NCBI GenBank assembly: GCA_001516055.1
Contig: LOEZ01000066.1
Coordinates: 1-64,000, forward strand
Source of the DNA: Gracilibacter sp. BRH_c7a
Lineage (GTDB): Bacteria; Bacillota; Desulfitobacteriia; Desulfitobacteriales; Syntrophobotulaceae
Direction: 5' to 3'
Length of the DNA stretch: 64,000 nucleotides
A program made the translations under genes and the position numbers. The notes below the pieces were generated by a model. That model did no database searches and was not told where the DNA came from. It saw only the letters and a program-made list of their open reading frames with translations. Position 1 is the first letter of the stretch. Each line of letters begins with the position of its first letter. This document shows, piece after piece, positions 1-64,000 of the stretch.

Positions 1-818
1 GCACCACAAGCTGCGGCTAGATTGGTATTGACTGCGATTAGGGCGATATCTGGTGATGTTCCCGATAAGGTACTTCCAGGGTTGAATCCGAACCATCCAA
101 ACCAGAGAATGAATACCCCTAAAGCCCCTAATGTAATGCTATGACCAGGGATAGCATTGGCTTTGCCTTCTTTGGTATACTTACCAATACGTGGCCCTAT
201 GAGGAAAGCTCCGATTAGGGCAGCCCAACCACCCACGGAATGAACTACTGTAGAGCCGGCGAAGTCAACCATTCCTCTTTCCGTAAGCCAGCCGCCTCCC
301 CAGATCCAGTGACCTACTACAGGATAAATTAAAGCAATAATTACTACACTATAAATTAAATAAGCGATAAATTTTGTTCTTTCTGCCATGGCTCCAGAAA
401 CGATAGTAGCAGCAGTGGCAGCAAAAACAGTTTGGAAAATTAGAAATGCCCAAATTGGTATGTCTAGACCAAGATGCTCGAAGGCGTCTGATACAGCAAA
501 ACCTGTGGTTCCAAATAAACCGAGATAGCTTACTCCAAACATAATTCCGAACCCAAATAACCAAAAGACTACTGATCCAATAGAAAAATCCATTAGATTC
601 TTCATAAGAATGTTACCAGCACTTTTTGCTCTGGTAAAACCAGTCTCTACCATTGCAAACCCCGCTTGCATGAAAAACACAAGGAAAGCAGCAACCAAAA
701 CCCAAACAGTATTAATGGCGATTGCATTACTCTCGGGGGTAGCCCCCTCGGCAAAAGCAATTCCTGGGATTAGCAAGATAGATAGTAATACAAGTAAAAC
801 CATAAGTCCTTTTTTCAT
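1..818 (-). CDS. amt: Ammonium transporter Amt (3' end outside window)
   Basis: Integral membrane protein that brings ammonium/ammonia into the cell for nitrogen assimilation. Translating the minus strand from the ATG at 818 gives 272 codons running off the left edge. A signal-peptide-like N-terminus (MKKGLMVLLVLLSILLIPG, then AFAEG) is followed by the Amt hallmarks: MQAGFAMVETGF near residue 50, NILMKNLMDF, the AERTKF loop, and the VHSVGG and GWFGFNPGS segments. Family members are about 400-450 residues, so roughly a third of the C-terminus is missing. GGAGATG sits 5-6 bases before the ATG. No glnB/glnK is visible on the upstream side. The leader contains two strong hairpins, one shaped like an intrinsic terminator. 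Confidence 0.95.
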   Translation of the reverse strand, partial: MKKGLMVLLVLLSILLIPGIAFAEGATPESNAIAINTVWVLVAAFLVFFMQAGFAMVETGFTRAKSAGNILMKNLMDFSIGSVVFWLFGFGIMFGVSYLGLFGTTGFAVSDAFEHLGLDIPIWAFLIFQTVFAATAATIVSGAMAERTKFIAYLIYSVVIIALIYPVVGHWIWGGGWLTERGMVDFAGSTVVHSVGGWAALIGAFLIGPRIGKYTKEGKANAIPGHSITLGALGVFILWFGWFGFNPGSTLSGTSPDIALIAVNTNLAAACG

Positions 819-901
819 TTTGTACATCTCCTTTTCAATAAAAAATATTTCTTTTAACATTCAAACACTTATCGCATTTCATATTACGCCCCCTCGAAAA
901 C

Positions 902-935
902 AAAGATACCTGAGTTCAGTCGAACTGGCATCTTT
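902..935 (-). promoter_or_regulatory. Hairpin in the amt leader
   Basis: Read on the minus strand, AAAGATGCC-AGTTC pairs with GAACT-(CA)-GGTATCTTT around the loop GACT, and is followed by a T-rich run (TTGTTTTC). It lies about 85 bases before the amt start and downstream of the terminator-like hairpin at 981-1012. A regulatory role (anti-terminator or second attenuator) is inference; the base pairing is directly visible. Confidence 0.5.
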
Positions 936-980
936 GCCTAACATTTCTTAACAACTGAATGTCATCCATGACAGTAAAAC

Positions 981-1012
981 AAAAAAAGTCCTCGAGCACT
1001 GCTCGAGGACTT
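981..1012 (-). terminator. Terminator-like hairpin inside the amt leader
   Basis: A perfect 12-bp stem (AAGTCCTCGAGC / GCTCGAGGACTT) with a 3-base loop, followed on the minus strand by seven T. On the plus strand no T-tract follows, so it works only in the amt direction. No gene ends just before it on that strand: the next gene upstream diverges. It therefore most likely attenuates the amt transcript or ends a short leader RNA. Confidence 0.7.
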
Positions 1013-1164
1013 CATTGTCCAGTTGATTAAATATAACTAATTTATATACTAGCAGAAATTCATAGTAATGCAATAAATATAGAAAAAGAATTCTGTATTC
1101 AATTTCTCGAACCATGTATGTCACATAAAAGTCACTGGATGTTCACACAAAGTTCATATAAAGA

Positions 1165-1173
1165 TGTTATAAT
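1165..1173 (+). promoter_or_regulatory. Extended -10 promoter for the PpiC-type foldase gene
   Basis: TGTTATAAT is an extended -10 element (TG-n-TATAAT). No good -35 hexamer lies 17 bases upstream, as is common for extended -10 promoters. It sits about 50 bases before the start codon and would be the source of the foldase transcript. Confidence 0.5.
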
Positions 1174-1223
1174 ATTAAAAAGTTAAATATATAGAAATAT
1201 AATGTAGAGAGGAATATTTGAAA

Positions 1224-2099
1224 ATGAACAAAAGAAATCTATTAATCTATATTACAGTGGCCTTACTTGTTGGAGTTTTAATTGGAGGACTCGCAATTTC
1301 GTTTTCAAATAAGGAAGTAGTTGCTAATGTAAATGGACAAGAGATAATGAAAGAAGAACTGTACGAAGCACTAGTAAAACAAAATGGGGAACAAGCTTTA
1401 GATATGTTAATTACAGAAAAGATTGTTAGAATAGAATCTGAGAATAGTAATATCTCTGTAACTGATGATGAAATTAATCAGGAAATTGAAGAGTTAAAGG
1501 AAGAATACGGTGGAGAAGAGCCATTTTTAGCTGCTTTAGAAAATAGTAATATGACTATGGAAGATTTAAAGAATAATATCGAGTTAAATACCATACTCAT
1601 AAAACTTATAGGACCAGGGATTACAATTGCTCAAGAAGAAATTGAAGAGTATTTCGAAATGTACAAAGACTCATTTGCTGTGGCTGAAGCAGTGAAGGCC
1701 AGACATATCTTAGTGGAGACCGAGGAAGTAGCAAAAGAAGTAAAAAATAAACTTGCTGACGGTGAAGACTTTAGTAAACTGGCCAAACAATACTCTATAG
1801 ATGATAGTAATAAAGAACAGGGCGGAGACTTAGGAACCTTTGGAAGGGGTAAGATGGTAGATGAATTTGAAGAAGCTGCCTTTAACTTGGAAATAGGGGA
1901 GATAAGTGAACCGGTTAAAACAGAATTCGGATTCCACATTATTAAACTAGAAGATAAAATTGAAGCTAAAGAAGCCAATTTAGAAGATAGCCAAGAGGAT
2001 ATAAAACAGATATTGATAGAACAGAAAGTTCAGTCAGAATTTAATCCTTGGCTGGAAGAAAAGCGCAATTCATATAAAATCGAAAACTTTCTACTTTAA
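1224..2099 (+). CDS. Membrane-anchored PpiC/PrsA-type peptidyl-prolyl isomerase
   Basis: Parvulin-type prolyl isomerase expected to help exported proteins fold outside the membrane. After a short N-terminal TM helix (residues about 5-27) comes a SurA/PrsA-like helical region. The parvulin domain at about 155-255 shows KARHILVETEE, then GGDLGTFGRGKMVDEFE and TEFGFHIIKLEDK. There is no lipobox Cys, unlike Bacillus PrsA, so anchoring is by an uncleaved helix. The ATG at 1224 lies 11 bases after GAGAGG; an in-frame TTG at 1218 lies 5 bases after it and is an equal alternative. Single gene with its own extended -10 promoter and a strong terminator. Confidence 0.9.
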   Translation: MNKRNLLIYITVALLVGVLIGGLAISFSNKEVVANVNGQEIMKEELYEALVKQNGEQALDMLITEKIVRIESENSNISVTDDEINQEIEELKEEYGGEEPFLAALENSNMTMEDLKNNIELNTILIKLIGPGITIAQEEIEEYFEMYKDSFAVAEAVKARHILVETEEVAKEVKNKLADGEDFSKLAKQYSIDDSNKEQGGDLGTFGRGKMVDEFEEAAFNLEIGEISEPVKTEFGFHIIKLEDKIEAKEANLEDSQEDIKQILIEQKVQSEFNPWLEEKRNSYKIENFLL

Positions 2100-2133
2100 T
2101 TCTCCCTTTTAATTAAAATAGAAGATATACAAT

Positions 2134-2173
2134 AAAACCAGCAGTTATATCTAAATAACTGCTGGTTTTATTT
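2134..2173 (+). terminator. Intrinsic terminator after the foldase gene
   Basis: A 15-bp stem (AAAACCAGCAGTTAT / ATAACTGCTGGTTTT) around the loop ATCTAA, with flanking A and T runs, so it could act in both directions. It starts 35 bases after the stop codon. Confidence 0.85.
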
Positions 2174-2254
2174 AGCTGAACGGCTTTTAGTGAATGAGTC
2201 TAATTAAGTTGGTGATATTAAAGAAAAGCGATTCGTTTTGAAGGAGCAGCATTT

Positions 2255-2896
2255 ATGGAATTGGCTGAGTTAATTCTTCTTATAATTAAGCTAATTGGGA
2301 CAATAGCTTTTTCTGTTTCAGGAGCCTTAGTAGCCATTGATAAACAATTGGATATTTTCGGAGCAATGGTTCTAGGAGTGATTGCAGCAGTAGGGGGCGG
2401 GGTTCTTCGAGATATCCTGCTTGGGATTAGTCCGCCAATGATGTTCAAAGAATTTATGTTTGTAACTACAGCATTTACAACTGCATTCTTGGTATTCTGG
2501 ATTGAATACTTTAGGACTTTTACCAAACACAGGTATTATTATCTGCAAGTTATAAATATTTTTGATGCTATCGGACTTGGGATTTTTACTGTTGTGGGTG
2601 TGAATACTGCGCTGGTATACGGCCATAGTGATAACTGGTTTTTAGCAGTTTTTATCGGGACAACCACAGGTATCAGTGGTGGTGTTATGAGAGATGTGTT
2701 GGCAGGAAGGATTCCGATGGTGTTACGCAAACAGGTTTATGCTTTAGCTTCAATAACTGGGGCTGTTATTTATTACATCCTCTATCACACTGAGATGTTT
2801 CTAACTGTTGCGATGTTCTTCAGTGCCTCGATCGTTATGCTGATTCGTTTTCTTGCTATGTACTTCAAATGGAGCCTTCCAAGAGTTCCCCAATAG
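2255..2896 (+). CDS. TRIC-type cation channel / UPF0126 (YadS/YicG) membrane protein
   Basis: Membrane protein of the prokaryotic TRIC channel family, where characterised members form trimeric K+-type channels. Two repeats of three helices are visible. The first holds AVGGGVLRDILLG (about residues 46-58) and the second holds TGISGGVMRDVLAGRIP (about 138-154); the doubled GG-x(2-3)-RD signature is typical. Length 213 aa fits the family (about 200-215). GAAGGAG lies 9 bases before the ATG. The gene stands alone and converges on a DUF456 gene 6 bases away. Confidence 0.9.
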   Translation: MELAELILLIIKLIGTIAFSVSGALVAIDKQLDIFGAMVLGVIAAVGGGVLRDILLGISPPMMFKEFMFVTTAFTTAFLVFWIEYFRTFTKHRYYYLQVINIFDAIGLGIFTVVGVNTALVYGHSDNWFLAVFIGTTTGISGGVMRDVLAGRIPMVLRKQVYALASITGAVIYYILYHTEMFLTVAMFFSASIVMLIRFLAMYFKWSLPRVPQ

Positions 2897-2902
2897 GGCA
2901 GA

Positions 2903-3379
2903 CTAGATACGCATAAAGAAATAGATAATCATAATAATTTCAGCACCGAGCTTTACTATAGTACCTCCTAAGAGACCAATAAGGGTACCGAAACCAACTC
3001 GAATTGTTTGATTCATGTCCTTGCCACGCAATAATTCAACTGCAACAGCACCAAGAAAAGGACCTATAACGATTCCCAATGGCCCAAATATAAAAATTCC
3101 AAGGATTGTACCAACTACAGCACCCCAGGCAGCTTGTTTGCTGCCACCGTAACGTGTAGTCCCCACAGCAGAAGCGATATAATCAACAAGAAAAATAAGA
3201 ACTAAGACTAATCCCTGTAAGAGAAAAAAGTAGGCATTCAGGGTTGCAAACTGTGTCATGAATCCATAGAGAATCATGCCACCAAAAATAAGGATTCCGC
3301 CAGGCAGAAGAGGTAGGACAGTTCCTATAAGACCTATGACAAACAAAATTATGGCTAGAATTAATGCCGTAGTATTCAT
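2903..3379 (-). CDS. DUF456 family membrane protein
   Basis: Small membrane protein of unknown function. The 158 residues are almost all hydrophobic, in four or five helices. The family signature is visible in GLIGTVLPLLPGGILIFGG (about residues 16-34), DYIASAVGTTRYGGSKQAAWG (about 66-86) and GPFLGAVAVELLRG. Glycine-rich helices of this kind resemble glycine-zipper membrane proteins, but no activity is established. AGGAGGC lies 8 bases before the ATG. It is a single gene, convergent with the TRIC-like gene. Confidence 0.85.
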   Translation of the reverse strand: MNTTALILAIILFVIGLIGTVLPLLPGGILIFGGMILYGFMTQFATLNAYFFLLQGLVLVLIFLVDYIASAVGTTRYGGSKQAAWGAVVGTILGIFIFGPLGIVIGPFLGAVAVELLRGKDMNQTIRVGFGTLIGLLGGTIVKLGAEIIMIIYFFMRI

Positions 3380-3481
3380 AATTGTTGCCTCCTGTATAGT
3401 TAATTAAGACTCTTAATTCAAATGGGATTTCTCACCGTCTTAATCTTTTTAGATATTTAATTAAAAAGAAGCAAAAAGTTT

Positions 3482-3511
3482 TTGATTTTAATAATGAAGA
3501 TGTGGTATTAT
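3482..3511 (+). promoter_or_regulatory. Promoter of the TRAP transporter operon
   Basis: TTGATT (3482-3487) and TATTAT (3506-3511) are separated by 18 bases, with TG one base before the -10 (extended -10). Transcription would begin near 3518, leaving an unusually long untranslated leader of about 250 bases before dctP. Confidence 0.55.
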
Positions 3512-3713
3512 ATGACATAATAGCATATTAATATGTAGTAGAGAATATTAAGTATGTTATTATTTGTAGGTAAAAGTAGGACAGTAGTAGATAGTAGGTA
3601 CTGGTTGTTTTAAAAATGTAGAATAGTTAGGACGGTAGGAAATAAGGATGTGGATTAAGCCTTGTATATTCGTGATTAAGTCGCGGATGTTATGGGTGTT
3701 GCACAGCTATATT
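3512..3713 (+). promoter_or_regulatory. Long untranslated leader of the TRAP operon, rich in TAG/GTAG triplets
   Basis: No ORF of note lies here. The first half contains many TAG triplets (for example GTAGTAGAG and ACAGTAGTAG). The second half has a mixed-sequence stretch (GTCGCGGATG, GGGTGTTGCACAGC) directly before an intrinsic terminator. A promoter, a leader of about 200 bases, a terminator and then a gene is the layout of an attenuator or riboswitch. I recognise no known riboswitch core, so the class is open. Confidence 0.4.
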
Positions 3714-3740
3714 AACTCCTATTAGGAGTTTTTTTATTTT
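3714..3740 (+). terminator. Leader terminator before dctP
   Basis: AACTCCT / AGGAGTT, a 7-bp stem with loop ATT, followed by seven T and ATTTT. It lies 30 bases before the dctP start and downstream of the operon promoter, so read-through must be allowed or regulated. Confidence 0.7.
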
Positions 3741-3770
3741 CTAAATATATTAAAAGAAGGGGAGATATAA

Positions 3771-4856
3771 GTGAAAAAAAGCTTTTGGAAATCAATCAAT
3801 GTGAAATTATTAGGAAGAGGTATTTTGCTATTTTTACTGGTATTAGGTTTTGCGTTTGTAACAGGTTGTGGCCAGGCAGCACCGACAACGAATGAACCTC
3901 AAACAGTAGAGCTAAAACTGGCTCACTTCTTTCCTGCCACCCACCCAGCTGAGACCGAGTTAATTCAACCCTGGAGTCAAGCGATCGAGGATGCAACTGA
4001 AGGCAGAGTAAAAGTTACCAGCTACCCGGCACAGACCCTTTCACAGGCTGATGCAGTTTATGACGGAGTAATCAATGGAATCTCTGATTTAGGTCTTTCT
4101 TGTTTTTCCTATACCAGAGGCAGTTTCCCAGTTTTAGAAGTGTTCGAACTACCAGGGATTACCTACGCAAATTCTAAAGTTGCTAGTAAAGTTGCCTGGG
4201 AAGGAATCAAACAGCTAAATCCCCAGGAGGTTCAAGATACAAAGCTACTCATGGTGTTCACAACCGGCCCTGGAGATTTATATACCAAAGTACCTGTACG
4301 CTCACTAGATGATCTGCAAGGATTAGAGTTAAGAGCTACTGGACTTAGCGCAAAGACACTCGAAGCTCTTGGGGCTACTCCGGTTGCCATGGCCCAATCT
4401 GAAGCCTACGAATCTCTAGCTAAAGGAGTAGTTAAAGGAAACTTAGGTCCGGTTGAAGTCCTCGAAGGTTGGAAACAGGCTGAAGTAACTGAGTATCTAA
4501 CTATGACACCATTCCTTTACAATACTTTATTCTTTATAACCATGAATCTAGATCAATGGAACTCTCTGGATCCTAAAGATCAAGCAGCAGTTGAAACAGT
4601 AAGTGAGAAATTCTTTGAAGAGACTGCCATGAGTCTTTGGGATAAACAAAATGAGTCAGCTTTAAAATATGCTGTTGATGAAAAAGGGATGGAAGTTATT
4701 AACCTTTCCCAAGAAGAACAGGAAAAATGGATTAGTTTAGTCAAACCAATTCAGGATGAATATGTTGCCCAAATGAATGAAAAAGGTCAACCAGGACAAG
4801 AAATTCTGGATACAGTGAAAAAGCTCGCCGATCAATATAACAAAGAGTATCAATAA
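3771..4856 (+). CDS. dctP: TRAP transporter solute-binding lipoprotein (DctP family)
   Basis: Extracellular binding protein of a tripartite ATP-independent transporter; family members usually bind carboxylates or other organic acids. A type II signal peptide ends in the lipobox VTGC (lipid-modified Cys about residue 33). The DctP fold follows: LAHFFPATHP, VYDGVINGISDLGL and LQGLELRATG, whose Arg is the position that grips a ligand carboxylate in the family. 361 aa is a usual length. The GTG start at 3771 follows AGGGGAGA by 5-6 bases. First gene of dctPQM; the ligand cannot be named from sequence. Confidence 0.93.
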   Translation: MKKSFWKSINVKLLGRGILLFLLVLGFAFVTGCGQAAPTTNEPQTVELKLAHFFPATHPAETELIQPWSQAIEDATEGRVKVTSYPAQTLSQADAVYDGVINGISDLGLSCFSYTRGSFPVLEVFELPGITYANSKVASKVAWEGIKQLNPQEVQDTKLLMVFTTGPGDLYTKVPVRSLDDLQGLELRATGLSAKTLEALGATPVAMAQSEAYESLAKGVVKGNLGPVEVLEGWKQAEVTEYLTMTPFLYNTLFFITMNLDQWNSLDPKDQAAVETVSEKFFEETAMSLWDKQNESALKYAVDEKGMEVINLSQEEQEKWISLVKPIQDEYVAQMNEKGQPGQEILDTVKKLADQYNKEYQ

Positions 4857-4879
4857 CTTCCTGGGGAGGTAAACGTAAA

Positions 4880-5431
4880 TTGAAGCAGTTATCTGGTTTT
4901 GTAAAGAGAGCGAGTAGTATCTTAGACAAATTAGCTGGAATATTTATTTTCTCCGTGATGCTGTTAGTCGTAATAAATATCATTTTGCGAGCGGTTTTCA
5001 AGCAGCCTATTCTAGGAACGTATGAATTAGTTGGTTTTTTAACAGCTATGGGGGTTGGACTGGCCTTGGCTAACTGTGCTTTGCAAAACGGTCATATTGC
5101 CGTAAGTTATATTATGGATCGATTCCCTGAAAAGATTCAATCATTTGTAGATATTTTAGTAAATGCTGCTTCTTTAATTTTTTGGTCGGCAGCTGTCTGG
5201 TACCTTGCACGATATGGTCAAGCGATGAAGCTCAAAGGACTTGTATCGCCATCAGCAGAGATACCTGTTTACCCTTTTATATATTTGGTCGCTTTTGGAC
5301 TCTTGGGGCTTTGTTTGGTCCTGTTATTTAAGTTCATAGTTTCTATTCAGGAAGTCTTGGGACCTCTGCCTCTTACTAAATTATCTCAAGGGTTTAGAGC
5401 TCCAAATATATTAAAGAGGGAAGTAAGATGA
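4880..5431 (+). CDS. dctQ: TRAP transporter small permease (DctQ)
   Basis: Small membrane subunit that pairs with DctM in the sodium-driven TRAP permease. Four TM helices fit the family topology. The family pattern appears in the middle: ELVGFLTAMGVGLALANCAL and NGHIAVSYIMDRFP. The TTG start at 4880 follows GGGGAGGT by 9 bases; no better ATG lies nearby. It starts 23 bases after dctP and its stop codon overlaps the dctM start (ATGA), so translation of Q and M is coupled. Confidence 0.92.
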   Translation: MKQLSGFVKRASSILDKLAGIFIFSVMLLVVINIILRAVFKQPILGTYELVGFLTAMGVGLALANCALQNGHIAVSYIMDRFPEKIQSFVDILVNAASLIFWSAAVWYLARYGQAMKLKGLVSPSAEIPVYPFIYLVAFGLLGLCLVLLFKFIVSIQEVLGPLPLTKLSQGFRAPNILKREVR

Positions 5432-6738
5432 GCGAATTCTTAATCGGACTTTTCGGGATAATATTTTTCTTTGGATTAATAATTCTGCGCATGCCAATAG
5501 CCTATGCTATGGCATTAGTAGGGTTTGTTGGCTTTAGCATCCTAACTTCCATGCCAGCATCTTTGGATATGGTAGCGAAAGAGATTTATAATACTTTTAC
5601 TTCCTATTCTTTAAGTGTTATTGCTATGTTTGTGTGGATGGGCTTTCTGGCATATTATTCAGGAATTGGAACCAGTCTCTATGTTTTTGCCTATAGAATG
5701 ATGGGCCATCTACCTGGTGGTCTGGCAATTGCCACTCAAGCAGCTTGTGCAGTCTTTGGAGCAATATGCGGTTCCAATACCGCTACTGCTGCTACCATGG
5801 CGGCAATTGCCCTGCCCGAGATGGATAAGTATAACTACGACAAGTCATTATCTACCGCCAGTATTGCTGCAGGAGGAGTATTAGGGGTAATGATTCCCCC
5901 GAGTGTTATTTTCATTCTGTACGGTATGGCCACGGAACAGTCTGTGGGCACTTTGTTTATGGCAGGAATTATTCCTGGTATTTTACTAATGTTCTTATAT
6001 ATGCTTACGATATATCTACTGACTTTGCGTAACCCAAGCTTAGGGCCAACCGGACCCAAATCAAGTTGTCGAGAACGAATTAGTTCTCTTAAAGGAGGGC
6101 TGGGAGAAGCCCTGATAGTATTTGCCCTTTCGATTGGCGGTCTTTTTGCCGGTTGGTTTACCCCGACTGAGGCAGGTGCTGTCGGAGCAGGGGGAGTATT
6201 ATTTGTTAGTCTATTAGAGAAGCGGCTTAGTTGGGGAAAGTTAAAAAAGTCGCTAATCGATACCACTCGTACCACGGCAATGATTATGCTAATGATTGCC
6301 GGAGCTATAATCTTTGGCAGGTTTATGGCCATTAGCAGAGTACCGTTTGAACTGGCAAATTTGGTAGGATCTCTGCCCCTACCTCCGTTTGCCATTATGG
6401 GGATGATTCTAGTAATCTACTTTATCCTAGGCTGTTTTATTGACGCTTTAGCCTTAGTTTTACTAACCATACCAATATTCTTCCCAGTGGTAGTTAATGC
6501 CCTGGGGTATGATCCTATTTGGTTTGGAGTGGTTGTAGTCTTAGTAGTAGCCATGGGTGTTATAACCCCTCCGGTAGGGATGAACGTATATATTATTAAA
6601 GGTGTTGCCCCGGAGATTCCTTTAGAAACAATATTTAAAGGTATATGGCCTTTCCTCGGTGCTATAATAGTGTGCATAATTCTGCTAATGATTTTTCCGG
6701 GCATTGCTACTTTCTTGCCTGAATTGCTGACGAGATAA
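5428..6738 (+). CDS. dctM: TRAP transporter large permease (DctM)
   Basis: The 436-aa, about 12-helix transport subunit of the TRAP system. Family motifs include FGAICGSNTATAATMAAIALPEM (about residues 110-132), the GGVLGVMIPPSV loop (about 150-161), FTPTEAGAVGAGG and the C-terminal repeat GVITPPVGMNVYIIKG. It overlaps dctQ by 4 bases. Its last 32 bases overlap the end of the convergent GH84-type gene, so the two transcripts are complementary at their 3' ends. Confidence 0.95.
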   Translation: MSEFLIGLFGIIFFFGLIILRMPIAYAMALVGFVGFSILTSMPASLDMVAKEIYNTFTSYSLSVIAMFVWMGFLAYYSGIGTSLYVFAYRMMGHLPGGLAIATQAACAVFGAICGSNTATAATMAAIALPEMDKYNYDKSLSTASIAAGGVLGVMIPPSVIFILYGMATEQSVGTLFMAGIIPGILLMFLYMLTIYLLTLRNPSLGPTGPKSSCRERISSLKGGLGEALIVFALSIGGLFAGWFTPTEAGAVGAGGVLFVSLLEKRLSWGKLKKSLIDTTRTTAMIMLMIAGAIIFGRFMAISRVPFELANLVGSLPLPPFAIMGMILVIYFILGCFIDALALVLLTIPIFFPVVVNALGYDPIWFGVVVVLVVAMGVITPPVGMNVYIIKGVAPEIPLETIFKGIWPFLGAIIVCIILLMIFPGIATFLPELLTR

Positions 6739-8245
6739 AATCAAGTATTTCTGTTCCAATTTTCAAGTTATTACTCTTAAGGGCTTGAATCTTAGATTCT
6801 AGGTCGTTTTCCATGACTGATTTTTGCGGATCATTCACAGATAAATATAAATAATCCAGGGCTTGGAGAGCAACTTTTCCTTCTTCGCCAAGCAGATTTA
6901 GCCAAGGGTTAATCTCTGTTAGAAGCTCCTTATTACTAATAGTCTGTCTAAGAGAGTTGGGGAGGGTGCTCAACGATTCCAGTTCCTGACGAAGATTAGT
7001 TTCGCTAGCTCCTCGTTGTCCATTTTGGTAATCTTGCCAGAACTGAGCGGTCAGGTCAAGGAAGTATGAATTGATATCATCATTAAGCAGGCTTGGACTT
7101 GAATACAGACAGAATCTTTGGAAAGCTGCTGTATTGACAATTCCTTCAGTGTTTTCAAGTGCTAGCTCCCAGGCTTTCTGAGAATTATAGGAAGTAGGGT
7201 TATACAGATACTGTCCAATTGTTGCTAAGGAAATTTTCGAGGATTCAGGTTGAATCATCGGATTTGCTATTAGTCCACTTACATAGGAAGATAAATCAGG
7301 TGAGCGGTTCTCCAAGGGACCCATAAACAATTGAGGAGCTTTTCGCACCACATATGTATAATCATTTACTGGATAATTGTCCCAGATAAGAGGTTTCCTG
7401 CCGATTAGGTTGGTTACTTGTTGGACTTGATCACTGGTTATCTCTTTGTTTAAAACCCATGAACCTGTCCAAATAACTTGAATTGAAGATTCTAGATAAG
7501 AGCGGATCCCAGACCAATAAGGACTATCATTTAGTCCATAATAGTCTGTCGGGGCAAACCATAGCTTGAATTTAGGGTCTTTTTGTTTTTCTTCCAGGAG
7601 TAATTGATTAGCAAGATCAATATGGGCTAAGTGGTAATCTGAGCCGTAGACCTTTTCATCAATTGGTTTCAAAGAATGTTCAACATCATCAAAAGAAAGC
7701 ATAAATGTCTGTACACCTATTGATTGCAATTGTTCAAGCTTATTTCTTAAACGCTGTACATCCGAGTCAGAAGTAAAAGTAATGGAATTTGCTATCATGC
7801 TTGAAGTTAAAGTTTCACCGGGGAGGGGTGCTGGAATACCAGGAGAAATTGAGTAAACAAAATCTATACCATTTTTCTCAGCACTCTTGATTAATTGCTT
7901 CATCTGAGAAAGACGTAAATCTGAGTATAGGTCTCCCCATTGTGTTCGCTGATAAGGATCATCTTTAGGTGCATAGATATAGGTATTAAAGTGATTCTGG
8001 CTCATGAATTCAAGCATTTTCATTCGTTGTCCCATAGTCCATGGTTCGCCATAAAAACCTTCGATTACCCCGCGGATAGCGAAAGTATCACTGAGAACAT
8101 CCTCTTTAGGCTTAGAATCAGAATCAATCGGTTGCTGGTCATTAGGGGTAACATTCGGAGGTCCCGATTGATCGAGTTGACCCGGAATAAAGATCATTCC
8201 AAGAACTATAATTATGATTAGAATTAATATATTTTTCTTTTTCAT
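6707..8245 (-). CDS. Membrane-anchored GH84-type beta-N-acetylglucosaminidase domain protein
   Basis: Predicted extracytoplasmic glycosidase of the O-GlcNAcase/hyaluronidase family, which removes GlcNAc by substrate-assisted catalysis. After an N-terminal TM anchor (about residues 5-22) and a Pro/Asp-rich linker, the catalytic domain starts with RGVIEGFYGEPW (about 58-69). It continues with NTYIYAPKDDPYQRTQW and the acidic pair in MLSFDDVEHS, matching the GH84 catalytic Asp-Asp. KLWFAPTDYYG and WTGSWV, then IWDNYPVND, also match. A helical C-terminus of about 130 residues follows. AAAGGAAAG lies about 5 bases before the ATG. Substrate unknown; peptidoglycan or host-type GlcNAc are possible. 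Confidence 0.85.
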   Translation of the reverse strand: MKKKNILILIIIIVLGMIFIPGQLDQSGPPNVTPNDQQPIDSDSKPKEDVLSDTFAIRGVIEGFYGEPWTMGQRMKMLEFMSQNHFNTYIYAPKDDPYQRTQWGDLYSDLRLSQMKQLIKSAEKNGIDFVYSISPGIPAPLPGETLTSSMIANSITFTSDSDVQRLRNKLEQLQSIGVQTFMLSFDDVEHSLKPIDEKVYGSDYHLAHIDLANQLLLEEKQKDPKFKLWFAPTDYYGLNDSPYWSGIRSYLESSIQVIWTGSWVLNKEITSDQVQQVTNLIGRKPLIWDNYPVNDYTYVVRKAPQLFMGPLENRSPDLSSYVSGLIANPMIQPESSKISLATIGQYLYNPTSYNSQKAWELALENTEGIVNTAAFQRFCLYSSPSLLNDDINSYFLDLTAQFWQDYQNGQRGASETNLRQELESLSTLPNSLRQTISNKELLTEINPWLNLLGEEGKVALQALDYLYLSVNDPQKSVMENDLESKIQALKSNNLKIGTEILDFISSAIQARK

Positions 8246-8361
8246 TCTTTTTCTTTCCTTTGGATTGAAGTAAAGATAATACCACAGGTTACTCTTATTA
8301 TGTCACTAGTAAATATAACAAATGTACTTGTAATCTTTGGAGTACATTTTCACTCATTTCA

Positions 8362-8796
8362 TTATTTATTGGTATTCATGTTTTGGTCGAAAGGCTTCTT
8401 CTTAATAGATGTTAAGAGAGAATATCCAAACAACATACTGCCAAACAATCTTACCTCAGGACTTACGATTGTCAGAATACCTGGAAATTTTCCTATTATA
8501 GGTGAAAGGAATAACAGAATAAGTCCAATGCCGATAAATAATGTTGGCAAGCCAATGGCTAAGGCTCTGGTCCAATCATAAGTTACTTTTCCCGATTGCC
8601 TAAGATTGCTAACGAGTTGTGGGATAGCCAACATAAACCCAATGATTATTGGAGAAAGGGAATTATAGATAGCTAAAGGAATTAGATCAAAATTTCTTCC
8701 TCCATAATCCTTTAAGGAATAAGAAATTTTAGCTAGGACAATTAAGCAAACAAGGAATAAAAGAGTGTATAAAAAATACGATAAAAATCTTTTCAT
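8362..8796 (-). CDS. Hypothetical four-helix membrane protein
   Basis: No family recognised. The 144 residues contain an N-terminal TM helix (about 5-27) and three more hydrophobic segments (about 42-62, 78-100 and 105-130), with a Lys/Asn-rich cytoplasmic tail. A strong RBS (GGAGGTGA, 5 bases before the ATG) supports translation. It stands alone, 116 bases upstream of the glycosidase gene on the same strand, so the two may be cotranscribed; no terminator was seen between them. Confidence 0.65.
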   Translation of the reverse strand: MKRFLSYFLYTLLFLVCLIVLAKISYSLKDYGGRNFDLIPLAIYNSLSPIIIGFMLAIPQLVSNLRQSGKVTYDWTRALAIGLPTLFIGIGLILLFLSPIIGKFPGILTIVSPEVRLFGSMLFGYSLLTSIKKKPFDQNMNTNK

Positions 8797-8846
8797 TTTT
8801 CACCTCCGCTTTTTATTTAGCATAACCCTTAGAAGTTTTGAAATCA

Positions 8847-8900
8847 ATAAATATAATCATTACTTTGTCACGCAGGTAGCAGTGTAATGATTATATTTAT
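8847..8900. repeat. 17-bp perfect inverted repeat
   Basis: ATAAATATAATCATTAC at 8847-8863 is repeated in inverse complement at 8884-8900. The 20-base spacer (TTTGTCACGCAGGTAGCAGT) is more GC-rich than the arms. The arms lack a T-tract, so it is not a simple terminator. It could be an operator pair or the remains of a small mobile element. Confidence 0.6.
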
Positions 8901-9188
8901 GTATATTTATTTTATTGGAGATATTATCATAAGCCCAAAGAAATAAACTTGAAGAGATTATAACAAAAAAATAGACAATAGGAAGTAGAAAAAATAGTAT
9001 TATTTAAATCTTATACATTAAAATTTTCTTGCTTCAAAGACAATAAAACTAGGAACCCTTAATTTTCTAAGGGGACTTAGTTTTATATTTATAAATAATA
9101 TTTAAATATTTATTTAAATATTATTTAATACCTGAATTAAAAGTGTTGGTTATATAAAATTATTATTAAAAATGGTGAAATATACAAA

Positions 9189-9217
9189 TTGACGTTATAA
9201 TTTGCGCGTGATAACAT
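9189..9217 (+). promoter_or_regulatory. Promoter of the camelysin-like/CBM gene cluster
   Basis: TTGACG (9189-9194), a 17-base spacer and TAACAT (9212-9217). An alternative -10, TATAAT at 9196-9201, overlaps it but lacks a good -35. Either start gives a leader of roughly 75-95 bases before the ATG at 9299. Confidence 0.5.
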
Positions 9218-9298
9218 AAAAAACGAATTTGTGTTTAGAGTAATTATAAATAAATGGTAAAATTTATACTAATTATGGGGAGAGGAGGAGATGAGCGC

Positions 9299-10249
9299 AT
9301 GAAAAAAGCTGTTCTTTTTTTAACTTTATTATTAATAATGGTTAGTTCTATTGTTGCAGGAACACTTGCTATGTATACAGTTTCCATAGATAAACTTGCT
9401 GAAGGCAGCGTTGTGGCCAAAGAATTTATCTTTGTCGGCGAAGGGACGGATACTTTCCAGCAGGGCATAAAAATTGCACCGTCGGAGACTGTTGCCTGGC
9501 AATTCAAAGTCAAAAATTATGAAAATCATGTAATTTCAGAAACTGCTATGTATTACAAGCTGACATTCAACGTCTTGGCGTCAGGCGGTAAACAGGCAAT
9601 CGAACCGTTGACCGTTACTGTTAAAGATCCGAACGGCCAGATATTAAACAGGGTTACCGGAGTGGGAACCTTTGATGTCCTGGATGCCTTTCCGTTGTCG
9701 GCAAATGGTCAGGAGAAAGGCTATGTGGTAGAGATACATTGGCCGGATGACGATGCCGATATCAACTACGCAGGCAGCCATTACGGAACCACAGTTAATG
9801 TCGATGCCATCGCTTCCCAGGTCCCGTTCAGCGGGACAAATCCTCCGCAGCCGAAGCAGATTAACGTGAAATATGAGACTACAGTACCTTGGCAAAATGG
9901 GCATAGCGGTATTTATAAGTATGATTATAAAGTCACTATCACCAATAACTCCGCTGAACCGATAGAAGATTGGACCATCGCCTTTAACCTTGCTGACGAT
10001 AAACTGACCAGTGCCTGGAATGCCATTTTAGTGTCCGGTTCGCCTCAGGGATCCTACACCTTTGTCAATCCGGCCTATAACAATCCCGCTACAGACCATA
10101 TTCTGCCCGGTCAAAGTGTATCTTTTGGAGGTCATGCTCAGGGAATGGGCACGACAGCCATAAACAATATCAGTATAGGCGGAAGCAATACAAGTCTTAT
10201 CACTAACATTGACCTGACTTGTGAATTTGGCAAGCCATCCCTGAACTAG
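9299..10249 (+). CDS. Camelysin/TasA-like exported protein with a C-terminal CBM2-like domain
   Basis: Predicted cell-surface or fibre-type protein that can bind polysaccharide. The start is the ATG at 9299, 8 bases after GGAGGAG; an earlier ATG at 9254 lacks an RBS. The signal peptide ends in IVAGTLAMYT, the form processed by SipW-type peptidases. Residues about 30-180 form a camelysin/TasA-like beta domain (EGSVVAKEFIF, then KIAPSETVAWQFKVKNYE). Residues about 190-310 look like a CBM2-type module: EDWTIAFNLADDKLTSAWNA, then the YNNPATDHILPGQSVSFGG block. A paralogue without the CBM lies downstream. This fusion is unusual; polysaccharide binding is inferred. Confidence 0.8.
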   Translation: MKKAVLFLTLLLIMVSSIVAGTLAMYTVSIDKLAEGSVVAKEFIFVGEGTDTFQQGIKIAPSETVAWQFKVKNYENHVISETAMYYKLTFNVLASGGKQAIEPLTVTVKDPNGQILNRVTGVGTFDVLDAFPLSANGQEKGYVVEIHWPDDDADINYAGSHYGTTVNVDAIASQVPFSGTNPPQPKQINVKYETTVPWQNGHSGIYKYDYKVTITNNSAEPIEDWTIAFNLADDKLTSAWNAILVSGSPQGSYTFVNPAYNNPATDHILPGQSVSFGGHAQGMGTTAINNISIGGSNTSLITNIDLTCEFGKPSLN

Positions 10250-10306
10250 GGCTGGTCAGGATGATGACCCAGACCGAGATTGCGAGTGAATGAAGGAGGA
10301 GGGAAG

Positions 10307-10444
10307 ATGAAGACGAAAATATTATTAATTCTGGCGTTAAGCTTCACTCTATTGGTTTCTCTAAGCGTCAGTACGCTTTCCAATTATACGAGCGTTTCTA
10401 GTTTCGGTACAACTATCAGTCCTCAGAACCAATCACATAATTAA
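10307..10444 (+). CDS. 45-residue mini-protein with a SipW-type signal peptide
   Basis: ATG at 10307 follows a strong RBS (GGAGGAGGGAAG). It encodes MKTKILLILALSF, a hydrophobic core and then STLSNYT, matching the GTLAMYT processing region of both flanking genes. Only about 20 mostly Ser/Thr/Gln/Asn residues follow, ending in SPQNQSHN. It lies between the two camelysin-like genes, in the same direction, 57 bases after one stop and 43 before the next start. It may be a secreted peptide or a remnant of a third camelysin-like gene cut down to its signal sequence. Too short for routine gene calling, but the RBS and signal similarity support it. Confidence 0.6.
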   Translation: MKTKILLILALSFTLLVSLSVSTLSNYTSVSSFGTTISPQNQSHN

Positions 10445-10487
10445 AGTGATAGACGGAATTATAATAAATTAAATTTTGGAGGTAAAT

Positions 10488-11018
10488 ATGAAAAAACTAC
10501 TAATTTCTTTTGCTCTTATATTACTTTTTTCTACATCTCTAATCGCAGGGACTCTTGCTATGTATACGACCACCATTGACGATATTGCCGAGGGCAGCGT
10601 GGTGGCTAAAGAATTCATCCTGTTGGAAAGCGGGACGGATACCTTTACGGAAAATGTAAAAATAGCTCCGGACGAAACAGTAGAGTATGACTTCAGCGTT
10701 AAAAACTATGACGGCAGCGTAGTAAGTGAGACCGCCATGGATTTAGGTTTGAAAATCGATGTTCTGGCTGCGGACGGTAAAGGCGTAATCGCACCGTTAG
10801 TCGTGACTGTTAAGAACTCAGATGACGAGACGGTTGGCACCTTGACCACCAATGGCACCATTGAATTTGCAGACGAATTTGAACTCAGTACCGACGGTCA
10901 GGAAAAAACCTTTACCGTATCGGTGAACTGGCCCAGTGATGACGATGTAGACATCGAATATGCCGGAGCTAATTATGGTACAGCCCTGCAAGTGGCTGTG
11001 ACCGGAACCCAGAAATAA
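10488..11018 (+). CDS. Camelysin/TasA-like exported protein
   Basis: 176-aa exported protein of the CotN/camelysin/TasA type, a likely SipW substrate and matrix or coat component. The signal peptide ends LIAGTLAMYT, and the mature part repeats the family blocks of the upstream gene (EGSVVAKEFIL, then KIAPDETVEYDFSVKNYDGS, and INYAG/IEYAG before NYGT). The two proteins are clearly paralogous over about 175 residues; this one ends where the CBM begins in the other. The start is the ATG at 10488, 5 bases after GGAGG. A strong terminator follows. No metallopeptidase motif was seen. Confidence 0.85.
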   Translation: MKKLLISFALILLFSTSLIAGTLAMYTTTIDDIAEGSVVAKEFILLESGTDTFTENVKIAPDETVEYDFSVKNYDGSVVSETAMDLGLKIDVLAADGKGVIAPLVVTVKNSDDETVGTLTTNGTIEFADEFELSTDGQEKTFTVSVNWPSDDDVDIEYAGANYGTALQVAVTGTQK

Positions 11019-11040
11019 AATTCAACATTGATTACTAAGA

Positions 11041-11074
11041 ATGCTGCCCGAATATTTCAGGGCAGCATTTTTTT
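11041..11074 (+). terminator. Terminator closing the camelysin-like gene cluster
   Basis: ATGCTGCCC / GGGCAGCAT, a 9-bp perfect stem with a 10-base loop, ending in seven T. It separates the two secreted-protein genes from sipW, which has its own promoter. Confidence 0.9.
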
Positions 11075-11114
11075 ACTATAAGCAAAATCAGAGTCATGTT
11101 AGATGTTTCTAATT

Positions 11115-11143
11115 TTTTGCGTATGGTTCGGACATAATATAAT
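11115..11143 (+). promoter_or_regulatory. Promoter of the sipW operon
   Basis: TATAAT at 11138-11143 with TTTTGC 17 bases upstream (11115-11120). The transcript would start near 11150, which rules out the ATG at 11103 as the sipW start and favours the one at 11172. Confidence 0.5.
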
Positions 11144-11171
11144 GCAATCTACCAATAAAGAGGTCGGATTA

Positions 11172-11714
11172 ATGTCGTCAACAAAGTATACAACTCCGGA
11201 ACAAATAGCAGAAATGCGTCGGGAACTACTGCACGAAAAACATAAATTACATAAGTTACAAGGTCAGGATCTCTCCTGGAAAAGTCGTCTGCCTTCAGGA
11301 AAATCTATGATACAACTCAGCAGCTGGATTGTTTTTTCGGCACTTGTTCTACTGCTTGTTACGTCGATTATATCCATCAATCTTGCAAAGAACAGGGGAG
11401 AAATCCCCAATATTTGGGGATTTCAACTTTTTTCTGTAGAGTCAGGCAGTATGGAGCCTACACTTCCGATTGGATCGCTTATTGTAAGCCGAATTCCTAA
11501 AGAGCCCGGAAGTCTTACCATTGGCGACATCGTTACTTTCAGAACCATATCAGGTATTATTGTAACTCATCGAATTATTGAGGTTATCTTCAATTATGAT
11601 GGGACCGTTGCTTACCGCACAAAAGGGGATAATCCCAAAAATTCCCCCGATCCAGAACTGCTGACCGAAGACAGGGTGATTGGGTTATTGGTGGCTAAAA
11701 TACCTTTAACCTGA
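11172..11714 (+). CDS. sipW: Signal peptidase I of the ER/SipW type
   Basis: Membrane-bound serine protease that removes the signal peptides of TasA/camelysin-like proteins. One TM helix (about residues 50-72) precedes the catalytic domain. SGSMEPTLPIGS gives the nucleophile Ser93, and THRI gives His133, which replaces the Lys of ordinary bacterial signal peptidases as in SipW and eukaryotic SPases. KGDNPKNSPDPE carries the conserved Asp residues. The protein stops soon after the catalytic fold and lacks the C-terminal helix that many SipW proteins have. RBS AGAGGT lies about 7 bases before the ATG. First gene of a three-gene operon and the only active-looking protease of the locus. Confidence 0.92.
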   Translation: MSSTKYTTPEQIAEMRRELLHEKHKLHKLQGQDLSWKSRLPSGKSMIQLSSWIVFSALVLLLVTSIISINLAKNRGEIPNIWGFQLFSVESGSMEPTLPIGSLIVSRIPKEPGSLTIGDIVTFRTISGIIVTHRIIEVIFNYDGTVAYRTKGDNPKNSPDPELLTEDRVIGLLVAKIPLT

Positions 11715-11737
11715 TATAGAATGAATGGGAGCAAAAT

Positions 11738-12703
11738 ATGATGAATCTTCCTGAACACGTTGTATTTATGGAAAAAGTTCAATCCGTTGAACATATTGTC
11801 CATCAGGGTAAAGAACCCCAGCGTGTCTTAAAAGAGATTAGCTTGTTAATAAGAAGAGGGCAAGTATGGGGATTTAACGGTTCATCTCGCCTGGAAGTAA
11901 AGCTTTTGTTAGAAATTATAGCCAACATCAGACCGTATAACAGCGGCCGATGCGTGTTAATTGAACGAGGCATGCCCCAGCATAAAAGAATAATTCTGAA
12001 CCACGTTTTTTATATTGGTAGTTCAGAAATGATGTATAACAATATGAATGTCCTGGAATTCCTGATGTTTGTGACGGCCAAGTCCAAAATCAACAAAGTT
12101 GAACTCCAGGAACAGATTTTTGAATTCCTTATTGACAGCGGACTGGGACATATTTCTTTGACTTCAAACAATCTGCTGACCCAGGAAGAAAAGGCAGTTA
12201 TCTTATTAACTGCTGCTGCATACTCAAATAGCCTGATAATCGTCTTTAACCTGCCTGAATATGAATTCGACGAAATTCTAGTCCCAGCGATCGCTAAAAT
12301 AGCAGCTTGGATAAGTCAAAAGGGCAAAACCATCATACTCGGAACCACAGACTGTCTTTTAATCGAAAAGGCTTGTTCCCATACGGGCATATTATTTAAT
12401 GGCAAAATTATCTACGCCGACACGGTGGAAGACTTCCGTCAGAAGTTTGATAAAGTTGAAGTGATAGTTAGTGATAAAAATATAATCGCTATGATGGATA
12501 TCCTTGCTATATTACTCCCGGACCATAAGCTGTCCATCAAAAATAACCGCCTTATGATTAGTCGTAGTGGTTCTGCTGAAAGTGACCCCGGTATGATTTA
12601 CCAGATGATAACGTCGTTTGGTTGGATACCAGAACGACTGGAAGTCAATCCTAAAACCGTGCAAAATGCCTATGAGGAGCTTATTCAGCAGCATGATTTA
12701 TAG
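11738..12703 (+). CDS. Degenerate ABC-ATPase-like protein (probable pseudo-ATPase)
   Basis: The 321 residues follow the layout of an ABC-2 exporter ATPase, but every nucleotide-binding motif is worn away. The Walker A position reads GFNGSSRLEV (residues 45-54), with Arg51 in place of Lys and no Ser/Thr after it. The signature motif reads LLTQE. Walker B is IIVFNLPEYEFD, with Asn171 and Leu172 where Asp-Glu should be. The switch His is Asp (GTTDC). The frame is long and open, so this looks like a kept pseudoenzyme rather than a dead gene. It lies 23 bases after sipW and overlaps the next gene by 11 bases. It may act as a scaffold or regulatory partner of that membrane protein. Confidence 0.75.
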   Translation: MMNLPEHVVFMEKVQSVEHIVHQGKEPQRVLKEISLLIRRGQVWGFNGSSRLEVKLLLEIIANIRPYNSGRCVLIERGMPQHKRIILNHVFYIGSSEMMYNNMNVLEFLMFVTAKSKINKVELQEQIFEFLIDSGLGHISLTSNNLLTQEEKAVILLTAAAYSNSLIIVFNLPEYEFDEILVPAIAKIAAWISQKGKTIILGTTDCLLIEKACSHTGILFNGKIIYADTVEDFRQKFDKVEVIVSDKNIIAMMDILAILLPDHKLSIKNNRLMISRSGSAESDPGMIYQMITSFGWIPERLEVNPKTVQNAYEELIQQHDL

Positions 12704-14099
12704 GGATAATTATTTTAGAAAAGAACTCCGGCAAGCCTACACAGAAAACAGAACAAGTAAACGCAGAAAAATCTCTTCAGCTCTTTTCCTGGGACTTTTT
12801 TCATTTGCCCTATTCTTTGTGCTGCAAACCATACAGGAAAGTGTCTTGGCTGATATTGTGCCGCAAATCCTGCAGCCAAGTTTCTTTTCCACCATCACCA
12901 TCTATATTCATATTGCTTTTATTTTCAACACAGTTTTTTTTATTTTCTATTATGACTACCTTTTTTTTGCCGAAATCAGGAGAAATTCCTGGTATCTTTT
13001 AATCCAAATGGGTTATCGACCTATCATAATGCTATTTTCTAAACTTTCTGCTCTTTTGTACTCTGTATTTCTGGTCTACAGTGGGGGTTTTCTTTTTACG
13101 ATCTTTCTCACAATTTTCCTGAAATACACATTAATACTGGCCTATATGCCCACCCTTTACTTGGCAGGTCTTACCGACATTTTCTTGATTAGTATCCTCG
13201 CATTAACTTTTTCCCTATATACTCAAACAGTAGTCAACGCACGATATTGGATCTTTCTATCTGCTATCCTTATTCTGATCTTGAAAATAACGCTGAGACA
13301 GTATAATATCCTTTCCAATCGAGTATCCATGCAGAACTTGTATAACTTGTTCGATCTCAGCCTTTCTCCGTACATGGCGGTCGGATTTGGGATCATGGTA
13401 ATCTGCTGTCTGACATGCCTGATACGGGCTAAAAACTTAGCCAAGTATTATTCTCTTAATTCCAGCCAATTTTCTCTGCCGGCAAATGCCGCTGTGATCT
13501 ATCTCGATTCCAAGACAGGAAAGCAGATATTAGTTGGCAACAGAAAATCACCATTATGGCATAGTAAGATTATTGCCACTACAACTACCGTATTTCTGAT
13601 TGTATTCATCTGCGCCGCCCTTGTATTTAACGTATTCGTTATTCTGATTAATACCTCTACGCCAGGCCAGGAGGTAAGTATCCGTGGGGTAATCCCCTTT
13701 GTCTTCCGTTCGGCTACCATGGAACCTGAGATTAGGCTAAACGACTTGGCATATTTCCAAAAAATAGACAACCAATACCCGGTTGCTGAAGGGGATATCA
13801 TCCTTTTTAGAGAAGATAACTTGGTATATGTGGAAAGAGTTATTGAAAAAACAGGAAAACGGCTAACAGTAGATATAGATAAATATCCGCCGATGTCTCA
13901 ACCAGGAGCGATGCTGAAAACAGTGCCAAGGGAATACGTACAGGGCATCTACGTTGGAAGGAACCGCTGGTTGGGGGCCCTGATTTTATTTGCCAATACT
14001 ATTATCGGAAGGCTGCTCTTACTGCTAGTTCCTGCTATTCTATTGTTTTATCATGCGCAGATCTATGGGTATTTTAAGAAGGATAAATCAAAAGGCTGA
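12693..14099 (+). CDS. ABC-2-like membrane protein fused to an inactive signal-peptidase-like domain
   Basis: 468 aa. Residues about 28-245 hold six hydrophobic helices in the arrangement of an ABC-2 type permease. A second membrane segment (about 293-320) leads into a C-terminal domain that mirrors SipW. GVIPFVFRSATMEPEIRLND has Thr342 where SipW has the catalytic Ser; the SipW THRI His position is VERV (Glu381). A final TM helix (about 428-453) follows. Both catalytic residues are gone, so peptidase activity is unlikely. The ATG at 12693 overlaps the upstream gene; GAGGAG lies 13 bases before it, so translation is probably coupled. The fusion suggests a complex with SipW or its substrates. 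Confidence 0.75.
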   Translation: MIYRDNYFRKELRQAYTENRTSKRRKISSALFLGLFSFALFFVLQTIQESVLADIVPQILQPSFFSTITIYIHIAFIFNTVFFIFYYDYLFFAEIRRNSWYLLIQMGYRPIIMLFSKLSALLYSVFLVYSGGFLFTIFLTIFLKYTLILAYMPTLYLAGLTDIFLISILALTFSLYTQTVVNARYWIFLSAILILILKITLRQYNILSNRVSMQNLYNLFDLSLSPYMAVGFGIMVICCLTCLIRAKNLAKYYSLNSSQFSLPANAAVIYLDSKTGKQILVGNRKSPLWHSKIIATTTTVFLIVFICAALVFNVFVILINTSTPGQEVSIRGVIPFVFRSATMEPEIRLNDLAYFQKIDNQYPVAEGDIILFREDNLVYVERVIEKTGKRLTVDIDKYPPMSQPGAMLKTVPREYVQGIYVGRNRWLGALILFANTIIGRLLLLLVPAILLFYHAQIYGYFKKDKSKG

Positions 14100-14243
14100 T
14101 GAGTAGTCGAGTTTAGACCAATATATGATTGCTTAAGTCAAAAATATCTGTTAAGATATGAATGTGAAAAAAAGTATTAAGTGATTTTAAGGAAAAGTAT
14201 TAATCAAAGCTAATAGAGTCGTAAAATTTACCATGTATCTGCT

Positions 14244-14340
14244 CGCACATAATCGTGTTTTGGGGATACAAGGCTTGTTACTTTACCTGACCGCAAGGTA
14301 TACCAAGCGGGAAGGCGCGCAGCGGTATGTGTGTTTTTTA
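14244..14340 (+). ncRNA. Structured leader RNA candidate upstream of the hyd cluster
   Basis: Nested pairings are visible: CGCACATA (14244-14251) with TATGTGTG (14326-14333); GCTTG (14273-14277) with CAAGC (14304-14308); and TACCT (14284-14288) with AGGTA (14296-14300) around the loop GACCGCA. The outer stem is followed at once by TTTTTT. The shape is that of a riboswitch or attenuator placed before a gene set. It does not match any riboswitch core I can recognise. Function unknown. Confidence 0.45.
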
Positions 14341-14362
14341 TTGTACATTGTTTTGCCGTGTT

Positions 14363-14405
14363 GCTCCCTTTCTGTATAAATCTGCGGAAGGGGAGCTTTT
14401 ATTTT
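14363..14405 (+). terminator. Intrinsic terminator in the hyd leader
   Basis: GCTCCC / GGGAGC, extended by TT/AA across one bulged G, with a 17-base loop and a TTTTATTTT tail. It lies about 80 bases before the first hyd gene and downstream of the structured segment, as expected for transcription attenuation. Confidence 0.65.
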
Positions 14406-14482
14406 GAATATTTATAAATGTAATTATGAATTAAGTCCTGAAATTGAATAGTAAATTGATTTAGGAAATGGAGAGAAAGCGG

Positions 14483-14728
14483 ATGGATAAACGAATTGGC
14501 ATTGTAGGCATTGTGGTTGAAGACCTGTCCTGTGCAGAGCGGGTTAATTCTGTTTTACATGAATATGCAGGACTGATTGTCGGGAGGATGGGAATTCCCT
14601 ACAGAGAACGTGGAGTATCGGTTATATCTTTGATTGTCGACGGCAGCAATGATGACATCAGTGCCCTAACAGGTAAACTGGGTAGAATCCAGGGGGCCTC
14701 GGTTAAGTCCATGGTTACTAAGAATTAA
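14483..14728 (+). CDS. TM1266-family iron-only hydrogenase system putative regulator
   Basis: 81-aa ACT/ferredoxin-like fold protein of the family found next to hydEFG genes and thought to regulate them. The typical sequence is visible: RIGIVGIVVEDL at the N-terminus, then VNSVLHEYAGLIVGRMGIPY and SVISLIVDGSNDDISALTGK. The start is taken at the ATG at 14483, 8 bases after GGAGAG; the ATG at 14468 has no RBS. It is 80 bases upstream of hydE and likely cotranscribed. Regulation is the family's proposed role and is not shown by this sequence. Confidence 0.9.
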   Translation: MDKRIGIVGIVVEDLSCAERVNSVLHEYAGLIVGRMGIPYRERGVSVISLIVDGSNDDISALTGKLGRIQGASVKSMVTKN

Positions 14729-14808
14729 AAAGAGCGTTGTGATTCTATGTTAAGTTTTCACTAGAAATCAAACTATCAAGCACATCCGTGTTTACAGGAG
14801 TGTGACCA

Positions 14809-15888
14809 ATGCAACTTATATCTAAAAACGATTCTGAATTTACCCGATATCTGAATACAGCCACTAAGAAAGAACTTTCCGAGATAACCCGGCATTTCTG
14901 TATGGAAGCATCACCGGAGGAGTTGTCTGCGCTTGCTTACTGTGCCAACAGACTGCGGGAAATCCATTATGGTCGTAGGGTCTATTTCCGGGGTCTAATA
15001 GAATTTTCCAACCACTGCCGAAAAGACTGCTATTACTGCGGTATTCGCAAAAGCAATTTAAACGCTCGCCGCTACCGTCTATCGGCAGAGGAAATTCTTA
15101 ATTGCTGTCAAAATGGCTACAACCTTGGGTTTCGCACCTTTGTACTGCAAAGCGGCGAGGATAGCTATTTTACGGATGAAAGACTGTGCGCCATCGTGAC
15201 TGCAATCAAACAACGTTTTCCGGATTGTGCGCTGACGCTTTCAATAGGCGAGCGCAGCCGTGATTCCTATCAACGGCTTTATGATGCAGGTACCGACCGC
15301 TACCTTTTGCGCCATGAAACGGCCGATGAGGCACACTACGGAAATCTCCATCCGCCCGTGATGAGTCTCCGTAACCGCAAACAGTGTCTGTCTAGCCTAA
15401 AAGAAATAGGTTATCAGGTTGGGGCGGGCTTGATGGTAGAGTCTCCGTATCAAACTTTTGATACCTTGGCCGAAGATCTGATATTATTGCGGGAACTTAA
15501 ACCGCATATGATTGGTGTCGGCCCTTTTATTCCGCACAGGGATACAAGGTTTGCAGGACTTGACACGCCTTCCTCCGAGAGAACGCTCGTTCTGCTGTCG
15601 CTGGTCCGAATCATGTTGCCTAAAGCCCTGCTGCCCTCTACCACAGCGCTTGGTACTATCGATGCCCTAGGGCGGGAAAAAGGCCTGAAAGCCGGTGCCA
15701 ACATTGTAATGCCTAACTTATCTCCCGTAGAGAATCGCTCGGATTATTCGCTCTACGATAATAAGATATGTACGGGAGAGGAAGCGGCAGAGTGTCTCCA
15801 CTGCCTGACAAACCGCATCGTGTCCGCCGGATATGAGCCTGATTTTTCTCGTGGGGATCATGTGGATTTGTTAAAAAGGGAGGGATAA
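14809..15888 (+). CDS. hydE: [FeFe] hydrogenase maturase HydE (radical SAM)
   Basis: Radical SAM enzyme needed to build the diiron subcluster of [FeFe] hydrogenase. The CX3CX2C cluster motif is C70-C74-C77 (CRKDCYYCG). Further blocks of the TIM barrel are visible: FVLQSGEDSYF, LSIGERS, RYLLRHETADEAHYGNLHP, GAGLMVESPYQT, and GVGPFIPHRDTRFAG. 359 aa is normal for the family. The gene and its neighbour hydF have a visibly GC-richer codon choice than flanking genes, which suggests a different origin. It lies 5 bases before hydF. The hydrogenase itself is not in the window. Confidence 0.95.
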   Translation: MQLISKNDSEFTRYLNTATKKELSEITRHFCMEASPEELSALAYCANRLREIHYGRRVYFRGLIEFSNHCRKDCYYCGIRKSNLNARRYRLSAEEILNCCQNGYNLGFRTFVLQSGEDSYFTDERLCAIVTAIKQRFPDCALTLSIGERSRDSYQRLYDAGTDRYLLRHETADEAHYGNLHPPVMSLRNRKQCLSSLKEIGYQVGAGLMVESPYQTFDTLAEDLILLRELKPHMIGVGPFIPHRDTRFAGLDTPSSERTLVLLSLVRIMLPKALLPSTTALGTIDALGREKGLKAGANIVMPNLSPVENRSDYSLYDNKICTGEEAAECLHCLTNRIVSAGYEPDFSRGDHVDLLKREG

Positions 15889-15893
15889 TTAGT

Positions 15894-17138
15894 ATGCAAA
15901 GTATGAATGAAACTCCAATGGCCAACCGCTTTACCATCGGTCTCTTCGGCAGGCGCAACGCCGGAAAATCTTCTCTGATCAATGCTCTTGCCGGTCAGCC
16001 AGTTGCTGTTACCTCCGAAGTGGCGGGTACAACGACTGACCCAGTTTACAAAGCTATGGAACTTTTGCCCCTGGGGCCAATTGTTTTAATCGATACTGCC
16101 GGACTTGATGACACCGGTGAGCTTGGTGCATTGCGGATTGAAAAAACCTACGAAGTGCTGCGCAAAACAAACCTAGCACTCGTGGTTGTCGATGCCAGAG
16201 ACGGCATTACGAAGTTTGAGACGGAATTTATTTATGAATTAGTCCAGCGGAAAATCCCATCTGTCTGCGTTTTAAACAAATGCGACAGGTATATTGCAGA
16301 TGAAGAAAAGGTAAAAGGCATAAGAGAGCTTATCAAAATACCGGTGGTAAGCGTAAGTGCGCAGGATAGTACGGGAATCGACCAACTCAAAGAACAGATT
16401 ATCGCCAGCTCAAATTATGAGGATACTCAGCCTGAGCTGGTTGGAGACCTGATTAGGGCAGGGGATATTGCTGTGCTTGTCACTCCCATTGATTCAGGGG
16501 CACCTAAGGGGCGACTGATTTTGCCTCAGCAGCAAACCATCCGTGCTATTATGGAAAACGATGCAGTGGCGATCGTTGCCAAAGAGCATGAGCTTAGACT
16601 AACGCTGGAACGGTTAAAGGCTCCTCCTGCCATTGTCATTACAGATTCGCAGGCCTTTTTTAAGGTTTCCGCTGACACGCCCAGGGGTGTTCCCCTGACG
16701 TCCTTTTCTATTCTGTTTGCGCGGCAGAAGGGAGATCTTGCGGAAATGATACGGGGTATCAAACGCATCGAGCAGCTTAAGGCGGGAGACAAGGTACTCA
16801 TTGTCGAGGGATGCACCCATCATCGTCAGGCAGATGACATCGGAAAAGTAAAAATTCCACGCTGGATAAAACAGGTTACGGGGGGTGATATCGCGTTTGA
16901 ATGGGCTTCCGGCGCTCATTACCCGAAGGATATCACGCAGTATGCTGTGATTGTGCATTGCGGTGGCTGTATGCTTAACCGCAGAGAGATGCAGTACCGG
17001 GTAGAAAAAGCACGCGACCAAGGCGTTTATATCACAAATTACGGGATACTCATTGCTTATGTGGAAGGCATCCTGCCGCGTGCTCTGCAGCCTTTTCCCG
17101 AGGCAAGGCTTGCTCTTGATGCTAACGAGCTGCAGTAA
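15894..17138 (+). CDS. hydF: [FeFe] hydrogenase maturation GTPase HydF
   Basis: Scaffold GTPase that receives the diiron precursor made by HydE and HydG and loads it into the hydrogenase. The N-terminal G domain has the P-loop GRRNAGKSS (residues about 19-27), switch GTTTDPVYK, G3 DTAGLDD and G4 NKCD. The C-terminal Fe-S region has EGCTHHRQ and HCGGCMLNRREMQ, the three-cysteine set of the family. AGGGAGG lies 9 bases before the ATG. 414 aa matches HydF. It sits between hydE and hydG with very short gaps, so the three are surely one operon. Confidence 0.95.
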   Translation: MQSMNETPMANRFTIGLFGRRNAGKSSLINALAGQPVAVTSEVAGTTTDPVYKAMELLPLGPIVLIDTAGLDDTGELGALRIEKTYEVLRKTNLALVVVDARDGITKFETEFIYELVQRKIPSVCVLNKCDRYIADEEKVKGIRELIKIPVVSVSAQDSTGIDQLKEQIIASSNYEDTQPELVGDLIRAGDIAVLVTPIDSGAPKGRLILPQQQTIRAIMENDAVAIVAKEHELRLTLERLKAPPAIVITDSQAFFKVSADTPRGVPLTSFSILFARQKGDLAEMIRGIKRIEQLKAGDKVLIVEGCTHHRQADDIGKVKIPRWIKQVTGGDIAFEWASGAHYPKDITQYAVIVHCGGCMLNRREMQYRVEKARDQGVYITNYGILIAYVEGILPRALQPFPEARLALDANELQ

Positions 17139-17161
17139 TAACTTTGAAAGGGGCCACTAAT

Positions 17162-18583
17162 ATGTACAACGTAAAATCTAGAGATTCCAATGAATTTATC
17201 GATGATATAGAAGTATTATTATCCATCGCCGAGGCCAAAGAGATTGTTAAGCAAAAAACGGAAATTGACCGGATTTTGACCAAGGCCAGGGAGTGTAAGG
17301 GCCTTTCACATAAAGAAGTAGCTGTGTTATTGGAAATTGACGATGATGAAACCCTGAATAAAATGTATCAAATAGCGAGAGAAATCAAGGAAAAAATTTA
17401 TGGAAAAAGGATTGTGCTGTTTGCACCGCTGTATCTATCCAACTATTGTGTGAATAATTGTCAATACTGTGGCTACAAATGTTCCAACAAAATCGGTAGG
17501 CATAAGCTTACCCAAGAGGAATTACGGGAGGAAGTACGGGCTCTGGAAGCTATGGGGCACAAACGGCTGCTACTTGAGGCTGGTGAGGACGACAAAAATT
17601 GTCCGATCGATTATATCTTGGAGTGCATTCAAACCATCTACAACGAACAATTCGATAATGGTGCTATCCGTAGAGTCAATGTTGATATAGCTGCGACCAC
17701 CGTGGAAAACTATCGAAAACTGAAAGACGCCAAAATCGGTACTTATATTCTGTTTCAAGAAACCTACCATAAGCCTACCTATCTTGGCTTACACAGTGGA
17801 CCCAAGCGCAATTACGAGTGGCATACCGAGGCCATGGATCGGGCGATGCAGGGCGGCATTGACGATGTGGGGATTGGTTCCCTGTACGGCTTGTACGATT
17901 ACCATTATGAAACAGTAGCAATGATGATGCATGCTGAGCATTTGGAAGCTGCTTACGGGGTAGGCCCCCATACCATTTCCTTTCCAAGGCTGCTGCCAGC
18001 GGAAGGCATTGATTATGACAGATTTCCACTGGTCAAAGACCGAGATTTCAAAAAAGTGGTAGCTGCTATGCGCTTGGCGGTCCCTTACACAGGAATGATT
18101 GTTTCTACGCGAGAGGGAATTGATTTCCGCAAAGAACTTCTGGAAATCGGTATGTCCCAAATGAGTGCCGGTTCCTGCGTTGGAGTCGGAGGATACGCTG
18201 AGAGGGAGATTGTGAATGAAACCGGTGTTGAGGAAAAACCGCAATTCTATCTTGCAGATCATAGAAAACCTGCTGAAGTAATCAAGTGGCTGGTCAGGGA
18301 TGGTTATATTCCAAGCTACTGCACGGCATGCTACCGCCAGGGCAGGACGGGAGATCGCTTCATGCCGCTTGCTAAATCAGGGCAGATCGGAAATTACTGT
18401 CTGCCAAATGCACTTCTTACCTTTGAAGAATATCTACAAGACTATGCAGACGATGAATTTCAGGATATCGGCCGGAAACTAATCGATGATGAGATTCTGA
18501 ACGTTCCCGATGAAAAACAAAAGGTAACGGCACTAGATTATCTAAACCGAATTCGCAGTGGAGAAAGAGACCTGAGGTTTTAA
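17162..18583 (+). CDS. hydG: [FeFe] hydrogenase maturase HydG (tyrosine lyase)
   Basis: Radical SAM enzyme that cleaves tyrosine to give the CO and CN ligands of the H-cluster. The SAM cluster motif CX3CX2C is in NYCVNNCQYCGYKC (about residues 95-108). The C-terminal auxiliary cluster motif is CTACYRQGRTGDRFM with a further Cys about 22 residues later (GNYC). The start is the ATG at 17162, 8 bases after AAAGGGG; a TTG at 17144 overlaps the RBS and is unlikely. 473 aa fits the family. Its end lies 5 bases from the end of the convergent azlD gene. Confidence 0.95.
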   Translation: MYNVKSRDSNEFIDDIEVLLSIAEAKEIVKQKTEIDRILTKARECKGLSHKEVAVLLEIDDDETLNKMYQIAREIKEKIYGKRIVLFAPLYLSNYCVNNCQYCGYKCSNKIGRHKLTQEELREEVRALEAMGHKRLLLEAGEDDKNCPIDYILECIQTIYNEQFDNGAIRRVNVDIAATTVENYRKLKDAKIGTYILFQETYHKPTYLGLHSGPKRNYEWHTEAMDRAMQGGIDDVGIGSLYGLYDYHYETVAMMMHAEHLEAAYGVGPHTISFPRLLPAEGIDYDRFPLVKDRDFKKVVAAMRLAVPYTGMIVSTREGIDFRKELLEIGMSQMSAGSCVGVGGYAEREIVNETGVEEKPQFYLADHRKPAEVIKWLVRDGYIPSYCTACYRQGRTGDRFMPLAKSGQIGNYCLPNALLTFEEYLQDYADDEFQDIGRKLIDDEILNVPDEKQKVTALDYLNRIRSGERDLRF

Positions 18584-18588
18584 GGATT

Positions 18589-18906
18589 TTACAATAATTT
18601 CAAGACCAACATTATTGACATTCCCAGGCCCAAGGTCGCAATAATGTTCCGGCTCTTATAGGCCACAAAAGCAGCAGCTATGCCCGCAATCAGGTAGTGA
18701 TTGTTTAAACTGATGTCCAAATATCCCTTTGGTAACAGTAATGATGGAACGATTAATGATGTCAATATTGCAACTGGGACATATTTTAACCATCTGTTTA
18801 ACCAAGTTGGTACTCCTGTAAACCGAAACAAAGCCAGAGCACCAATTCTCGTTAAATATGTAACGAAGGCCATCCCAATAATAATGAGTAAAACTTCACT
18901 GCGCAT
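18589..18906 (-). CDS. azlD: AzlD-type branched-chain amino acid exporter small subunit
   Basis: 105-aa membrane protein with four helices, the small partner of AzlC in a LIV-E-type exporter of branched-chain amino acids. It begins MRSEVLLIIIGMAFVTYLTR, and has the family segment LNRWLKYVPVAILTSLIVP (about residues 36-54). The start overlaps the end of azlC by 11 bases, with GAGGGGG inside azlC as RBS. Transcribed with azlC, divergent from the MocR gene. Confidence 0.92.
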   Translation of the reverse strand: MRSEVLLIIIGMAFVTYLTRIGALALFRFTGVPTWLNRWLKYVPVAILTSLIVPSLLLPKGYLDISLNNHYLIAGIAAAFVAYKSRNIIATLGLGMSIMLVLKLL

Positions 18907-19621
18907 TTTTATTGTCCCCCTCTAATAAGCCTCCTATTGAAGTGGCTATCACACAGGCGATTATAATATACCATTTACCGGGTAAATACAGGGCAGCAGA
19001 TACTGAAACCACTGCAGCTATACCAAATACAATCAGACTGATGTGGTCTTTGAGTAGAGGTATCAGCAATACCAAAAAGGTTGCTGGCATGGCAAAATCA
19101 AGTCCCCAAGTTAAGGGGTCTGAAATGTAGCTGCCCAAACCTACCCCAGCTAGAGTGGCCAAAATCCAAACAAGATAAATCATTGTGCTCACGATCAATT
19201 GATAGAGCTCACTGTATCTGACCTTGTAACTCCGACTAATGGTCAGAGCATAGGCTTCATCGGTCAAAAAGAAAGCCAGGAATGCTTGCAGGGGAAATGG
19301 CAGTTTAATCATATAGGGTGCCAAAGATGATCCCATAATCAAGTGACGCAAGTTCACCAGTAAGGTAGTAAGTATGATAATTCCCCAGCCTGTAATGCCT
19401 GCGCTCAGCATGCTAATCCCTATAAACTGTGACGCTCCGGCAAAAACAAATACAGACATTAGAATTGTTTCTAATCCTGACATATTTGCTGTAAGCCCCA
19501 TAATACCGCAGGTAATACCAAACGGCACCACTCCGAGCACCATTGGAGCGCAATCACGGAGTGCCGCCCATACTTCTTCAACTTGTTCATTCTTACCTGA
19601 GATGAGATTTGATAGCTGCAT
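18896..19621 (-). CDS. azlC: AzlC-type branched-chain amino acid exporter large subunit
   Basis: 241-aa membrane protein of the AzlC/YgaZ family that exports branched-chain amino acids or their analogues together with AzlD. The family blocks are VPFGITCGIMGLTANMSGLE, VFAGASQFIGISML, NLRHLIMGSSLAPY and LAFFLTDEAYAL. The ATG at 19621 lies 6 bases after AGGTGGA; an ATG at 19627 directly touches the RBS and is less likely. It starts 116 bases from the divergent MocR-type regulator gene, which is the likely controller. Confidence 0.93.
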   Translation of the reverse strand: MQLSNLISGKNEQVEEVWAALRDCAPMVLGVVPFGITCGIMGLTANMSGLETILMSVFVFAGASQFIGISMLSAGITGWGIIILTTLLVNLRHLIMGSSLAPYMIKLPFPLQAFLAFFLTDEAYALTISRSYKVRYSELYQLIVSTMIYLVWILATLAGVGLGSYISDPLTWGLDFAMPATFLVLLIPLLKDHISLIVFGIAAVVSVSAALYLPGKWYIIIACVIATSIGGLLEGDNKNAQ

Positions 19622-19675
19622 AATCATTCCACCTACAACTTAATATTTCTTAAATCTTAGCGAGAGGGGAAAACA

Positions 19676-19717
19676 TTGTAAATATCCAATTGTGCAGATA
19701 TAATAAAAATTGGATAT
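19676..19717 (+). promoter_or_regulatory. Promoter of the MocR gene with a 10-bp dyad operator
   Basis: TTGTAA (19676-19681), a 17-base spacer and TATAAT (19699-19704). A perfect inverted repeat ATATCCAATT / AATTGGATAT (19682-19691 and 19708-19717) brackets the -10, with one arm in the spacer. A regulator bound there would block RNA polymerase. This suggests autoregulation by the MocR protein encoded next and perhaps control of the divergent azlCD. Confidence 0.65.
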
Positions 19718-19737
19718 AAAATAAGGGGAAATGCAAA

Positions 19738-21249
19738 ATGGACATATCCAGTTTCTTAAATAGCACAGAGTTGGATACTATGGATAAGCAACCGCTTTAT
19801 CTGCAAATTGCCTCACTCATTGCTGACAAAATCCAAAAACAAATCCTGCCTTCGGGTACGAAGCTTCCCCCTGAGCGGGAATTAGCTGACCTCTTTGCGG
19901 TCAGTCGCACAACTGCTATCAATGCCTATCGCAAGTTAGAACAACAAGGAATGGTATGGACAAAAGCGGGCAGCGGAACTTATGTAACGCAAGGCCGTGA
20001 TGATAAGGCCCTAACCGAAGTTCCCTGGCCCCAGCTGTTCACGGCCTATCCTCTAAATCCATTAGCATCAATATTGAGGGATCTGGTTTCCACTCCGACA
20101 CCTGGTACACTATCTCTGGGCGCGGGTATGCCGGATCCAGCTCTCTATCCGCTAGAGACCTTTACAGAGTTGTATAACTGTAATATCGGAAGGGTGAGCC
20201 CTGGAGATTTTGGACATATACCAACAGAAGGTTATAACCCCTTGAGAATGGCAATCGCTGCTATGTTGAGCGAGAAGGGCATACCAGCTTCGACGGAAAA
20301 CATACTAACACTCTCTGGGTCTCAACAAGGGCTATATTTACTTAGCAAGGTATTATTAGAGCCTGGCGACTATGTGGTGATGGAATCACCAACGTTTATC
20401 GGTGCGATACAAGTCTTTCAGGCTGCAGGAGCACGGGTTTTAAGCCTCCCTTGCTCAGAAAAATTATCATTAGAGCTGTTGGAGGACTTTCTAATTCGCT
20501 ATCGGCCTAAATTGCTATATATCTTACCTACGTACCAAAATCCAACGGGCAGAGTTATGCCTGAGAACGAACGCCAAGATTTGATAAAACTCGCCAAACG
20601 TCATAGACTTGTAATAGTCGAAGACGATCCCTATAGCGATTTACATTATGGCGAACAACCCCCTCAGGCTCTTAAAGCTTTAGATTCGTACGGAGGAGTT
20701 GTTTACCTGGGAACTTTCTCCAAAATCCTATTCCCAGGTTTACGTACAGGCTATCTGGCTGGTCCGCCTGTTTTAATCAATCGGCTTGCCCTAGAAAAAC
20801 AGTATATTGACCTGCATTCCAACAACATAGCCCAATGGCTTGTAACCATGTTCTTAAATGAAGAGAAGCTTGCAGAGCATCTGACCACCGTGCGCAGAGA
20901 ATATAAAAAACGCCGGGATACAATGGCCAAAGCACTCCAGCGATTGTGTGCAAACGATATTGAATTTACCATACCTGGGGGAGGGTTTTATTTTTGGTGT
21001 AAATTAATTAAAAGTGGCACTTCCCAGCGACTCCTACAAGAAGCTGCAAAAAACGGGATTTCTTTTGTCCCTGGTGAAGCTTTCCATACAGTACCCACCC
21101 TTGATAAAGAATTTCGCCTCTGTTTTACCACCCACAATGAAGAAGTTTTGCTCGAAGGGGTACAGCGCTTAGCCAAAACCTTGACACAAATAACAAAGAC
21201 GAATAAAGAAAACGATTCAGCACCTAGTTCGGTAAGGCCGATTATTTAA
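19738..21249 (+). CDS. MocR-type regulator (GntR DNA-binding domain plus aminotransferase-like domain)
   Basis: PLP-dependent transcription regulator. Residues about 17-85 are a GntR winged helix (PLYLQIASLIADKI, then LPPERELADLFAVSRTTAINAYRKLEQQG). Residues about 120-490 have the fold-type I aminotransferase layout: YLLSKVLLEPGDYVVMESPT, LPTYQNPTGRVM, EDDPYSDL and the PLP-lysine segment GTFSKILFPGLRTGY. A pure aminotransferase would lack the N-terminal domain. AAGGGG lies 10 bases before the ATG. It is divergent from azlCD, whose expression it may control in response to an amino acid; the effector is not known. Confidence 0.92.
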   Translation: MDISSFLNSTELDTMDKQPLYLQIASLIADKIQKQILPSGTKLPPERELADLFAVSRTTAINAYRKLEQQGMVWTKAGSGTYVTQGRDDKALTEVPWPQLFTAYPLNPLASILRDLVSTPTPGTLSLGAGMPDPALYPLETFTELYNCNIGRVSPGDFGHIPTEGYNPLRMAIAAMLSEKGIPASTENILTLSGSQQGLYLLSKVLLEPGDYVVMESPTFIGAIQVFQAAGARVLSLPCSEKLSLELLEDFLIRYRPKLLYILPTYQNPTGRVMPENERQDLIKLAKRHRLVIVEDDPYSDLHYGEQPPQALKALDSYGGVVYLGTFSKILFPGLRTGYLAGPPVLINRLALEKQYIDLHSNNIAQWLVTMFLNEEKLAEHLTTVRREYKKRRDTMAKALQRLCANDIEFTIPGGGFYFWCKLIKSGTSQRLLQEAAKNGISFVPGEAFHTVPTLDKEFRLCFTTHNEEVLLEGVQRLAKTLTQITKTNKENDSAPSSVRPII

Positions 21250-21341
21250 CTTCGATATTTTTTATCACCATGTATAAACTGCTAGTTAAGGTTATATTGA
21301 AGTGATCGATTACCCAAAGTAAAAGATGGATAGGATGATCT

Positions 21342-22028
21342 ATGATGAATATTTTGCTTGTAGAAGATGATAAAACAATTGCATCTGGAATTGAATATTC
21401 GTTACAGCAAGATCAATTTACCACAGTTTATTGTCCTGATGCAGTAACGGCCAAAAAGGTGCTAACTGAAGAACTGGATAAAATAGATTTATGTTTGTTC
21501 GATTTATCCTTGCCGGACGGGAACGGCTATGAACTATGTAAAATAGTAAAAGAGCAAAAAGATATTCCTGTTATTTTTTTAACGGCAATCGATGATGAAG
21601 TCAATATCGTGATGGGGCTTGATATGGGAGCAGATGATTATGTTACCAAACCCTTTCGTATTCGTGAACTTCTTTCCCGAATTAAATCGGTTTTGCGGAG
21701 ATACCATAAGCAGATGCAGACAAACACCATAATCGAGGTTAAAAATATCCGGATTAATACACTTGAAGGAAAGGTTTATAAAAATGGAGCTGAGATTATC
21801 CTGACAGCGTTAGAATATCGCTTATTACTAATCTTCGCCAATCATATTGGGCAAGTTCTTACAAGGAATCAACTCTTAGATCAGATTTGGGATGTAGCAG
21901 GAGACTTTGTTAACGATAATACTTTAACGGTTTACATAAAAAGGTTACGAGAAAAACTAGAAGATAATTCTCAGAATCCAACGTTTATCAAAACAGTACG
22001 TGGTTTAGGTTATAAGGTTGGTGATTAG
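21342..22028 (+). CDS. OmpR-family response regulator of an ABC-exporter two-component system
   Basis: 228-aa regulator. The receiver domain (about 1-120) has the acidic pair EDD at 8-10, phospho-acceptor Asp in LCLFDLSLPDGNGYE, Thr in VIFLTAIDDE and Lys in VTKPFRIREL. The winged-helix output domain (about 130-225) has LTALEYRLLLIFANH and LTVYIKRLREKLED. It overlaps or adjoins the histidine kinase gene and lies upstream of an ABC exporter, the layout of BceRS-AB and VraRS-type modules that sense antimicrobial peptides. GTCA direct repeats before the exporter are the likely target. Confidence 0.93.
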   Translation: MMNILLVEDDKTIASGIEYSLQQDQFTTVYCPDAVTAKKVLTEELDKIDLCLFDLSLPDGNGYELCKIVKEQKDIPVIFLTAIDDEVNIVMGLDMGADDYVTKPFRIRELLSRIKSVLRRYHKQMQTNTIIEVKNIRINTLEGKVYKNGAEIILTALEYRLLLIFANHIGQVLTRNQLLDQIWDVAGDFVNDNTLTVYIKRLREKLEDNSQNPTFIKTVRGLGYKVGD

Positions 22029-22029
22029 T

Positions 22030-23031
22030 ATGTTGCGTAATAGAGAGATTCAAATTCTAGTACTCGCTATGTCCCTAATTAGTTTAGGGGCCATAGTTGT
22101 AGCAACTCTTTTTTCGCCTACTGCCGGGGTCATCGTTTTCGTCACAGCAGTGTTATTAATTATTTGCAGCTTACTATTCACAAGGTGGAGATATAGTGAA
22201 TTAGAAAAGCTTTCGGGCTATCTGCGTCAAATCAGCGGGGGTAATTATAGTCTTGATGTACGTGATAATCATGAAGGTGAACTTAGTATTTTGAAGAATG
22301 ATATTTATAAAGTCACAAACTTGTTGTCGGAGCAAAGCTCACTTTTGCAGAAAGACAAAAAACAGCTTACAGACGCTATTTCAGATATATCTCATCAACT
22401 AAAAACACCACTTACCTCAATGATGGTGATGGCAGATTTGTTAAGTGATCCAAAACTACCTGTTGAGAAGAGAACGGAATTCACACGTAATATTCGAATT
22501 CAGCTGGAACGGATGGAATGGCTCGTATCTTCACTGTTAAAAATCTCGAAGATTGATGCCGGTACTATTCAGTTTAAAAAACACCAAATAGATGTGAACA
22601 CTCTAATTCAAAAGGCGATCGAACCCCTTTTGATTCCGATGGACATCAAAGAACAAAGCGTACAAATAAATGGTGAAGAGAGAGTCTCTTTTCTGGGGGA
22701 TCTGAACTGGGCAGCTGAAGCCATGATTAATATTATAAAAAACTGTGTTGAACATACACCTCAAGGTGGAGTAATCTCTATTTCTTTTTCAGAAAATCCC
22801 TTGTTTACAGAAATTGTCATTGCTGATAATGGGAGGGGAATCCCTAAGGAAGATATACCCTATATCTTTAAACGATTTTATAAAGGGAAGAACGCCAGCG
22901 AAGACAGCATCGGTATTGGCCTTGCAATGGCTCACGGCATTATAACGAGCCAAAATGGAGATATTGAAGTTAAGAGTGATAAAGGGCAGGGTACACAGTT
23001 TATAATTAAATTTTATAAACTAATCATCTAG
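22030..23031 (+). CDS. Intramembrane-type sensor histidine kinase (BceS-like)
   Basis: Partner kinase of the preceding regulator. Two TM helices (about residues 8-28 and 32-50) are separated by only a few residues, so there is no outer sensor domain. Such kinases usually sense through an ABC exporter, which follows here. A HAMP-like linker leads to the H-box DISHQLKTPLT, then N-box NIIKNCVEHT, G1 ADNGRGIP, F-box YIFKRFYKGK and G2 GIGLAMAHGII. The ATG at 22030 is preferred; a GTG at 22018, inside the regulator gene, is an alternative. Confidence 0.9.
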   Translation: MLRNREIQILVLAMSLISLGAIVVATLFSPTAGVIVFVTAVLLIICSLLFTRWRYSELEKLSGYLRQISGGNYSLDVRDNHEGELSILKNDIYKVTNLLSEQSSLLQKDKKQLTDAISDISHQLKTPLTSMMVMADLLSDPKLPVEKRTEFTRNIRIQLERMEWLVSSLLKISKIDAGTIQFKKHQIDVNTLIQKAIEPLLIPMDIKEQSVQINGEERVSFLGDLNWAAEAMINIIKNCVEHTPQGGVISISFSENPLFTEIVIADNGRGIPKEDIPYIFKRFYKGKNASEDSIGIGLAMAHGIITSQNGDIEVKSDKGQGTQFIIKFYKLII

Positions 23032-23094
23032 ACTTATTCCTTCTTTTTGTTATTACTGTAACCACATAAAGAAAAAACCTTATGTGACTAGATT

Positions 23095-23138
23095 GTCATC
23101 TTTACAGTCACTTTAAAGTCATTTTAGACAGATATACT
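23095..23138 (+). promoter_or_regulatory. Direct-repeat operator and promoter of the ABC exporter
   Basis: GTCA followed by a T/A-rich tail occurs three times in tandem, at 23095, 23107 and 23118 (spacing 12 and 11 bases, about one helical turn). TATACT follows at 23133-23138 as the -10. No good -35 is present where the repeats lie. This matches the way OmpR-family regulators bind tandem repeats to activate weak promoters, so the upstream two-component system is the likely activator. Confidence 0.6.
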
Positions 23139-23168
23139 TAATCCATCCTAATAAATGGAGGTTTTTTT

Positions 23169-23852
23169 ATGGAAATTTTACAAATAAAGAATCTGTCTAA
23201 AATTTATGGAAGTGGAGAAACGGCAGTAAAGGCCTTGGATGATGTGTCTTTTTCAGTAAATAAAGGTGAGTTTATTGCCATTATCGGTCCGTCCGGATCA
23301 GGTAAATCAACACTTCTTCATATGTTGGGAGGAGTAGACAGACCGACCAGCGGCCAAGTATTAGTAGATAATACTGATATTTATCAGCTTGATGAGAACC
23401 AGCTTGCCATTTTCAGACGCAGACAAATAGGTTTGATCTATCAATTCTACAATCTTATCCCTGTCCTCACAGTTAAAGAGAATATTACCCTGCCGTTGTT
23501 ACTTGACCAACACAAGGTTGATAAGAAACATTTTGCCGATATCATTAAGGTCTTAAATCTGGAAACCCGTTTAAACTATCTTCCTAATCAGCTTTCCGGC
23601 GGGCAGCAACAAAGAGTTTCAATTGGCAGAGCACTGGTTAGTCATCCTGCCATTATGCTGGCAGATGAGCCAACGGGCAATTTAGACAGCAAGAATAGTA
23701 ATGAAATCATCAACTTACTGAAAATGTTTAATAAAACCTATAAGCAAACTCTAATCGTTATTACCCACGACGAACGAATTGCCTTACAAGCTGAACGTGT
23801 AATTTCGATTGAAGATGGTAGAATCGCCAATGATGAGGTGGTTCGCCAATGA
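23169..23852 (+). CDS. ABC exporter ATPase (BceA/MacB-type)
   Basis: 227-aa ATPase that energises the FtsX-type permease encoded next. Walker A is GPSGSGKST (about residues 42-50), the Q-loop region is QFYNLIPVLTV, the signature is [15 protein letters not shown], Walker B is IMLADEPTGNLD and the switch His is in VITHDE. The RBS (GGAGGTTTTTTT) lies 8 bases before the ATG. It overlaps the permease start by 4 bases (ATGA). Together with the adjoining two-component system it forms a peptide-sensing or peptide-detoxification type module. Confidence 0.95.
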   Translation: MEILQIKNLSKIYGSGETAVKALDDVSFSVNKGEFIAIIGPSGSGKSTLLHMLGGVDRPTSGQVLVDNTDIYQLDENQLAIFRRRQIGLIYQFYNLIPVLTVKENITLPLLLDQHKVDKKHFADIIKVLNLETRLNYLPNQLSGGQQQRVSIGRALVSHPAIMLADEPTGNLDSKNSNEIINLLKMFNKTYKQTLIVITHDERIALQAERVISIEDGRIANDEVVRQ

Positions 23853-26452
23853 ACATTGTAAATAAACTAACGTTAAGACATTTAAAGCAAAATAAAAGAC
23901 GAACACTGGTTACAATAATTGGAGTAATTATATCCGTCTCCATGGTGATGGCAGTTACTACTTTGGGCGTATCCTTTATGGAATTATTCCAAAAGCAAGT
24001 CATCGCAAGTGAAGGCGAATGGCATGTGATTTATAAGGATGTGAATAAGGATCAGCTTGATGCGGTTAAAAACGATGAAGCAACCCAAACGCTTGTTATA
24101 TCAAAAGATCGTGGCTATGCGTTTTTAGAAGAAGGACAAAATAAGAATAAGCCCTATTTATTTATCAAAGAGTATAATGTTCAGGGTTTTGAACAGTTTC
24201 CGATTGAATTGAGTACAGGTCGACTTCCTCAAGCAGGCAATGAGGTTGTAATCTCGGAAGAAATCATTGATAACGCCAAGGTGGAATACGAGATAGGTGA
24301 TCAATTAGTACTTGATATTGGACAGCGAATAACTGAAGTTGAAGGTATCAGTCGAGCACTTCTTCAAAATACGCCCTTGCAAATGGCGAATGGTGAAATT
24401 GCTGAAACCATCGGAGAGAAAATAACGACTCGAAGCTACACAGTTGTAGGGATTATAAAGCGTCCGACCTGGGAACCAACCTGGGCTCCAGGATACACAA
24501 TTATTAGTTATGTAGATGAAAGTATGCTAGGCCCAAACGATATAGTCAATGCCACAGTGGTCTTAAATAAAGTCCAAAGATCGCTCTACGCTCATGCGGA
24601 AGACTTAGCCAAGTGCAATAATATTGAGACGATAGACTTTAATAATAGTTTACTGCGTTATTATGGTGTGACCAATAATGATAACTTGCACAGCACCCTT
24701 TATTCATTATCAGCGATTATTATGGCAATCATTGTGATTGGCTCAGTCTCGTTAATTTATAACGCCTTTGCTATTTCCGTCTCGGAACGTTCCCGGCACT
24801 TAGGGATGCTCTCCAGTGTTGGGGCTACAAAAAAACAGAAAAGAAACTCGGTATTTTTTGAGGGAGCGATAATCGGTTTGATAAGTATCCCACTTGGAAT
24901 AATATGTGGTCTTGGAGGAATCGGCATTACTTTTTGGCTCATTAATCCGATGATCCAAGGAGTATTTGGAGTTACTGAAAAACTAGCATTATCCGTCACC
25001 CCATTATCGATTTTGACTGCCTGTGTAGTTTCCATGATGACAATCTTCATTTCAACTTATCTTCCAGCTCAAAAAGCATCGAAGGTCTCTGCCATTGATG
25101 CCATTCGGCAGACAACCGATGTTAAGCTTACAAGTAAAACCTTGAAAACTTCAAAATTTGTTCGTATGCTATTTGGAATCGAAGCGGAAATCAGCTTGAA
25201 AAATCTAAAAAGAAATAAACGCAGGTACCAAGCAACAGTATTCTCAATCACCATAAGCATAGTGCTGTTTTTAGCAGTTTCATTTTTTACCGCCAATTTA
25301 ATAAAATCCTCGGAACTCTCCCAGGATGGTGTTAATTTTGATATTCAAGTTTCCATAGATAGTGATGATACTAAGACCGATGAACGATTGTTAAAATCCA
25401 TAGCATCCTTAGATGATGTAACCGAATTTAGCGTAATGAAAGAGTTGAATATTAACTCTTGGATTAACGAGGAATCAATCGCTAAAGAATTACAAGAACA
25501 AATAAAGCAGGATAAGAGTGTACTCGAGAATGGTAAATATCCTTACTACATCAATATCCATGCTCTAGATGAAGAGAATCTCCAAGCATATGCCAAAGAA
25601 GTTGGTGTAGATTACTATTCGTTAACAAATCCAGATAATATAACTGGAATTATAATTGATACTATCTCTTATCAGGATAGAGTAGCGAAAAAGTTTGTAG
25701 AGACAAAAGCGATAAATACAAAAATAGGGCAATACATTGATTTGTTCTACTCTAATTTGGAGACAAATGAAGAGACATATTTGAACAAATTAGAGATTGT
25801 CGCCTTGACAGATAAGGCTCCGATGGGTGTCTTTCCAGCAGGAGTAGGCGGGCTAAGTATTATTGTCTCCGAACAAGTCCTGAATCAATTGATGGGTGAG
25901 GAGGAAATTCCTAACTTAAATACAAGAATATTGCTAAAAAGTACGAATCCCATAAAAACACAACACGAAATTGAGGATATGAATGAGCGTAATGTGTATG
26001 TTTTTAATGCTTACCAAAGTAGACAACAAGAACAGCAGATAATCTTGTTAATATCAGTATTTACGTATGGCTTTATCGTGTTAATTACAACTATATCTAT
26101 TGCCAACATTTTTAATACGATTTCGACAAGCATTTCTCTCCGAAAACGAGAATTCGCGATGTTAAAATCAGTTGGGATGACACCCAAAGGCTTTAATAAG
26201 ATGATAAACTATGATAGTATTTTCTATGGGATTAAGTCATTATTATATGGGCTTCCACTGAGTATAGCAGTAATGTATTTAATACACAGGTCATTGATGT
26301 ACACCTTTAACTATGAATTCGCACTTCCTTGGACAAGTATTTTATATGTCATTATTGCAGTGTTTGTGATAGTCAGTTCTACAATGCTGTACTCCAGTGC
26401 AAAGGTTAAAAAAGAAAACATTATCGATGCCTTAAAGCAGGAGAATATTTAG
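23849..26452 (+). CDS. ABC exporter permease with two FtsX domains
   Basis: 867-aa membrane protein. A helix near the N-terminus (about 18-40) is followed by a large outer domain, then three helices (about 285-420) in the first FtsX domain with AISVSERSRHLGMLSSVGATKKQ. A second N-terminal-like helix (about 465-485), another outer domain and a second FtsX domain (about 735-860) with SLRKREFAMLKSVGMTPKGF follow. This doubled design is typical of exporters for antimicrobial peptides or lipid-linked substrates. The substrate is not evident. Confidence 0.92.
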   Translation: MNIVNKLTLRHLKQNKRRTLVTIIGVIISVSMVMAVTTLGVSFMELFQKQVIASEGEWHVIYKDVNKDQLDAVKNDEATQTLVISKDRGYAFLEEGQNKNKPYLFIKEYNVQGFEQFPIELSTGRLPQAGNEVVISEEIIDNAKVEYEIGDQLVLDIGQRITEVEGISRALLQNTPLQMANGEIAETIGEKITTRSYTVVGIIKRPTWEPTWAPGYTIISYVDESMLGPNDIVNATVVLNKVQRSLYAHAEDLAKCNNIETIDFNNSLLRYYGVTNNDNLHSTLYSLSAIIMAIIVIGSVSLIYNAFAISVSERSRHLGMLSSVGATKKQKRNSVFFEGAIIGLISIPLGIICGLGGIGITFWLINPMIQGVFGVTEKLALSVTPLSILTACVVSMMTIFISTYLPAQKASKVSAIDAIRQTTDVKLTSKTLKTSKFVRMLFGIEAEISLKNLKRNKRRYQATVFSITISIVLFLAVSFFTANLIKSSELSQDGVNFDIQVSIDSDDTKTDERLLKSIASLDDVTEFSVMKELNINSWINEESIAKELQEQIKQDKSVLENGKYPYYINIHALDEENLQAYAKEVGVDYYSLTNPDNITGIIIDTISYQDRVAKKFVETKAINTKIGQYIDLFYSNLETNEETYLNKLEIVALTDKAPMGVFPAGVGGLSIIVSEQVLNQLMGEEEIPNLNTRILLKSTNPIKTQHEIEDMNERNVYVFNAYQSRQQEQQIILLISVFTYGFIVLITTISIANIFNTISTSISLRKREFAMLKSVGMTPKGFNKMINYDSIFYGIKSLLYGLPLSIAVMYLIHRSLMYTFNYEFALPWTSILYVIIAVFVIVSSTMLYSSAKVKKENIIDALKQENI

Positions 26453-26864
26453 AATTATCATAAAAACTACCTGCTTTGAGCATTTTCTGAAATGCGTATG
26501 AGATAATAAATTAAAAATATTATTTGGGAGTTGGAAAAGTGAAGTAAATTTTCTTGCTATTTTACAATGCATAATAAGATTGGGAGCGCAAATTGTCGTT
26601 TGTTTTGTTGTGCTATGCAAGAAAGTTACTGTTTTTTTTCACTCAGATAATGTATCCTCGTCATGCCTAATCGGGTTTTGACTTTGCCATCGGATGATCC
26701 CTCGAAATAGTTTCGAGGGATCATCAATTTATCTAGGAGAAAACTATAGATTTGGCTTATTTGGCATATTCGTTGATACTGCATTGAAAATGATTTATAG
26801 TAGTTAGGTAGATTCCAACAAAATCCAAAGGCTTGGTGGCCGTTAAGGTGGTTATAAGCAAAGC
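26453..26864. other. Non-coding stretch with an orphan perfect hairpin
   Basis: No supported gene. An 87-codon ORF on the minus strand (26626-26889) has no RBS or recognisable features and reads into the next gene's start. The stretch holds a 15-bp perfect inverted repeat at 26693-26725 and no clear terminator for the exporter operon. Confidence 0.5.
26693..26725. repeat. 15-bp perfect inverted repeat (hairpin)
   Basis: GATGATCCCTCGAAA / TTTCGAGGGATCATC around the 3-base loop TAG. No run of T follows on either strand, so it is not a classic terminator. It stands about 240 bases after the exporter permease and 140 before the pentapeptide gene. Confidence 0.65.
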
Positions 26865-27518
26865 ATGGAAGACAAGAAAATAAAAACAAAAGTTTTGAGA
26901 CCTATATTTGATACCGGACTAGATATCATAGACCTATCTAGGGAAAATATAGTTGATGAAACTATATTTTCTTTTGGAACGATTTGCGATAGCTCTCTAG
27001 AAAACCATCAAGCTGACAAATTGACCTTTAAACAAGTAATATTTAAAAAAGTTATTTTCAATGAAATAATTTTTAGACGTATAGAGCTGATCAATGTGAG
27101 ATTTGAAAATTGTGATTTATCCAATGTAGATTTTAATGAAGCTTTACTACATAAAGTCGAGTTTATAAATTGTAAGATTATCGGGATTAACCTAAGTGAA
27201 GCCACTTTAAGAGATGTAACTTTCGAAGATTGCAACGGGCAATATGGTTTTTTCAGCTATTCTAATTGTAAACAAGTTGTATTCCTGCGCTGTCAATTAA
27301 CTTACTCAGATTTTAAAAACTCACTGTTCTCAAAAGTTGAATTTCAAGAGTCTAATCTTCTTCAAGCTCAGCTGAACTTCACAAATCTTAAAGGGATAGA
27401 TTTTACAAGTTGTGATATCGAAGGGATCGGGGTCAACATCACTGATGTAAATGGTGCAATAGTGACTGCTATGCAAGCGGTCGCTCTTTCCAGCTTACTG
27501 GGTTTAGTTGTAAAATAA
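26865..27518 (+). CDS. Pentapeptide-repeat protein
   Basis: 217-aa cytoplasmic protein whose middle and end (about residues 55-190) are made of pentapeptide repeats with Leu/Phe at every fifth place: FENCDLSNVDFNEALLHKVEF, later LTYSDFKNSLFSKVEF and ESNLLQAQLNFTNLKGIDF. Such repeats fold into a right-handed quadrilateral beta helix. Some members mimic DNA and protect gyrase; nothing here shows that role. The end (about 195-217) is hydrophobic. The RBS is weak (AAGGTGG, 19 bases upstream). Single gene. Confidence 0.85.
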   Translation: MEDKKIKTKVLRPIFDTGLDIIDLSRENIVDETIFSFGTICDSSLENHQADKLTFKQVIFKKVIFNEIIFRRIELINVRFENCDLSNVDFNEALLHKVEFINCKIIGINLSEATLRDVTFEDCNGQYGFFSYSNCKQVVFLRCQLTYSDFKNSLFSKVEFQESNLLQAQLNFTNLKGIDFTSCDIEGIGVNITDVNGAIVTAMQAVALSSLLGLVVK

Positions 27519-27641
27519 AAACTACATATGAACATAGCAAAAATAATTGACATATTTTCTTAATAGATTTATCATTTTATAAAAGCCATATGCCAAAAAC
27601 TCAAATAGGGCAAAATATAGGAATGAAAGAGGAATGATTAT

Positions 27642-28004
27642 ATGAAAATTGCATTACCGTCGCGCCAAAATCTTATAGACGATCATTTTGGACATTGTGA
27701 TTATTTTACTATCTTTACTGTTGATAAAGATAATAAAGAAATAATCGAGCAAGAAACCATTGCTTCCCCAGTAGGTTGTGGCTGCAAATCAAATATCGCA
27801 CAAACACTTTCTGAAATGGGTGTAAAAGTCATGCTCGCAGGCAATATGGGTGAGGGAGCCGTAAGAGTTTTAAACAATTCGGGTATAGAAGTATTACGTG
27901 GATGTTCCGGCGATGTTAAGTCGGTCGCTCTTGAATGGCTTTCAGGAACACTTTCCGACTCAGGAGACTCTTGCCACGAACATGAACATACTTGCCAAAG
28001 TTAA
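27642..28004 (+). CDS. NifX/NifB-type iron-molybdenum cofactor-binding domain protein
   Basis: 120-aa protein of the dinitrogenase iron-molybdenum cofactor family, a small RNase-H-like fold that binds Fe-S or FeMo clusters. The family pattern is visible: MKIALPSRQNLIDDHFGHCDYF at the start, then GCGCKSNIAQTLSEMGVKVMLAGNMGEGA. The C-terminus has a His/Cys-rich tail (SCHEHEHTCQS) that may bind metal. No nif genes are near, so the physiological role is open. Single gene ended by a shared terminator. Confidence 0.88.
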   Translation: MKIALPSRQNLIDDHFGHCDYFTIFTVDKDNKEIIEQETIASPVGCGCKSNIAQTLSEMGVKVMLAGNMGEGAVRVLNNSGIEVLRGCSGDVKSVALEWLSGTLSDSGDSCHEHEHTCQS

Positions 28005-28048
28005 GATATTTCTGACTACTTTAGCTGGTATGACATTGCAAGAATTAT

Positions 28049-28083
28049 ACAAGAATCAATCTAGTACTAATTCTTGTCCTTTT
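28049..28083 (+). terminator. Terminator after the NifX-like gene
   Basis: ACAAGAAT / ATTCTTGT with a 13-base loop, followed by CCTTTTTC. It overlaps the last bases of the convergent MBL hydrolase gene (stop at 28056). Confidence 0.5.
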
Positions 28084-28745
28084 TCTGCGATATCGATTAT
28101 TCTTGTCGGACTGTCCTTCATTTTCTCAGCATATTGTTTGGCGGTCTCACCATTATCTCCAAAATGCATGGGAATTAAGACCTTGGGGGAAATCTCTTGG
28201 ATGAAGTAATCTGCGCCTACGCAATAATTATGTTCCAACCTTGGGTCGACAGGGAAGAAGGCGATATCGATAGACTCACCTTTAATCTTGGCGATTTCTT
28301 TCTTGAATAGAATCTCAGCTCTTTTTATTTCTTCCGGTACATCTTGAGACCAATACCACCAGTTTAGATCACCGGCATGAAACAGGTTTGTCCCAAGAAA
28401 TTGGATAAGAAAAGAAACTCCTAAATCAGTGGAGCCAAAAGCTTTTATTATTACATCATCGACTTTAATTTCATCATAGGGGGACATTACAAAAATGTTC
28501 CCCTTTTTTTGTTTTATACTAATGTCGTCACTTAAAATGTATTTGATATTCGGTTTTTGCTTCTGCCATTGAAATATCTCTTTGTTGAAATGATCAGGAT
28601 GACCATGGGAGGAAAAGACATAAGTATCTTTATCTCCCATATCAACATTACCCTTATAGTAATCAAAGATAAAGATGTGTTTTGAAGTTTCGACCCGAAA
28701 ACCGCTGTGATACAGATATTTAATTTTAATTTCTGGGTTGACCAT
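28056..28745 (-). CDS. Metallo-beta-lactamase fold hydrolase (UlaG/YtkL-like)
   Basis: 229-aa predicted metal-dependent hydrolase. The zinc motif is SSHGHPDH (about residues 46-53), with further ligands likely in FHAGDLNWW (His, Asp) and IPMHFGDN (His). Such proteins act on phosphodiester or lactone bonds; the substrate cannot be told. The ATG at 28745 lies 6 bases after GAGGTG; the in-frame GTG at 28754 is part of that RBS. Single gene, convergent with the NifX-like gene. Confidence 0.85.
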   Translation of the reverse strand: MVNPEIKIKYLYHSGFRVETSKHIFIFDYYKGNVDMGDKDTYVFSSHGHPDHFNKEIFQWQKQKPNIKYILSDDISIKQKKGNIFVMSPYDEIKVDDVIIKAFGSTDLGVSFLIQFLGTNLFHAGDLNWWYWSQDVPEEIKRAEILFKKEIAKIKGESIDIAFFPVDPRLEHNYCVGADYFIQEISPKVLIPMHFGDNGETAKQYAEKMKDSPTRIIDIAEKGQELVLD

Positions 28746-28865
28746 ATGAATCACCTCATTTGGTTTTTTCTAATTTTTTAGGTAAACTATATATAATGAC
28801 TAGAAAATATTCTCTATAATAATACCAAATTGATTATTGGTATTTAAGAAAGGAAGGGGTTAATT

Positions 28866-29237
28866 ATGAATTTTAAATTTGCTCACAACAATTTTAATGT
28901 CTTAAATCTGGAAAAAAGCCTTCAATTCTATAAAGAAGCTTTAGGACTTGTCGAGGTCAAAAGATTTGCTCCAGAGAGTGGAGAGTTTATCTTAATTTAC
29001 TTAGGCGATGGTTCTTCGAACCATACGCTGGAACTGACCTGGTTAAGGGATAGAATGGAAGCTTATAATTTAGGAGAGAATGAATTTCATCTGGCTTTCG
29101 CCGTAGATGATTTTGAAGCAGCCTATGAACATCATAAAAAGATGGGCTGTATTTGTTATGAGAATAAGGGAATGGGTATTTACTTTATCAATGATCCTGA
29201 TAATTATTGGTTAGAAGTTATTCCGAGTAATAAATAG
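28866..29237 (+). CDS. gloA: Glyoxalase I / VOC family protein
   Basis: 123-aa lactoylglutathione-lyase type protein, likely in methylglyoxal detoxification or a related metal-dependent isomerisation. Two beta-alpha-beta-beta-beta modules are visible. The candidate metal ligands are His8 (in FKFAHNNF), Glu in HTLELTW, His in EFHLAFAV and Glu in YWLEVIP, the H/E/H/E set of glyoxalase I. AAAGGAAGGGG lies 6 bases before the ATG. Single gene, 104 bases before an ABC exporter. Confidence 0.85.
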   Translation: MNFKFAHNNFNVLNLEKSLQFYKEALGLVEVKRFAPESGEFILIYLGDGSSNHTLELTWLRDRMEAYNLGENEFHLAFAVDDFEAAYEHHKKMGCICYENKGMGIYFINDPDNYWLEVIPSNK

Positions 29238-29341
29238 CATCATAAAATCTATGTTATACTAGAAAATGTGGATTTACAAAAAACAAATTATCAATCTATA
29301 AAATATAAATAGTTATGCATTTAGCACCAGGAGGCACGTTA

Positions 29342-30115
29342 ATGGATAATGTCTTAATTAAGACCACTCGTTTAATGAAAAAATATGGATCTGTACCAGT
29401 AGTTAACGACTTGAATTTAGAGGTTAAGGGCGGTGAAATATTTGGTTTTCTGGGACCAAATGGCGCAGGTAAAACAACTACCATAAAAATGTTAACTGGA
29501 TTATTGGATCCCAGTGAAGGGGAAGTTTTTATCTGTGGTTATGACCTCAAGAAACAACCAACCGAGGCTAAATCTGTTATGGCCTATGTACCTGACCAAC
29601 CTAAATTATATAATAAGCTTTCTGCGAGAGAGTTTTTGATGCTAATCTCTTCTCTATACCGGGTCCCGAAAGATATCGCCCAAGAAAGATCAGAACAGCT
29701 TCTCGCTATGTTCGAGCTTCAAGCCAGGGCAGATGAGCTCTTAGAAAGCTACTCTCACGGTATGCGTCAAAAAGTGGTACTAGCCTCAGCACTGATTCAC
29801 CAGCCTAAAGTCATTATGTTGGATGAACCTACGGTTGGTCTTGATCCAGCAAGTGCCCGACTTTTAAAAGATATCCTGCAGGAGTTAGCAAGGCAGGGAG
29901 CAGCGGTGTTCGTCTCGACGCATATTTTAGAGATTGCAGAAAGAATGTGCCACCGTGTCGGAATTCTTAAAAATGGCCAACTGATTGCCCAGGGAAGCCC
30001 TGAAGAATTGCGTCAGAGAGTTGGACACACCGGCGAGAGTCTGGAAGATATCTTTCTGGAACTTACCGGTGGTACGGAAAGTGCAGAAGTAATCAAAAGT
30101 CTGGAGGAAGAATAA
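29342..30115 (+). CDS. ABC-2 type exporter ATPase
   Basis: 257-aa ATPase. Walker A is GPNGAGKTT, the signature is YSHGMRQKVVLASAL, Walker B is VIMLDEPTVGLD and the switch His is in VFVSTHILEIAE. This wording is typical of the CcmA/EcsA group of ABC-2 exporters. The start is the ATG at 29342, 7 bases after AGGAGG; the ATG at 29315 precedes the RBS. Its stop overlaps the permease start by one base (TAATG), so translation is coupled. The cargo is unknown. Confidence 0.94.
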   Translation: MDNVLIKTTRLMKKYGSVPVVNDLNLEVKGGEIFGFLGPNGAGKTTTIKMLTGLLDPSEGEVFICGYDLKKQPTEAKSVMAYVPDQPKLYNKLSAREFLMLISSLYRVPKDIAQERSEQLLAMFELQARADELLESYSHGMRQKVVLASALIHQPKVIMLDEPTVGLDPASARLLKDILQELARQGAAVFVSTHILEIAERMCHRVGILKNGQLIAQGSPEELRQRVGHTGESLEDIFLELTGGTESAEVIKSLEEE

Positions 30116-31965
30116 TGTCGTCTTTCCTTCAAGATTTTAATTTATTGCTAAAAAGCCAAATACGAGTAAGCTTAAATACCCTCCGACAACGCCGCAAAAG
30201 GACCTTTATTGGAATGTTTGTTATTGGTATGATTTTTTTGTCTCTTCTGGCTTCCCTAGGTTCGCTCGCCTATGGAGCTTTAGAAGAGATGCCGCCGCAA
30301 ACAGCCCAGGGTTTTCTTGCCTTGTTATTTATGGTAGGGATGGGCAGTCAGATTTTCTTTGGTATTACTGCTGCTTTTGCTGCACTCTATATGTCTGATG
30401 ATTTAGAACTTCTTTTTATGACACCTGTATCACTTAAAGCAGTTTTCGCCGTGAAATCGCTCTCGGTTCTCGGCAGTAACTTAGTAATCGCTGTTTTATT
30501 TGCTTTCCTCCCGGGAATTTTCTATGGACTGCTCTTTCAGGCAGGTGGATTCTATTATTTCTTAGTCTTCTTGGTAGGGTGTGGTCTGTGGCTGATGGGT
30601 GCAGCTCTAGCGGAATTGATTAATCTTCTGGTCATGCGCATTGTCCCCCCTCATCGCAGTAAAGAAGCGATGGGTTTTATCGGCGCGTTAGCCGGTATTA
30701 TAATTGTCCTGGTGGTTCAGATTCCTAATTTGCTCCTCAACAGCCAGGGAAATATGGATATAGGTTCCTGGCTGACAGGCAAAGAAGAAATGTTGGAGAT
30801 CCTGAACTTTTTTCCTTGGGGATGGGCTTCGCTTGCCTTAGTTAATGGAATAAGCGGGACCATCCTTGCTGGACTCGGATGGTCTGTCTTGATTGTTTTG
30901 GTAAGTGTGGTACTTTTCCTGCTGTCGATGATTCTTCTCGAGCGAGGATTCCGACAAGGGTTTATATCTCTTAGCCAGGGAGAAGGGGGCAGGACCCGAA
31001 AAAAACGCACATTACACACATCCGAAATTAATATTTATAATAGTACGCTGGAGAATACTTTGCCCAAGTACTCTTTTATATTCGAGGAAAAAGTCACCCC
31101 CCAAGCCTCTTCCTGGTTGGGAATGTGGGCAGTTGCCAAAAAAGATTTACTTTCGCTGAAACGTGACACCAGGGAATGGTTTGGCTACCTCATGCCTCTG
31201 ACCATTATGGCTTTTTTTGTGGCTCAATTCCTGTTTACCTCTTCAGATGCCGGTTTTTCTTCTCTGATAATCGTTCTTATAATGTACACCATTATGTTTA
31301 GCGGCAATATGGCTTTACAAGCTTTTGGCAGGGAAGGGGAATCCGATTGGCTTCTAAGCAGTGTTCCTTTGATCGGATGGCCTGTAGTATGGGGAAAACT
31401 TGTGGCTGCAGTTCTGCCTACACTGATTTTAATGGAAGCTTTACTTGTGGGCACTTCAATCGCCGTAGGGTTTTCAGCTTCCTTGATTGTTCTTCTTGCC
31501 TTTGCAGCCGTACTCCTAAGTCTGGGCTCAAGTTCAATCGGTCTCTATTATTCTATTCATAACGCCAGGTATAACCCAGATAAACCCCAAATGCGTATTT
31601 CTCCAAGTGCATCGCTCGTCATGTATCTCACGAATCTATTGTTTTTACTTTTATTAGGTTTAAGTCTTAGCTATCTTTTCCCGCCCATGGAGCTAATCTC
31701 CTTAATAGAAAGCATCCCGCCGCTGAAATATGAAGGTGGGTTCCTTGCGACTATCGTATACGTGCTTTATCTGCTAAGCCGTCCTTTATTGTGGCCGGAA
31801 GTTTTCAGGATTCTGCTCGGGATTGTATTGACCGGCGGAGTATGGACCCTGATATTTTTCGGATTCATGACGGCTACGGTACGCCAGAGCCGAAAAGGAT
31901 TCCGGGTGGAGCATGTCTCTAATACAAAAAGTAAAAAGTTTTCAAGAAAAGGTTCCTTGGGATAA
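30115..31965 (+). CDS. ABC exporter permease of about 12 helices (ABC_tran_2-like)
   Basis: 616-aa membrane protein partnered with the preceding ATPase. At least ten hydrophobic helices are spread over two halves (about 32-290 and 355-600), separated by a charged loop (GEGGRTRKKRTLHTSEIN, about 290-310). The segment YMSDDLELLFMTPVSLKAVFAVK in the first half is characteristic of the YhaP/Ecs-like putative exporter permeases, and the second half has FGREGESDWLLSSVPL at the same place. 616 aa is long but usual for this two-half type. An AAGGTTCCTT / AAGGAACCTT repeat spans the stop codon. Confidence 0.85.
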   Translation: MSSFLQDFNLLLKSQIRVSLNTLRQRRKRTFIGMFVIGMIFLSLLASLGSLAYGALEEMPPQTAQGFLALLFMVGMGSQIFFGITAAFAALYMSDDLELLFMTPVSLKAVFAVKSLSVLGSNLVIAVLFAFLPGIFYGLLFQAGGFYYFLVFLVGCGLWLMGAALAELINLLVMRIVPPHRSKEAMGFIGALAGIIIVLVVQIPNLLLNSQGNMDIGSWLTGKEEMLEILNFFPWGWASLALVNGISGTILAGLGWSVLIVLVSVVLFLLSMILLERGFRQGFISLSQGEGGRTRKKRTLHTSEINIYNSTLENTLPKYSFIFEEKVTPQASSWLGMWAVAKKDLLSLKRDTREWFGYLMPLTIMAFFVAQFLFTSSDAGFSSLIIVLIMYTIMFSGNMALQAFGREGESDWLLSSVPLIGWPVVWGKLVAAVLPTLILMEALLVGTSIAVGFSASLIVLLAFAAVLLSLGSSSIGLYYSIHNARYNPDKPQMRISPSASLVMYLTNLLFLLLLGLSLSYLFPPMELISLIESIPPLKYEGGFLATIVYVLYLLSRPLLWPEVFRILLGIVLTGGVWTLIFFGFMTATVRQSRKGFRVEHVSNTKSKKFSRKGSLG

Positions 31966-32019
31966 GGAACCTTGGGTAAAATAACTAAGGTTTCATAAAT
32001 TATTTAAAAGGAATTTATA

Positions 32020-33417
32020 ATGATAGAGAGTATCTTAACCCGTATACGTAGTCTATTTACCTTTGTTTTAGCCATTATATATTTAAGCAATTTATTTATT
32101 CAGTCTGCTTGGATAAATCATCTTACATTAGTTTTGATTGTACTTGTAATCGTTCTCAGCCTGAGGGTTGCTACAGGTTCATCGAAAATCATCGGCTATA
32201 TCTCTATAACCCTAAGTATTATTATTCTTTTATCTTACAATGCTCCTTTCAGCATCTGGGAACAGGCAATAGAGGAAAATCTATATTTAGTTGTGATGTT
32301 CACTTTGGTACCGTTATTGAGAATCCCAATCCAATTCGGGGGCTATTTTGAAGCCCTTCAAGGTTTCTTCCGGCGTTTTGTAAAGACTAATAATCGTTTC
32401 TATGTTCTTGTTAGTTTTATCTCAGCTTTTGTAGGTGTTTTAGTTAATTTAGCGGTTGTTCCTCTTGTACATGAGATTAGCAAAGCAAGTAGTTTCAGCG
32501 CGAATAAAAAGCTTCTCAGTAAAGCTATTACGCGCGGGTTTGCTACTTGTACGATATGGTCACCAACTATGGCATCCATTGCCTTAATTATTCAAGTAAC
32601 TGGTGCTACCTGGTATTTGTTCTTTCCATTCGGTATTTTAAGCGGTGTTATTGCCGGAATGATTGGTTACATGATGACAATGGCAGAAGAGAGAAGAGGT
32701 CAAGCCGAAGAGGTTGTCGTTAACGTTGACCTTGACACTGTCCAACTGTCAGACAGTGTTATTAATTATCGCAAAGTAATCGAACTGTGTGTCTTTGGGA
32801 TTATTCTCATTACAGGAATTGCATTGATTTCAGTGTACACGGGTATTCAGACAATAATCGTAGTATCGCTTGCCTCACTTGTATTTCCCATTCTCTGGAT
32901 GTTCATTCTCTCTAGATTGCGTATTTTATGGCGAGAATGCAGAGGAGATTATTTCCATAAAAGTCTTCCGGGTTTAACAAATGAGATTATCTTATTTGTT
33001 GGGGCGGGACTCTTTGCTTCAAGTATTACCTATTCGCAGCTAGGGAATTATGTACCTCTGGTACTATCTTGGTTTGTTGGTGAAAATATTATCATGTTCT
33101 CCATTGTCATCATTGTAATAGGGCTTATTGTTTCTGCTATAGGTATACACCCAATTGTCACCATTACAATTATTGGGGGGACAGTTGAAGCCTCTGCGTA
33201 TGGAGTAACCCCAACCTATATGGCCGTGCTCTTAGCCATAACCTGGGCAATGGGGATTACAATGTCTCCTTCGTCAGCCACAATAATAACCGTAGCCGGC
33301 TTAGCAGAACGGTCACCTCTTGAAGTTGGCCCGGGTTGGAATGGAAGATATGCTGTAATCTCATCAGCGATACTCCTGCTTATAATGACGATCTTCAGAT
33401 TTCTTCAGCTTATATAG
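32020..33417 (+). CDS. Putative ion/organate permease (IT superfamily-like)
   Basis: 465-aa protein with about 12 TM helices. Two re-entrant-type segments can be seen: TRGFATCTIWSPTMASIALI (about 171-190) and GIHPIVTITIIGG (about 367-379) followed by GITMSPSSATIITVAGLAERSPLEVG. The paired halves resemble the ArsB/DcuC/CitT ion-transporter superfamily, but no subfamily can be named. AAAGGAATTTATA lies before the ATG. It starts 54 bases after the ABC exporter and could be cotranscribed. Substrate unknown. Confidence 0.65.
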   Translation: MIESILTRIRSLFTFVLAIIYLSNLFIQSAWINHLTLVLIVLVIVLSLRVATGSSKIIGYISITLSIIILLSYNAPFSIWEQAIEENLYLVVMFTLVPLLRIPIQFGGYFEALQGFFRRFVKTNNRFYVLVSFISAFVGVLVNLAVVPLVHEISKASSFSANKKLLSKAITRGFATCTIWSPTMASIALIIQVTGATWYLFFPFGILSGVIAGMIGYMMTMAEERRGQAEEVVVNVDLDTVQLSDSVINYRKVIELCVFGIILITGIALISVYTGIQTIIVVSLASLVFPILWMFILSRLRILWRECRGDYFHKSLPGLTNEIILFVGAGLFASSITYSQLGNYVPLVLSWFVGENIIMFSIVIIVIGLIVSAIGIHPIVTITIIGGTVEASAYGVTPTYMAVLLAITWAMGITMSPSSATIITVAGLAERSPLEVGPGWNGRYAVISSAILLLIMTIFRFLQLI

Positions 33418-33541
33418 CTGGTCAGTAGCTTCAGCTCTGAGTGGCTAAGGTTTAGATTTTTCAAGTTGGCAACGAATACAGGAATATTAGAGCAAAGTAA
33501 AAATTGAGACGCAAGTACATTGGTATAGGAGCATAAAACAA

Positions 33542-34075
33542 ATGAAAATCACTGTCAGAGAATGTGGGATGGAGGATCTTATTTTTCTTTGTGAGTTCTC
33601 TTGCAAAACATTTAAGGATAGCTTCAAGCATATGAATACACCAGCCAACATGAAAGTTTATCTTAAACAAGCATATAGTATTCCTAAACTTCATGATGAA
33701 TTATCAAATCGCAATTCGGATTTTTATTTTCTTTGTATTGATGAAGAAATATCAGGTTATTTAAAAGTAAATGAAGATAAGGCTCAAACCGATATCCATG
33801 ATCCTCAATCTCTTGAGATTGAGAGAATATATCTTACAAAAGAATTTCAAGGAAAAGGTTTGGGTAGGATTTTAATCAACAAAGCTATTGATATTGCAAA
33901 AGCACGCAATAAAATATACGTATGGCTAGGTGTCTGGGAAAAAAATGAGAAAGCTATTCGGTTTTATAAAAAGAATGGATTTTATATTATAGGTAAGCAT
34001 CCATTTATTGTTGGAAATGAAGAACAAACAGATTTTATCATGCGTAAAGATCTAATAGACCTTAATACGCTTTGA
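33542..34075 (+). CDS. GNAT-family N-acetyltransferase (PaiA-like)
   Basis: 177-aa acetyl-CoA-dependent acetyltransferase. Acetyl-CoA binding motif A is IERIYLTKEFQGKGLGRIL (about residues 97-115), and motif B is NEKAIRFYKKNGF (about 140-152). The N-terminal layout (VRECGMEDLIFLCEFSCKTFKDSF) is like that of PaiA spermine/spermidine acetyltransferases; a polyamine substrate is a guess. Single gene. The upstream 120 bases hold no clear RBS of the AGGAGG kind, so expression may be low. Confidence 0.85.
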   Translation: MKITVRECGMEDLIFLCEFSCKTFKDSFKHMNTPANMKVYLKQAYSIPKLHDELSNRNSDFYFLCIDEEISGYLKVNEDKAQTDIHDPQSLEIERIYLTKEFQGKGLGRILINKAIDIAKARNKIYVWLGVWEKNEKAIRFYKKNGFYIIGKHPFIVGNEEQTDFIMRKDLIDLNTL

Positions 34076-34134
34076 CTCTATGTATCAAATATTAAAGGTG
34101 ATTCTTTTATGAGTAATTTAAGGATAACCTTACG

Positions 34135-37100
34135 TTAATTTATCTCGAATATTTCTTTGAGCTCTTGCTCGGTTAACTTGGTAAGCATAGTTTCTCCTGG
34201 TTGAATGACGGAGTCAATCAGTTTTTTCTTTTTGGACTGAAGAACGTTCACTTTTTCTTCGATTGTTCCCTGAGTTAGAAGCTTTATTACCTGCACAGAA
34301 TTATTTTGACCGATGCGATGAGCTCGGTCAGTAGCCTGATCTTCAACAGCAGGATTCCACCAAGGGTCGAAATGAATGACGGTATCAGCACCCGTAAGGT
34401 TTAGACCAGTTCCGCCAGCTTTCAATGAAATGAGGAATACATCTCCTTGGCCGGAATTGAACGAATGGGCCATTTTCGTTCGCTCTAAAGCTTTGGTCGA
34501 ACCACTAAGATAAAAGTGTTCGATCTTTTTCGTGTTTAAGTCGTCACGGATAATATCGAGCATGGACGTGAATTGAGAGAAGACCAGAATACGGTGGCCA
34601 CCAGCCAAAGCGTCAGCGAGAATCTCTTGAAAAAGCAGCATTTTACCGCTTTCACCTGTGTAATTATCAATAAACATTGCTGGGTGAGAGCAAATTTGTC
34701 TCAATCTAGTTAGAGCGGCTAGAATCTTAATATGACTTTTAGCAAATCCCGAAGTTGCCAATTCCTGAGCAATTTGGCTCTTGGTCTGCTGGAGATAAGC
34801 TAAATATATTTTTCTTTGTTCATCAGTTAAAGAAGCATTCATCTGGGTCTCAATCTTAGGGGGTAATTGTTTTAAGACATCTTTTTTGAGGCGACGGAGA
34901 ATAAAAGGTTTCGTGTGGCGACTCAATTCCAAGAGAGCTTGATTGTCTCCTTTGGTAATGGGTATGGCGTATTTCTGATGGAATTCCCGGTGAGAAAGGA
35001 GATAGCCGGGCATAAAAAAGTTAAATAAAGACCAAAGTTCTGAAAGGGAGTTCTCAATCGGAGTTCCTGTTAGAGCAAAATAGCCTTTAGCTTTAATGCG
35101 CTGGACTGATTTAGCGTTTAAAGTTTGAGGATTCTTGATGTTTTGAGCTTCATCCAGGAAACAGTAAGAAAAATCTAGTTGAGAGAATGTCTCAATATCT
35201 CTCCGCAAAACCGCATAGGAGGCCACAACCAAGTCGCATTGATCAATAATAGTTAACTGTTCTTGACGTTCCTGAGGTGTACCTTCGACGACCAGAACGT
35301 TCAAGTCGGGGGCGAATTTTTCCCCTTCTGCTTGCCAGTTATAGACAAGCGAGGTAGGGGCAATGACAAGAGCAGGTGAGGCAGAAGGTTTCTCTGATAA
35401 AATAAAGGCGAGAACCTCTAAGGTTTTCCCTAATCCCATATCATCAGCTAGAATCCCACCCAAACCATAAGAAGCTAATATTTTTAGCCATTTAAAACCA
35501 GTTTTCTGATAATCACGCAGCACATGGTGCAACGCTTTTGGAGGTTCAAACTCACCGTCTTGAGGCTCTAGAATACTTTGGACTAATTGCTTAAAAGCCT
35601 GATTACGTTGGATTCCAGGCAGATTAACCTGGCGCAGAAAACTATCGATATACATCGCTCTGAACTTGGGAAGATAGAGAGTCTGGTTGTTTAAATCATC
35701 GCCCTTAAAACCTAACTGGTCCAAGAGCTGTGCCATTGACTCCAGCTCCGGTTGCTTTAGATCAAGAAATGATCCGTCACGCAGTCGGTAATATTTTTTT
35801 TTCGTCCGCAGGGAATGAAAGATATCAGCAATTTCACTTTGATCAATATCACTATATTGAAAAGATATTTCCAACATATCCAGGGATTCATCCAACCGGA
35901 TGCGTCCGGAAAAACTGGTGGAGGTTCGGATTTTTAGTTTAAAGTCGTCGGAATAGAAGGTTTCTGCCAACCCTTGAATTTGAGGAAGCCAGTTTACCGT
36001 GAAATCAAAAATTTTCTCGTCATCATCAAGGTTGATTTTTCCTTGTGAAACAAAAAAATCTGCTTGTTCAAAGATATTAAAAATCTTTCTTTCCTGATCG
36101 ATATCTCGGATAAGAATATGATCATCAGCAAGGGAAGTGCTCGAAGTTTCTTCCTTGGCTGAAAAAGGATTAATTATGATATCTCCATAGTGAAATTCCA
36201 ACCGAGCTGAAATACCGTTCTCGCCCATCCGGTCAAAATAGATACGAGCTTGCAAATCTTCTCTGATAAACTTTTCGGCCAGTTCCGGTTCGATAGATAC
36301 AGAACCCAGTTTTTCAATGAGTGGTAAAGCTTCCGATGCAAAAAAGCCTTTTTGATCAGCTGGAAACAGAATTGTCGGTCCGGATTTTCCAGGCAGAGCT
36401 TTTAGAAGGTTAGGAAGAAAGTCTTGTTGTTCTGGAGAAGCCAGATAAATCTCCTGATTATATATATAATAACGTCCATCAGCCGATAGCTGGAAGGGTA
36501 GGGTACTTTTCAAGGCCAGTGCTAAATCCGGGCCTTGGGCGTTGACTGCAAAGTCCAAAGGGATTTCCTGACGGATAACCTGAGTTAAGTGCGGGTTGCT
36601 GGAGGGAATAGTTTTGGTTGAAACAACTGATAAGGAGAAGAGTTTAGTGCCTAAAGCATCTAATAAATTGCTTAGATAATATCTGCTTAAGATAAAAGGT
36701 TTTTTAGTGAAGGGAGAGGTCAAATAAGTTGGATAATAAGAACCGCTGATTTCATGAATTGCTTCATACTGATTCAGCATTTCTTGAAGCATGTTAATAA
36801 TTTGTTGATCCTCTTCTTTAAATCTGTGCCGCGTTGAATCATAAGTAAACTTCATACCGAATTCTAGTGAACGACCGGTCTTAATTGCGAATAGGAATTC
36901 TTTTAAATCCTTGACAACATAAAGACGATTTATGCCTACTTTAAGCTCCAATTGGGCAATAACTTGACGACCGACATTAATCTGAAGTTCTAAATCAAGA
37001 TTAAGTTCTTCCTGCGTTATATCTGAGTTATGCTTGGTAAAGAAATCTATAAATTCTGAGGTTGCCCGCTTAGATTCAGCAATAGCGCGATTAGACCCGG

Positions 37101-37152
37101 ATGGCCTACGCTGGGCATTTTTCTCTTTTTCGGAAATTCTAAAAATAGACAT
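34135..37152 (-). CDS. Bacterial SNF2-family helicase-like ATPase (HepA/YqhH type)
   Basis: 1005-aa DNA-dependent translocase-like protein. The first half (about 1-480) is the bacterial SNF2-associated region, without a clear Cys-rich SWIM finger. The SNF2 core begins about 545: motif I GGILADDMGLGKTLE, motif II FLDEAQNIKN, motif III ALTGTPIENSLSELWS. The helicase C part has LVFSQFTSM, FLISLKAGGTGLNLTGAD and motif VI ATDRAHRIGQ. GGGAGGAG lies about 9 bases before the ATG. Bacterial members are thought to remodel nucleoprotein complexes or help transcription recycling. Single gene, convergent with the GNAT gene. Confidence 0.95.
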   Translation of the reverse strand: MSIFRISEKEKNAQRRPSGSNRAIAESKRATSEFIDFFTKHNSDITQEELNLDLELQINVGRQVIAQLELKVGINRLYVVKDLKEFLFAIKTGRSLEFGMKFTYDSTRHRFKEEDQQIINMLQEMLNQYEAIHEISGSYYPTYLTSPFTKKPFILSRYYLSNLLDALGTKLFSLSVVSTKTIPSSNPHLTQVIRQEIPLDFAVNAQGPDLALALKSTLPFQLSADGRYYIYNQEIYLASPEQQDFLPNLLKALPGKSGPTILFPADQKGFFASEALPLIEKLGSVSIEPELAEKFIREDLQARIYFDRMGENGISARLEFHYGDIIINPFSAKEETSSTSLADDHILIRDIDQERKIFNIFEQADFFVSQGKINLDDDEKIFDFTVNWLPQIQGLAETFYSDDFKLKIRTSTSFSGRIRLDESLDMLEISFQYSDIDQSEIADIFHSLRTKKKYYRLRDGSFLDLKQPELESMAQLLDQLGFKGDDLNNQTLYLPKFRAMYIDSFLRQVNLPGIQRNQAFKQLVQSILEPQDGEFEPPKALHHVLRDYQKTGFKWLKILASYGLGGILADDMGLGKTLEVLAFILSEKPSASPALVIAPTSLVYNWQAEGEKFAPDLNVLVVEGTPQERQEQLTIIDQCDLVVASYAVLRRDIETFSQLDFSYCFLDEAQNIKNPQTLNAKSVQRIKAKGYFALTGTPIENSLSELWSLFNFFMPGYLLSHREFHQKYAIPITKGDNQALLELSRHTKPFILRRLKKDVLKQLPPKIETQMNASLTDEQRKIYLAYLQQTKSQIAQELATSGFAKSHIKILAALTRLRQICSHPAMFIDNYTGESGKMLLFQEILADALAGGHRILVFSQFTSMLDIIRDDLNTKKIEHFYLSGSTKALERTKMAHSFNSGQGDVFLISLKAGGTGLNLTGADTVIHFDPWWNPAVEDQATDRAHRIGQNNSVQVIKLLTQGTIEEKVNVLQSKKKKLIDSVIQPGETMLTKLTEQELKEIFEIN

Positions 37153-37330
37153 GGATAGTGCTCCTCCCGGGAAATATCAAAATGCCGAATAGTCCTAGGA
37201 TAGCATATTCAAAGGAATTTTAACATTTATTACAAGAGTGCTTTATAAAAATTAGTTATATATATTTACCAAATGTATCCAAATGCTTCAGGTTATACAT
37301 ATAATGTACCATTAAGGAGGTGAATGATTC

Positions 37331-37564
37331 ATGCATTGTGGATGTGTTAATCCTATCGTTTGTCCTGCACAATATGTGGTTCGTGACTACTATACTCCTC
37401 GCGTAGTCCCTGTAGTTCAACCAATTGTAACAGTCAACCGCCAAAATATTGTAAATGTCCCTCAGTATTATGTCCAACCACTTACTACTAACGTAGTCGT
37501 TGCCCCTCAGCCAGGATTTTCTACTGCTACTGGAACAAGAGGTCTTTTCAGTCGTCGCTTCTAG
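37331..37564 (+). CDS. CotD-family spore coat protein
   Basis: 77-aa, Val/Gln/Tyr/Pro-rich protein beginning MHCGCVNPIVCPAQYVVRDY, followed by PRVVPVVQPIVTVNRQNIVN and YYVQP. Placement of Cys/Pro at the start and the HIHP/VQP-type core matches inner spore coat protein D. A perfect RBS (AAGGAGGTGA) lies 7 bases before the ATG. This implies the organism makes endospores. It is between the helicase and MacAB-like genes, both on the other strand, so it is a monocistronic unit probably read by a sporulation sigma factor; no sigma-K type promoter was searched in detail. Confidence 0.75.
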   Translation: MHCGCVNPIVCPAQYVVRDYYTPRVVPVVQPIVTVNRQNIVNVPQYYVQPLTTNVVVAPQPGFSTATGTRGLFSRRF

Positions 37565-37603
37565 TAGTCTTATAACTAAGTAAATTATGATCAATAAATA
37601 ACG

Positions 37604-37645
37604 AACCTCCTGTAAAAGATGGCAATCCAGAACAGGGGGTTTATT
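37604..37645 (+). terminator. Probable terminator after the coat gene
   Basis: ACCTCCTGT / ACAGGGGGT (one T-G pair) with an 18-base loop, ending TTTATT. The T-run is short. Confidence 0.45.
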
Positions 37646-37665
37646 ACTAGATAGCCTCCTGACCC

Positions 37666-38838
37666 TTACAAACTTCTCAGAGCATCAATGGGGTTTAATC
37701 TACTTGCTTTTCTGGCCGGCATATAGCCAAAGACAATTCCAACAATAGCTGAAAATCCAACAGCCAGAGCTATAGTGGAAACCTGTATAGAAAACCCTAC
37801 ACCAATCAAGATTGAAGCTACATATGCAACTAAACTGCCAAGGATTAAGCCAATCAGCCCTCCAAATATAGAGAGAAAAATGGATTCAATAATAAATTGA
37901 AGCTGGATTCTGTTGGGTGTTGCTCCTAGGGCTTTACGCAAACCGATTTCAGTGGTGCGTTCCGTTATCGATACCAACATCATATTCATAATTCCGATAC
38001 CTCCGACTACCAGGGAAATCCCAGCTATGCCGGCAAGCAGCAAAGATAGAATAGACATCATGGATTGAAAGGATTCTATCATATCTCCCATGTTAAATAT
38101 GGTGTAAGCATTGTCTTTATAGTTAAATGTTGAGTTTAATACTCTTTTAATATTATTCACAGTATCATCGGCTAAATTAGTATCTAATAAAAATACATCG
38201 AGACTTGATATGTTTTTCACCCCTAGACTTCGAAGTGCAGTAGTATAAGGAATGATTACCGCCTTGTTGTTGGAGGTAAGACTAAAATGACTTGAAGACG
38301 CGAGGGTGCCAATAACTGTATAAGTTGTACCGTGAATCATCAGTTCTTTACCAATAGGGTCAACACCGAAGTAAAGTTCCTTGACGATATCCCGACCTAG
38401 CACCGCAACCTGATTTTTGCTTTCTAAATCAAGAATATTTATCCCTCTCCCGGATTGAAGCAAGCTCGAATCTGATTGGAAATATACTTCATTCTTTCCT
38501 TGAACCGTTACTTTTTCTTTAACCTGCCCTTGATATACAATATTAGTCATGCCTGAAATTGTTGGAGATAGACCGCTTATATTATTGACTTTAGCAATGT
38601 TTTTCAAATCTTCTTCACTTAGTCCCTGCTTGAGAGGAGTACCCGTAGCATTAACAGTAATTTTGTTTACCCCAAGGCTAGTCACTTCTTCGCTGATACT
38701 ATAGGTTGCACCCTGAACAATCGTTATAAGAGCAATGATAGAAGCGACTCCAATCACAATGCCCAGCATGGTGAGGAAAGAACGGAGCTTATTAGATATG
38801 ATATTTTCCCAAGACATCCGTATACTTTCTAAGAGCAT
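37666..38838 (-). CDS. MacB-type ABC exporter permease
   Basis: 390-aa permease with the MacB layout: one N-terminal helix (about 18-40, NKLRSFLTMLGIVIGVASI), a periplasmic-type outer domain (about 45-265), and three helices (about 270-385) with TERTTEIGLRKALGATPNRI between them and ending VFGYMPARKASRLNPIDAL. The ATG at 38838 lies one base after the ATPase stop codon and 8 bases after AAGGAAG; the earlier start at 38871 lies within the ATPase gene. Third gene of an adaptor-ATPase-permease operon that expels peptides, drugs or lipoproteins. Confidence 0.93.
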   Translation of the reverse strand: MLLESIRMSWENIISNKLRSFLTMLGIVIGVASIIALITIVQGATYSISEEVTSLGVNKITVNATGTPLKQGLSEEDLKNIAKVNNISGLSPTISGMTNIVYQGQVKEKVTVQGKNEVYFQSDSSLLQSGRGINILDLESKNQVAVLGRDIVKELYFGVDPIGKELMIHGTTYTVIGTLASSSHFSLTSNNKAVIIPYTTALRSLGVKNISSLDVFLLDTNLADDTVNNIKRVLNSTFNYKDNAYTIFNMGDMIESFQSMMSILSLLLAGIAGISLVVGGIGIMNMMLVSITERTTEIGLRKALGATPNRIQLQFIIESIFLSIFGGLIGLILGSLVAYVASILIGVGFSIQVSTIALAVGFSAIVGIVFGYMPARKASRLNPIDALRSL

Positions 38839-38839
38839 G

Positions 38840-39523
38840 CTATAACACTTCCTTCTCGGTAAGATAACCATCTAAAATATTGACAACTCTGCTGGCGTGA
38901 CGGGCAATATTTTGGTCATGAGTAATCATAATGATTGTCCTGCCATCACGATTCAGTTCTTCAAATAGTTCTATTACTTGCGTTCCTGTTTTTTGGTCCA
39001 AGGCTCCGGTAGGTTCATCCGCTAACAAGATAGTAGGTTCAGTCACCAACGCACGCGCAATGGCAACTCGTTGTTGTTGTCCGCCCGAAAGCTGAGTAGG
39101 AAGGTTTTTCATTTTGTCAGATAATCCGATTCGCTCCAGGATAGATTGAGAGCGTTTTTTGCGTTCTGAAGAGGAGAGACCCGAATAAATAAGGGGAAGC
39201 TCAACATTTTGCCGAGCGGTCATGCGCGGCAGAAGCTGAAAGTTTTGAAAGATAAAACCTATTTCTTTATTACGAACTTGGGCAAGTTCAATTTCATCTA
39301 AATCTTCAATATCGTGACCGGAGAGGAGATATTTCCCTGCGGACGGTACATCCAGACAACCTATAATATTCATCATGGTCGATTTCCCTGATCCTGAGGG
39401 ACCGAGAATCGATAAGAAATCACCTGTACTTACTGTAAGGTTGACATCATGCAGCACTTCGATTTCTTCTTCACCCATATAGTAGCTTTTACAGATGTTT
39501 TGCATGTTTAGAATCTCTGGCAC
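38840..39523 (-). CDS. MacB-type ABC exporter ATPase
   Basis: 227-aa ATPase. Walker A is GPSGSGKST (about residues 40-48), the Q-loop area is [13 protein letters not shown], the signature is [15 protein letters not shown], Walker B is [12 protein letters not shown] and the switch His is in MITHDQ. It sits 14 bases after the adaptor gene and one base before the permease gene, so the three are one operon. Confidence 0.95.
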
Positions 39524-39537
39524 GACATCTCACCTCC

Positions 39538-40404
39538 TCAATCTGCCCTTCTACTGCCAAAATCAAAATCGTTGGCGGCTATTATCTTGGGATAATATAT
39601 AGTTTCGCCTTCAGCTACTCCATTTGTGATTTCAACAATTATCCCATCATTAATTCCGGTGGTTATTTCTGTATTTATAATAGTGCTATTTTCACCCTTC
39701 TTAAGCACATAAGGATTATTATTGTTGTCAAATTGTATAGCGGTCATTGGAAGGGTAACTACACCAGCAACTTGTTCTTTGGTCAATGTTACTTCGGCTG
39801 TCATCCCAATTTTCAGGCTAGAATCAGGGCTAAGGTCGATAGTTGCCGGAAAGAAGGTGACACCACTCATTACTGTCCCTTCCTTGGATATACCACTGAT
39901 AGTTCCTTCAAGCACTTTTTGAACAGCAGCAATATTTACTATAGCTTTCTGATCTTTTTTTACTGCAGGTAAGTCATATTCATCGACTTTTATACTAATC
40001 TCAAGATTCTGATAATCCACAATTTCCATAAGTACAGTTCCGGCCATAACTTGAGAGCCTTCTTCTAAGTTCAGGTTTACAATCTCGCCATTGATTTTTG
40101 CTTTAATTTCGTCTCTTGTTGTAGAGTTAATTAAGACATCGCCTTCTTTAACGATATCACCTTCCTGGTAATTGATTTTAGAAACTTGCATTACTCTTTC
40201 CGATAATACAGTTTGACGATTTTTTGTCTCAACATTTCCTTGGAATTTATAGTTATTAGAGATATCGCCAATTTGAGCTTGGACACTTTCATAGGGTAGG
40301 GGGGAGGTTCGCATCAGATAGGTTGCTGACGCTCCAGCAAGAACAAGAATAATTACACTAGAAATAATCCATTTCTTATATTTTGATTTTCTCTTTGTAT
40401 TCAT
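39538..40404 (-). CDS. HlyD/MacA-type membrane-fusion adaptor protein
   Basis: 288-aa periplasmic-adaptor-type protein, here expected on the outer face of the membrane. It has an N-terminal TM helix (about residues 10-30), a paired lipoyl-like half motif (INYQEGDIVKEGDVLINS and INGEIVNLNLEEGSQVMAGT) and a beta-barrel domain with GMTAEVTLTKEQVAGVVTLP. The coiled-coil hairpin of Gram-negative MacA is missing, as is usual in Gram-positive members. ATG at 40404 lies 9 bases after GGAGG. It begins the MacAB-like operon. Confidence 0.9.
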   Translation of the reverse strand: MNTKRKSKYKKWIISSVIILVLAGASATYLMRTSPLPYESVQAQIGDISNNYKFQGNVETKNRQTVLSERVMQVSKINYQEGDIVKEGDVLINSTTRDEIKAKINGEIVNLNLEEGSQVMAGTVLMEIVDYQNLEISIKVDEYDLPAVKKDQKAIVNIAAVQKVLEGTISGISKEGTVMSGVTFFPATIDLSPDSSLKIGMTAEVTLTKEQVAGVVTLPMTAIQFDNNNNPYVLKKGENSTIINTEITTGINDGIIVEITNGVAEGETIYYPKIIAANDFDFGSRRAD

Positions 40405-40515
40405 CAAGATGGACCTCCATTACTTAATCTTAATATTATCCAGCTACATAACCTTAGTATGAACAAAAAATCCAATTAACATTGATTTTAATCAGGGAAT
40501 AAGTGGGAACATAAT

Positions 40516-40549
40516 TAGAAAAGATATTGCCTTTGTTTAGGCAATATCT
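40516..40549 (-). terminator. Terminator after the Cys-rich mini-protein
   Basis: AGATATTGCC / GGCAATATCT, a 10-bp stem with an 8-base loop. Read on the minus strand it is followed by TTTTCTAATT. Confidence 0.55.
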
Positions 40550-40630
40550 TATATGACAGTAATAAAAGGGCAGTTTATTCAAGCAAAAAAATAACTAAGG
40601 ATTATCCTCCTTAGCCGATATAAAACTTTC

Positions 40631-40813
40631 TTATCCATCCTCATTACCTATCATCGGGAGGCAATCTTCACATACACACCAGTTAAGATCATCAACTACT
40701 ACTTCATCATCTAGTTCTCTTGTAAACGTTAGTTGAGAACTAAGCTTTAATGAAGTTTTCTCATCTCCACAAACATCACATGAGGTACATCTAAAATTAT
40801 TCAATCCATCCAT
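40631..40813 (-). CDS. 60-residue Cys-rich, zinc-ribbon-like protein
   Basis: No family recognised. Two cysteine clusters (CTSCDVC at about residues 9-15 and CVCEDC at about 46-51) could hold one zinc ion in a ribbon fold. The middle is acidic (ELDDEVVVDDLNW). A strong RBS (AAAAGGAGGGGAT, 6 bases before the ATG) and a terminator downstream make it a real single-gene unit. No neighbour suggests its role. Confidence 0.7.
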   Translation of the reverse strand: MDGLNNFRCTSCDVCGDEKTSLKLSSQLTFTRELDDEVVVDDLNWCVCEDCLPMIGNEDG

Positions 40814-41080
40814 TTTAAATCCCCTCCTTTTTCTTTTTTCTATTATATCAGAATCTCAGCCAAATAGATTGAATATTCTGAAAGTATACATAATATTATT
40901 GTGTTCCTCAAAGCACATAGTGTTCAGCTTGACATTATGTTATGTTTTGTATAGACTATGATTTCTCTCAATGGGAATTAGCTTCATCAAAGCACTTCCT
41001 CTAGTTGTACTAATTGTTCTGCCAGTATTACGTACATAATTATCTATTGATAATTATGATTTAAGCAAGTATTAGAGAGG

Positions 41081-41545
41081 ATGAATGAATTGATTACGAT
41101 ATGGGAGTATTTACTCGTCTTTGTTTTTGCTGCGATACCTTGGATTGAGATTGCAGTTGTTATTCCTTTGGCTATCATCAGAGGCTTAAACCCCTTACTG
41201 GTTGGAATTCTAGCATTTATTGGTAATATGATTACGGTCTATCTTTTAATTCTTTTCTTTGAAAAATACTGTGAATGGTATCAAAGGAGAAAAGGTGAAG
41301 ATATTAAAAATTCTAAAAGAGCTAAAAGAGGTGTTAGCATCTGGAACAAATATGGACTTCCAGGTCTTGCATTGTTAGGTCCACTCCTCGTTGGTTCACA
41401 TCTGGCAGCTATTATAGGGATGATTCTAGGCGGCACAAAACGCAATACGCTACAGTGGATAACTATTAGCCTTGTTATATGGACTTTAGCTCTAACAGTT
41501 ACCACTCATTATGGTATAGACCTTTTTGCCAGTACCAGTGGTTGA
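41081..41545 (+). CDS. Small multidrug-export-type membrane protein (Sm_multidrug_ex)
   Basis: 154-aa membrane protein with four or so helices. The family pattern is IPWIEIAVVIPLAIIRGLNP (about 19-38), GNMITVYLLILFFEKYCEWY and YGLPGLALLGPLLVGSHLAAI (about 91-111). The family name comes from weak similarity to drug exporters and no function has been shown. AGAGAGG lies 4-5 bases before the ATG. Monocistronic, with a strong terminator. Confidence 0.85.
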   Translation: MNELITIWEYLLVFVFAAIPWIEIAVVIPLAIIRGLNPLLVGILAFIGNMITVYLLILFFEKYCEWYQRRKGEDIKNSKRAKRGVSIWNKYGLPGLALLGPLLVGSHLAAIIGMILGGTKRNTLQWITISLVIWTLALTVTTHYGIDLFASTSG

Positions 41546-41582
41546 ATAAACTCTTTCTAATAAAGCATATTAATTAGTGTAG

Positions 41583-41617
41583 AAATAAAACCCTTTCTTG
41601 CGAGAGGGTTTTATTTG
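41583..41617 (+). terminator. Intrinsic terminator
   Basis: AAATAAAACCCTTTC / GAGAGGGTTTTATTT, a 15-bp stem (one T-G pair) with loop TTGC and a T-rich tail. Confidence 0.85.
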
Positions 41618-41712
41618 TTATAGTTGTTTAGAATATGATTCAATCATATTTGTGCCATATTTTCCTCTCATAATTTGAATTAATCAACCAAATTAAGAAG
41701 GAGGATACTACA

Positions 41713-41895
41713 ATGATGATACTGACTTTTTTACTTTTAGGATTTGGCATTTACTATATTATGACCAATAAGGATGGACAGAATATTAAATTTAATAATC
41801 ATAAAAATCCTGAAGAAATCCTGAGAGAACGCTATGCTAACGGGGAAATAGATGATGAAACATTTAGAACCATGAAAGAAGTATTAAAGCGATAG
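41713..41895 (+). CDS. Small membrane protein with SHOCT domain
   Basis: 60-aa protein: one N-terminal TM helix (about residues 2-17) and a C-terminal SHOCT motif, NPEEILRERYANGEIDDETF (about 34-53). GAAGGAGG lies 9 bases before the ATG. It is 12 bases before a second SHOCT gene and begins an operon that continues with a two-component system. SHOCT segments are short oligomerisation modules; the role here is unknown. Confidence 0.8.
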   Translation: MMILTFLLLGFGIYYIMTNKDGQNIKFNNHKNPEEILRERYANGEIDDETFRTMKEVLKR

Positions 41896-41907
41896 GAGGA
41901 AAGAACA

Positions 41908-42171
41908 ATGATGTATGGCAGAGGATATGGTGGGTATGCAGGTGATTATGGATGTTTTGGATTTGGTTTCTTTAACAGCGGCTGGGACTTCTTTATCGGT
42001 ATAGGTGTTCTTGCAATCATTGGTGTTGTGATATACTTACTGGTAAACAGGAATAAAAAAAGAGCATTAAATGATAACGTCTTCGAATTACTCAACATTA
42101 AATACGCCAAAGGAGAACTTTCCGTAGAAGAATATCTTCAGCGTAAGAAAGTACTCAGCGAGAGTAAATAA
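41908..42171 (+). CDS. Gly/Tyr-rich membrane protein with SHOCT domain
   Basis: 87-aa protein. The start is Met/Gly/Tyr-rich (MMYGRGYGGYAGDYGCFG), then comes a TM helix (about 29-49) and a SHOCT motif ELLNIKYAKGELSVEEYLQR (about 61-80). The Met-rich/Gly-rich start, a Cys and the sensor kinase downstream with a Met-rich outer loop hint at a metal-linked function. AGGAGG lies 8 bases before the ATG. Cotranscribed with the preceding SHOCT gene. Confidence 0.8.
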   Translation: MMYGRGYGGYAGDYGCFGFGFFNSGWDFFIGIGVLAIIGVVIYLLVNRNKKRALNDNVFELLNIKYAKGELSVEEYLQRKKVLSESK

Positions 42172-42244
42172 AACTTAAGCAAAAGCCATAAAGAGAAATA
42201 CTTAGAACTAAACCTATAGTTCGTAGAGAGAACGAGGTGAGCCG

Positions 42245-42931
42245 ATGAAATACAATATTCTGGTAGTTGAAGACCAACAAGAAATAAGTGATATTATTTC
42301 TAAATATCTAGTCAAGGAAGGATATGATTATTCCGTGGCCGGAGATGGTTTTGAAGCACTAGACTATATTAATCATCAGGAATTTCACCTCGTTCTTTTA
42401 GACATTATGATGCCAGGGATTGATGGGTTCGAAGTGTTAACAGAGATTCGTAAGATATCGGAGCTGCCGGTCATTATGCTTACTGCTAAACAAGAGGAAG
42501 TGGATCGCTTAAAAGGATTCGATATGGGTGCTGATGATTATGTGGTGAAACCCTTCAGTACCAAAGAATTAATGAGACGAATCAAAGCACTGTTTAAGAG
42601 AGTCTATCATGAGACGGATGAAATAGTTTATCACCACAGAGAGTTAAGCTTACATACAAAGAGTATGAAGCTTTATAAAAATGACCAGGAAATTCCTATT
42701 ACATCAGCAGAATATAATTTACTTTCTGTTCTTTTTAAGAATAAAGGACAAGTTTTATCTAGAGAACAATTAATTAACCTGGCATATGGCCATGAATATG
42801 AAGGATATGACAGGAATATCGATAGTTATATTAAGCGCATCAGGCAAAAAATTGAGAGTAACCCTAAAAACCCGGAATATCTTATTTCTAAATATGGAGC
42901 CGGATATGTATTTGGAGGGGAGAAGTCATGA
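42245..42931 (+). CDS. OmpR-family response regulator
   Basis: 228-aa regulator. Receiver: EDQ at 8-10 (only one acid of the usual pair plus Glu), phospho-acceptor Asp in LVLLDIMMPGIDGFE, Thr in VIMLTAKQEE, Lys in VVKPFSTKEL. Winged-helix output: ITSAEYNLLSVLFKNKGQVL and NIDSYIKRIRQKIES. GAGGTGA lies 5-6 bases before the ATG. It overlaps the histidine kinase by 4 bases (ATGA) and lies 73 bases after the second SHOCT gene. Confidence 0.94.
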   Translation: MKYNILVVEDQQEISDIISKYLVKEGYDYSVAGDGFEALDYINHQEFHLVLLDIMMPGIDGFEVLTEIRKISELPVIMLTAKQEEVDRLKGFDMGADDYVVKPFSTKELMRRIKALFKRVYHETDEIVYHHRELSLHTKSMKLYKNDQEIPITSAEYNLLSVLFKNKGQVLSREQLINLAYGHEYEGYDRNIDSYIKRIRQKIESNPKNPEYLISKYGAGYVFGGEKS

Positions 42932-44280
42932 CCATACGCAAACAGTGGCTTCTCGTTTTAATGCTTATAGCTATATTCGCAGTTAGTGTTAATTCCTTTG
43001 TATTAAGCAGCCTAACGGATAGATACTTCGTGGATTACATGAAGGAAGACTATGATAAACACTTTAAGCAAATAGTTGAATATTCGAAAAGAGCTTTAAC
43101 AGAAACTGATTTTTCAAATGTTCAAATGGCTATAGAATTAGAAACTCATTTAGATGATCCCATTACTCGAATCAAATTATATAATGCAGAAGGTACGTTA
43201 ATCGTAGATGTGAGTAATAATAATCAGATAATGAGAGGCATGCCTAACAATAAAATGATGGGTAGGATGATGGGAGCGCAATTTGAAGAAGTAGATTATG
43301 CAGAGATAAAGGATGATAATAGAATAATCGGTCAATTAAATATTACCAGATATAGTTCAGTCGAAAATTCTATGGCAACTCAAATGTTTAAGGTTTCTCT
43401 TATTTCGAATAGCTTGTATTCGATAGCAATCGTGCTTATCTTTGCAGTTATTATCGGTATATATGTAAGTAGAAGAATGAGTAAAGATTTAATCAACACA
43501 GCTGAGATGGCCCAAAACATAGATTTAGGAACACAGATCAAGATTGATCTAGCTAAAGTTAAGGAAATTAGAATAATACAGCAGAGTCTGGAATCTTTAG
43601 GATCAAGACTAAAATTAAAACAAAAAAGCAGAAAAACAACTATAGATGAACTCGTACATCAGACAAGGACGCCTTTAACTATTCTAAGAACTCATTTAGA
43701 GGGATTTGAAGACGGTATCATAGAGATGACACCGGAACAGCTAAGAATCTGTGAAAATCAGATAGAGAATATTACTTCTATCATTTCAAATATGAGTGGA
43801 ATGATAGATGCGGATAAAGACTATGAAGTGATAAACATTGAAGAGTTCGAATTCAGTGGATTAATTAAGCAAATCGTCAGCGGGCTCAGAATACAATTCG
43901 CAAAGAAGAAAATAGAATTCAGATTAATAGAAAATCAAAAAGTAGTGCTCAAATCAGATAAGTACAAACTAAGCCAAGCTATCTATAATATTCTGACCAA
44001 CGCTTATAAATTTACTGAAGAGAATGGAAAAGTAACTGTGGATTACCAGGTGGCATCAGATCAACTGCATATAATTATTAAAGATACAGGTATCGGAATA
44101 AGTGAGAATGAAATAAAGAAAATCTTTGATGCTTATTATAGTTCAAAGTTCTCCAGTTTAAGGGGAGAGGGAATAGGGTTATATGTAGCCAAAGAAAATA
44201 TATCCAGAATAAAAGGGGAAATCACTGTTGAATCTACGCCTCACAAAGGGAGTACGTTTACAATTGTTGTGCCTTTGTAA
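42928..44280 (+). CDS. Sensor histidine kinase with a Met-rich outer loop
   Basis: 450-aa kinase. TM helices at about 8-28 and 158-178 flank an outer sensor domain of about 130 residues. Within it, residues 102-115 hold six Met (MRGMPNNKMMGRMM), a pattern that in other proteins binds Cu(I) or Ag(I). The cytoplasmic part has the H-box DELVHQTRTPLTIL, N-box NILTNAYKFT, G1 KDTGIGIS, F-box IFDAYYSSKFSS and G2 GIGLYVAKENIS. Metal sensing is inference from the loop alone; no copper pump is in the operon. Confidence 0.9.
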   Translation: MTIRKQWLLVLMLIAIFAVSVNSFVLSSLTDRYFVDYMKEDYDKHFKQIVEYSKRALTETDFSNVQMAIELETHLDDPITRIKLYNAEGTLIVDVSNNNQIMRGMPNNKMMGRMMGAQFEEVDYAEIKDDNRIIGQLNITRYSSVENSMATQMFKVSLISNSLYSIAIVLIFAVIIGIYVSRRMSKDLINTAEMAQNIDLGTQIKIDLAKVKEIRIIQQSLESLGSRLKLKQKSRKTTIDELVHQTRTPLTILRTHLEGFEDGIIEMTPEQLRICENQIENITSIISNMSGMIDADKDYEVINIEEFEFSGLIKQIVSGLRIQFAKKKIEFRLIENQKVVLKSDKYKLSQAIYNILTNAYKFTEENGKVTVDYQVASDQLHIIIKDTGIGISENEIKKIFDAYYSSKFSSLRGEGIGLYVAKENISRIKGEITVESTPHKGSTFTIVVPL

Positions 44281-44298
44281 AGCTAGCAAAAGACGAAT

Positions 44299-44436
44299 TT
44301 GACGGATGAAAACTTTGCCGCATCTTCAAGTTCTGAGAGAACGAATAGAATAACAATTAAAGATCAGGAAAAATTAATAAATTTATTGATTTCTTTGAGG
44401 GATATAAATTTTTATAAAGAACTAAGAGAAACCTAG
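44299..44436 (+). other. Short ORF or gene relic after the histidine kinase
   Basis: An open frame from a TTG encodes 45 residues: TDENFAASSSSERTNRI, then TIKDQEKLINLLISLRDINF and YKELRET. Composition is protein-like (charged, alternating) but there is no RBS and no family match, so it may be the 3' remnant of a lost gene. Confidence 0.25.
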
Positions 44437-44491
44437 GTATATTACAAAAGGGAATAATACTGATAAATAGTAATATGATGGAGGCCTGCTC

Positions 44492-45829
44492 ATGTACCAA
44501 TTCCCAGATAATTTATATACAGACATTCGGTTAGAGACTGTATCCAGAACGAATATTACCTTAGAAAATTTGGAGCTCAAACAGAATAAGACCAAATCGG
44601 ATAAAGGGGCCATGATTCGAGTCTTTGACGGCAACCGCTGGTATTACAGTGCGACAACCGATGTTGAAAACCTACAGCAGGAGATAAATAATATCGCCAA
44701 AATGGCTGTACCCAACCCTAATATTCATAGCCATCCTATTGTCAAAAACCTGGAGGTAAATCAGGAAGAATGTTTTAAATACCAAGATGTAGATCTTTCT
44801 CAAGTAAATGCTCAACAGAAGCTAGACTTGTTACATACTTATGTACCTGTGGTCAAGGGATTTGACCAAATAAAAATGTCCAGAATGTTTTATTTAGATA
44901 AACACACTGTTAAACAGATCTACAGCAGTACAGGAACGGCTGTGACCTTTGATACCCAGTCTTGCTGTGTATCTGTAAACTATATGATGCAGATCAATGA
45001 TATCCCTTATCATGGGTCTGAAGATGTTTATGCTTTAAACTTTAATGATTTAGCGGATAAACAGGATAAAATAAAGAACACTATCCAGACTGACATCTCC
45101 TATTGCGAAGCAGCCGTTCCGGTCAAGCAGGGAATCTATACTTGTGTTTTTTCTCCAATGACGACAGGTGTTTTTGCTCATGAGAGTTTTGGGCATAAAA
45201 GTGAAGCAGACTTTATGGTTGGAGATGAAACTATGAAGAGGGAATGGGCAATCGGCACAAAAGTAGGGACTGAGACTCTGAATATAATTGATACAGGGTT
45301 AATCGAAGGTTCCGGCTATGTACCTTACGATGATGAAGGGTGCAGAGCTAGAAAGAATTACCTTGTCAAAGACGGTATATTGGCAGGAAGACTGCATAGT
45401 GGTTCTACAGCTGCTATCTTAGAAGAAGAACCAACCGGGAATTCCCGGGCTATGAATTTTGAGTATGAACCCCTTGTTCGGATGACGACAACCTATATCG
45501 AATCAGGGACGCAGACCAAAGAAGAATTATTCGCTGGGATTAAGGAAGGCATTTATATAGATAATTTAAATCACGGTTCGGGAATGACTACATTTACGAT
45601 AGCTCCACGCAGAGCTTATATGATTCGTGATGGTAAAGTAGCAGAACCGGTTAGGATATCGGTGATTACCGGTAATGTAATGAATACACTTCATGAGATT
45701 GATGGCATTTCCAATGAGGTTGAGTATTTTTCCTTTGCACTTGGGGGGTGTGGGAAGATGGAACAATATCCGCTTCCGGTAGCTTTCGGCGGGCCCTATA
45801 TCCGTGTCAATGGTATTCAAGTGCTTTAA
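44492..45829 (+). CDS. tldD: TldD-type zinc metallopeptidase
   Basis: 445-aa catalytic subunit of the TldD/PmbA protease, which degrades or trims unstructured peptides within a heterodimer. The zinc motif HESFGH (HExxxH, about residues 230-235) is intact, followed by SEADFMVGDE and the downstream Cys (LGGCGKMEQYP) that supplies another ligand. GGAGG lies 7 bases before the ATG. It is 18 bases upstream of the pmbA-type gene. The pair also matures some ribosomal peptides in other bacteria; no precursor is seen here. Confidence 0.93.
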   Translation: MYQFPDNLYTDIRLETVSRTNITLENLELKQNKTKSDKGAMIRVFDGNRWYYSATTDVENLQQEINNIAKMAVPNPNIHSHPIVKNLEVNQEECFKYQDVDLSQVNAQQKLDLLHTYVPVVKGFDQIKMSRMFYLDKHTVKQIYSSTGTAVTFDTQSCCVSVNYMMQINDIPYHGSEDVYALNFNDLADKQDKIKNTIQTDISYCEAAVPVKQGIYTCVFSPMTTGVFAHESFGHKSEADFMVGDETMKREWAIGTKVGTETLNIIDTGLIEGSGYVPYDDEGCRARKNYLVKDGILAGRLHSGSTAAILEEEPTGNSRAMNFEYEPLVRMTTTYIESGTQTKEELFAGIKEGIYIDNLNHGSGMTTFTIAPRRAYMIRDGKVAEPVRISVITGNVMNTLHEIDGISNEVEYFSFALGGCGKMEQYPLPVAFGGPYIRVNGIQVL

Positions 45830-45847
45830 TAAAAGGAGGGAAAAATC

Positions 45848-47059
45848 ATGGTTAAAGAACTATTTCAGCAGACGCTTATCGAAACTGCTTTAAATGTTTC
45901 CCAAAGCAGAATAGAAGCCGTTATGAAAAAGAAGATTACCAAAAGCGGCTGCCGTGTATATAAGGATGGCTTTCTGGGAATTGCGGGAACCTTGGGTGAA
46001 GCAAAAGATAAGACTTGGACTGAGGCTGAATCCAATTTAAGCAAGAAAATATCCTATCCCTTTGAACCGGAAAAGAATAGGAAACGGATCAGGGATCTGC
46101 GAGCGCAAACTATAAGCGAGCAAGACTTCGTTAAAGAGATGGAAGAACTTTTGCATATACTACACCAGGAATATCCGGATTTCATCTTTAGCAATAAAAT
46201 CAAGTTGATAGAATCAGAGATTTTACTTCGTAATGATACGGGTCTAGACTATATTAATTACGACCGAAGCATTGAACTTGGTCTTTTAGTAAAACATGTC
46301 GATTCAGTTAGTATCTTTGACACTGGTATCTTTTATTCCAGTCGGAGTCTTGAGGCAGATAAAATCTTAAGGGAAGCCAGACAAGTGCTGGAAGGTTTTA
46401 AAAAAGAGATAACTCTACCGCAACAAGAAAAAATGCTAGTTGTAATTCATCAAAGCGTTTTGCTTAGTAAAGTGATTGAATCCTTAAATGGTGAGAATGT
46501 CGGGTTAGGAACCTCTTTATTCTGTGATAATATGGGGACCAGAGCATTTGATGACAGCTTCAGCGTTTATCAGGATCGAACCGAAGAGAAGCAACACACA
46601 CCCTTTTTTGATATGGAAGGGGTAGTGAACTCTGAAGATCAGGTCATGCTGATTGATGAAGGAGTAATCCTCAAAGCCTATACGGACAAAAAACAGTCAG
46701 CAACTTTTTCTTTTCCTGTTACAGGCTCAGCCGGGGGAGGGTATGACGACGTTCCTTCTCTTGGGTACGCCGACCTCTCCATCTTACCAGGGGAGAAGAC
46801 GTTAACAGAACTCTTGCAAGGTGAATATGGAGTCATGGTTATTATGGCCAGCGGAGGGGACTACTCCAGCGAAGGTAATTTCGCCTCTCCCGTTCAGATG
46901 GCCTATTTAACTGATGGGGAACAGTTACTGGGACGACTTCCGGAATTGAATATTTCTGGTAATATGTACGACATATTTGGTGAGGACTTTGTTGGGGTGA
47001 GCAAAGATAAACCGTTAATGGGCGAACGCGCTTTGGTAGTACGAATGAAGATAGGCTAA
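45848..47059 (+). CDS. pmbA: PmbA/TldE-type non-catalytic partner of TldD
   Basis: 403-aa protein of the same fold as TldD but without the HExxxH motif: the equivalent region reads HQSVLLSKVIESLNGENVG. It would form the closed heterodimer chamber with TldD. The family end block GEDFVGVSKDKPLMGERAL is present. AAAAGGAGGG lies 7 bases before the ATG. Second gene of the two-gene operon. Confidence 0.9.
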   Translation: MVKELFQQTLIETALNVSQSRIEAVMKKKITKSGCRVYKDGFLGIAGTLGEAKDKTWTEAESNLSKKISYPFEPEKNRKRIRDLRAQTISEQDFVKEMEELLHILHQEYPDFIFSNKIKLIESEILLRNDTGLDYINYDRSIELGLLVKHVDSVSIFDTGIFYSSRSLEADKILREARQVLEGFKKEITLPQQEKMLVVIHQSVLLSKVIESLNGENVGLGTSLFCDNMGTRAFDDSFSVYQDRTEEKQHTPFFDMEGVVNSEDQVMLIDEGVILKAYTDKKQSATFSFPVTGSAGGGYDDVPSLGYADLSILPGEKTLTELLQGEYGVMVIMASGGDYSSEGNFASPVQMAYLTDGEQLLGRLPELNISGNMYDIFGEDFVGVSKDKPLMGERALVVRMKIG

Positions 47060-47096
47060 ACAGTTACATTTTACTGCGTTATCAAGAACCAAGAGA

Positions 47097-47144
47097 GGAT
47101 AGCCGATATATGGTATAGAACCAGAATGCAACTATCGGCTATCC
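47097..47144. repeat. 12-bp perfect inverted repeat after pmbA
   Basis: GGATAGCCGATA / TATCGGCTATCC with a 24-base spacer, about 40 bases after the pmbA stop. Only CTTCTTCTT follows, so it is a weak terminator at best. Confidence 0.5.
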
Positions 47145-47165
47145 ACTTCTTCTTATATAGAAAAA

Positions 47166-47189
47166 GCGGAGGTTAACTCCATTTTTTTT
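47166..47189 (+). terminator. Short intrinsic terminator before the Mre11/Rad50-like gene
   Basis: GGAG / CTCC around GTTAA with flanking GCG, ending in eight T. It would end read-through from tldD/pmbA. Confidence 0.45.
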
Positions 47190-47229
47190 ATGTTGTGATA
47201 CATTTTAATTTTGTTTCGAGGTGAAAGTA

Positions 47230-50200
47230 ATGTCTTCGTCTGTTCGTTTTGTGCATTGTGGAGGATTCCTTTTTGACAGCCGTTCTTGGGAAGGGCCATT
47301 GTCCTGGATTAATATGCGTAATCAGGACTTGTGGAGAACATTTGAAGCCGTGCTTAAGCTTTGCCGAACAGAAAAAGCAGACTTTCTCTTTTTGACAGGA
47401 GATCTATTCGATCAGGAGTATGCATGTAAAGAGACTGTTGAACGGGTAGCCAAAGCCTTAGGAAGATTAAAAGGAACAAAAGTCTTCATCACTCCAGGAG
47501 AGAAGGATCCTCTGGTCACTACTAACGCCTATCGTTTTGCCGAGTGGCCGGATAATGTACATATTTTCCCTGGAGGGCTCAACCATGTTGAAGTACCTTC
47601 TCGGGGAGTGACTATCTATGGTTCGGGCTGGACCACCTATAAGCAGGAAAAAAATTATCTTGAGGGATTTTTGACTGTTGATAAAAACGAAGAGATTAAG
47701 TTTATGCTCCTCCATACTGAAGTAGATGCTGTCCAAAATACCAAAGGCTTTATTCCTCTTCAATTCGAACAGATCGAAGCGAGTGGCTTGACTTACCTAG
47801 CCTTAGGTCACAAACAAAAATGGAGTGGTATTCAAAAAGCCGGAGACACGTATTGGGCAGATTGTGGTGCAGTTGAAGCAAGAAGTTTTGCGGAAAATGG
47901 ACCCCATGGCGTGCTTCTTGGAGAAACTGATGGCATAATGACCCAAATCGAATTTAGAGAACTGGGCCAACGACGTTATATGGAAAAGTATTACCAGTTA
48001 CCTTCCGGAGTAAAAGAAATCACAGCACAGCTTTTGGAAGATACAACCGGTCAAGAACGACAAAAGGATTTATTTCGCCTTAAGCTTTCAGGATCATCTG
48101 GTGAAACGGAAACAGATATTGAATTATTACGTGAACTTCTAACTGATAAGTTTTCTCACCTTGAAATACTAGCTGATGATACAGTACCCAACTCTCAACC
48201 TGGAAATGATTTAGCTACATTGACAGAAGTTTTTATGAATGAAACCCAAACACAGTTAGCCTCTGTACATAGTAGTGAAAAAAAGCGCCATTGGGAATTA
48301 GTTCAGAAAATAGGGGCAACTGCTTTAAGCCAGGGACGAGTAAACCCTGAGCCGCAGCGGCCAACGGATTTGGAAGTTAAAGATCAAAAAGGGCATATCT
48401 TTTGGCCGGACAGCATAGAACATGATTTTTATCGACGGGTCCGCAATTTAAGACAGGTAGGCGATGAAGGATTCTCCTTAGAGAAGGCTCGGGATTCTTT
48501 AGCCAGGGCAAGGAAAAGAGTTGAAGAACAAGAAACGAGTATGGATCAAGTTAAAGCTGACTATGATGAATTGAGACGTGACTGGGAAGCAGCCAACCGC
48601 CGCCAGGAAGAACAGCGACTGCTACAGATCGAGATTAAGAACCTGCAGGCAAAACAAAACCATGTAACAGAGAAAATCACTAGTCTAAAAAAAACACTGG
48701 AGCGTCTAGCATTACTTCATCAAAATCCAGATTACAGAGAATTACGTCAGCTTCAAGGAGAGCTTCCTCGGTTAGAGGAACGAAGACGAAATACTGAAGA
48801 GGCATTAACTGCCTATACCCGTAGTACCAAAGTAGATTGGGATATGATCGAGGGATTACGCGAAGAATACCTGGAATGGGCCCTTATCCAGGAAGAAATG
48901 GATCATGTAGAAGAGATCATTTACCAGGATACTCAAAGAATCAATGAAGCAGAAAATATAATTGAGGTATCGGGATATAAGGAGTTGTCTAATAACGAGG
49001 ATCAGCGGCTACGTCAGCTGCAAGAGGAATGGAGCTCGGCACAAGAGGACTTGAAAAAGTTAACTCCTTTAGTTGATGAATTTAGTGACGCAGAAGAAAT
49101 CTTCCATATGGAAACTACCAAGCTTAAGAAATTTGCTGTTATTGCAGGAGTCTCAGCCCCAGATGAACGAAGAATTACTCATACTGAACAGCTCTTAACC
49201 AAGTGGCAAAGTTCACGAATCAGTAGTTTTATTGATCGCTTCTTGAAAGAGCAGCTTGAATTGACAAGTATCGAGGAAAAGCTGGTCTCGCGTCTGGCCC
49301 GTTACTATCAAAAATATCAAGTGACTGACTACGATGAATTCCAGAGCCTACAGCAAGAATTTCGGAATCAGCAACAGGTGGTAAGAAGTCTTCAAACAAA
49401 ATTGGCTGGTCTGCGAAAAGAAGCTGAGCGTGAGAAAGCACTTCGCAGGATTGTTCAGTCCCGCAATCAGATGTTACAAAACGCTTTCAGCATGGCCCAT
49501 GCAGCAAACTTCTCAGAATGGCTAAATGGATGGGAAGACTATTGCCAGAGAAAAAATCAGCTAGTCCAAATGCATGATGAACTGCGTATTAAAACTGAAC
49601 AACAACAGGCAAACGAAGAAAAGTTGACTGAATATGCAAATCAATTACGAGAAAAAGTAAAGAATTGGGCCTCCTCGTCCTCGAATATTGATGAAGTTCT
49701 AGCTGGTGTGATTCAGGCTTCCTCTAAACTACGGGCTAAAGAGGAAGCAGAAAAGGAATTCAACGCCCTTAACCAGAGATATATTGACCAACTCAGTAAA
49801 CGGGATATGAATCAACTTGTTGCTGTTTTAGAGCCTTTGGCAGATCTAGAACGCGAAGAAGGTCTGTCCGAAGAAGAAAAACAAGCAAAATTACTCGCTT
49901 GGAATCAAGAACTCGCTGAGATAAAGAGCCAACTATCCCAAACACAAAAAAAACTTGAGCATAATAGGTCACTTCCTGGAATACAGGCTATAGAGAAAAA
50001 GCTAGAAGCAGTAAAGCTGCAGTTAAAGACTTATGAAGAACTGCAGTGTGCCTTAGAGGCAACTCAGGAATTGTTGGAAGCTTGCCAAAAGAAGTGGCAA
50101 ATAACATATGGGAAAGCATTGGGAGTACTTGCAAAGAATATCTTCAGTCGCACGTTCTTCTTACAACCATCAGTAAATAATGAAGACATTATATCTGAAG

Positions 50201-50442
50201 CAAAGAAGTACTATTTCGCATATCGTATGGCACTTACGCTGTTAGCCCTCGAGAATAACCTTGAAACACCGATATACTTTTCCGTAGGAGGAATGAAGGA
50301 ACAACAGGTTTTTTGGGAAGACATTCTGGCTTACCTTCAGGAACTTTCGCTTTCCAGGCAGATTATCTTTGACACTTCAGATGTGAAATTGCGGCGGATA
50401 GCGAAAGAGAAAGAGGGACTGCTTGTGCTTGAAGGTGATTGA
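47230..50442 (+). CDS. Mre11/Rad50-like fusion protein with degenerate nuclease and no visible Walker A
   Basis: 1070-aa cytoplasmic protein. Residues about 5-290 align by motif with the SbcD/YhaO exonuclease fold, but most metal ligands are gone: the DLH motif reads GFL (residues 12-14), GNHD reads GEKD (90-93) and GHIH reads GHKQ (193-196). Only GDLFD (57-61) and LLHT (His162) remain. Residues about 395-960 are long coiled coils of the Rad50/YhaN kind. No P-loop or Walker B was found, and the end (about 980-1070) lacks the ABC ATPase lobe signatures. ATG at 47230 follows GAGGTGA by 6 bases; a GTG at 47221 overlaps the RBS. Likely structural or regulatory DNA-end protein. Confidence 0.75.
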   Translation: MSSSVRFVHCGGFLFDSRSWEGPLSWINMRNQDLWRTFEAVLKLCRTEKADFLFLTGDLFDQEYACKETVERVAKALGRLKGTKVFITPGEKDPLVTTNAYRFAEWPDNVHIFPGGLNHVEVPSRGVTIYGSGWTTYKQEKNYLEGFLTVDKNEEIKFMLLHTEVDAVQNTKGFIPLQFEQIEASGLTYLALGHKQKWSGIQKAGDTYWADCGAVEARSFAENGPHGVLLGETDGIMTQIEFRELGQRRYMEKYYQLPSGVKEITAQLLEDTTGQERQKDLFRLKLSGSSGETETDIELLRELLTDKFSHLEILADDTVPNSQPGNDLATLTEVFMNETQTQLASVHSSEKKRHWELVQKIGATALSQGRVNPEPQRPTDLEVKDQKGHIFWPDSIEHDFYRRVRNLRQVGDEGFSLEKARDSLARARKRVEEQETSMDQVKADYDELRRDWEAANRRQEEQRLLQIEIKNLQAKQNHVTEKITSLKKTLERLALLHQNPDYRELRQLQGELPRLEERRRNTEEALTAYTRSTKVDWDMIEGLREEYLEWALIQEEMDHVEEIIYQDTQRINEAENIIEVSGYKELSNNEDQRLRQLQEEWSSAQEDLKKLTPLVDEFSDAEEIFHMETTKLKKFAVIAGVSAPDERRITHTEQLLTKWQSSRISSFIDRFLKEQLELTSIEEKLVSRLARYYQKYQVTDYDEFQSLQQEFRNQQQVVRSLQTKLAGLRKEAEREKALRRIVQSRNQMLQNAFSMAHAANFSEWLNGWEDYCQRKNQLVQMHDELRIKTEQQQANEEKLTEYANQLREKVKNWASSSSNIDEVLAGVIQASSKLRAKEEAEKEFNALNQRYIDQLSKRDMNQLVAVLEPLADLEREEGLSEEEKQAKLLAWNQELAEIKSQLSQTQKKLEHNRSLPGIQAIEKKLEAVKLQLKTYEELQCALEATQELLEACQKKWQITYGKALGVLAKNIFSRTFFLQPSVNNEDIISEAKKYYFAYRMALTLLALENNLETPIYFSVGGMKEQQVFWEDILAYLQELSLSRQIIFDTSDVKLRRIAKEKEGLLVLEGD

Positions 50443-50464
50443 ATTAAGTTAATGTTTGATAATT

Positions 50465-50494
50465 AAAATCCTTTCTTAATTAGAAAGGATTTTA
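50465..50494 (+). terminator. Terminator after the Mre11/Rad50-like gene
   Basis: AAAATCCTTTC / GAAAGGATTTT with a 7-base loop and an AT-rich tail. Confidence 0.75.
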
Positions 50495-50500
50495 TAAATT

Positions 50501-51040
50501 TTGCTAGAATTATTCATTCGTTTGAGAATAAAATTACATATTATTAAATCATTAAAGAAGAATAACCTGATGGTCTGCATCCATCAATACGCTTCTCAAG
50601 ATAAAAAGGTTTTTAGTCAAATTGGTTTGACCTTTGCCGTTATTTCAGCAAGTGTATTGTTAATTGATTACTTTGTTCAACTATCTGTTATTCAACCAAG
50701 TCTTCTAAATGGCGAAACCGATGGGATTCCTATCTTAACCCAGTTTAATCCACATGGACTCTTTATTGCCCTTGAAGATTTAGGCTATTTTATGATGAGT
50801 ATAGCTTTTCTGTCTATCGCACCGGTTTTTTCAGGAAAGAATAAGGTAGAAAAAGCAATCCGCTGGATTTTCATTATTAATTTTATTCTAACAATGGGAT
50901 CTTTTATCTTAATCTCTGCTATATATGGTATTTTCCGTGAATACAGATTTGAAGTGGCCGCAATATCTTTTGACTGGTTGGCCTTGATAATATCAGGAAT
51001 CCTCTTAAGCATTGTATTTAGAAGGGCTATAAAAAGTTAA
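50501..51040 (+). CDS. Membrane protein, probably 5'-truncated
   Basis: Up to 179 codons from a TTG at 50501; the first in-frame ATG is 50570 (LMVCIHQYA). Neither has an RBS. After a short basic start come four helices (about 40-60, 88-110, 120-143 and 152-173). It begins abruptly a few bases after the previous terminator, with no promoter. The lack of start signals and an N-terminus that begins mid-pattern suggest that the first helices of the original gene are lost. No family named. The frame is otherwise open to its stop. Confidence 0.45.
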   Translation: MLELFIRLRIKLHIIKSLKKNNLMVCIHQYASQDKKVFSQIGLTFAVISASVLLIDYFVQLSVIQPSLLNGETDGIPILTQFNPHGLFIALEDLGYFMMSIAFLSIAPVFSGKNKVEKAIRWIFIINFILTMGSFILISAIYGIFREYRFEVAAISFDWLALIISGILLSIVFRRAIKS

Positions 51041-51068
51041 ATTTATACGAACAAAGAAGGAGCATTTT

Positions 51069-51662
51069 ATGGTTAATTGCGCAGGATGTAAAATTCACAG
51101 TTGTTCCAATGGAGAAGAATGTGTCCGAGGCCAGGATCTTAAGTCTTACGAGGCTCTCTCAAGAAAAGAATATGAGAAAGCCGATAATAAGAAGGTATTA
51201 GAGGTTTCCTCTCGTATAGAGGGGAAACATTACATGGAATGGACAAGAGTTGAGGAGATTTTCGGTTTTGCTGAACAAATGGGGTATACTCGAATCGGTC
51301 TAAGCCATTGTGTGGGATTAACAAACGAAGCTAAACTATTAAAAGATATACTCGAGCAAAAATTCATTGTTGAAGCAGTCTGCTGTAAGTTTTCAGGAAT
51401 CGATAAAAAAGACTTAAATTTAACTCCGATAAGCTGTGATAAATATGAAGCAATATGTAACCCGATAGGACAAGCAATGGTCCTTAATGATTTAAAAACT
51501 AATTTAAACATTATTGTGGGTTTATGTATTGGTCATGATATATTGTTCACTAAATATTCTGAAGCACCTGTAACCACATTTATAGTGAAGGATCGGGTGA
51601 CTGGACATAACCCAGCAGTCTCACTTTATTCAAATTATTATCGGAAGAAGTTAATCAAATAA
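51069..51662 (+). CDS. DUF1847 Cys-rich metal-binding protein
   Basis: 197-aa cytoplasmic protein of the DUF1847 family. It begins NCAGCKIHSCSNGEECVRG, a five-Cys cluster likely to bind a metal. More family blocks follow: MGYTRIGLSHCVGLTNEAK, VEAVCCKFSGID, NPIGQAMVLN and GLCIGHDILF(TKYS). Nine or more Cys in all point to zinc or Fe-S binding, but no function is established. AGAAGGAGC lies 6 bases before the ATG. It starts 28 bases after the truncated membrane gene. Confidence 0.85.
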   Translation: MVNCAGCKIHSCSNGEECVRGQDLKSYEALSRKEYEKADNKKVLEVSSRIEGKHYMEWTRVEEIFGFAEQMGYTRIGLSHCVGLTNEAKLLKDILEQKFIVEAVCCKFSGIDKKDLNLTPISCDKYEAICNPIGQAMVLNDLKTNLNIIVGLCIGHDILFTKYSEAPVTTFIVKDRVTGHNPAVSLYSNYYRKKLIK

Positions 51663-51776
51663 TAAATTTGTTTTATGAATAGCCCTCCAGAATAAATCAT
51701 TATCCAAAGCAATTTGAAATTCAATTATATTAGTAGTACATTTATACATATTACCTAAGGTGAGGAGGCTATCCTA

Positions 51777-52103
51777 TTGTCTAATTATGATGTAGCTGCC
51801 TGGATGTTTCCCTTAGAAAGCGGCTTAAAGAAGAAACATATTATTAAAGTTTTATCATTATTACCTGAGGATTGTGAAATTGTACCCTTCGAGATCCACG
51901 AGAATAATTCTTCTGCTTATGGGTTTGCAACTACAAGAGTTATTGACGAAGAAGAAAACGGTTTAGAATCTATTGTTGATCTTCTTGGATCAGTTGTCGA
52001 AGACTGGACAAATGAGTCATCTGAATATACTTTCACATTGCCAAGCGGCAAAAATGTCTATATCGGCTGCGACTTCAGGACAGTTATTATCGGTGAAGAG
52101 TAG
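51777..52103 (+). CDS. Hypothetical 108-residue acidic protein (TTG start)
   Basis: No family recognised. The start is a TTG placed 8 bases after a perfect GAGGAGG, and no other start lies in frame nearby, so the RBS decides it. The protein has an alpha/beta look: MSNYDVAAWMFPLESGLKKK, then a mid section with TRVIDEEENGLESIVDLLG and an end YIGCDFRTVIIGEE. It is acidic and soluble. Immediately after its stop comes a fragment of an iron alcohol dehydrogenase. Confidence 0.6.
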   Translation: MSNYDVAAWMFPLESGLKKKHIIKVLSLLPEDCEIVPFEIHENNSSAYGFATTRVIDEEENGLESIVDLLGSVVEDWTNESSEYTFTLPSGKNVYIGCDFRTVIIGEE

Positions 52104-52108
52104 TTAAG

Positions 52109-52189
52109 TTGAATCTTGTGAGACCAACAGAAGAAGATATTCGAGAAATGTACGAACTATCTTTTGGAGTTGAAGGTAAGTTTTTATGA
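52109..52189 (+). pseudogene. C-terminal relic of an iron-containing alcohol dehydrogenase
   Basis: The frame from 52109 reads LNLVRPTEEDIREMYELSF and then GVEGKFL before a stop. It aligns with the C-terminus of the intact enzyme encoded at 54125-55267 (NCIVKPTEEDVREMFERS). There is no start codon, RBS or upstream part of the enzyme in any frame, so this is the last 26 codons of a deleted paralogue. The small upstream gene lies where the rest should be. Confidence 0.7.
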
Positions 52190-52192
52190 TTT

Positions 52193-53245
52193 TTAAGCAA
52201 TAATTTTTGTAATAAATATGGTTAATTGTTCCACTAAATCTATAATTTTTTGGTTATCGTCCGTTTCTCCCTGAGAAACTTGGACGATGGGCCGTGCGGG
52301 TAGACTGCGGTTCTGGTTAATGATGATACCCTTATCGCCAGTATTCAATTCTACGCTGCATCCTGTCGGATAGATAGCGGTATGATCCAGAAAGGCCTTA
52401 ACTAATTCATGGGGAAATTGCGTTCCTGCGCCTCCCATCACAACTTCTACCGCTTCGTTGGGATTAATACATCCATGTCCAGGCCCTGCATTTACAAGAT
52501 TGTCATAAAAATCAACCAAAGCCACAATCTGGGCTAGGGGATGAATGTTCTTGCCCTTCAAACCTCGCGGATATCCATTTCCATCAACGATTTCATGATG
52601 TTGGTACGCAATATGGGCACTTACAAGATTGATATCGTGGCGGTTGCGCAGGATATTGAAACCTTCTTCCGCATGGGTTTGATATACCGCTAGTTCATCG
52701 GGCGAAAAAGGTTCCCGCTTGCGTAGTAACTCTTGGGGAAGTCTAATCATTCCGATATCATGAAGAAGAGCACCTGTCGCAAGGGTATTCAGTCTTTCGC
52801 GATCTAAACGTAACGACTTTCCTAAGACAACAGACATGATACAAACGCTAACGGCATGGGCAAACATTTGAATATCGTAACTTCTGATATCCATTAAGCT
52901 TAAAAGGATATCTTTCTCAAAAAGGATATCGTCAACGATTTCGCCCACGACTCCTTTCAAACGCTCTAAGTCAATTTCCTTCCCTGTTTTCACGGCTTCG
53001 CCTGATGCCTCAATAGCCATCAGTGCTTCTCTGCGCCGTTCTAACGTGATGATATCTGTAAGAACGACATCTTTGGAAATCGCATCATCGATGGTCACCA
53101 TTGTTATACCCATTTCGCGTAGACGCTTGATAATATGCCCGGACAGGACGACACCACGATTCAAAAGAATACGGCCCTGGTGGGATAAAATCGGTGTCCC
53201 TAATATATCTCCTGTTTTGACGCTAAAAATCGATACATATCGCAT
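52193..53245 (-). CDS. HD-GYP domain protein (likely c-di-GMP phosphodiesterase)
   Basis: 350-aa soluble protein. An N-terminal helical segment of about 100 residues lacks a recognisable sensor domain; the HD-GYP domain occupies about residues 120-290. Motifs: LLHDIGMIRLP (HD), QTHAEEGFNIL, AYQHHEIVDGNGYPRGL (HH and GYP) and IVALVDFYDNL. These are the metal and c-di-GMP binding residues of the family, so hydrolysis of c-di-GMP is likely. GGGGGAAA lies 4-6 bases before the ATG. Single gene; both start and end face intergenic DNA. Confidence 0.92.
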   Translation of the reverse strand: MRYVSIFSVKTGDILGTPILSHQGRILLNRGVVLSGHIIKRLREMGITMVTIDDAISKDVVLTDIITLERRREALMAIEASGEAVKTGKEIDLERLKGVVGEIVDDILFEKDILLSLMDIRSYDIQMFAHAVSVCIMSVVLGKSLRLDRERLNTLATGALLHDIGMIRLPQELLRKREPFSPDELAVYQTHAEEGFNILRNRHDINLVSAHIAYQHHEIVDGNGYPRGLKGKNIHPLAQIVALVDFYDNLVNAGPGHGCINPNEAVEVVMGGAGTQFPHELVKAFLDHTAIYPTGCSVELNTGDKGIIINQNRSLPARPIVQVSQGETDDNQKIIDLVEQLTIFITKIIA

Positions 53246-53548
53246 TTATTTTCCCCCAAATATTACATATAATAAACATTATAATGACATTTAATTTATT
53301 TTAAAAGGGTCAGACCTCATTTTATTCAAGGACTGACAATCCAATGACCGCTTCTTCTTTAGGAATATAAGATGTTTCACGAGAAGTGTTAATAATTAAA
53401 TTTTGGTTGAAATATGAATCCTATAAAATAGTTAAGGTATGATAAGAACGACCAACTGGAGTATAATAAAGAATTTGAAAATGATAAACTTATTACCACT
53501 AAAAAGAAGTTTGAATGAATTAGGAGTAATTGAGGGAGGAGCAAAACC
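53246..53548. other. AT-rich stretch between the HD-GYP and MOSC genes
   Basis: No supported ORF. It includes AAAAGGGTCAGACC near 53303 and GACTGAC/ATGACC words soon after. Such words are reminiscent of the ends of REP-associated transposase elements, but no element can be drawn from them. No clear promoter was singled out for either gene. Confidence 0.4.
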
Positions 53549-53968
53549 ATGGGAAAAATCTTATCGATTAATATCAGTGCCGTCAAAGGGGTGGTCAAAG
53601 ATAGTGTAGAGGAAGTAATGGTTATCGAGAATTGGGGGCTGGAAGGGGACGCTCATGCCGGAGAATGGGATCGTCAAGTAAGTATTTTCCCTCTTGAAGC
53701 TTTGGTCAAAGTGCCTGAACATAAAAGAGAGGAAGTACTCACTGCCGGTTATACTGAGAATTTTACAGTTTCGGGCATCTCCCTCGAAGATTTGCAGGCG
53801 GGTACGGTCGTTCAGCTCGGAGAGGTGACTGTTGAGATTTTACAAGTCGGCAAGGAATACAAGGAATATGGACGACCCTACATAGTCAGCAGGGAAGGCC
53901 GTTTCGGGCGAGTGCTTCAAGGTGGCAGGGTTAAAGTAGGGGATGAAATCACTATCGTAAAAAGTTAA
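53549..53968 (+). CDS. MOSC-domain protein without the usual Cys
   Basis: 139-aa beta-barrel protein of the MOSC (MOCO sulfurase C-terminal) family, which handles sulfur or molybdenum cofactor in known members. Typical blocks are GLEGDAHAGEWDRQVSI (residues about 30-46), YTENFTVSGI and REGRFGRVLQGG. The conserved cysteine of GKEC is Tyr104 (GKEY), so sulfur transfer by that residue is not possible. AGGGAGGAG lies 8 bases before the ATG. Single gene. It may bind a cofactor without catalysis. Confidence 0.88.
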   Translation: MGKILSINISAVKGVVKDSVEEVMVIENWGLEGDAHAGEWDRQVSIFPLEALVKVPEHKREEVLTAGYTENFTVSGISLEDLQAGTVVQLGEVTVEILQVGKEYKEYGRPYIVSREGRFGRVLQGGRVKVGDEITIVKS

Positions 53969-54124
53969 AGCCCAAATATTGCCCTCTAAGATTTGAAGAA
54001 CTCGATTAATTTATTACAGATTAGCCTACAATGTCATTAACAACTTTAAGAAGAGTGAAACCAAAATAAGGTATAATAATTTTAAAATATAATACACGTT
54101 ATAAACATGTGACAGGAGGAAAAC

Positions 54125-55267
54125 ATGCCCACCAGTATAACTTATAAGTATTACATGCCAACACGGGTCATCGTTGGCAAGAACTGTATTATCGCGAACA
54201 GCGATATTTTTAAACCTCTTGGGAAGAAAGCTCTAATTGTGACTGGTGCCCAATCTGCCAAGAGAAACGGATCGGAAAAAGATGTAACGACGGCCTTAAA
54301 GGCTGTGGGTATTGATTATCTGGTTTATGATAAAATAATGAGCAATCCGACCATCTCCTGTGCCTATGAAGGAGCTAAATTGGCTAAAGACAACAAAGTC
54401 GACTTCATTGTTGGGATAGGCGGTGGTTCACCGATGGATGCGGGCAAAGCAATCGCATTATTGGCGGCCCAAGATATCCCTGAGGAAAACTTATTCTCTG
54501 GTCAATATGAAAATAAGGTAATGCCCATGGTTCTTGTACCAACTACAGCCGGGACAGGCTCGGAAGTAACTCAATATTCTATTCTAACGAATGATAAGGC
54601 TCAGACTAAAACAAGCATAGCCGCAGACTTATTGTTTCCAACTGTTGCTTTCTTGGATGCGACATATACCGAAGATTTACCGCTAGTAACCACCATCAAT
54701 ACTGCCATTGATGCTTTATCCCATGCAATAGAAGGGATGTTGTCTGTAAGAGCATCTACGATTTCAGATTCTCTAGCCTCTGAAAGCATCCGCCTGATTA
54801 TGGACTGTGTGCCTGACATGTTGCAAGCCATTAAGTTAGAGGCTGAAGGACGATTTAGACCTGAGAAAAGGGAACAATTGCTAGAGGCTTCCTGTATGGC
54901 AGGTATGGTTATTGCGCAAGCTGGAACAACTGTAGTACATTCTATGGGCTATTCCTTGACCTACTTTAAGGATATTGACCATGGCAGAACCAATGGACTT
55001 CTTCTAGGCGAATACCTAAGACTAGTGGAAAAAACACAACCGAATCTGACGAGAAGAATCCTGAAGGCGATGGACCTTTCCGATGTCGATTCTTTTCAGG
55101 AACTGATGAACGGTTTGTTAGGGAGAAGGGAAGAGGTCAGCTCTGAAGAAATAAGTCAATACAGTAAGATAACAATGCGAGCCAAGAATATTGCTAATTG
55201 TATTGTTAAACCGACAGAAGAGGATGTACGCGAGATGTTTGAGCGATCGTGTATGAACGATGTTTAG
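54125..55267 (+). CDS. Iron-containing alcohol dehydrogenase
   Basis: 380-aa group III NAD(P)-dependent dehydrogenase. The nucleotide-binding segment is GIGGGSPMDAGKAIA (about residues 98-112) and PTTAGTGSEVT follows. Iron ligands are in the AIDALSHAIEG region, VVHSMGYSL and DIDHGRTNG (three His plus an upstream Asp). Substrates could be butanol, 1,3-propanediol or similar short alcohols. AGGAGGAAAAC lies about 6 bases before the ATG. Single gene followed by a strong terminator. A C-terminal relic of a close paralogue lies 2 kb upstream. Confidence 0.94.
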   Translation: MPTSITYKYYMPTRVIVGKNCIIANSDIFKPLGKKALIVTGAQSAKRNGSEKDVTTALKAVGIDYLVYDKIMSNPTISCAYEGAKLAKDNKVDFIVGIGGGSPMDAGKAIALLAAQDIPEENLFSGQYENKVMPMVLVPTTAGTGSEVTQYSILTNDKAQTKTSIAADLLFPTVAFLDATYTEDLPLVTTINTAIDALSHAIEGMLSVRASTISDSLASESIRLIMDCVPDMLQAIKLEAEGRFRPEKREQLLEASCMAGMVIAQAGTTVVHSMGYSLTYFKDIDHGRTNGLLLGEYLRLVEKTQPNLTRRILKAMDLSDVDSFQELMNGLLGRREEVSSEEISQYSKITMRAKNIANCIVKPTEEDVREMFERSCMNDV

Positions 55268-55331
55268 AGCGATTAATCGTAAATAATATTAATATGAAAG
55301 TTTGAAAAGAAATCTTTAAAATGGATAAAAG

Positions 55332-55371
55332 GCTCTCACTCAGGATCAATTCTTGAGATGAGAGCTTTTTT
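55332..55371 (+). terminator. Intrinsic terminator after the Fe-ADH gene
   Basis: GCTCTCA-CTCA pairs with TGAG-(A)-TGAGAGC, ending in TTTTTT. About 65 bases after the stop. Confidence 0.85.
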
Positions 55372-55550
55372 CATAAGAGATTACACAATGATTAGCATAT
55401 CTTTTAGAAAAATAACCACCTGTACCTCTCCAACCAGCACGACCTCTGAACATAAAACAATGGGTTAATCATGGTGAATCAATTATGTTACCAAAAGGGG
55501 TTGGATTTGAATACCTTATAGTGTGGAAGCAGGAAGGGGGTTTTGGAGAA

Positions 55551-56375
55551 ATGAGAGAAACTAAGAAAGTAGAGGACATAAGCTATTTTGAGTTGCTGAC
55601 TTGGCTTGGCTCTGGAAGTTCACACCCTGGGGGTTTTCCAACAACGGAGCAAACGTTATCAATCTTAGATATTAAGCCAGGAGACTCTGTTCTTGATGCC
55701 GGATGCGGCATTGGTCTTACTGCTTGTTATCTAGCTAAAACAAGTGGTTCCAGAATTATAGGCATTGATACCAACCCCTTAATGATTAAAAAGGCCCGCA
55801 TCAATGCAGAAAAGGAAGGCGTTTCTCATTTAGTAGAGTTCAAAGTAGCAGATGTATATGCTTTACCCTTTAAAGATGATCTCTTTGATTGGGTCATCAC
55901 TGAATCTGTAACCATATTCTTAGATAAGCACAAAGTCTTCCGAGAATTTTATCGGATACTTAAGCCCCAAGGCCAGGTCGCAGATCTGGAATTGGCTTTA
56001 CTCAAAGAATTACCTGTTAGTTTAAAGACTCAATTGCAGGAATGCTTTGGACCTGGAACAGATCCGTTGTCCTTTGAAGCATGGTGTGAAGTCTTATCTC
56101 AAGAAGGGTTTCAAGATGTAGAAGTCAAGTATTCAGAAAACCTGAGTTTTATTATAAATCAAGTGAAAAATGATCGTCTCTTTTTGAAAGAAATTCAAGA
56201 TAAAATCAGACAACAGCCTGGTTTATTACCGATACTGTACAAAAATGCTGGCTTCGTAAATATGTATCAAAACTACTTTGGATTCGGTCTTTTCTATGGA
56301 CGAAAACCAGTCCTTATTAATACAAATTTTGGATTTAAGAGCTTAATAAAGAAAATTTATTCTAAGCTAAGTTAA
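55551..56375 (+). CDS. Class I SAM-dependent methyltransferase
   Basis: 274-aa methyltransferase. SAM-binding motif I is VLDAGCGIGLTACYLA (about residues 47-62), with GIDTNPLMIKKARINAE as post-I and FKVADVYALPFKDDLFDWVI as motif II/III. The first part (FELLTWLGSGSSHPGGFP) resembles arsenite- and small-molecule-methyltransferase N-termini, but the acceptor is unknown. The ATG at 55551 is chosen because the 22 codons before it lack features; an AAGGGGG lies 10 bases before it. Single gene between two terminators. Confidence 0.85.
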   Translation: MRETKKVEDISYFELLTWLGSGSSHPGGFPTTEQTLSILDIKPGDSVLDAGCGIGLTACYLAKTSGSRIIGIDTNPLMIKKARINAEKEGVSHLVEFKVADVYALPFKDDLFDWVITESVTIFLDKHKVFREFYRILKPQGQVADLELALLKELPVSLKTQLQECFGPGTDPLSFEAWCEVLSQEGFQDVEVKYSENLSFIINQVKNDRLFLKEIQDKIRQQPGLLPILYKNAGFVNMYQNYFGFGLFYGRKPVLINTNFGFKSLIKKIYSKLS

Positions 56376-56418
56376 AATAGTTTTCTTCAATCAGAACCTC
56401 CTGAAATTCAATTAAAAA

Positions 56419-56451
56419 GTGTTAAGCCGAGAACTCGCTTAGCACCTTTTT
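56419..56451 (+). terminator. Intrinsic terminator after the methyltransferase gene
   Basis: GTGTTAAG / CTTAGCAC (one T-G pair) with an inner CGAG/CTCG hairpin, ending in CTTTTT. Confidence 0.75.
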
Positions 56452-56545
56452 AATGAAGAACTTTCTATATTTAGATTAGTGGATTATTACAGGCCATAAA
56501 ATTCAGTGTGCTTACGTATTTATATAGAGATAGAAGGAGGAAGCC

Positions 56546-58636
56546 ATGCTTGATAAGTTACGATCTTTTATAAAAAGTTTCAAAAAGTTTTGGCGAAACC
56601 CTACGCTTTGGGGATACCTTGCCTTTACAGTACTGTTTATGTTCCTTTTAACTGCTGGAGGAGTTGCTTTTTGGATTACTTCTCTGGACATAACCAAATT
56701 AGAGAGCCCTCTTGCTCAGCCAACTTTCATCTATGATAAAGATGGAAATAAAGTCTCCAGACTTTCTTCTTCAAGAATTTTACCGGTTTCCATCGACAAG
56801 GTTCCGGTTCCAGTTAGAGAGGCCATAATCGCGGTAGAAGACCGCCGTTTCTATGAACATCAAGGTGTGGATATCAGAGCGCTTCTGCGGGCCTTGACTC
56901 GTGACCTCCAAACAGGGGACTTCTCAGAAGGGGGAAGTACAATAACACAGCAACTAGCTAAAAACCTCTTTCTTCCTTCAGATAAGACGCTTGGAAGAAA
57001 AATTAAGGAAGCGGGTTATGCCATAAAGATCGAACTCACTTTAAGTAAGGATCAAATTTTGGAGGCTTATCTCAATTATATCTACTTTGGGGAAGGTCGT
57101 TGGGGAATTCAGAATGCTGCCACATTTTACTTTGGCAAAAATGTTGAAGAGCTCAGTCTAGAAGAAGGAGCTATGCTTGCAGGCCTTTTGAAAGCTCCGA
57201 GTATTTATTCACCTTTGACCAGTATGGATAAAGCTTTGGAGCGACGTAATTTAGCACTTTCTTTAATGAAAGAACAAGAGCTTATCTCGGAGTTTGAATA
57301 CCAAAAGGGAATAGCTCTACCGATTACTTTGAAAAAAGGCTTGGACGGAGAGCTCTCTGGTAAGTATGCCCCCTATATAGATTATGTCATCGAAGAAGCC
57401 ATTTCCCGTTATGGTTTGACCCAAGGTGAGATCCTGGGAAGTGGGCTGCAAATCTATACCCAAATGGATCAAGCTGTGCAAATAGCTGCTGAAGATGTAT
57501 ATAACGACGAGAGTTTTTTTCCTCCCGATAAGCCTGACCAGATTATACAGAGCGGTATTGCGATAATTGATCATAGTAATGGAGGAATTCGAGGACTTGT
57601 TGGCTACCGCGGAAAAAGTTTGTTCCGACAGTTCAATCATGCCACTCAGCTTCAACGCCAACCTGGTTCATCCCTTAAACCATTGTCGGTCTACGGCCCG
57701 GCACTGGAAAAGGGGTATACTCCGTATTCCAAGCTCTATGACGGACCGCTTAATATTAATGGCTATAAACCAATAGACTGGGACTACCAAACCCGAGGTT
57801 ATGTCACCATGCAGGAAGCCGTTCAGAATTCCTGGAATATCCCTGCAGTCTGGCTTTTGAATGAAATAGGTCTGGAATCAGGTATTGAATTTGTTAAGCG
57901 GGCCGGACTTATGTTGGGTAAGGAAGACCATAACTTAAGCATAGCCCTTGGAGCTCTCACATATGGTATATCTCCCTTACAAATGGCTCAGGCTTATAGC
58001 ACTTTTGCTAATTTGGGTGTAATGAACAAAGCGCAGGCAATTACTAAGATTACGACATTTAATGGTGAAGTCTTGCTTGAAACCAAGCCGGAAGCAGTTA
58101 AAGTCACAGACCCAAATACCGCCTTCACCATGACACTTCTTTTAAAAAATGTAGTTGATAACGGAACCGGGAAAAATGCTGCTCTTAACCGTCCAACAGC
58201 CGGAAAAACCGGCTCGGTTGAGCTTCCTCCTACAAAGGAATTTGAGGGTGTTACCAAAGGGGTTAAAGATGTTTGGTTCGTTGGTTACACTCCGGAACTG
58301 ACAGCTGCTGTCTGGATGGGATATGACAAAACTGACAGAGAACATTATCTCACAATTTCAGGCGGTTCAGGTCCCGCTGTTATCTTCCGTGAGGTCCTTT
58401 CCCGGGCTTTAATTGGCAAACCAGTAGTTCAATTCAAAATACCTTCTGGATATTTATTTGAAAATCCATCTAGGTCTGTCGAAAGAGAAGATAAGGATGA
58501 TAAGGATGATAAGAAAGATAAAAAAGAAGATAAATCTGATAAATCCGATCGAGAAGATGGGATTATCAAAAGATATATAGATCGGGACTTTTTTAAACCA
58601 AAAGGGAAAGACAAGAAAGCAAACAAAAAGCTGTAG
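56546..58636 (+). CDS. Class A penicillin-binding protein (PBP1A-type)
   Basis: 696-aa bifunctional peptidoglycan synthase. One TM helix (about residues 24-46) anchors it. The GT51 transglycosylase domain has EDRRFYEHQGVD and GGSTITQQLAKNLFLP (about 96-145). The transpeptidase domain has the nucleophile SxxK in PGSSLKP, SWN and KTGS in GKTGS. The C-terminus is a highly charged Asp/Lys run (KDDKDDKKDKK, then DKSDKSDRED) and a basic end. AGAAGGAGG lies 7 bases before the ATG. Single gene. It works with the cell wall machinery outside the membrane. Confidence 0.96.
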   Translation: MLDKLRSFIKSFKKFWRNPTLWGYLAFTVLFMFLLTAGGVAFWITSLDITKLESPLAQPTFIYDKDGNKVSRLSSSRILPVSIDKVPVPVREAIIAVEDRRFYEHQGVDIRALLRALTRDLQTGDFSEGGSTITQQLAKNLFLPSDKTLGRKIKEAGYAIKIELTLSKDQILEAYLNYIYFGEGRWGIQNAATFYFGKNVEELSLEEGAMLAGLLKAPSIYSPLTSMDKALERRNLALSLMKEQELISEFEYQKGIALPITLKKGLDGELSGKYAPYIDYVIEEAISRYGLTQGEILGSGLQIYTQMDQAVQIAAEDVYNDESFFPPDKPDQIIQSGIAIIDHSNGGIRGLVGYRGKSLFRQFNHATQLQRQPGSSLKPLSVYGPALEKGYTPYSKLYDGPLNINGYKPIDWDYQTRGYVTMQEAVQNSWNIPAVWLLNEIGLESGIEFVKRAGLMLGKEDHNLSIALGALTYGISPLQMAQAYSTFANLGVMNKAQAITKITTFNGEVLLETKPEAVKVTDPNTAFTMTLLLKNVVDNGTGKNAALNRPTAGKTGSVELPPTKEFEGVTKGVKDVWFVGYTPELTAAVWMGYDKTDREHYLTISGGSGPAVIFREVLSRALIGKPVVQFKIPSGYLFENPSRSVEREDKDDKDDKKDKKEDKSDKSDREDGIIKRYIDRDFFKPKGKDKKANKKL

Positions 58637-58642
58637 TCTGCA

Positions 58643-59665
58643 CTACAGCTTTAACTCTTCTTCAGAATCTTCATCACATAGTTGAAAATTTTGAATCATG
58701 TTCGCTTCATACAATTTTGGTGAACTTCTGTTAACTTTTAAACTAAAGATATCTGGCCGGTTATATAGTCCGGCAAAATCATGTCTTAACTTCATTTTCA
58801 AAGATAACTCCATATTCAAATCAGCATATAAGATTCCTTCCTCACTGCCATCCAAAGGTCCAGCTATAACTTTGGTCGTAGGGGCTACTATAATAGAACC
58901 ACCATAATTAATAGGGTTACGCAAAAACTTCTCATTATCCTCAGCAACCTTCAACTTCTTAATCATATCTTCATTGATAACTGCACATGATGACAAAACA
59001 TAAGCTTTTGACATCTGGGCAAAGGCTTTTGAATCAATTAATACTCTTTCGGGTAAAGGGGGGGCATTTTTCGCTATATGATTGGGCCAACTCATAATAT
59101 GCACTCTCGTACCTTCAGCAACTAAGCCAAAAATAGCCAAAGGATTTGAGTTTTCTCCGCATATTAATGAACTAAATGGACCGAACTCTGTTGGAAAGAC
59201 ACCATAAGTATCTCCATTGCCCGCAGTATGGACTAAGCGCTCTCCTCCGGTTGGGGTGAACTTTTGATGTTTGCCAATGAATTTCCCGTCAGGACCAATA
59301 TAAATCTGTGTATTAAACAGAGTTCCCAAAGTGTTAGGCAGCCGTTCACAAACACCTATCACTACATAAGCTTGGGCCTCTTTAGCCACCTGACAAAGAG
59401 CATCTGTCTCGGGACCTGGGATTTCAACAGAGTTTTTAAACAGTTCGATGCACAGATCCATCGCTTGCGTACTTCTACCCGGATAAAAATGAAACCAAGT
59501 AGGATGCGCAGGTATAAAGCCTTCGGGAAAAGCGATAATCTTTGCCCCATTTTTTCCTGCCTCACGTATAAACTCGCAGGCCTTTTCTGTAGAAGCTTCC
59601 CTATCTAAGAAAACAGGGCTGGCTTGAACCACTGCCGCTTTGATAGTTGGATAAACATCTCCCAT
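58643..59665 (-). CDS. Nitrilase-family carbon-nitrogen hydrolase
   Basis: 340-aa hydrolase of the nitrilase branch. The catalytic triad is visible: Glu in IIAFPEGFIP, Lys in GKHQKFTPTGGER, and Cys in SLICGENSNP. The text around Cys (CGEN) is that of aliphatic/aryl nitrilases rather than amidases. AAGGTGG lies 8 bases before the ATG at 59665; the ATG at 59695 lies before the RBS. Single gene, its end 6 bases from the PBP gene end. The substrate nitrile is not evident. Confidence 0.9.
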   Translation of the reverse strand: MGDVYPTIKAAVVQASPVFLDREASTEKACEFIREAGKNGAKIIAFPEGFIPAHPTWFHFYPGRSTQAMDLCIELFKNSVEIPGPETDALCQVAKEAQAYVVIGVCERLPNTLGTLFNTQIYIGPDGKFIGKHQKFTPTGGERLVHTAGNGDTYGVFPTEFGPFSSLICGENSNPLAIFGLVAEGTRVHIMSWPNHIAKNAPPLPERVLIDSKAFAQMSKAYVLSSCAVINEDMIKKLKVAEDNEKFLRNPINYGGSIIVAPTTKVIAGPLDGSEEGILYADLNMELSLKMKLRHDFAGLYNRPDIFSLKVNRSSPKLYEANMIQNFQLCDEDSEEELKL

Positions 59666-59885
59666 AGCTTTTCCACCTTTCTGGTACGTATACATATATT
59701 CCCATTATTCTATATAACTATTTATAATCCTTTAAGCCAAATTAAAAACAAACCTTACCAGACATTATTTAATGGTTAAAACTTAGTAATCCTACAGAGA
59801 ATTAGAGGAAATAAAATGGTTTTTGGAGAATCAGTACCGTCAAGTGATTTTATTGGTGGTTTAACAAATATAAAGGAGGATCAGT

Positions 59886-60248
59886 ATGAAATTTTGCTGG
59901 AGTACGCTATGGGTGAATGATATGGAGGAGTCCTTACAGTTTTATCAGGAAATTATAGGCCTTAGTTTAAACCGAAGATTTAAGACAGAAGATAATCGAG
60001 AAATTGCTTTTTTAGGGGCCGGAGAAACAAAGGTTGAGCTGATACAAGATGCCGCAAACAGTCAAGTGAATATTGGGGCGGATATTTCTCTGGGATTTGA
60101 AGTGAATTCTATCGATGAAATGATGGCTTTTCTCCTGGAAAAAGGGATTCCAATTCACAGCGGACCTTACCAACCAAATCCAAAAACTAAATTTATCTTC
60201 GTAACTGATCCAAATGGACTCAAAATTCAATTCGTGGAGAACAGTTAG
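59886..60248 (+). CDS. VOC/glyoxalase family protein
   Basis: 120-aa protein with the vicinal-oxygen-chelate layout: NDMEESLQFYQEIIGLSLNRR at the start and FIFVTDPNGLKIQFVENS at the end. The Glu ligands are visible (KVELIQ, QFVEN), but only one His in a ligand-like place was found, so metal binding and activity are uncertain. AGGAGGATCAG lies 8 bases before the ATG. It is 31 bases before a PH-domain gene and probably cotranscribed with it. Confidence 0.8.
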   Translation: MKFCWSTLWVNDMEESLQFYQEIIGLSLNRRFKTEDNREIAFLGAGETKVELIQDAANSQVNIGADISLGFEVNSIDEMMAFLLEKGIPIHSGPYQPNPKTKFIFVTDPNGLKIQFVENS

Positions 60249-60279
60249 AACTATATAATAGTCTTAGGAGGAGGTACTT

Positions 60280-60663
60280 ATGGCTGATGTTAATCTAAAT
60301 AAAGTCTTTAGTTTTTATAATGAAATTCCTGTACCTGAAGAACTAAAACCTTTTCTGTCTAGAAATGAGAACATTTACTTTGCTGTTAAAACAATAAGAG
60401 ATGCTGCAATCATTACGGATAAGAGAATTCTAGTTGCAGATAAGCAAGGAATAACGGGTAAGAAGATCGAATACTACACAATTCCTTATAAAAATATAGT
60501 TACCTATGCAATTGAAACTGCAGGTACATTTGATCTTGATTCAGAAATAAAACTCACAATGTCTGGTGGGATAAGAGTAGAACTTAAATTCTTCAAGGAT
60601 AAAAAAATGGATAGTCTTCTTCTGAGAGTGTACGATGCTATAAATAGTTATATAATAGGATAA
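60280..60663 (+). CDS. Bacterial PH-domain (bPH) protein
   Basis: 127-aa single-domain protein: ENIYFAVKTIRDAAIITDKR, then TIPYKNIVTYAIETAGTFD and IRVELKFFKDKKMDSLLLRVYD. This is the beta-sandwich plus C-terminal helix pattern of the bacterial PH/YdjM-type domain; function unknown. AGGAGGAGGT lies 6 bases before the ATG. A strong terminator follows. Likely the second gene of a two-gene unit. Confidence 0.85.
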   Translation: MADVNLNKVFSFYNEIPVPEELKPFLSRNENIYFAVKTIRDAAIITDKRILVADKQGITGKKIEYYTIPYKNIVTYAIETAGTFDLDSEIKLTMSGGIRVELKFFKDKKMDSLLLRVYDAINSYIIG

Positions 60664-60683
60664 ATAAAAAGCTAAAAGACATC

Positions 60684-60728
60684 AAAATGACGTGGGGAAT
60701 TGAGAGCAATTCATTCACGTCATTTTTC
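60684..60728 (+). terminator. Intrinsic terminator after the PH-domain gene
   Basis: AAAATGACGTG / CACGTCATTTTT with an inner GAATTG / CAATTC hairpin and a T-tract. Confidence 0.85.
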
Positions 60729-60803
60729 TTAGTACCAATAAACAGACTTATTATTAAGGATATGGCATAAATATAAACATAAATTTAGCGGAGGAGTAGA
60801 GAA

Positions 60804-61706
60804 ATGATAACTGAAAATATTTTGGATCTCATTGGAAACACGCCCATGGTTAGTCTAAAAAAACTTACCGGATTGAATCTTTTTGCCAAGGCAGAATATC
60901 TGAACCCTGGCGGAAGTATCAAAGACAGAGTTGCCAAATATATGATTGAACAGGCGGAAGCCAGAGGAGTATTACATCCTGGAATGACAATCATGGAACC
61001 TACTTCGGGCAATACCGGAATCGGTATTGCTTTGGTTGGCGTCCAAAAAGGGTATAGGGTAGTGATTGTGATGCCGGAAAATATGAGTGAGGAAAGAAAA
61101 AAAATCATATTAGCTTTGGGGGCTGAGCTTATCTTAACCAAGGCTGGAGAAAGTATCGGTGGTTCTGTGTCAGAAGTTGAGAGACAAGAAGCAAAAGATG
61201 AGCACATTTTTGTTCCCCAACAATTTGAAAACCCTGATAATCCTCAAATCCATTATCTTACTACAGCTTCAGAGATCTGGGAGCAAATGGGGAAAAAAGT
61301 AGATGTTTTCGTTTCCGGGTTAGGGAGCGGAGGAACGCTCGCTGGAGTTGGTAAGTATTTAAAAGAGAAGAATCCCAAGGTCAAGATAATAGCCGTGGAA
61401 CCAAAGAATGTTTCAGCTCTTTTAGGACATGAGCCAGGACTGCATAAGATTCAAGGAATCGGTGACGGTTTTATCCCCAAAGTGCTCGATGTCAATCTCA
61501 TCGATGAAGTGGTTGAAGTTACGGACGATGATGCCATTCAGACCGCCAGAGATCTGGCCCGAGTCCAAGGTATTCTGGTAGGGACTTCTTCAGGAGCAAA
61601 CGTCTGGGCTTCCATTCAAATGGCTCATAAGTATGGACCGGATAAGAAGATTGTGACGATCTTACCTGACAGAGTAGAAAGATATTTCAGTACATCGCTT
61701 ATCTAG
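60804..61706 (+). CDS. cysK: Cysteine synthase A
   Basis: 300-aa PLP enzyme that makes cysteine from O-acetylserine and sulfide. PLP-Lys40 is in NPGGSIKDRVAKYM, the substrate loop is EPTSGNTGIGIAL, the phosphate loop is GLGSGGTLAGVG and the Ser facing the pyridine N is in GTSSGANVWA. GGAGGAGTAGAG lies 6 bases before the ATG. Single gene, convergent with the metallophosphoesterase ORF 18 bases away. No T-box or S-box is visible upstream. Confidence 0.95.
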   Translation: MITENILDLIGNTPMVSLKKLTGLNLFAKAEYLNPGGSIKDRVAKYMIEQAEARGVLHPGMTIMEPTSGNTGIGIALVGVQKGYRVVIVMPENMSEERKKIILALGAELILTKAGESIGGSVSEVERQEAKDEHIFVPQQFENPDNPQIHYLTTASEIWEQMGKKVDVFVSGLGSGGTLAGVGKYLKEKNPKVKIIAVEPKNVSALLGHEPGLHKIQGIGDGFIPKVLDVNLIDEVVEVTDDDAIQTARDLARVQGILVGTSSGANVWASIQMAHKYGPDKKIVTILPDRVERYFSTSLI

Positions 61707-61724
61707 ACAAACCATTTTAATTTA

Positions 61725-62753
61725 TTAAATCCTTTGCTGAAAGTACCCATCTTTTGCTAGGGTATATTCATTAGTATATTCACCACCCTGCACGCAACGG
61801 GATACCAGTGAACCATTTTCATATTCTACAGCGAATATCGAACAGCCGGTCACTCTGCTATCATGTCTTTCCAATTCAATCATCGAGAAACCGCGGGCTG
61901 AATCAGGTGGTCTATACTTTTCCTTAACCGTTAAGGAAGGAGAGGAATTAACTACCAGTCGTCTTTTATCTTTTGTGGAATGAAGGGTGGTTTCCCGCAG
62001 GTGCCAATGTCCATGCAGCCACAGGGCAACTTTTGGGATATCGGTGTATAATTGGTTCAGGTTTATTGGGTTGTCGATAGCCAGATCTTTTTGACCAGCA
62101 AGCGGATAATGATGGGTCATCCCGATAAATAACGGAGGAGAGTCCATGGTTTGGACGACTTTTTTGGCTTCGGTGACGATATCCTCTATGGTCACTTCAG
62201 GGACCTCACGGTTGGGGAGAACTCTGGGAACAATAGGCTGAGCGGAGTTAAAACCAAAAAATACAACGCCTAGGTGACGGAATCTTGATTCCAGCCAGGG
62301 ATAGGAGAAACGGTTAGCTTTTTGTCGCTCCTGGTCTGTCGGCTCCGATAGCCAAGGAAGCAGAGTCAGCTTTTTGGAAAAATCCAGATATGGACGGAAA
62401 GCAAAATTCAGGATTTTATCGACTCCTTCGGCATTATCTTCAATCCAGTCAACTTTCTGATCTTTTGGAGAATTTAGTTGCTCGGAGTTTTCTTTTGTTT
62501 GTAGAGCGAGTAAAGAGCTGGATGCCAGAGGGAGACAAATATCGTGATTGCCTGGAACCATATAGATGCGATTAGAGGGAATAGACCAGGAAAAATTAGC
62601 GACGAGGTCGGAAAGCCACTGTAATGCTGCTTCATATTCTTCAGGGAGTCCGCGCTGTGCAATATCCCCGGTGATAGCGATAAATGTCGGTCCTTCATCC
62701 CAGTGTTTTTCGATAGCACTGGCACAGTGACCGATGTGAAGTTTTGCTTCCAA
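61725..62753 (-). CDS. Calcineurin-like metallophosphoesterase domain (3' part of a frameshifted gene)
   Basis: 342-aa open frame from a TTG with no RBS; it is the continuation of the receiver-type gene after a lost base. Motifs are intact: ITGDIAQRG, VPGNHD, GMTHHYPLAG and LHGHWH. The missing first motif (ILHLSDLQFGG) lies in the other frame, at the end of the upstream ORF. Inserting one A in the A4 run (minus strand) at 62754-62757 joins the two into one protein of about 515 residues. The frame has a TGA two codons before the TTG, so separate start here is unlikely. Confidence 0.8.
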   Translation of the reverse strand: MEAKLHIGHCASAIEKHWDEGPTFIAITGDIAQRGLPEEYEAALQWLSDLVANFSWSIPSNRIYMVPGNHDICLPLASSSLLALQTKENSEQLNSPKDQKVDWIEDNAEGVDKILNFAFRPYLDFSKKLTLLPWLSEPTDQERQKANRFSYPWLESRFRHLGVVFFGFNSAQPIVPRVLPNREVPEVTIEDIVTEAKKVVQTMDSPPLFIGMTHHYPLAGQKDLAIDNPINLNQLYTDIPKVALWLHGHWHLRETTLHSTKDKRRLVVNSSPSLTVKEKYRPPDSARGFSMIELERHDSRVTGCSIFAVEYENGSLVSRCVQGGEYTNEYTLAKDGYFQQRI

Positions 62754-63274
62754 TTTTCATACCCTCCGAATTGCAGATCGGAAAGGTGAAGGATACGGAC
62801 CGGACTATCGCTTTCCAGCCGTAAAGAGTAGTCAATTTTCTTATAATCTTCAATATATTTAGCTAAAGTAAAATTGAATCCTCTGGCTTGGATATGCTTT
62901 TGATCTTTAAGATCGTTCCAGTGGATGAACATCCTGATATTTTTTTTTGGAAAGTTGGCTACTAATTCCCTCACGTCTTTGGAATCCCAATCGGAACTGA
63001 CTAGGATAATTGGGATTTTATCATCCTCGACTTTCAGCAGGATTTTTTCGGCATCGTAATCCCAATCTGTAAGTACAATATCTAAAATTATCGCACTAAA
63101 GGAATGCTGACGTAAAAGCCTTTCCACATGATATTGGCTATCGGCGAACATCAGTTCAATTTCAAAAGAAGGTAGAGTCACCGGATCTTTGCAAGCCGCT
63201 GCAAAATTCTCGTAAGTTGGCCGCCTAACGGGCTTATCATCGACTACAAGGATAAGATCACGCATTGTATTCAT
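62474..63274 (-). CDS. Response-regulator receiver domain plus first metallophosphoesterase motif (5' part of a frameshifted gene)
   Basis: 266-aa open frame, of which only about the first 173 residues are real. Residues 1-130 are a receiver: acidic pair Asp12-Asp13 (VVDDKP), phospho-acceptor Asp65 (IILDIVLTD), Ser93 (LVSSDW). The conserved Lys position is poorly conserved (MFIHW). From about 157 comes VRILHLSDLQFGG, the first metallophosphoesterase motif (Asp-x-Gln in place of Asp-x-His), then the frame diverges. The tail from about 174 is out of frame. The ATG at 63274 overlaps the stop of the preceding gene (ATGA), so it is coupled to it. Effector-receiver fusions of this kind occur in phage-defence operons. 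Confidence 0.75.
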   Translation of the reverse strand: MNTMRDLILVVDDKPVRRPTYENFAAACKDPVTLPSFEIELMFADSQYHVERLLRQHSFSAIILDIVLTDWDYDAEKILLKVEDDKIPIILVSSDWDSKDVRELVANFPKKNIRMFIHWNDLKDQKHIQARGFNFTLAKYIEDYKKIDYSLRLESDSPVRILHLSDLQFGGYENWKQNFTSVTVPVLSKNTGMKDRHLSLSPGILHSADSLKNMKQHYSGFPTSSLIFPGLFPLIASIWFQAITIFVSLWHPALYSLYKQKKTPSN

Positions 63275-64000
63275 CCTTTCTTTACCTTATTCATGGTAGG
63301 GATACGGACAACGGTTAACGCAATTCTTTGATTAGCTGGCAAGCCGATCAGTCGGTCCAACGGCAGCGGACACTTGGGTATGCTAACTGCTTCCACCGAA
63401 TCACCGGATTTTTTTATGACGTAGCTCACTACATCACCACCCATCCTTGCCAATGATGAAGAAGCTTCAGTTGGGTTAAGGTTAATGTTTTCCGCATTAC
63501 AGGCATTTACGAACTTCACTGTGATAAAATCTTCATCCAATACCAATTTCCACCACATAGTTGCAAGATTCTTTGAATCCTTTTCCCATGGATCTGGAAT
63601 ATCGAGCTCCACATGTACACAGTTGGAAAGAACTTCGAAAAGGCACTGTTTAACATAGCGGTCACAGTAAACAGGTATTTTTTTGCTCCATTTCTCCCGA
63701 TTGGAATTAATCACTTCAGGAAGTTCGGAGTAAGCGGGATTCTTTTTGTTATGCCATCTATCAGCTAGACACTTAATTTTGTCAGAACAGATCCTAGGCC
63801 ACTCATTCTTATGTTTGGATATGACTTGAATTTCTTTAAGAAAAGCACCCAAACTTGTGGTTGTCTTCGGTATGTAGATAAATTCCGACCGGTAGCGCTC
63901 CGCAAAACCATTCTCTTCTCCCAGAATCAAGAGATCCGTTTCTTCTTTCCATTTACTCAAGAGTACAGAAAAATCGTCTCGAGAGAAGTCAATCAAAGTA
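63271..64000 (-). CDS. Sensor-like protein with a degenerate GHKL-ATPase-like end (5' end outside window)
   Basis: At least 242 residues; the frame stays open to the right edge, so the true start lies beyond 64000. The first part shown has no recognisable domain. From about residue 125 (counting from the edge) come QCLFEVLSNCVHVELDIP, resembling a histidine-kinase N-box, and ARMGGDVVSYVI, resembling the end of such a domain. The G1 motif (DxGxG) is not visible, so ATP binding is uncertain. It is coupled to the receiver-metallophosphoesterase gene by an ATGA overlap. A sensor kinase beside a receiver-effector is the layout of Detocs-type defence. Family assignment is tentative. Confidence 0.5.
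   Translation of the reverse strand, partial: TLIDFSRDDFSVLLSKWKEETDLLILGEENGFAERYRSEFIYIPKTTTSLGAFLKEIQVISKHKNEWPRICSDKIKCLADRWHNKKNPAYSELPEVINSNREKWSKKIPVYCDRYVKQCLFEVLSNCVHVELDIPDPWEKDSKNLATMWWKLVLDEDFITVKFVNACNAENINLNPTEASSSLARMGGDVVSYVIKKSGDSVEAVSIPKCPLPLDRLIGLPANQRIALTVVRIPTMNKVKKG

What the first reader, a model, noticed from the sequence alone, without database searches (positions are those of the whole stretch)
9299..14099. A SipW-linked secretion or matrix locus with two pseudoenzymes
Two paralogous camelysin/TasA-like proteins (one with a CBM2-like module), a mini-protein with the same signal, an active SipW, and two inactive enzyme-like partners lie in tandem. The first half is closed by a strong terminator and the second has its own promoter. 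The known TasA locus is tapA-sipW-tasA; this version has no TapA and adds the pseudoenzymes. It may make a surface fibre that binds polysaccharide.
Basis: partly seen in the sequence, partly recalled or inferred. Interest (0 to 1): 0.8.

Follow-up and report, generated by a model that had tools for sequence, protein, structure and literature searches.

The report
TasA-type fibre locus with dead enzymes
A conserved set of six bacterial genes seems to build a TasA-like surface fibre that can bind polysaccharide; it includes a tiny protein that looks like a stripped-down fibre starter and a membrane complex made only of inactivated enzymes, which may be a new kind of fibre-assembly platform.

Summary
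Six genes, A-B-C-D-E-F (9299-14099), lie in the same order in relatives from several clostridial families. In 28 other genomes found through F, E is always present and D missing only from one truncated contig; no flanking gene recurs with them. A and C are divergent TasA/camelysin proteins; A carries a conserved CBM2. D is an intact Ser-His-Asp SipW. E is an ABC ATPase that has lost its ATP-binding motifs. F is an ABC-2-like permease fused to a SipW-like domain whose catalytic His is always Glu and Ser nearly always Thr. All six genes are under purifying selection. I disagree with 'no TapA': B (45 aa, about 20 after cleavage) is in 23 of 26 loci and looks like a naturally minimal TapA, a signal plus a donor strand; in B. 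subtilis TapA residues 44-57 suffice for biofilm. Best reading: a donor-strand-exchange fibre started by B, processed by D and organised at the membrane by an inactive E-F platform, as the dead signal peptidase SipA serves streptococcal pili. Fibre formation and the roles of B and E-F are inferred, not shown. New variant of a known kind.

The parts
9189..9217 (+). Promoter-like element of the A-B-C unit: TTGACG, 17 nt, TAACAT with TG before it
   Evidence: Consensus scan; the same block, ACAAATTGAC...TGnTATTAT, is conserved upstream of A in most close relatives. Not tested by experiment.
9299..10249 (+). A: TasA/camelysin-like subunit with SipW-type signal (predicted cut after residue 24) and C-terminal CBM2
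9863..10183 (+). CBM2 domain of A (residues 189-295)
   Evidence: PF00553 9.1e-11; sole CBM2 in the genome; kept in distant A homologues
10307..10444 (+). B: 45-aa preprotein, signal peptide plus about 20 residues; candidate minimal TapA (donor-strand peptide)
   Evidence: Homologues in 23 of 26 loci; residue pattern; purifying selection; best NCBIfam match TapA in 4 of 7 B proteins tested, but far below cut-off
10382..10441 (+). Predicted mature peptide of B: NYTSVSSFGTTISPQNQSHN
   Evidence: Predicted from alignment with A, C and relatives, aromatic at P2' as in TasA; cleavage not shown
10488..11018 (+). C: TasA/camelysin-like subunit, probable main fibre subunit
   Evidence: Profile comparison with M73 proteins, interface motifs, beta-sandwich model
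11040..11075 (+). Intrinsic terminator between C and D
   Evidence: -17.6 kcal/mol with T tract; terminators found by the same criteria after C in most relatives
11109..11139 (+). Conserved promoter-like element of the D-E-F unit: CTAATTTTTT...GGACATAATA
   Evidence: Recurs in all 16 close relatives with a full set, background 2.7%
11172..11714 (+). D: SipW-type signal peptidase, catalytic Ser93, His133, Asp kept
   Evidence: NF046067 and TIGR02228; invariant residues; only intact SipW in the genome
11738..12703 (+). E: inactive ABC ATPase homologue
   Evidence: Homology; lost ATP motifs; dN/dS
12693..14099 (+). F: ABC-2-like membrane protein fused to an inactive SipW-like domain
13599..14063 (+). 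Inactive SipW-like domain of F (Thr342 and Glu381 at the places of Ser and His)
   Evidence: NF046067 match; residues in 29 homologues

Best explanation
The locus builds a TasA-type surface fibre by donor-strand exchange. C is the main subunit and A a subunit that displays a CBM2, so the fibre can bind polysaccharide. D (SipW) cuts the signal peptides of A, B and C and frees their N-termini. B, reduced to a signal plus a strand of 15-26 residues in most genomes, gives the first subunit its missing strand and so starts the fibre, which is the job of TapA's N-terminus in B. subtilis. E and F are a former ABC-2 transporter that no longer hydrolyses ATP and carries a SipW-like domain that no longer cuts; it holds SipW-type preproteins, or D itself, at the membrane as an assembly platform or anchor. 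Shown by sequence: the gene set and its conservation, family membership of A, C and D, loss of catalytic residues in E and F, selection on all genes. Inferred: fibre formation, the role of B, the role of E-F, the sugar ligand.
For: Same gene order in relatives from several families, no other constant neighbour. A search with C, independent of F, finds close homologues in the same 4 of 398 genomes as F, plus one weak match. C and A share TasA's interface residues: aromatic after the cut, Pro and last-strand Gln, and match M73 profiles. B: aromatic at 0 (23/23), Phe at +6 (20/23), Ile/Val/Met at +10 (23/23), compared with F29, I32 and F39 of the TasA donor strand; secreted TapA 44-57 is enough for biofilm (PMC10151520). 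D active, E and F inactive in all homologues yet under purifying selection. Precedent: SipA, a dead signal peptidase essential for pilus polymerisation (PMC4049620). E and F genes overlap.
Against: No experiment on any of these genes. B's strand is not clearly similar to the A/C strand beyond the first residues, B was not found in 3 of 26 loci, and the TapA profile match is below cut-off. A TapA 44-62 peptide was only weakly active in vitro. C's model did not list TasA among PDB matches, and TIGR04088 does not recognise the signals. TasA and BsaA fibres elsewhere form without an E-F-like complex.
Confidence: 0.58

Rival explanations
1. A, C and D make the fibre as above, but E-F is a regulator: a membrane sensor or inhibitor that controls SipW activity or matrix gene expression rather than assembly.
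For: E, F and D share one unit with its own conserved promoter-like element, apart from the fibre genes. ABC-type complexes can signal instead of transporting, as FtsEX does (PMC11627006), and a SipW-like domain could pair with or compete against D.
Against: No output domain or regulator gene recurs in the neighbourhood. FtsEX needs an active ATPase, and E lacks the ATP motifs.
Confidence: 0.2
2. B is a secreted signalling or antimicrobial peptide and E-F its export, immunity or receptor complex; the fibre genes are merely neighbours.
For: B is very short and secreted; E is distantly like ATPases of lantibiotic-protection and bacteriocin-export transporters.
Against: E lacks the ATP motifs; B has a Sec-type signal of the A/C kind, lies between the two fibre genes, keeps a strand pattern, and in four relatives is followed by 60-200 further residues. 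The six genes stay together across families. No receptor kinase or regulator recurs.
Confidence: 0.08
3. E and F are not dead: F cuts with an unusual Thr-Glu-Asp site, or E-F still transports, powered by another ATPase.
For: Thr342, Glu381, Asp394 and Asp396 are invariant or nearly so, which is unusual for a site that has lost all use; in one relative (L056) Thr is Ser.
Against: SipW-type catalysis uses Ser and His, and the His is Glu in 29/29. No second ABC ATPase is constant in the locus; an ABC-F protein lies near 11 of 26 loci. E stays with F, with overlapping genes.
Confidence: 0.08

Closest known systems
tapA-sipW-tasA of Bacillus subtilis (PMC10151520, PMC9674648)
   Same: TasA-family subunit(s), SipW, and a small secreted partner whose N-terminus could donate the first strand
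   Different: Two TasA-like subunits, one with a CBM2; TapA-like partner reduced to little more than signal and strand; an added inactive ABC-2/SipW-like pair, E-F
sipW-calY1-bc_1280-calY2 / TasA-CalY-CapP of Bacillus cereus (PMC10151520, PMC13082335)
   Same: Two camelysins, SipW and a non-TapA assembly helper processed by SipW
   Different: CapP is a DUF4047 protein with repeats, unlike B; no CBM2 and no E-F pair described
sipW-bsaABCRSD of Clostridium perfringens (PMC7395162)
   Same: Clostridial SipW-dependent protein fibre; terminator inside the operon
   Different: Two-component genes bsaR/bsaS in the operon; no CBM2 subunit and no E-F pair described
SipA of streptococcal pilus islands (PMC4049620)
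   Same: Signal peptidase fold without catalytic residues, encoded with fibre genes
   Different: SipA is a separate protein of the Ser-Lys type serving sortase-built pili; the F domain is SipW-like and fused to a permease
ABC-2 exporters (NosFY, PmtCD)
   Same: E resembles the ATPase half, F's first part the permease (weak fold matches)
   Different: ATP-binding motifs lost; extra SipW-like domain on the permease

Membership tests
TasA/camelysin (A and C) | Sequence match to Pfam M73 (PF12389) | tested here: not met
   No match in the own genome at E 0.001; the M73 model is too narrow for these
TasA/camelysin (A and C) | Profile-profile homology with M73 proteins | tested here: met
   C full length 95% over 145 columns; mature part 67% against at most 1% in 60 column-shuffled controls
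TasA/camelysin (A and C) | Interface residues: aromatic near the mature N-terminus, Pro (P62) and Gln (Q232) of TasA | tested here: met
   Tyr26, Pro61 and Gln175 of C (Gln174 in A) invariant and aligned with M73 proteins
TasA/camelysin (A and C) | Jelly-roll/beta-sandwich fold like TasA | tested here: inconclusive
   Model is a beta sandwich, pLDDT 75, but TasA not among listed PDB matches
TasA/camelysin (A and C) | Forms fibres by donor-strand exchange | not testable with these tools
   Needs purified protein and cryo-EM
SipW signal peptidase (D) | SipW-type match and Ser-His-Asp catalytic residues | tested here: met
   NF046067 4.9e-25, below its equivalog cut-off; residues invariant in 28/28
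TapA (B) | TIGR04087 score above cut-off | tested here: not met
   12.8 bits against a cut-off of 80; similar in relatives
TapA (B) | SipW-type signal followed by a TasA-like donor strand (the minimal active part) | tested here: inconclusive
   Aromatic at P2', hydrophobic residues at +3, +6 and +10; no structure or binding test
TapA (B) | Folded Ig domain | tested here: not met
   Only about 20 residues remain after the signal
Active ABC transporter (E-F) | Walker A, Walker B and H-loop in the ATPase | tested here: not met
   Absent in the homologues
SipA-like dead signal peptidase (F domain) | Signal peptidase homology without catalytic Ser and base | tested here: met
   NF046067 1.3e-11; Ser to Thr in 28/29, His to Glu in 29/29. 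This is likeness of kind, not descent from SipA
SipA-like dead signal peptidase (F domain) | Required for fibre polymerisation | not testable with these tools
   Needs a deletion strain

The most novel reading that the evidence does not exclude
E-F is a dedicated, energy-free membrane assembly platform for TasA-type fibres: a transporter and a signal peptidase both turned into binding proteins that hold uncut or newly cut subunits beside SipW and anchor the fibre base, working with a peptide-sized starter (B). It would be the first usher-like component of a Gram-positive donor-strand-exchange system.
Probability: 0.33. Interest if true: 0.85.

Novelty: new variant of a known kind. Interest (0 to 1): 0.66.

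Why it matters
TasA-type fibres are known to grow by donor-strand exchange, but how they are started, organised and held at the cell is open, especially outside Bacillus. This locus isolates two parts of that question: a natural protein that is almost nothing but a signal and a strand, and a conserved complex of two inactivated enzymes tied to the fibre genes. It also adds a polysaccharide-binding fibre subunit in anaerobic clostridia such as Desulfosporosinus, where attachment matters. In the papers searched none names SipW together with Desulfosporosinus.

Tried and rejected
Pfam M73 and TIGR04088 for A/C/B signals: no match in this genome; profile comparison was needed. Searches of C against PDB sequences: chance-level matches only. 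Foldseek of C: TasA not in the list shown. Foldseek of F: the model is poor (pLDDT 62), so its ABC-2 and signal-peptidase matches are used only as a hint. Anti-phage defence: no PADLOC match. RNA element: no Rfam match in 6000-18000. A constant neighbour that might explain the locus: none in all loci; an ABC-F protein near 11 of 26 and amino-acid ABC genes near 7 are ordinary. Sigma-70 consensus scan: not above chance; only comparison between genomes gave support. A prediction of B in complex with C could not be run with the tools at hand.
Full report
WHAT IS THERE. The window holds six genes on the + strand: A 9299-10249, B 10307-10444, C 10488-11018, D 11172-11714, E 11738-12703, F 12693-14099.

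CONSERVATION. A search of 151 genomes with F gave full-length relatives in 17 besides the window's own. In 16 of them all six genes lie in the same order, and in the seventeenth (L042) all but B. A scan of named genomes added 11 more loci, among them Lutispora, Anaerobacterium chartisolvens, Oscillospiraceae and Ruminococcaceae MAGs and HGW Firmicutes, with the same genes where the contig allows; in one (L058) C is turned round, and one short contig (L055) holds only E and F. These loci were found through F, so F is present by construction; the others are not. Over 26 loci D, E, F and at least one TasA-like gene are present in all, and no other gene recurs in all. In one genus the A-B-C and D-E-F halves are parted by spore-germination-like genes (L040, L041), so they are two modules. 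A test in the other direction: in 398 genomes spread over the phylum, F occurs in 4, and close C homologues occur in the same 4 plus one weak match. M73 proteins in general are far commoner, 38 of 299 genomes, most of which have no F. dN/dS is mostly 0.05-0.25 for all six genes.

A AND C ARE DIVERGENT TASA-FAMILY PROTEINS. Pfam M73 does not see them. A profile of C compared with M73 proteins fetched from other genomes gives 95% over 145 columns; with the signal removed it gives 67%, against at most 1% in 60 column-shuffled controls. Motifs line up from end to end: GT-x-A-x-[YF] at the signal, I-x-P, Y-[QA]-G, and a last-strand Gln. The aromatic, Pro and Gln correspond to F29, P62 and Q232 of TasA, described as the most conserved part of the subunit interface (PMC10151520). 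[quoted passage not shown] The model of C is a beta sandwich (pLDDT 75), but TasA is not among its listed PDB matches, so the fold test is inconclusive. A's CBM2 is kept in distant relatives, with aromatics W198, W240 and Y260 conserved. That these form the sugar-binding face is from my knowledge of CBM2, not tested.

B, A CANDIDATE MINIMAL STARTER. B is found in 23 of the 26 loci that hold both A and C. Its mature part is 15-26 residues in 18, 40 in one, and 83-230 in four, where more sequence follows the same strand. Positions counted from the aromatic: Tyr/Phe at 0 in 23/23, Val at +3 in 17/23, Phe at +6 in 20/23, Ile/Val/Met at +10 in 23/23. TasA's donor strand uses F29, I32 and F39, that is 0, +3 and +10. 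The aromatic at P2' is the hallmark that makes TasA a SipW substrate (PMC10269814). In B. subtilis a strain secreting only TapA residues 44-57 forms proper biofilm, although a TapA 44-62 peptide was only weakly active in vitro (PMC10151520). B's best NCBIfam match is TapA, at signal and N-terminus, in 4 of 7 B proteins tested, always far below cut-off. B is therefore not a TapA by membership; it may work like the essential part of one.

E AND F, A DEAD TRANSPORTER WITH A DEAD PEPTIDASE. E follows ABC ATPases of the GldA/DrrA type over about 280 residues but has no Walker A, Asn in place of the Walker B Asp (29/29), and no H-loop. F has about six TM helices followed by a SipW-like domain between two more. 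Its model is poor; the best PDB matches are ABC-2 permeases (NosY, PmtCD) for the first part and LexA, SpsB and SipA for the second, all weak. In the SipW-like domain Ser is Thr in 28/29, His is Glu in 29/29, and Asp stays. The E and F genes overlap. The precedent is SipA of S. pyogenes: signal peptidase fold, conserved peptide cleft, no catalytic residues, essential for pilus polymerisation (PMC4049620).

TRANSCRIPTION. A conserved block with TTGAC and TGnTATTAT precedes A. A terminator follows C at 11040-11075, and most relatives have one between C and D. A block CT[GA]ATTTTTT...GG[AG]CATAATA precedes D in close relatives. This supports two units; expression was not measured. C. perfringens sipW-bsaA also has an internal terminator with readthrough (PMC7395162).

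MECHANISM. A, B and C leave the cell with SipW-type signals; D cuts them; B's freed strand completes the first subunit, whose own strand completes the next, and so on; A adds CBM2s along or at an end of the fibre. E-F, unable to pump or cut, most likely binds signal peptides or D and keeps subunits together at the membrane. Steps up to cleavage follow from family knowledge; the rest is inference. Overall confidence 0.58; the platform role alone about 0.33.

VERDICT. Real, conserved, not described in the papers searched, and a new variant of the TasA/SipW kind rather than a new kind.

Noticed in passing
11130-11139 and the same place in relatives: The conserved GG[AG]CATAATA upstream of D resembles -10 elements of sporulation sigma factors (CATA type, from memory) more than a standard -10; many carriers are spore formers.
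   Followed up: partly
L043 8050-8199 (G061): A 51-residue fragment of F (59% identity) with no other part of the locus nearby: probably a decayed remnant, so the locus can be lost.
   Followed up: partly
L040 2765-6919; L041 about 5200-9560: Spore-germination (GerA-type, from sequence reading) genes lie between C and D in one genus.
   Followed up: partly
L059 1083-1850; L063 4704-5255; L067 4886-5458: Long forms of B share a second conserved region (GN/GD...EPG/EQGTKI...GFY) without a convincing Pfam match; it may be an unnamed domain comparable to TapA's folded part.
   Followed up: partly
L056 6618-8102: The only F homologue with Ser instead of Thr at the former nucleophile position; its His is still Glu.
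   Followed up: no
L056 3105-4414: C is duplicated in this relative, and no B was found.
   Followed up: no
14468-18583: Downstream lies an [FeFe]-hydrogenase maturation set: TM1266-type regulator, HydE, HydF, HydG; not conserved next to the locus in relatives.
   Followed up: yes
6707-8245, - strand: Beta-N-acetylglucosaminidase-like protein (NF041654, 1.2e-63, below cut-off) with a signal-like N-terminus next to the CBM2 locus here; no homologue found near the locus in relatives.
   Followed up: partly

What the first reader, a model, noticed from the sequence alone, without database searches (positions are those of the whole stretch)
11738..12703. Pseudo-ABC-ATPase conserved beside sipW
All five nucleotide motifs are altered: Walker A Lys to Arg51, Walker B Asp-Glu to Asn171-Leu172, degenerate signature (LLTQE), and the switch His to Asp. 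The gene still has an intact frame, an RBS and coupled translation with the next gene. This suggests a selected, non-hydrolysing partner of the membrane-pseudo-peptidase protein.
Basis: partly seen in the sequence, partly recalled or inferred. Interest (0 to 1): 0.7.

Follow-up and report, generated by a model that had tools for sequence, protein, structure and literature searches.

The report
Dead ABC-ATPase in a SipW secretion cassette
In some Clostridia-related bacteria, an ABC-transporter motor that has lost every part needed to use ATP is kept by selection beside a membrane partner carrying a dead copy of a signal-cutting enzyme, always next to the working enzyme and its likely surface-fibre substrates, which suggests an ATP-free scaffold for making those fibres.

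Summary
The gene at 11738-12703 encodes an ABC-type nucleotide-binding protein of the NosF/GldA/DrrA (ABC-2 exporter) kind whose nucleotide site is gone: no P-loop Lys or Ser/Thr, Walker B Asp to Asn, catalytic Glu to Leu, LTxEEK in place of LSGGQ, no switch His. One detail was wrong: the His aligns with Thr204, not Asp205.

It is not decay in one strain. All 24 relatives examined (19 at 52-62% identity, five found through the permease) lack the same residues, yet selection is purifying (dN/dS mostly 0.07-0.26). All sit in one cassette: SipW-signal (TasA/camelysin-like) secreted proteins, an intact SipW peptidase, the dead ATPase, and an overlapping ABC-2-like permease fused to a dead SipW-like domain. 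In 73 genomes of the order, cognate SipW and dead ATPase occur in the same 17 and never apart.

Most likely: an ATP-independent, NosFY-shaped scaffold that presents pseudo-peptidase domains outside and docks SipW inside, guiding SipW substrates into fibres. Closest precedents: Streptococcus SipA (dead peptidase essential for pili) and NosFY (fold). Inactivity and conservation rest on sequence; the mechanism is inferred. No description of such a module was found in the open-access papers searched.

The parts
9299..10249 (+). secreted protein with SipW-type signal (AGTLA|MYT) and a C-terminal CBM2 carbohydrate-binding domain; ORF opens at 9254, likely start ATG 9299
   Evidence: Pfam CBM_2 E 1e-10; Tyr at P2' in the aligned relatives; same position in most loci
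10488..11018 (+). secreted TasA/camelysin-like protein with SipW-type signal, likely fibre subunit and SipW substrate; ORF opens at 10476, likely start ATG 10488
   Evidence: related to the N-terminal part of the preceding protein (39-55% across loci); Tyr at P2' 20/20; no family match, so 'TasA-like' rests on signal and context
11172..11714 (+). SipW-type (ER-type) signal peptidase with intact Ser and His and a conserved cytoplasmic N-tail (YTTxEQIEEMR); ORF opens at 11103
   Evidence: NCBIfam sigpep_I_arch above cut-off, SipW E 6.5e-25; Ser and His 25/25; N-tail in all 25 relatives, outside the match in 7 non-linked SipW
11727..11731 (+). GGGAG ribosome-binding site of the pseudo-ATPase gene
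   Evidence: read directly
11738..12703 (+). pseudo-ABC-ATPase (NosF/GldA/DrrA-like nucleotide-binding domain plus C-terminal regulatory-like domain) without the catalytic residues
11870..11896 (+). degenerate P-loop GFNGSSRLE (residues 45-53); acidic residue at 53 in 25/25
12176..12193 (+). pseudo-signature LTQEEK (residues 147-152)
12245..12262 (+). pseudo-Walker B FNLPEY (residues 170-175); Asn171 in 25/25
12344..12352 (+). former switch region TTD (residues 203-205); His replaced by Thr204
12693..14099 (+). ABC-2-like (NosY-like) membrane protein with six predicted TM helices, fused to TM - SipW-like S26 domain - TM; overlaps the pseudo-ATPase gene by 11 nt
   Evidence: NCBIfam SipW E 1.3e-11 over residues 304-458; NosY best Foldseek match (weak), LexA/SPase folds for the C-terminal part
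13716..13718 (+). Thr342 in place of the S26 nucleophile Ser (Thr 23/25, Ser 2/25)
13833..13835 (+). Glu381 in place of the S26 general-base His (Glu 23/25, Gly 1, Ala 1)

Best explanation
The gene encodes the cytoplasmic half of an ABC-2-shaped complex that no longer uses ATP. Two copies of the pseudo-ATPase would sit under two copies of the permease, as NosF sits under NosY. The permease carries a catalytically dead SipW-like domain on the outer face. The intact SipW next door, which has a conserved cytoplasmic N-tail found only in SipW proteins linked to this module, would dock on the complex. The complex would act as a fixed scaffold and chaperone: the dead peptidase domain holds the signal peptide or fresh N-terminus of the SipW substrates (the TasA-like and CBM2-bearing proteins) so that cleavage by SipW is coupled to ordered fibre assembly, much as S. 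pyogenes SipA is needed for pilus assembly. Shown here: loss of both catalytic sites, purifying selection, strict linkage of the parts, ABC ATPase fold, SipW-type signals with Tyr at P2'. Suggested only: the ABC-2 fold of the permease. Inferred: complex formation, docking through the N-tail, fibre formation and the chaperone role.
For: Nucleotide residues lost in all 25 family members. dN/dS mostly 0.07-0.26. SipW - pseudo-ATPase - permease order kept in 25 of 25 loci, with SipW-signal proteins on either side. Cognate SipW (E below 1e-77) and pseudo-ATPase occur in the same 17 of 73 genomes of the order, neither alone. Seven other genomes have an ordinary SipW (E 1e-23 to 1e-26) whose match starts after the N-tail and no pseudo-ATPase (five neighbourhoods read). 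The helix after the P-loop (0.44 bits) and the Q-loop/transmembrane interface (0.61 bits) are the most conserved stretches, against 1.36 overall. Fold: ABCA4, NosF and PmtCD ATPases (Z 12-14); permease best match NosY, C-terminal domain LexA/SPase and SipA folds. Substrates have Tyr at P2' 20/20, and TasA's aromatic P2' residue is what E. coli LepB cuts poorly and SipW cuts (PMC10269814 abstract). SipA precedent: dead SPase essential for pilus polymerisation (PMC4049620).
Against: No complex was modelled and no experiment exists. The pseudo-ATPase model is poor around the P-loop (pLDDT below 50 at 33-48 and 50-88) and the permease model is weak (mean 65.7; no Foldseek match with E at or below 0.001). 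The TasA-like protein matches no TasA or camelysin family or structure, so 'fibre' is inferred from signal and context. Two distant permease relatives keep Ser at the nucleophile position, though not the His.
Confidence: 0.45

Rival explanations
1. The pseudo-ATPase pairs with a canonical ABC ATPase encoded elsewhere, giving a heterodimeric transporter with a working site, as in ABC exporters with one degenerate site.
For: The genome has canonical ABC ATPases related at about 20% identity; heterodimers with one degenerate site are common among ABC exporters (general knowledge).
Against: No second ATPase gene belongs to the cassette in the loci read. Degenerate NBDs of known heterodimers usually keep the P-loop Lys and bind ATP (general knowledge); here both the Walker and the signature faces are gone, so neither composite site could be complete.
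Confidence: 0.1
2. The module is a sensor or regulator: the complex senses SipW substrates or signal peptides in the membrane and passes the signal to the cytoplasm, rather than helping assembly.
For: A membrane complex with a peptide-binding-like domain outside and an ATP-free NBD inside suits a sensor; B. subtilis SipW itself is reported to have a second, regulatory role (own knowledge).
Against: No regulator or DNA-binding partner was recognised in the cassettes.
Confidence: 0.2
3. The complex clears signal peptides or uncleaved preproteins from the membrane, similar in purpose to the S. aureus ABC transporter SAUSA300_0351-0353 that makes signal peptidase dispensable.
For: An ABC transporter can act in signal-peptidase-dependent secretion (PMC5013292).
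Against: That transporter needs its Walker A Lys (K44A abolishes function); here no ATP use is expected, so active extraction has no motor.
Confidence: 0.12
4. The protein still uses a nucleotide or another ligand through a non-standard site.
For: The family is strongly conserved, with its own invariant residues at the old motifs (Gly48, Leu147, Glu151, Asn171, Pro173), and no binding assay exists.
Against: No residue known to hold phosphate or Mg remains, and an acidic residue sits at position 53 of the former P-loop in 25 of 25.
Confidence: 0.08
5. The gene is a decaying ATPase without function.
For: All catalytic residues are lost.
Against: Intact frames in 25 of 25, dN/dS mostly 0.07-0.26, invariant residues, linkage kept across families.
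Confidence: 0.02

Closest known systems
NosFY(D) ABC-2 transporter (PDB 7o0y, 7o0z, 7o12, 7o17)
   Same: Separate ATPase with a C-terminal regulatory domain plus a six-helix permease; among the best fold matches for both proteins
   Different: NosF binds ATP (7o17 is an ATP-bound E154Q form); NosY has no signal-peptidase domain (general knowledge); different substrate and neighbours
Streptococcus pyogenes SipA (PMC4049620)
   Same: Signal-peptidase fold with lost catalytic residues, encoded beside surface-fibre genes and essential for fibre polymerisation
   Different: SipA has Asp and Gly for the bacterial Ser-Lys dyad, stands alone and serves sortase-built pili; here the dead domain is SipW-type, fused to an ABC-2-like permease, with a dead ATPase and an active SipW
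Bacillus SipW-TasA matrix fibre system
   Same: Dedicated SipW peptidase beside substrates with SipW-type signals and an aromatic residue at P2'
   Different: The NCBIfam Bacillus SipW model starts at about residue 70 of the window protein, so it has no such N-tail; no full-length permease relative in 348 genomes of the class of Paenibacillus ginsengihumi
S. aureus ABC transporter SAUSA300_0351-0353 (PMC5013292)
   Same: ABC transporter functionally tied to signal peptidase
   Different: Needs an intact Walker A Lys; separate permease and membrane protein genes, repressed by Cro/CI; homology to the present proteins not tested

Membership tests
ABC transporter ATPase (functional) | NBD fold of ABC ATPases | tested here: met
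   phmmer 1vpl E 1.7e-14; Foldseek and VIA-align matches to ABCA4, NosF, PmtCD with Z 12-14 over most of the model
ABC transporter ATPase (functional) | Walker A GxxGxGK[ST] | tested here: not met
   no Lys at the position in 25/25
ABC transporter ATPase (functional) | Walker B Asp and catalytic Glu | tested here: not met
   Asn 25/25; Leu/Phe/Val 25/25
ABC transporter ATPase (functional) | LSGGQ signature | tested here: not met
   LTxEEK or close variants
ABC transporter ATPase (functional) | switch His | tested here: not met
   Thr, Gln, Lys, Pro or Cys
ABC-2 exporter permease (NosY-like) | six-helix ABC-2 membrane domain | tested here: inconclusive
   helices at about 21-49, 65-86, 111-142, 152-175, 181-201, 228-254; NosY top match with probability 1.0 but E 0.014
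SipW / ER-type signal peptidase (gene at 11172) | S26 family match with Ser and His in place | tested here: met
   TIGR02228 above cut-off; Ser and His 25/25
Active S26 peptidase (C-terminal domain of 12693-14099) | catalytic Ser and His | tested here: not met
   Thr 23/25, Ser 2/25; His replaced by Glu 23, Gly 1, Ala 1
TasA/camelysin fibre subunit (10488-11018) | SipW-type signal with aromatic P2' | tested here: met
   Tyr 20/20
TasA/camelysin fibre subunit (10488-11018) | family profile or structure match | tested here: inconclusive
   no significant Pfam, NCBIfam or PDB sequence match; fold not predicted
SipA-type assembly factor | requirement for fibre polymerisation | not testable with these tools
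   needs a mutant

The most novel reading that the evidence does not exclude
A signal-peptidase complex of a new kind: an active SipW held by an ABC-2-shaped complex in which both the motor (ATPase) and the outer peptidase domain are conserved pseudoenzymes, working as one ATP-free membrane machine that processes and assembles surface fibres.
Probability: 0.3. Interest if true: 0.8.

Novelty: new variant of a known kind. Interest (0 to 1): 0.62.

Why it matters
It would show that an ABC-2 transporter architecture can be kept for its shape alone, with no ATP use, and that bacterial signal peptidases can have dedicated pseudo-ATPase and pseudo-peptidase partners, a bacterial parallel to multi-subunit signal peptidase complexes. 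The module is compact (three genes plus substrates), present in a named species (Anaerobacterium chartisolvens), and gives clear predictions about how SipW-dependent surface proteins are made outside Bacilli.

Tried and rejected
Plasmid collection searched by protein: no match. Rfam on the window: none at gathering threshold. Permease profile against solved structures by sequence: none. TasA-like profile against solved structures: only chance-level matches. Class of Paenibacillus (348 genomes): no full-length permease relative, only a short S26 match. The search of the phylum of the Anaerobacterium genome gave Anaerobacterium itself and three places that repeat earlier ones. Weak hits of the permease profile at E 1e-5 to 1e-8 have short open frames (198-272 aa); the two whose loci were read (L067, L068) are stand-alone SipW-type proteins, not fusions. 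Papers: no description of such a module, but only open-access papers were searched. Considered and rejected: pseudogene decay (dN/dS) and loss in one strain (family-wide loss). Searches sampled genomes, so the distribution given is a lower bound.

Full report
Observation. The ORF at 11738-12703 is real and intact. It has weak but clear similarity to ABC ATPases (1vpl E 1.7e-14; GldA model E 3.5e-14 across residues 27-314) and no Pfam hit. Two details change: the switch His aligns with Thr204, not with Asp205, and Arg51 is only one of seven residues seen at the former Walker A Lys.

Family. Homologues were found in 17 of 73 genomes of the order, counting the window's own, elsewhere in the phylum and in named records including Anaerobacterium chartisolvens. 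Twenty-five sequences were aligned. None has a Walker A Lys. Asn replaces the Walker B Asp in 25 of 25; Leu, Phe or Val replaces the catalytic Glu; LTxEEK or a close variant replaces LSGGQ; no His remains in the switch. An acidic residue (Glu 24, Asp 1) sits at position 53 in the former P-loop. Ten loci were reached by searching with the permease alone, five of them new, and each has a dead ATPase beside the permease, so the absence of intact copies is not only an effect of searching with a dead query.

Selection. Nei-Gojobori dN/dS of the pseudo-ATPase gene is 0.07-0.26 in pairs with measurable dS, apart from one very close pair at 0.44 (dS 0.09); the permease, SipW and substrate genes give similar values. 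The most constrained parts are the helix after the P-loop and the Q-loop/transmembrane interface, as expected if the protein still sits under a permease but does not use a nucleotide.

Cassette. In 25 of 25 loci the order SipW - pseudo-ATPase - permease is kept, and in all 19 measured relatives the last two genes overlap by 11-26 nt. Upstream, or downstream in the two most distant loci (L062, L063), lie secreted proteins with a SipW-type signal; in a few loci (L033, L039, L040) other sequence lies between these and SipW. Both substrate sets have Tyr at P2' in 20 of 20 (the L039 entry of the CBM set is the TasA-like protein of that locus, because its CBM gene is cut by the fetched stretch). For TasA, an aromatic residue at P2' is what E. 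coli signal peptidase cuts poorly and SipW cuts (PMC10269814, abstract). One substrate in the window carries a CBM2 domain.

Partner. The downstream protein has a six-helix region whose best fold match is NosY (E 0.014, so only suggestive) and a C-terminal SipW-like domain (NCBIfam E 1.3e-11). The nucleophile is Thr in 23 of 25 and the general base is Glu, Gly or Ala in 25 of 25, while the stand-alone SipW keeps Ser and His in 25 of 25. That SipW-type peptidases use Ser and His is taken from general knowledge.

Linkage. Within 73 genomes of the order, 17 have the pseudo-ATPase, and the same 17 have a SipW matching at E below 1e-77. Seven further genomes have a SipW only at 1e-23 to 1e-26, whose match starts at model position 24-41, after the conserved cytoplasmic N-tail YTTxEQIEEMR. 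Five of these neighbourhoods were read; none has the module, and L077 and L081 have a SipW-signal protein beside their SipW. So ordinary SipW exists without the module, and the module goes with one SipW subtype that has an extra cytoplasmic tail. Pairwise distances of pseudo-ATPase and permease correlate at 0.96; shared ancestry contributes to this and it is no proof of contact.

Structure. The pseudo-ATPase model (mean pLDDT 72, poor over most of residues 1-88) matches ABCA4, NosF and PmtCD over the NBD and the C-terminal regulatory domain (Z 12-14). This places it with ABC-2-type exporter ATPases. The region of the P-loop is not resolved, so nothing is claimed about its geometry.

Interpretation. 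I go further and propose an ATP-free scaffold that couples SipW cleavage to fibre assembly, with SipA of S. pyogenes as the functional precedent (PMC4049620). A clearing role as in S. aureus SAUSA300_0351-0353 is less likely because that system needs its Walker A Lys (PMC5013292). The chaperone role, fibre formation and the docking of SipW's tail are inferences.

Novelty. Pseudo-signal-peptidases in fibre assembly and degenerate NBDs are both known kinds. An ABC-2-like complex in which the ATPase and the fused peptidase are both conserved pseudoenzymes, tied to SipW, was not found in the papers searched. I rate it a new variant of a known kind.

Noticed in passing
window 14468-18583: Directly downstream lie genes that look like a [FeFe]-hydrogenase maturation set (regulator-like 14468, HydE-like 14809, HydF-like 15894, HydG-like 17144), named from reading the translations only.
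   Followed up: no
window 6707-8245 (-): A predicted membrane-anchored or secreted beta-N-acetylglucosaminidase-like protein upstream on the other strand, named from reading only.
   Followed up: no
L063 8001-9413; L064 5995-7479: Two permease relatives keep Ser at the S26 nucleophile but have Ala or Glu for the His, perhaps an earlier stage of peptidase loss.
   Followed up: partly
L062 6847-7155, L063 11637-11927: Small secreted proteins (96-102 aa) with a SipW-like signal (MAVYTKTLP) and, by eye, a short CBM5/12-like tail accompany the module in the two most distant loci.
   Followed up: no
window 14100-14440: Intergenic stretch between the cassette and the hydrogenase genes with a GC-rich segment that looks structured; no Rfam family at gathering threshold.
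   Followed up: partly
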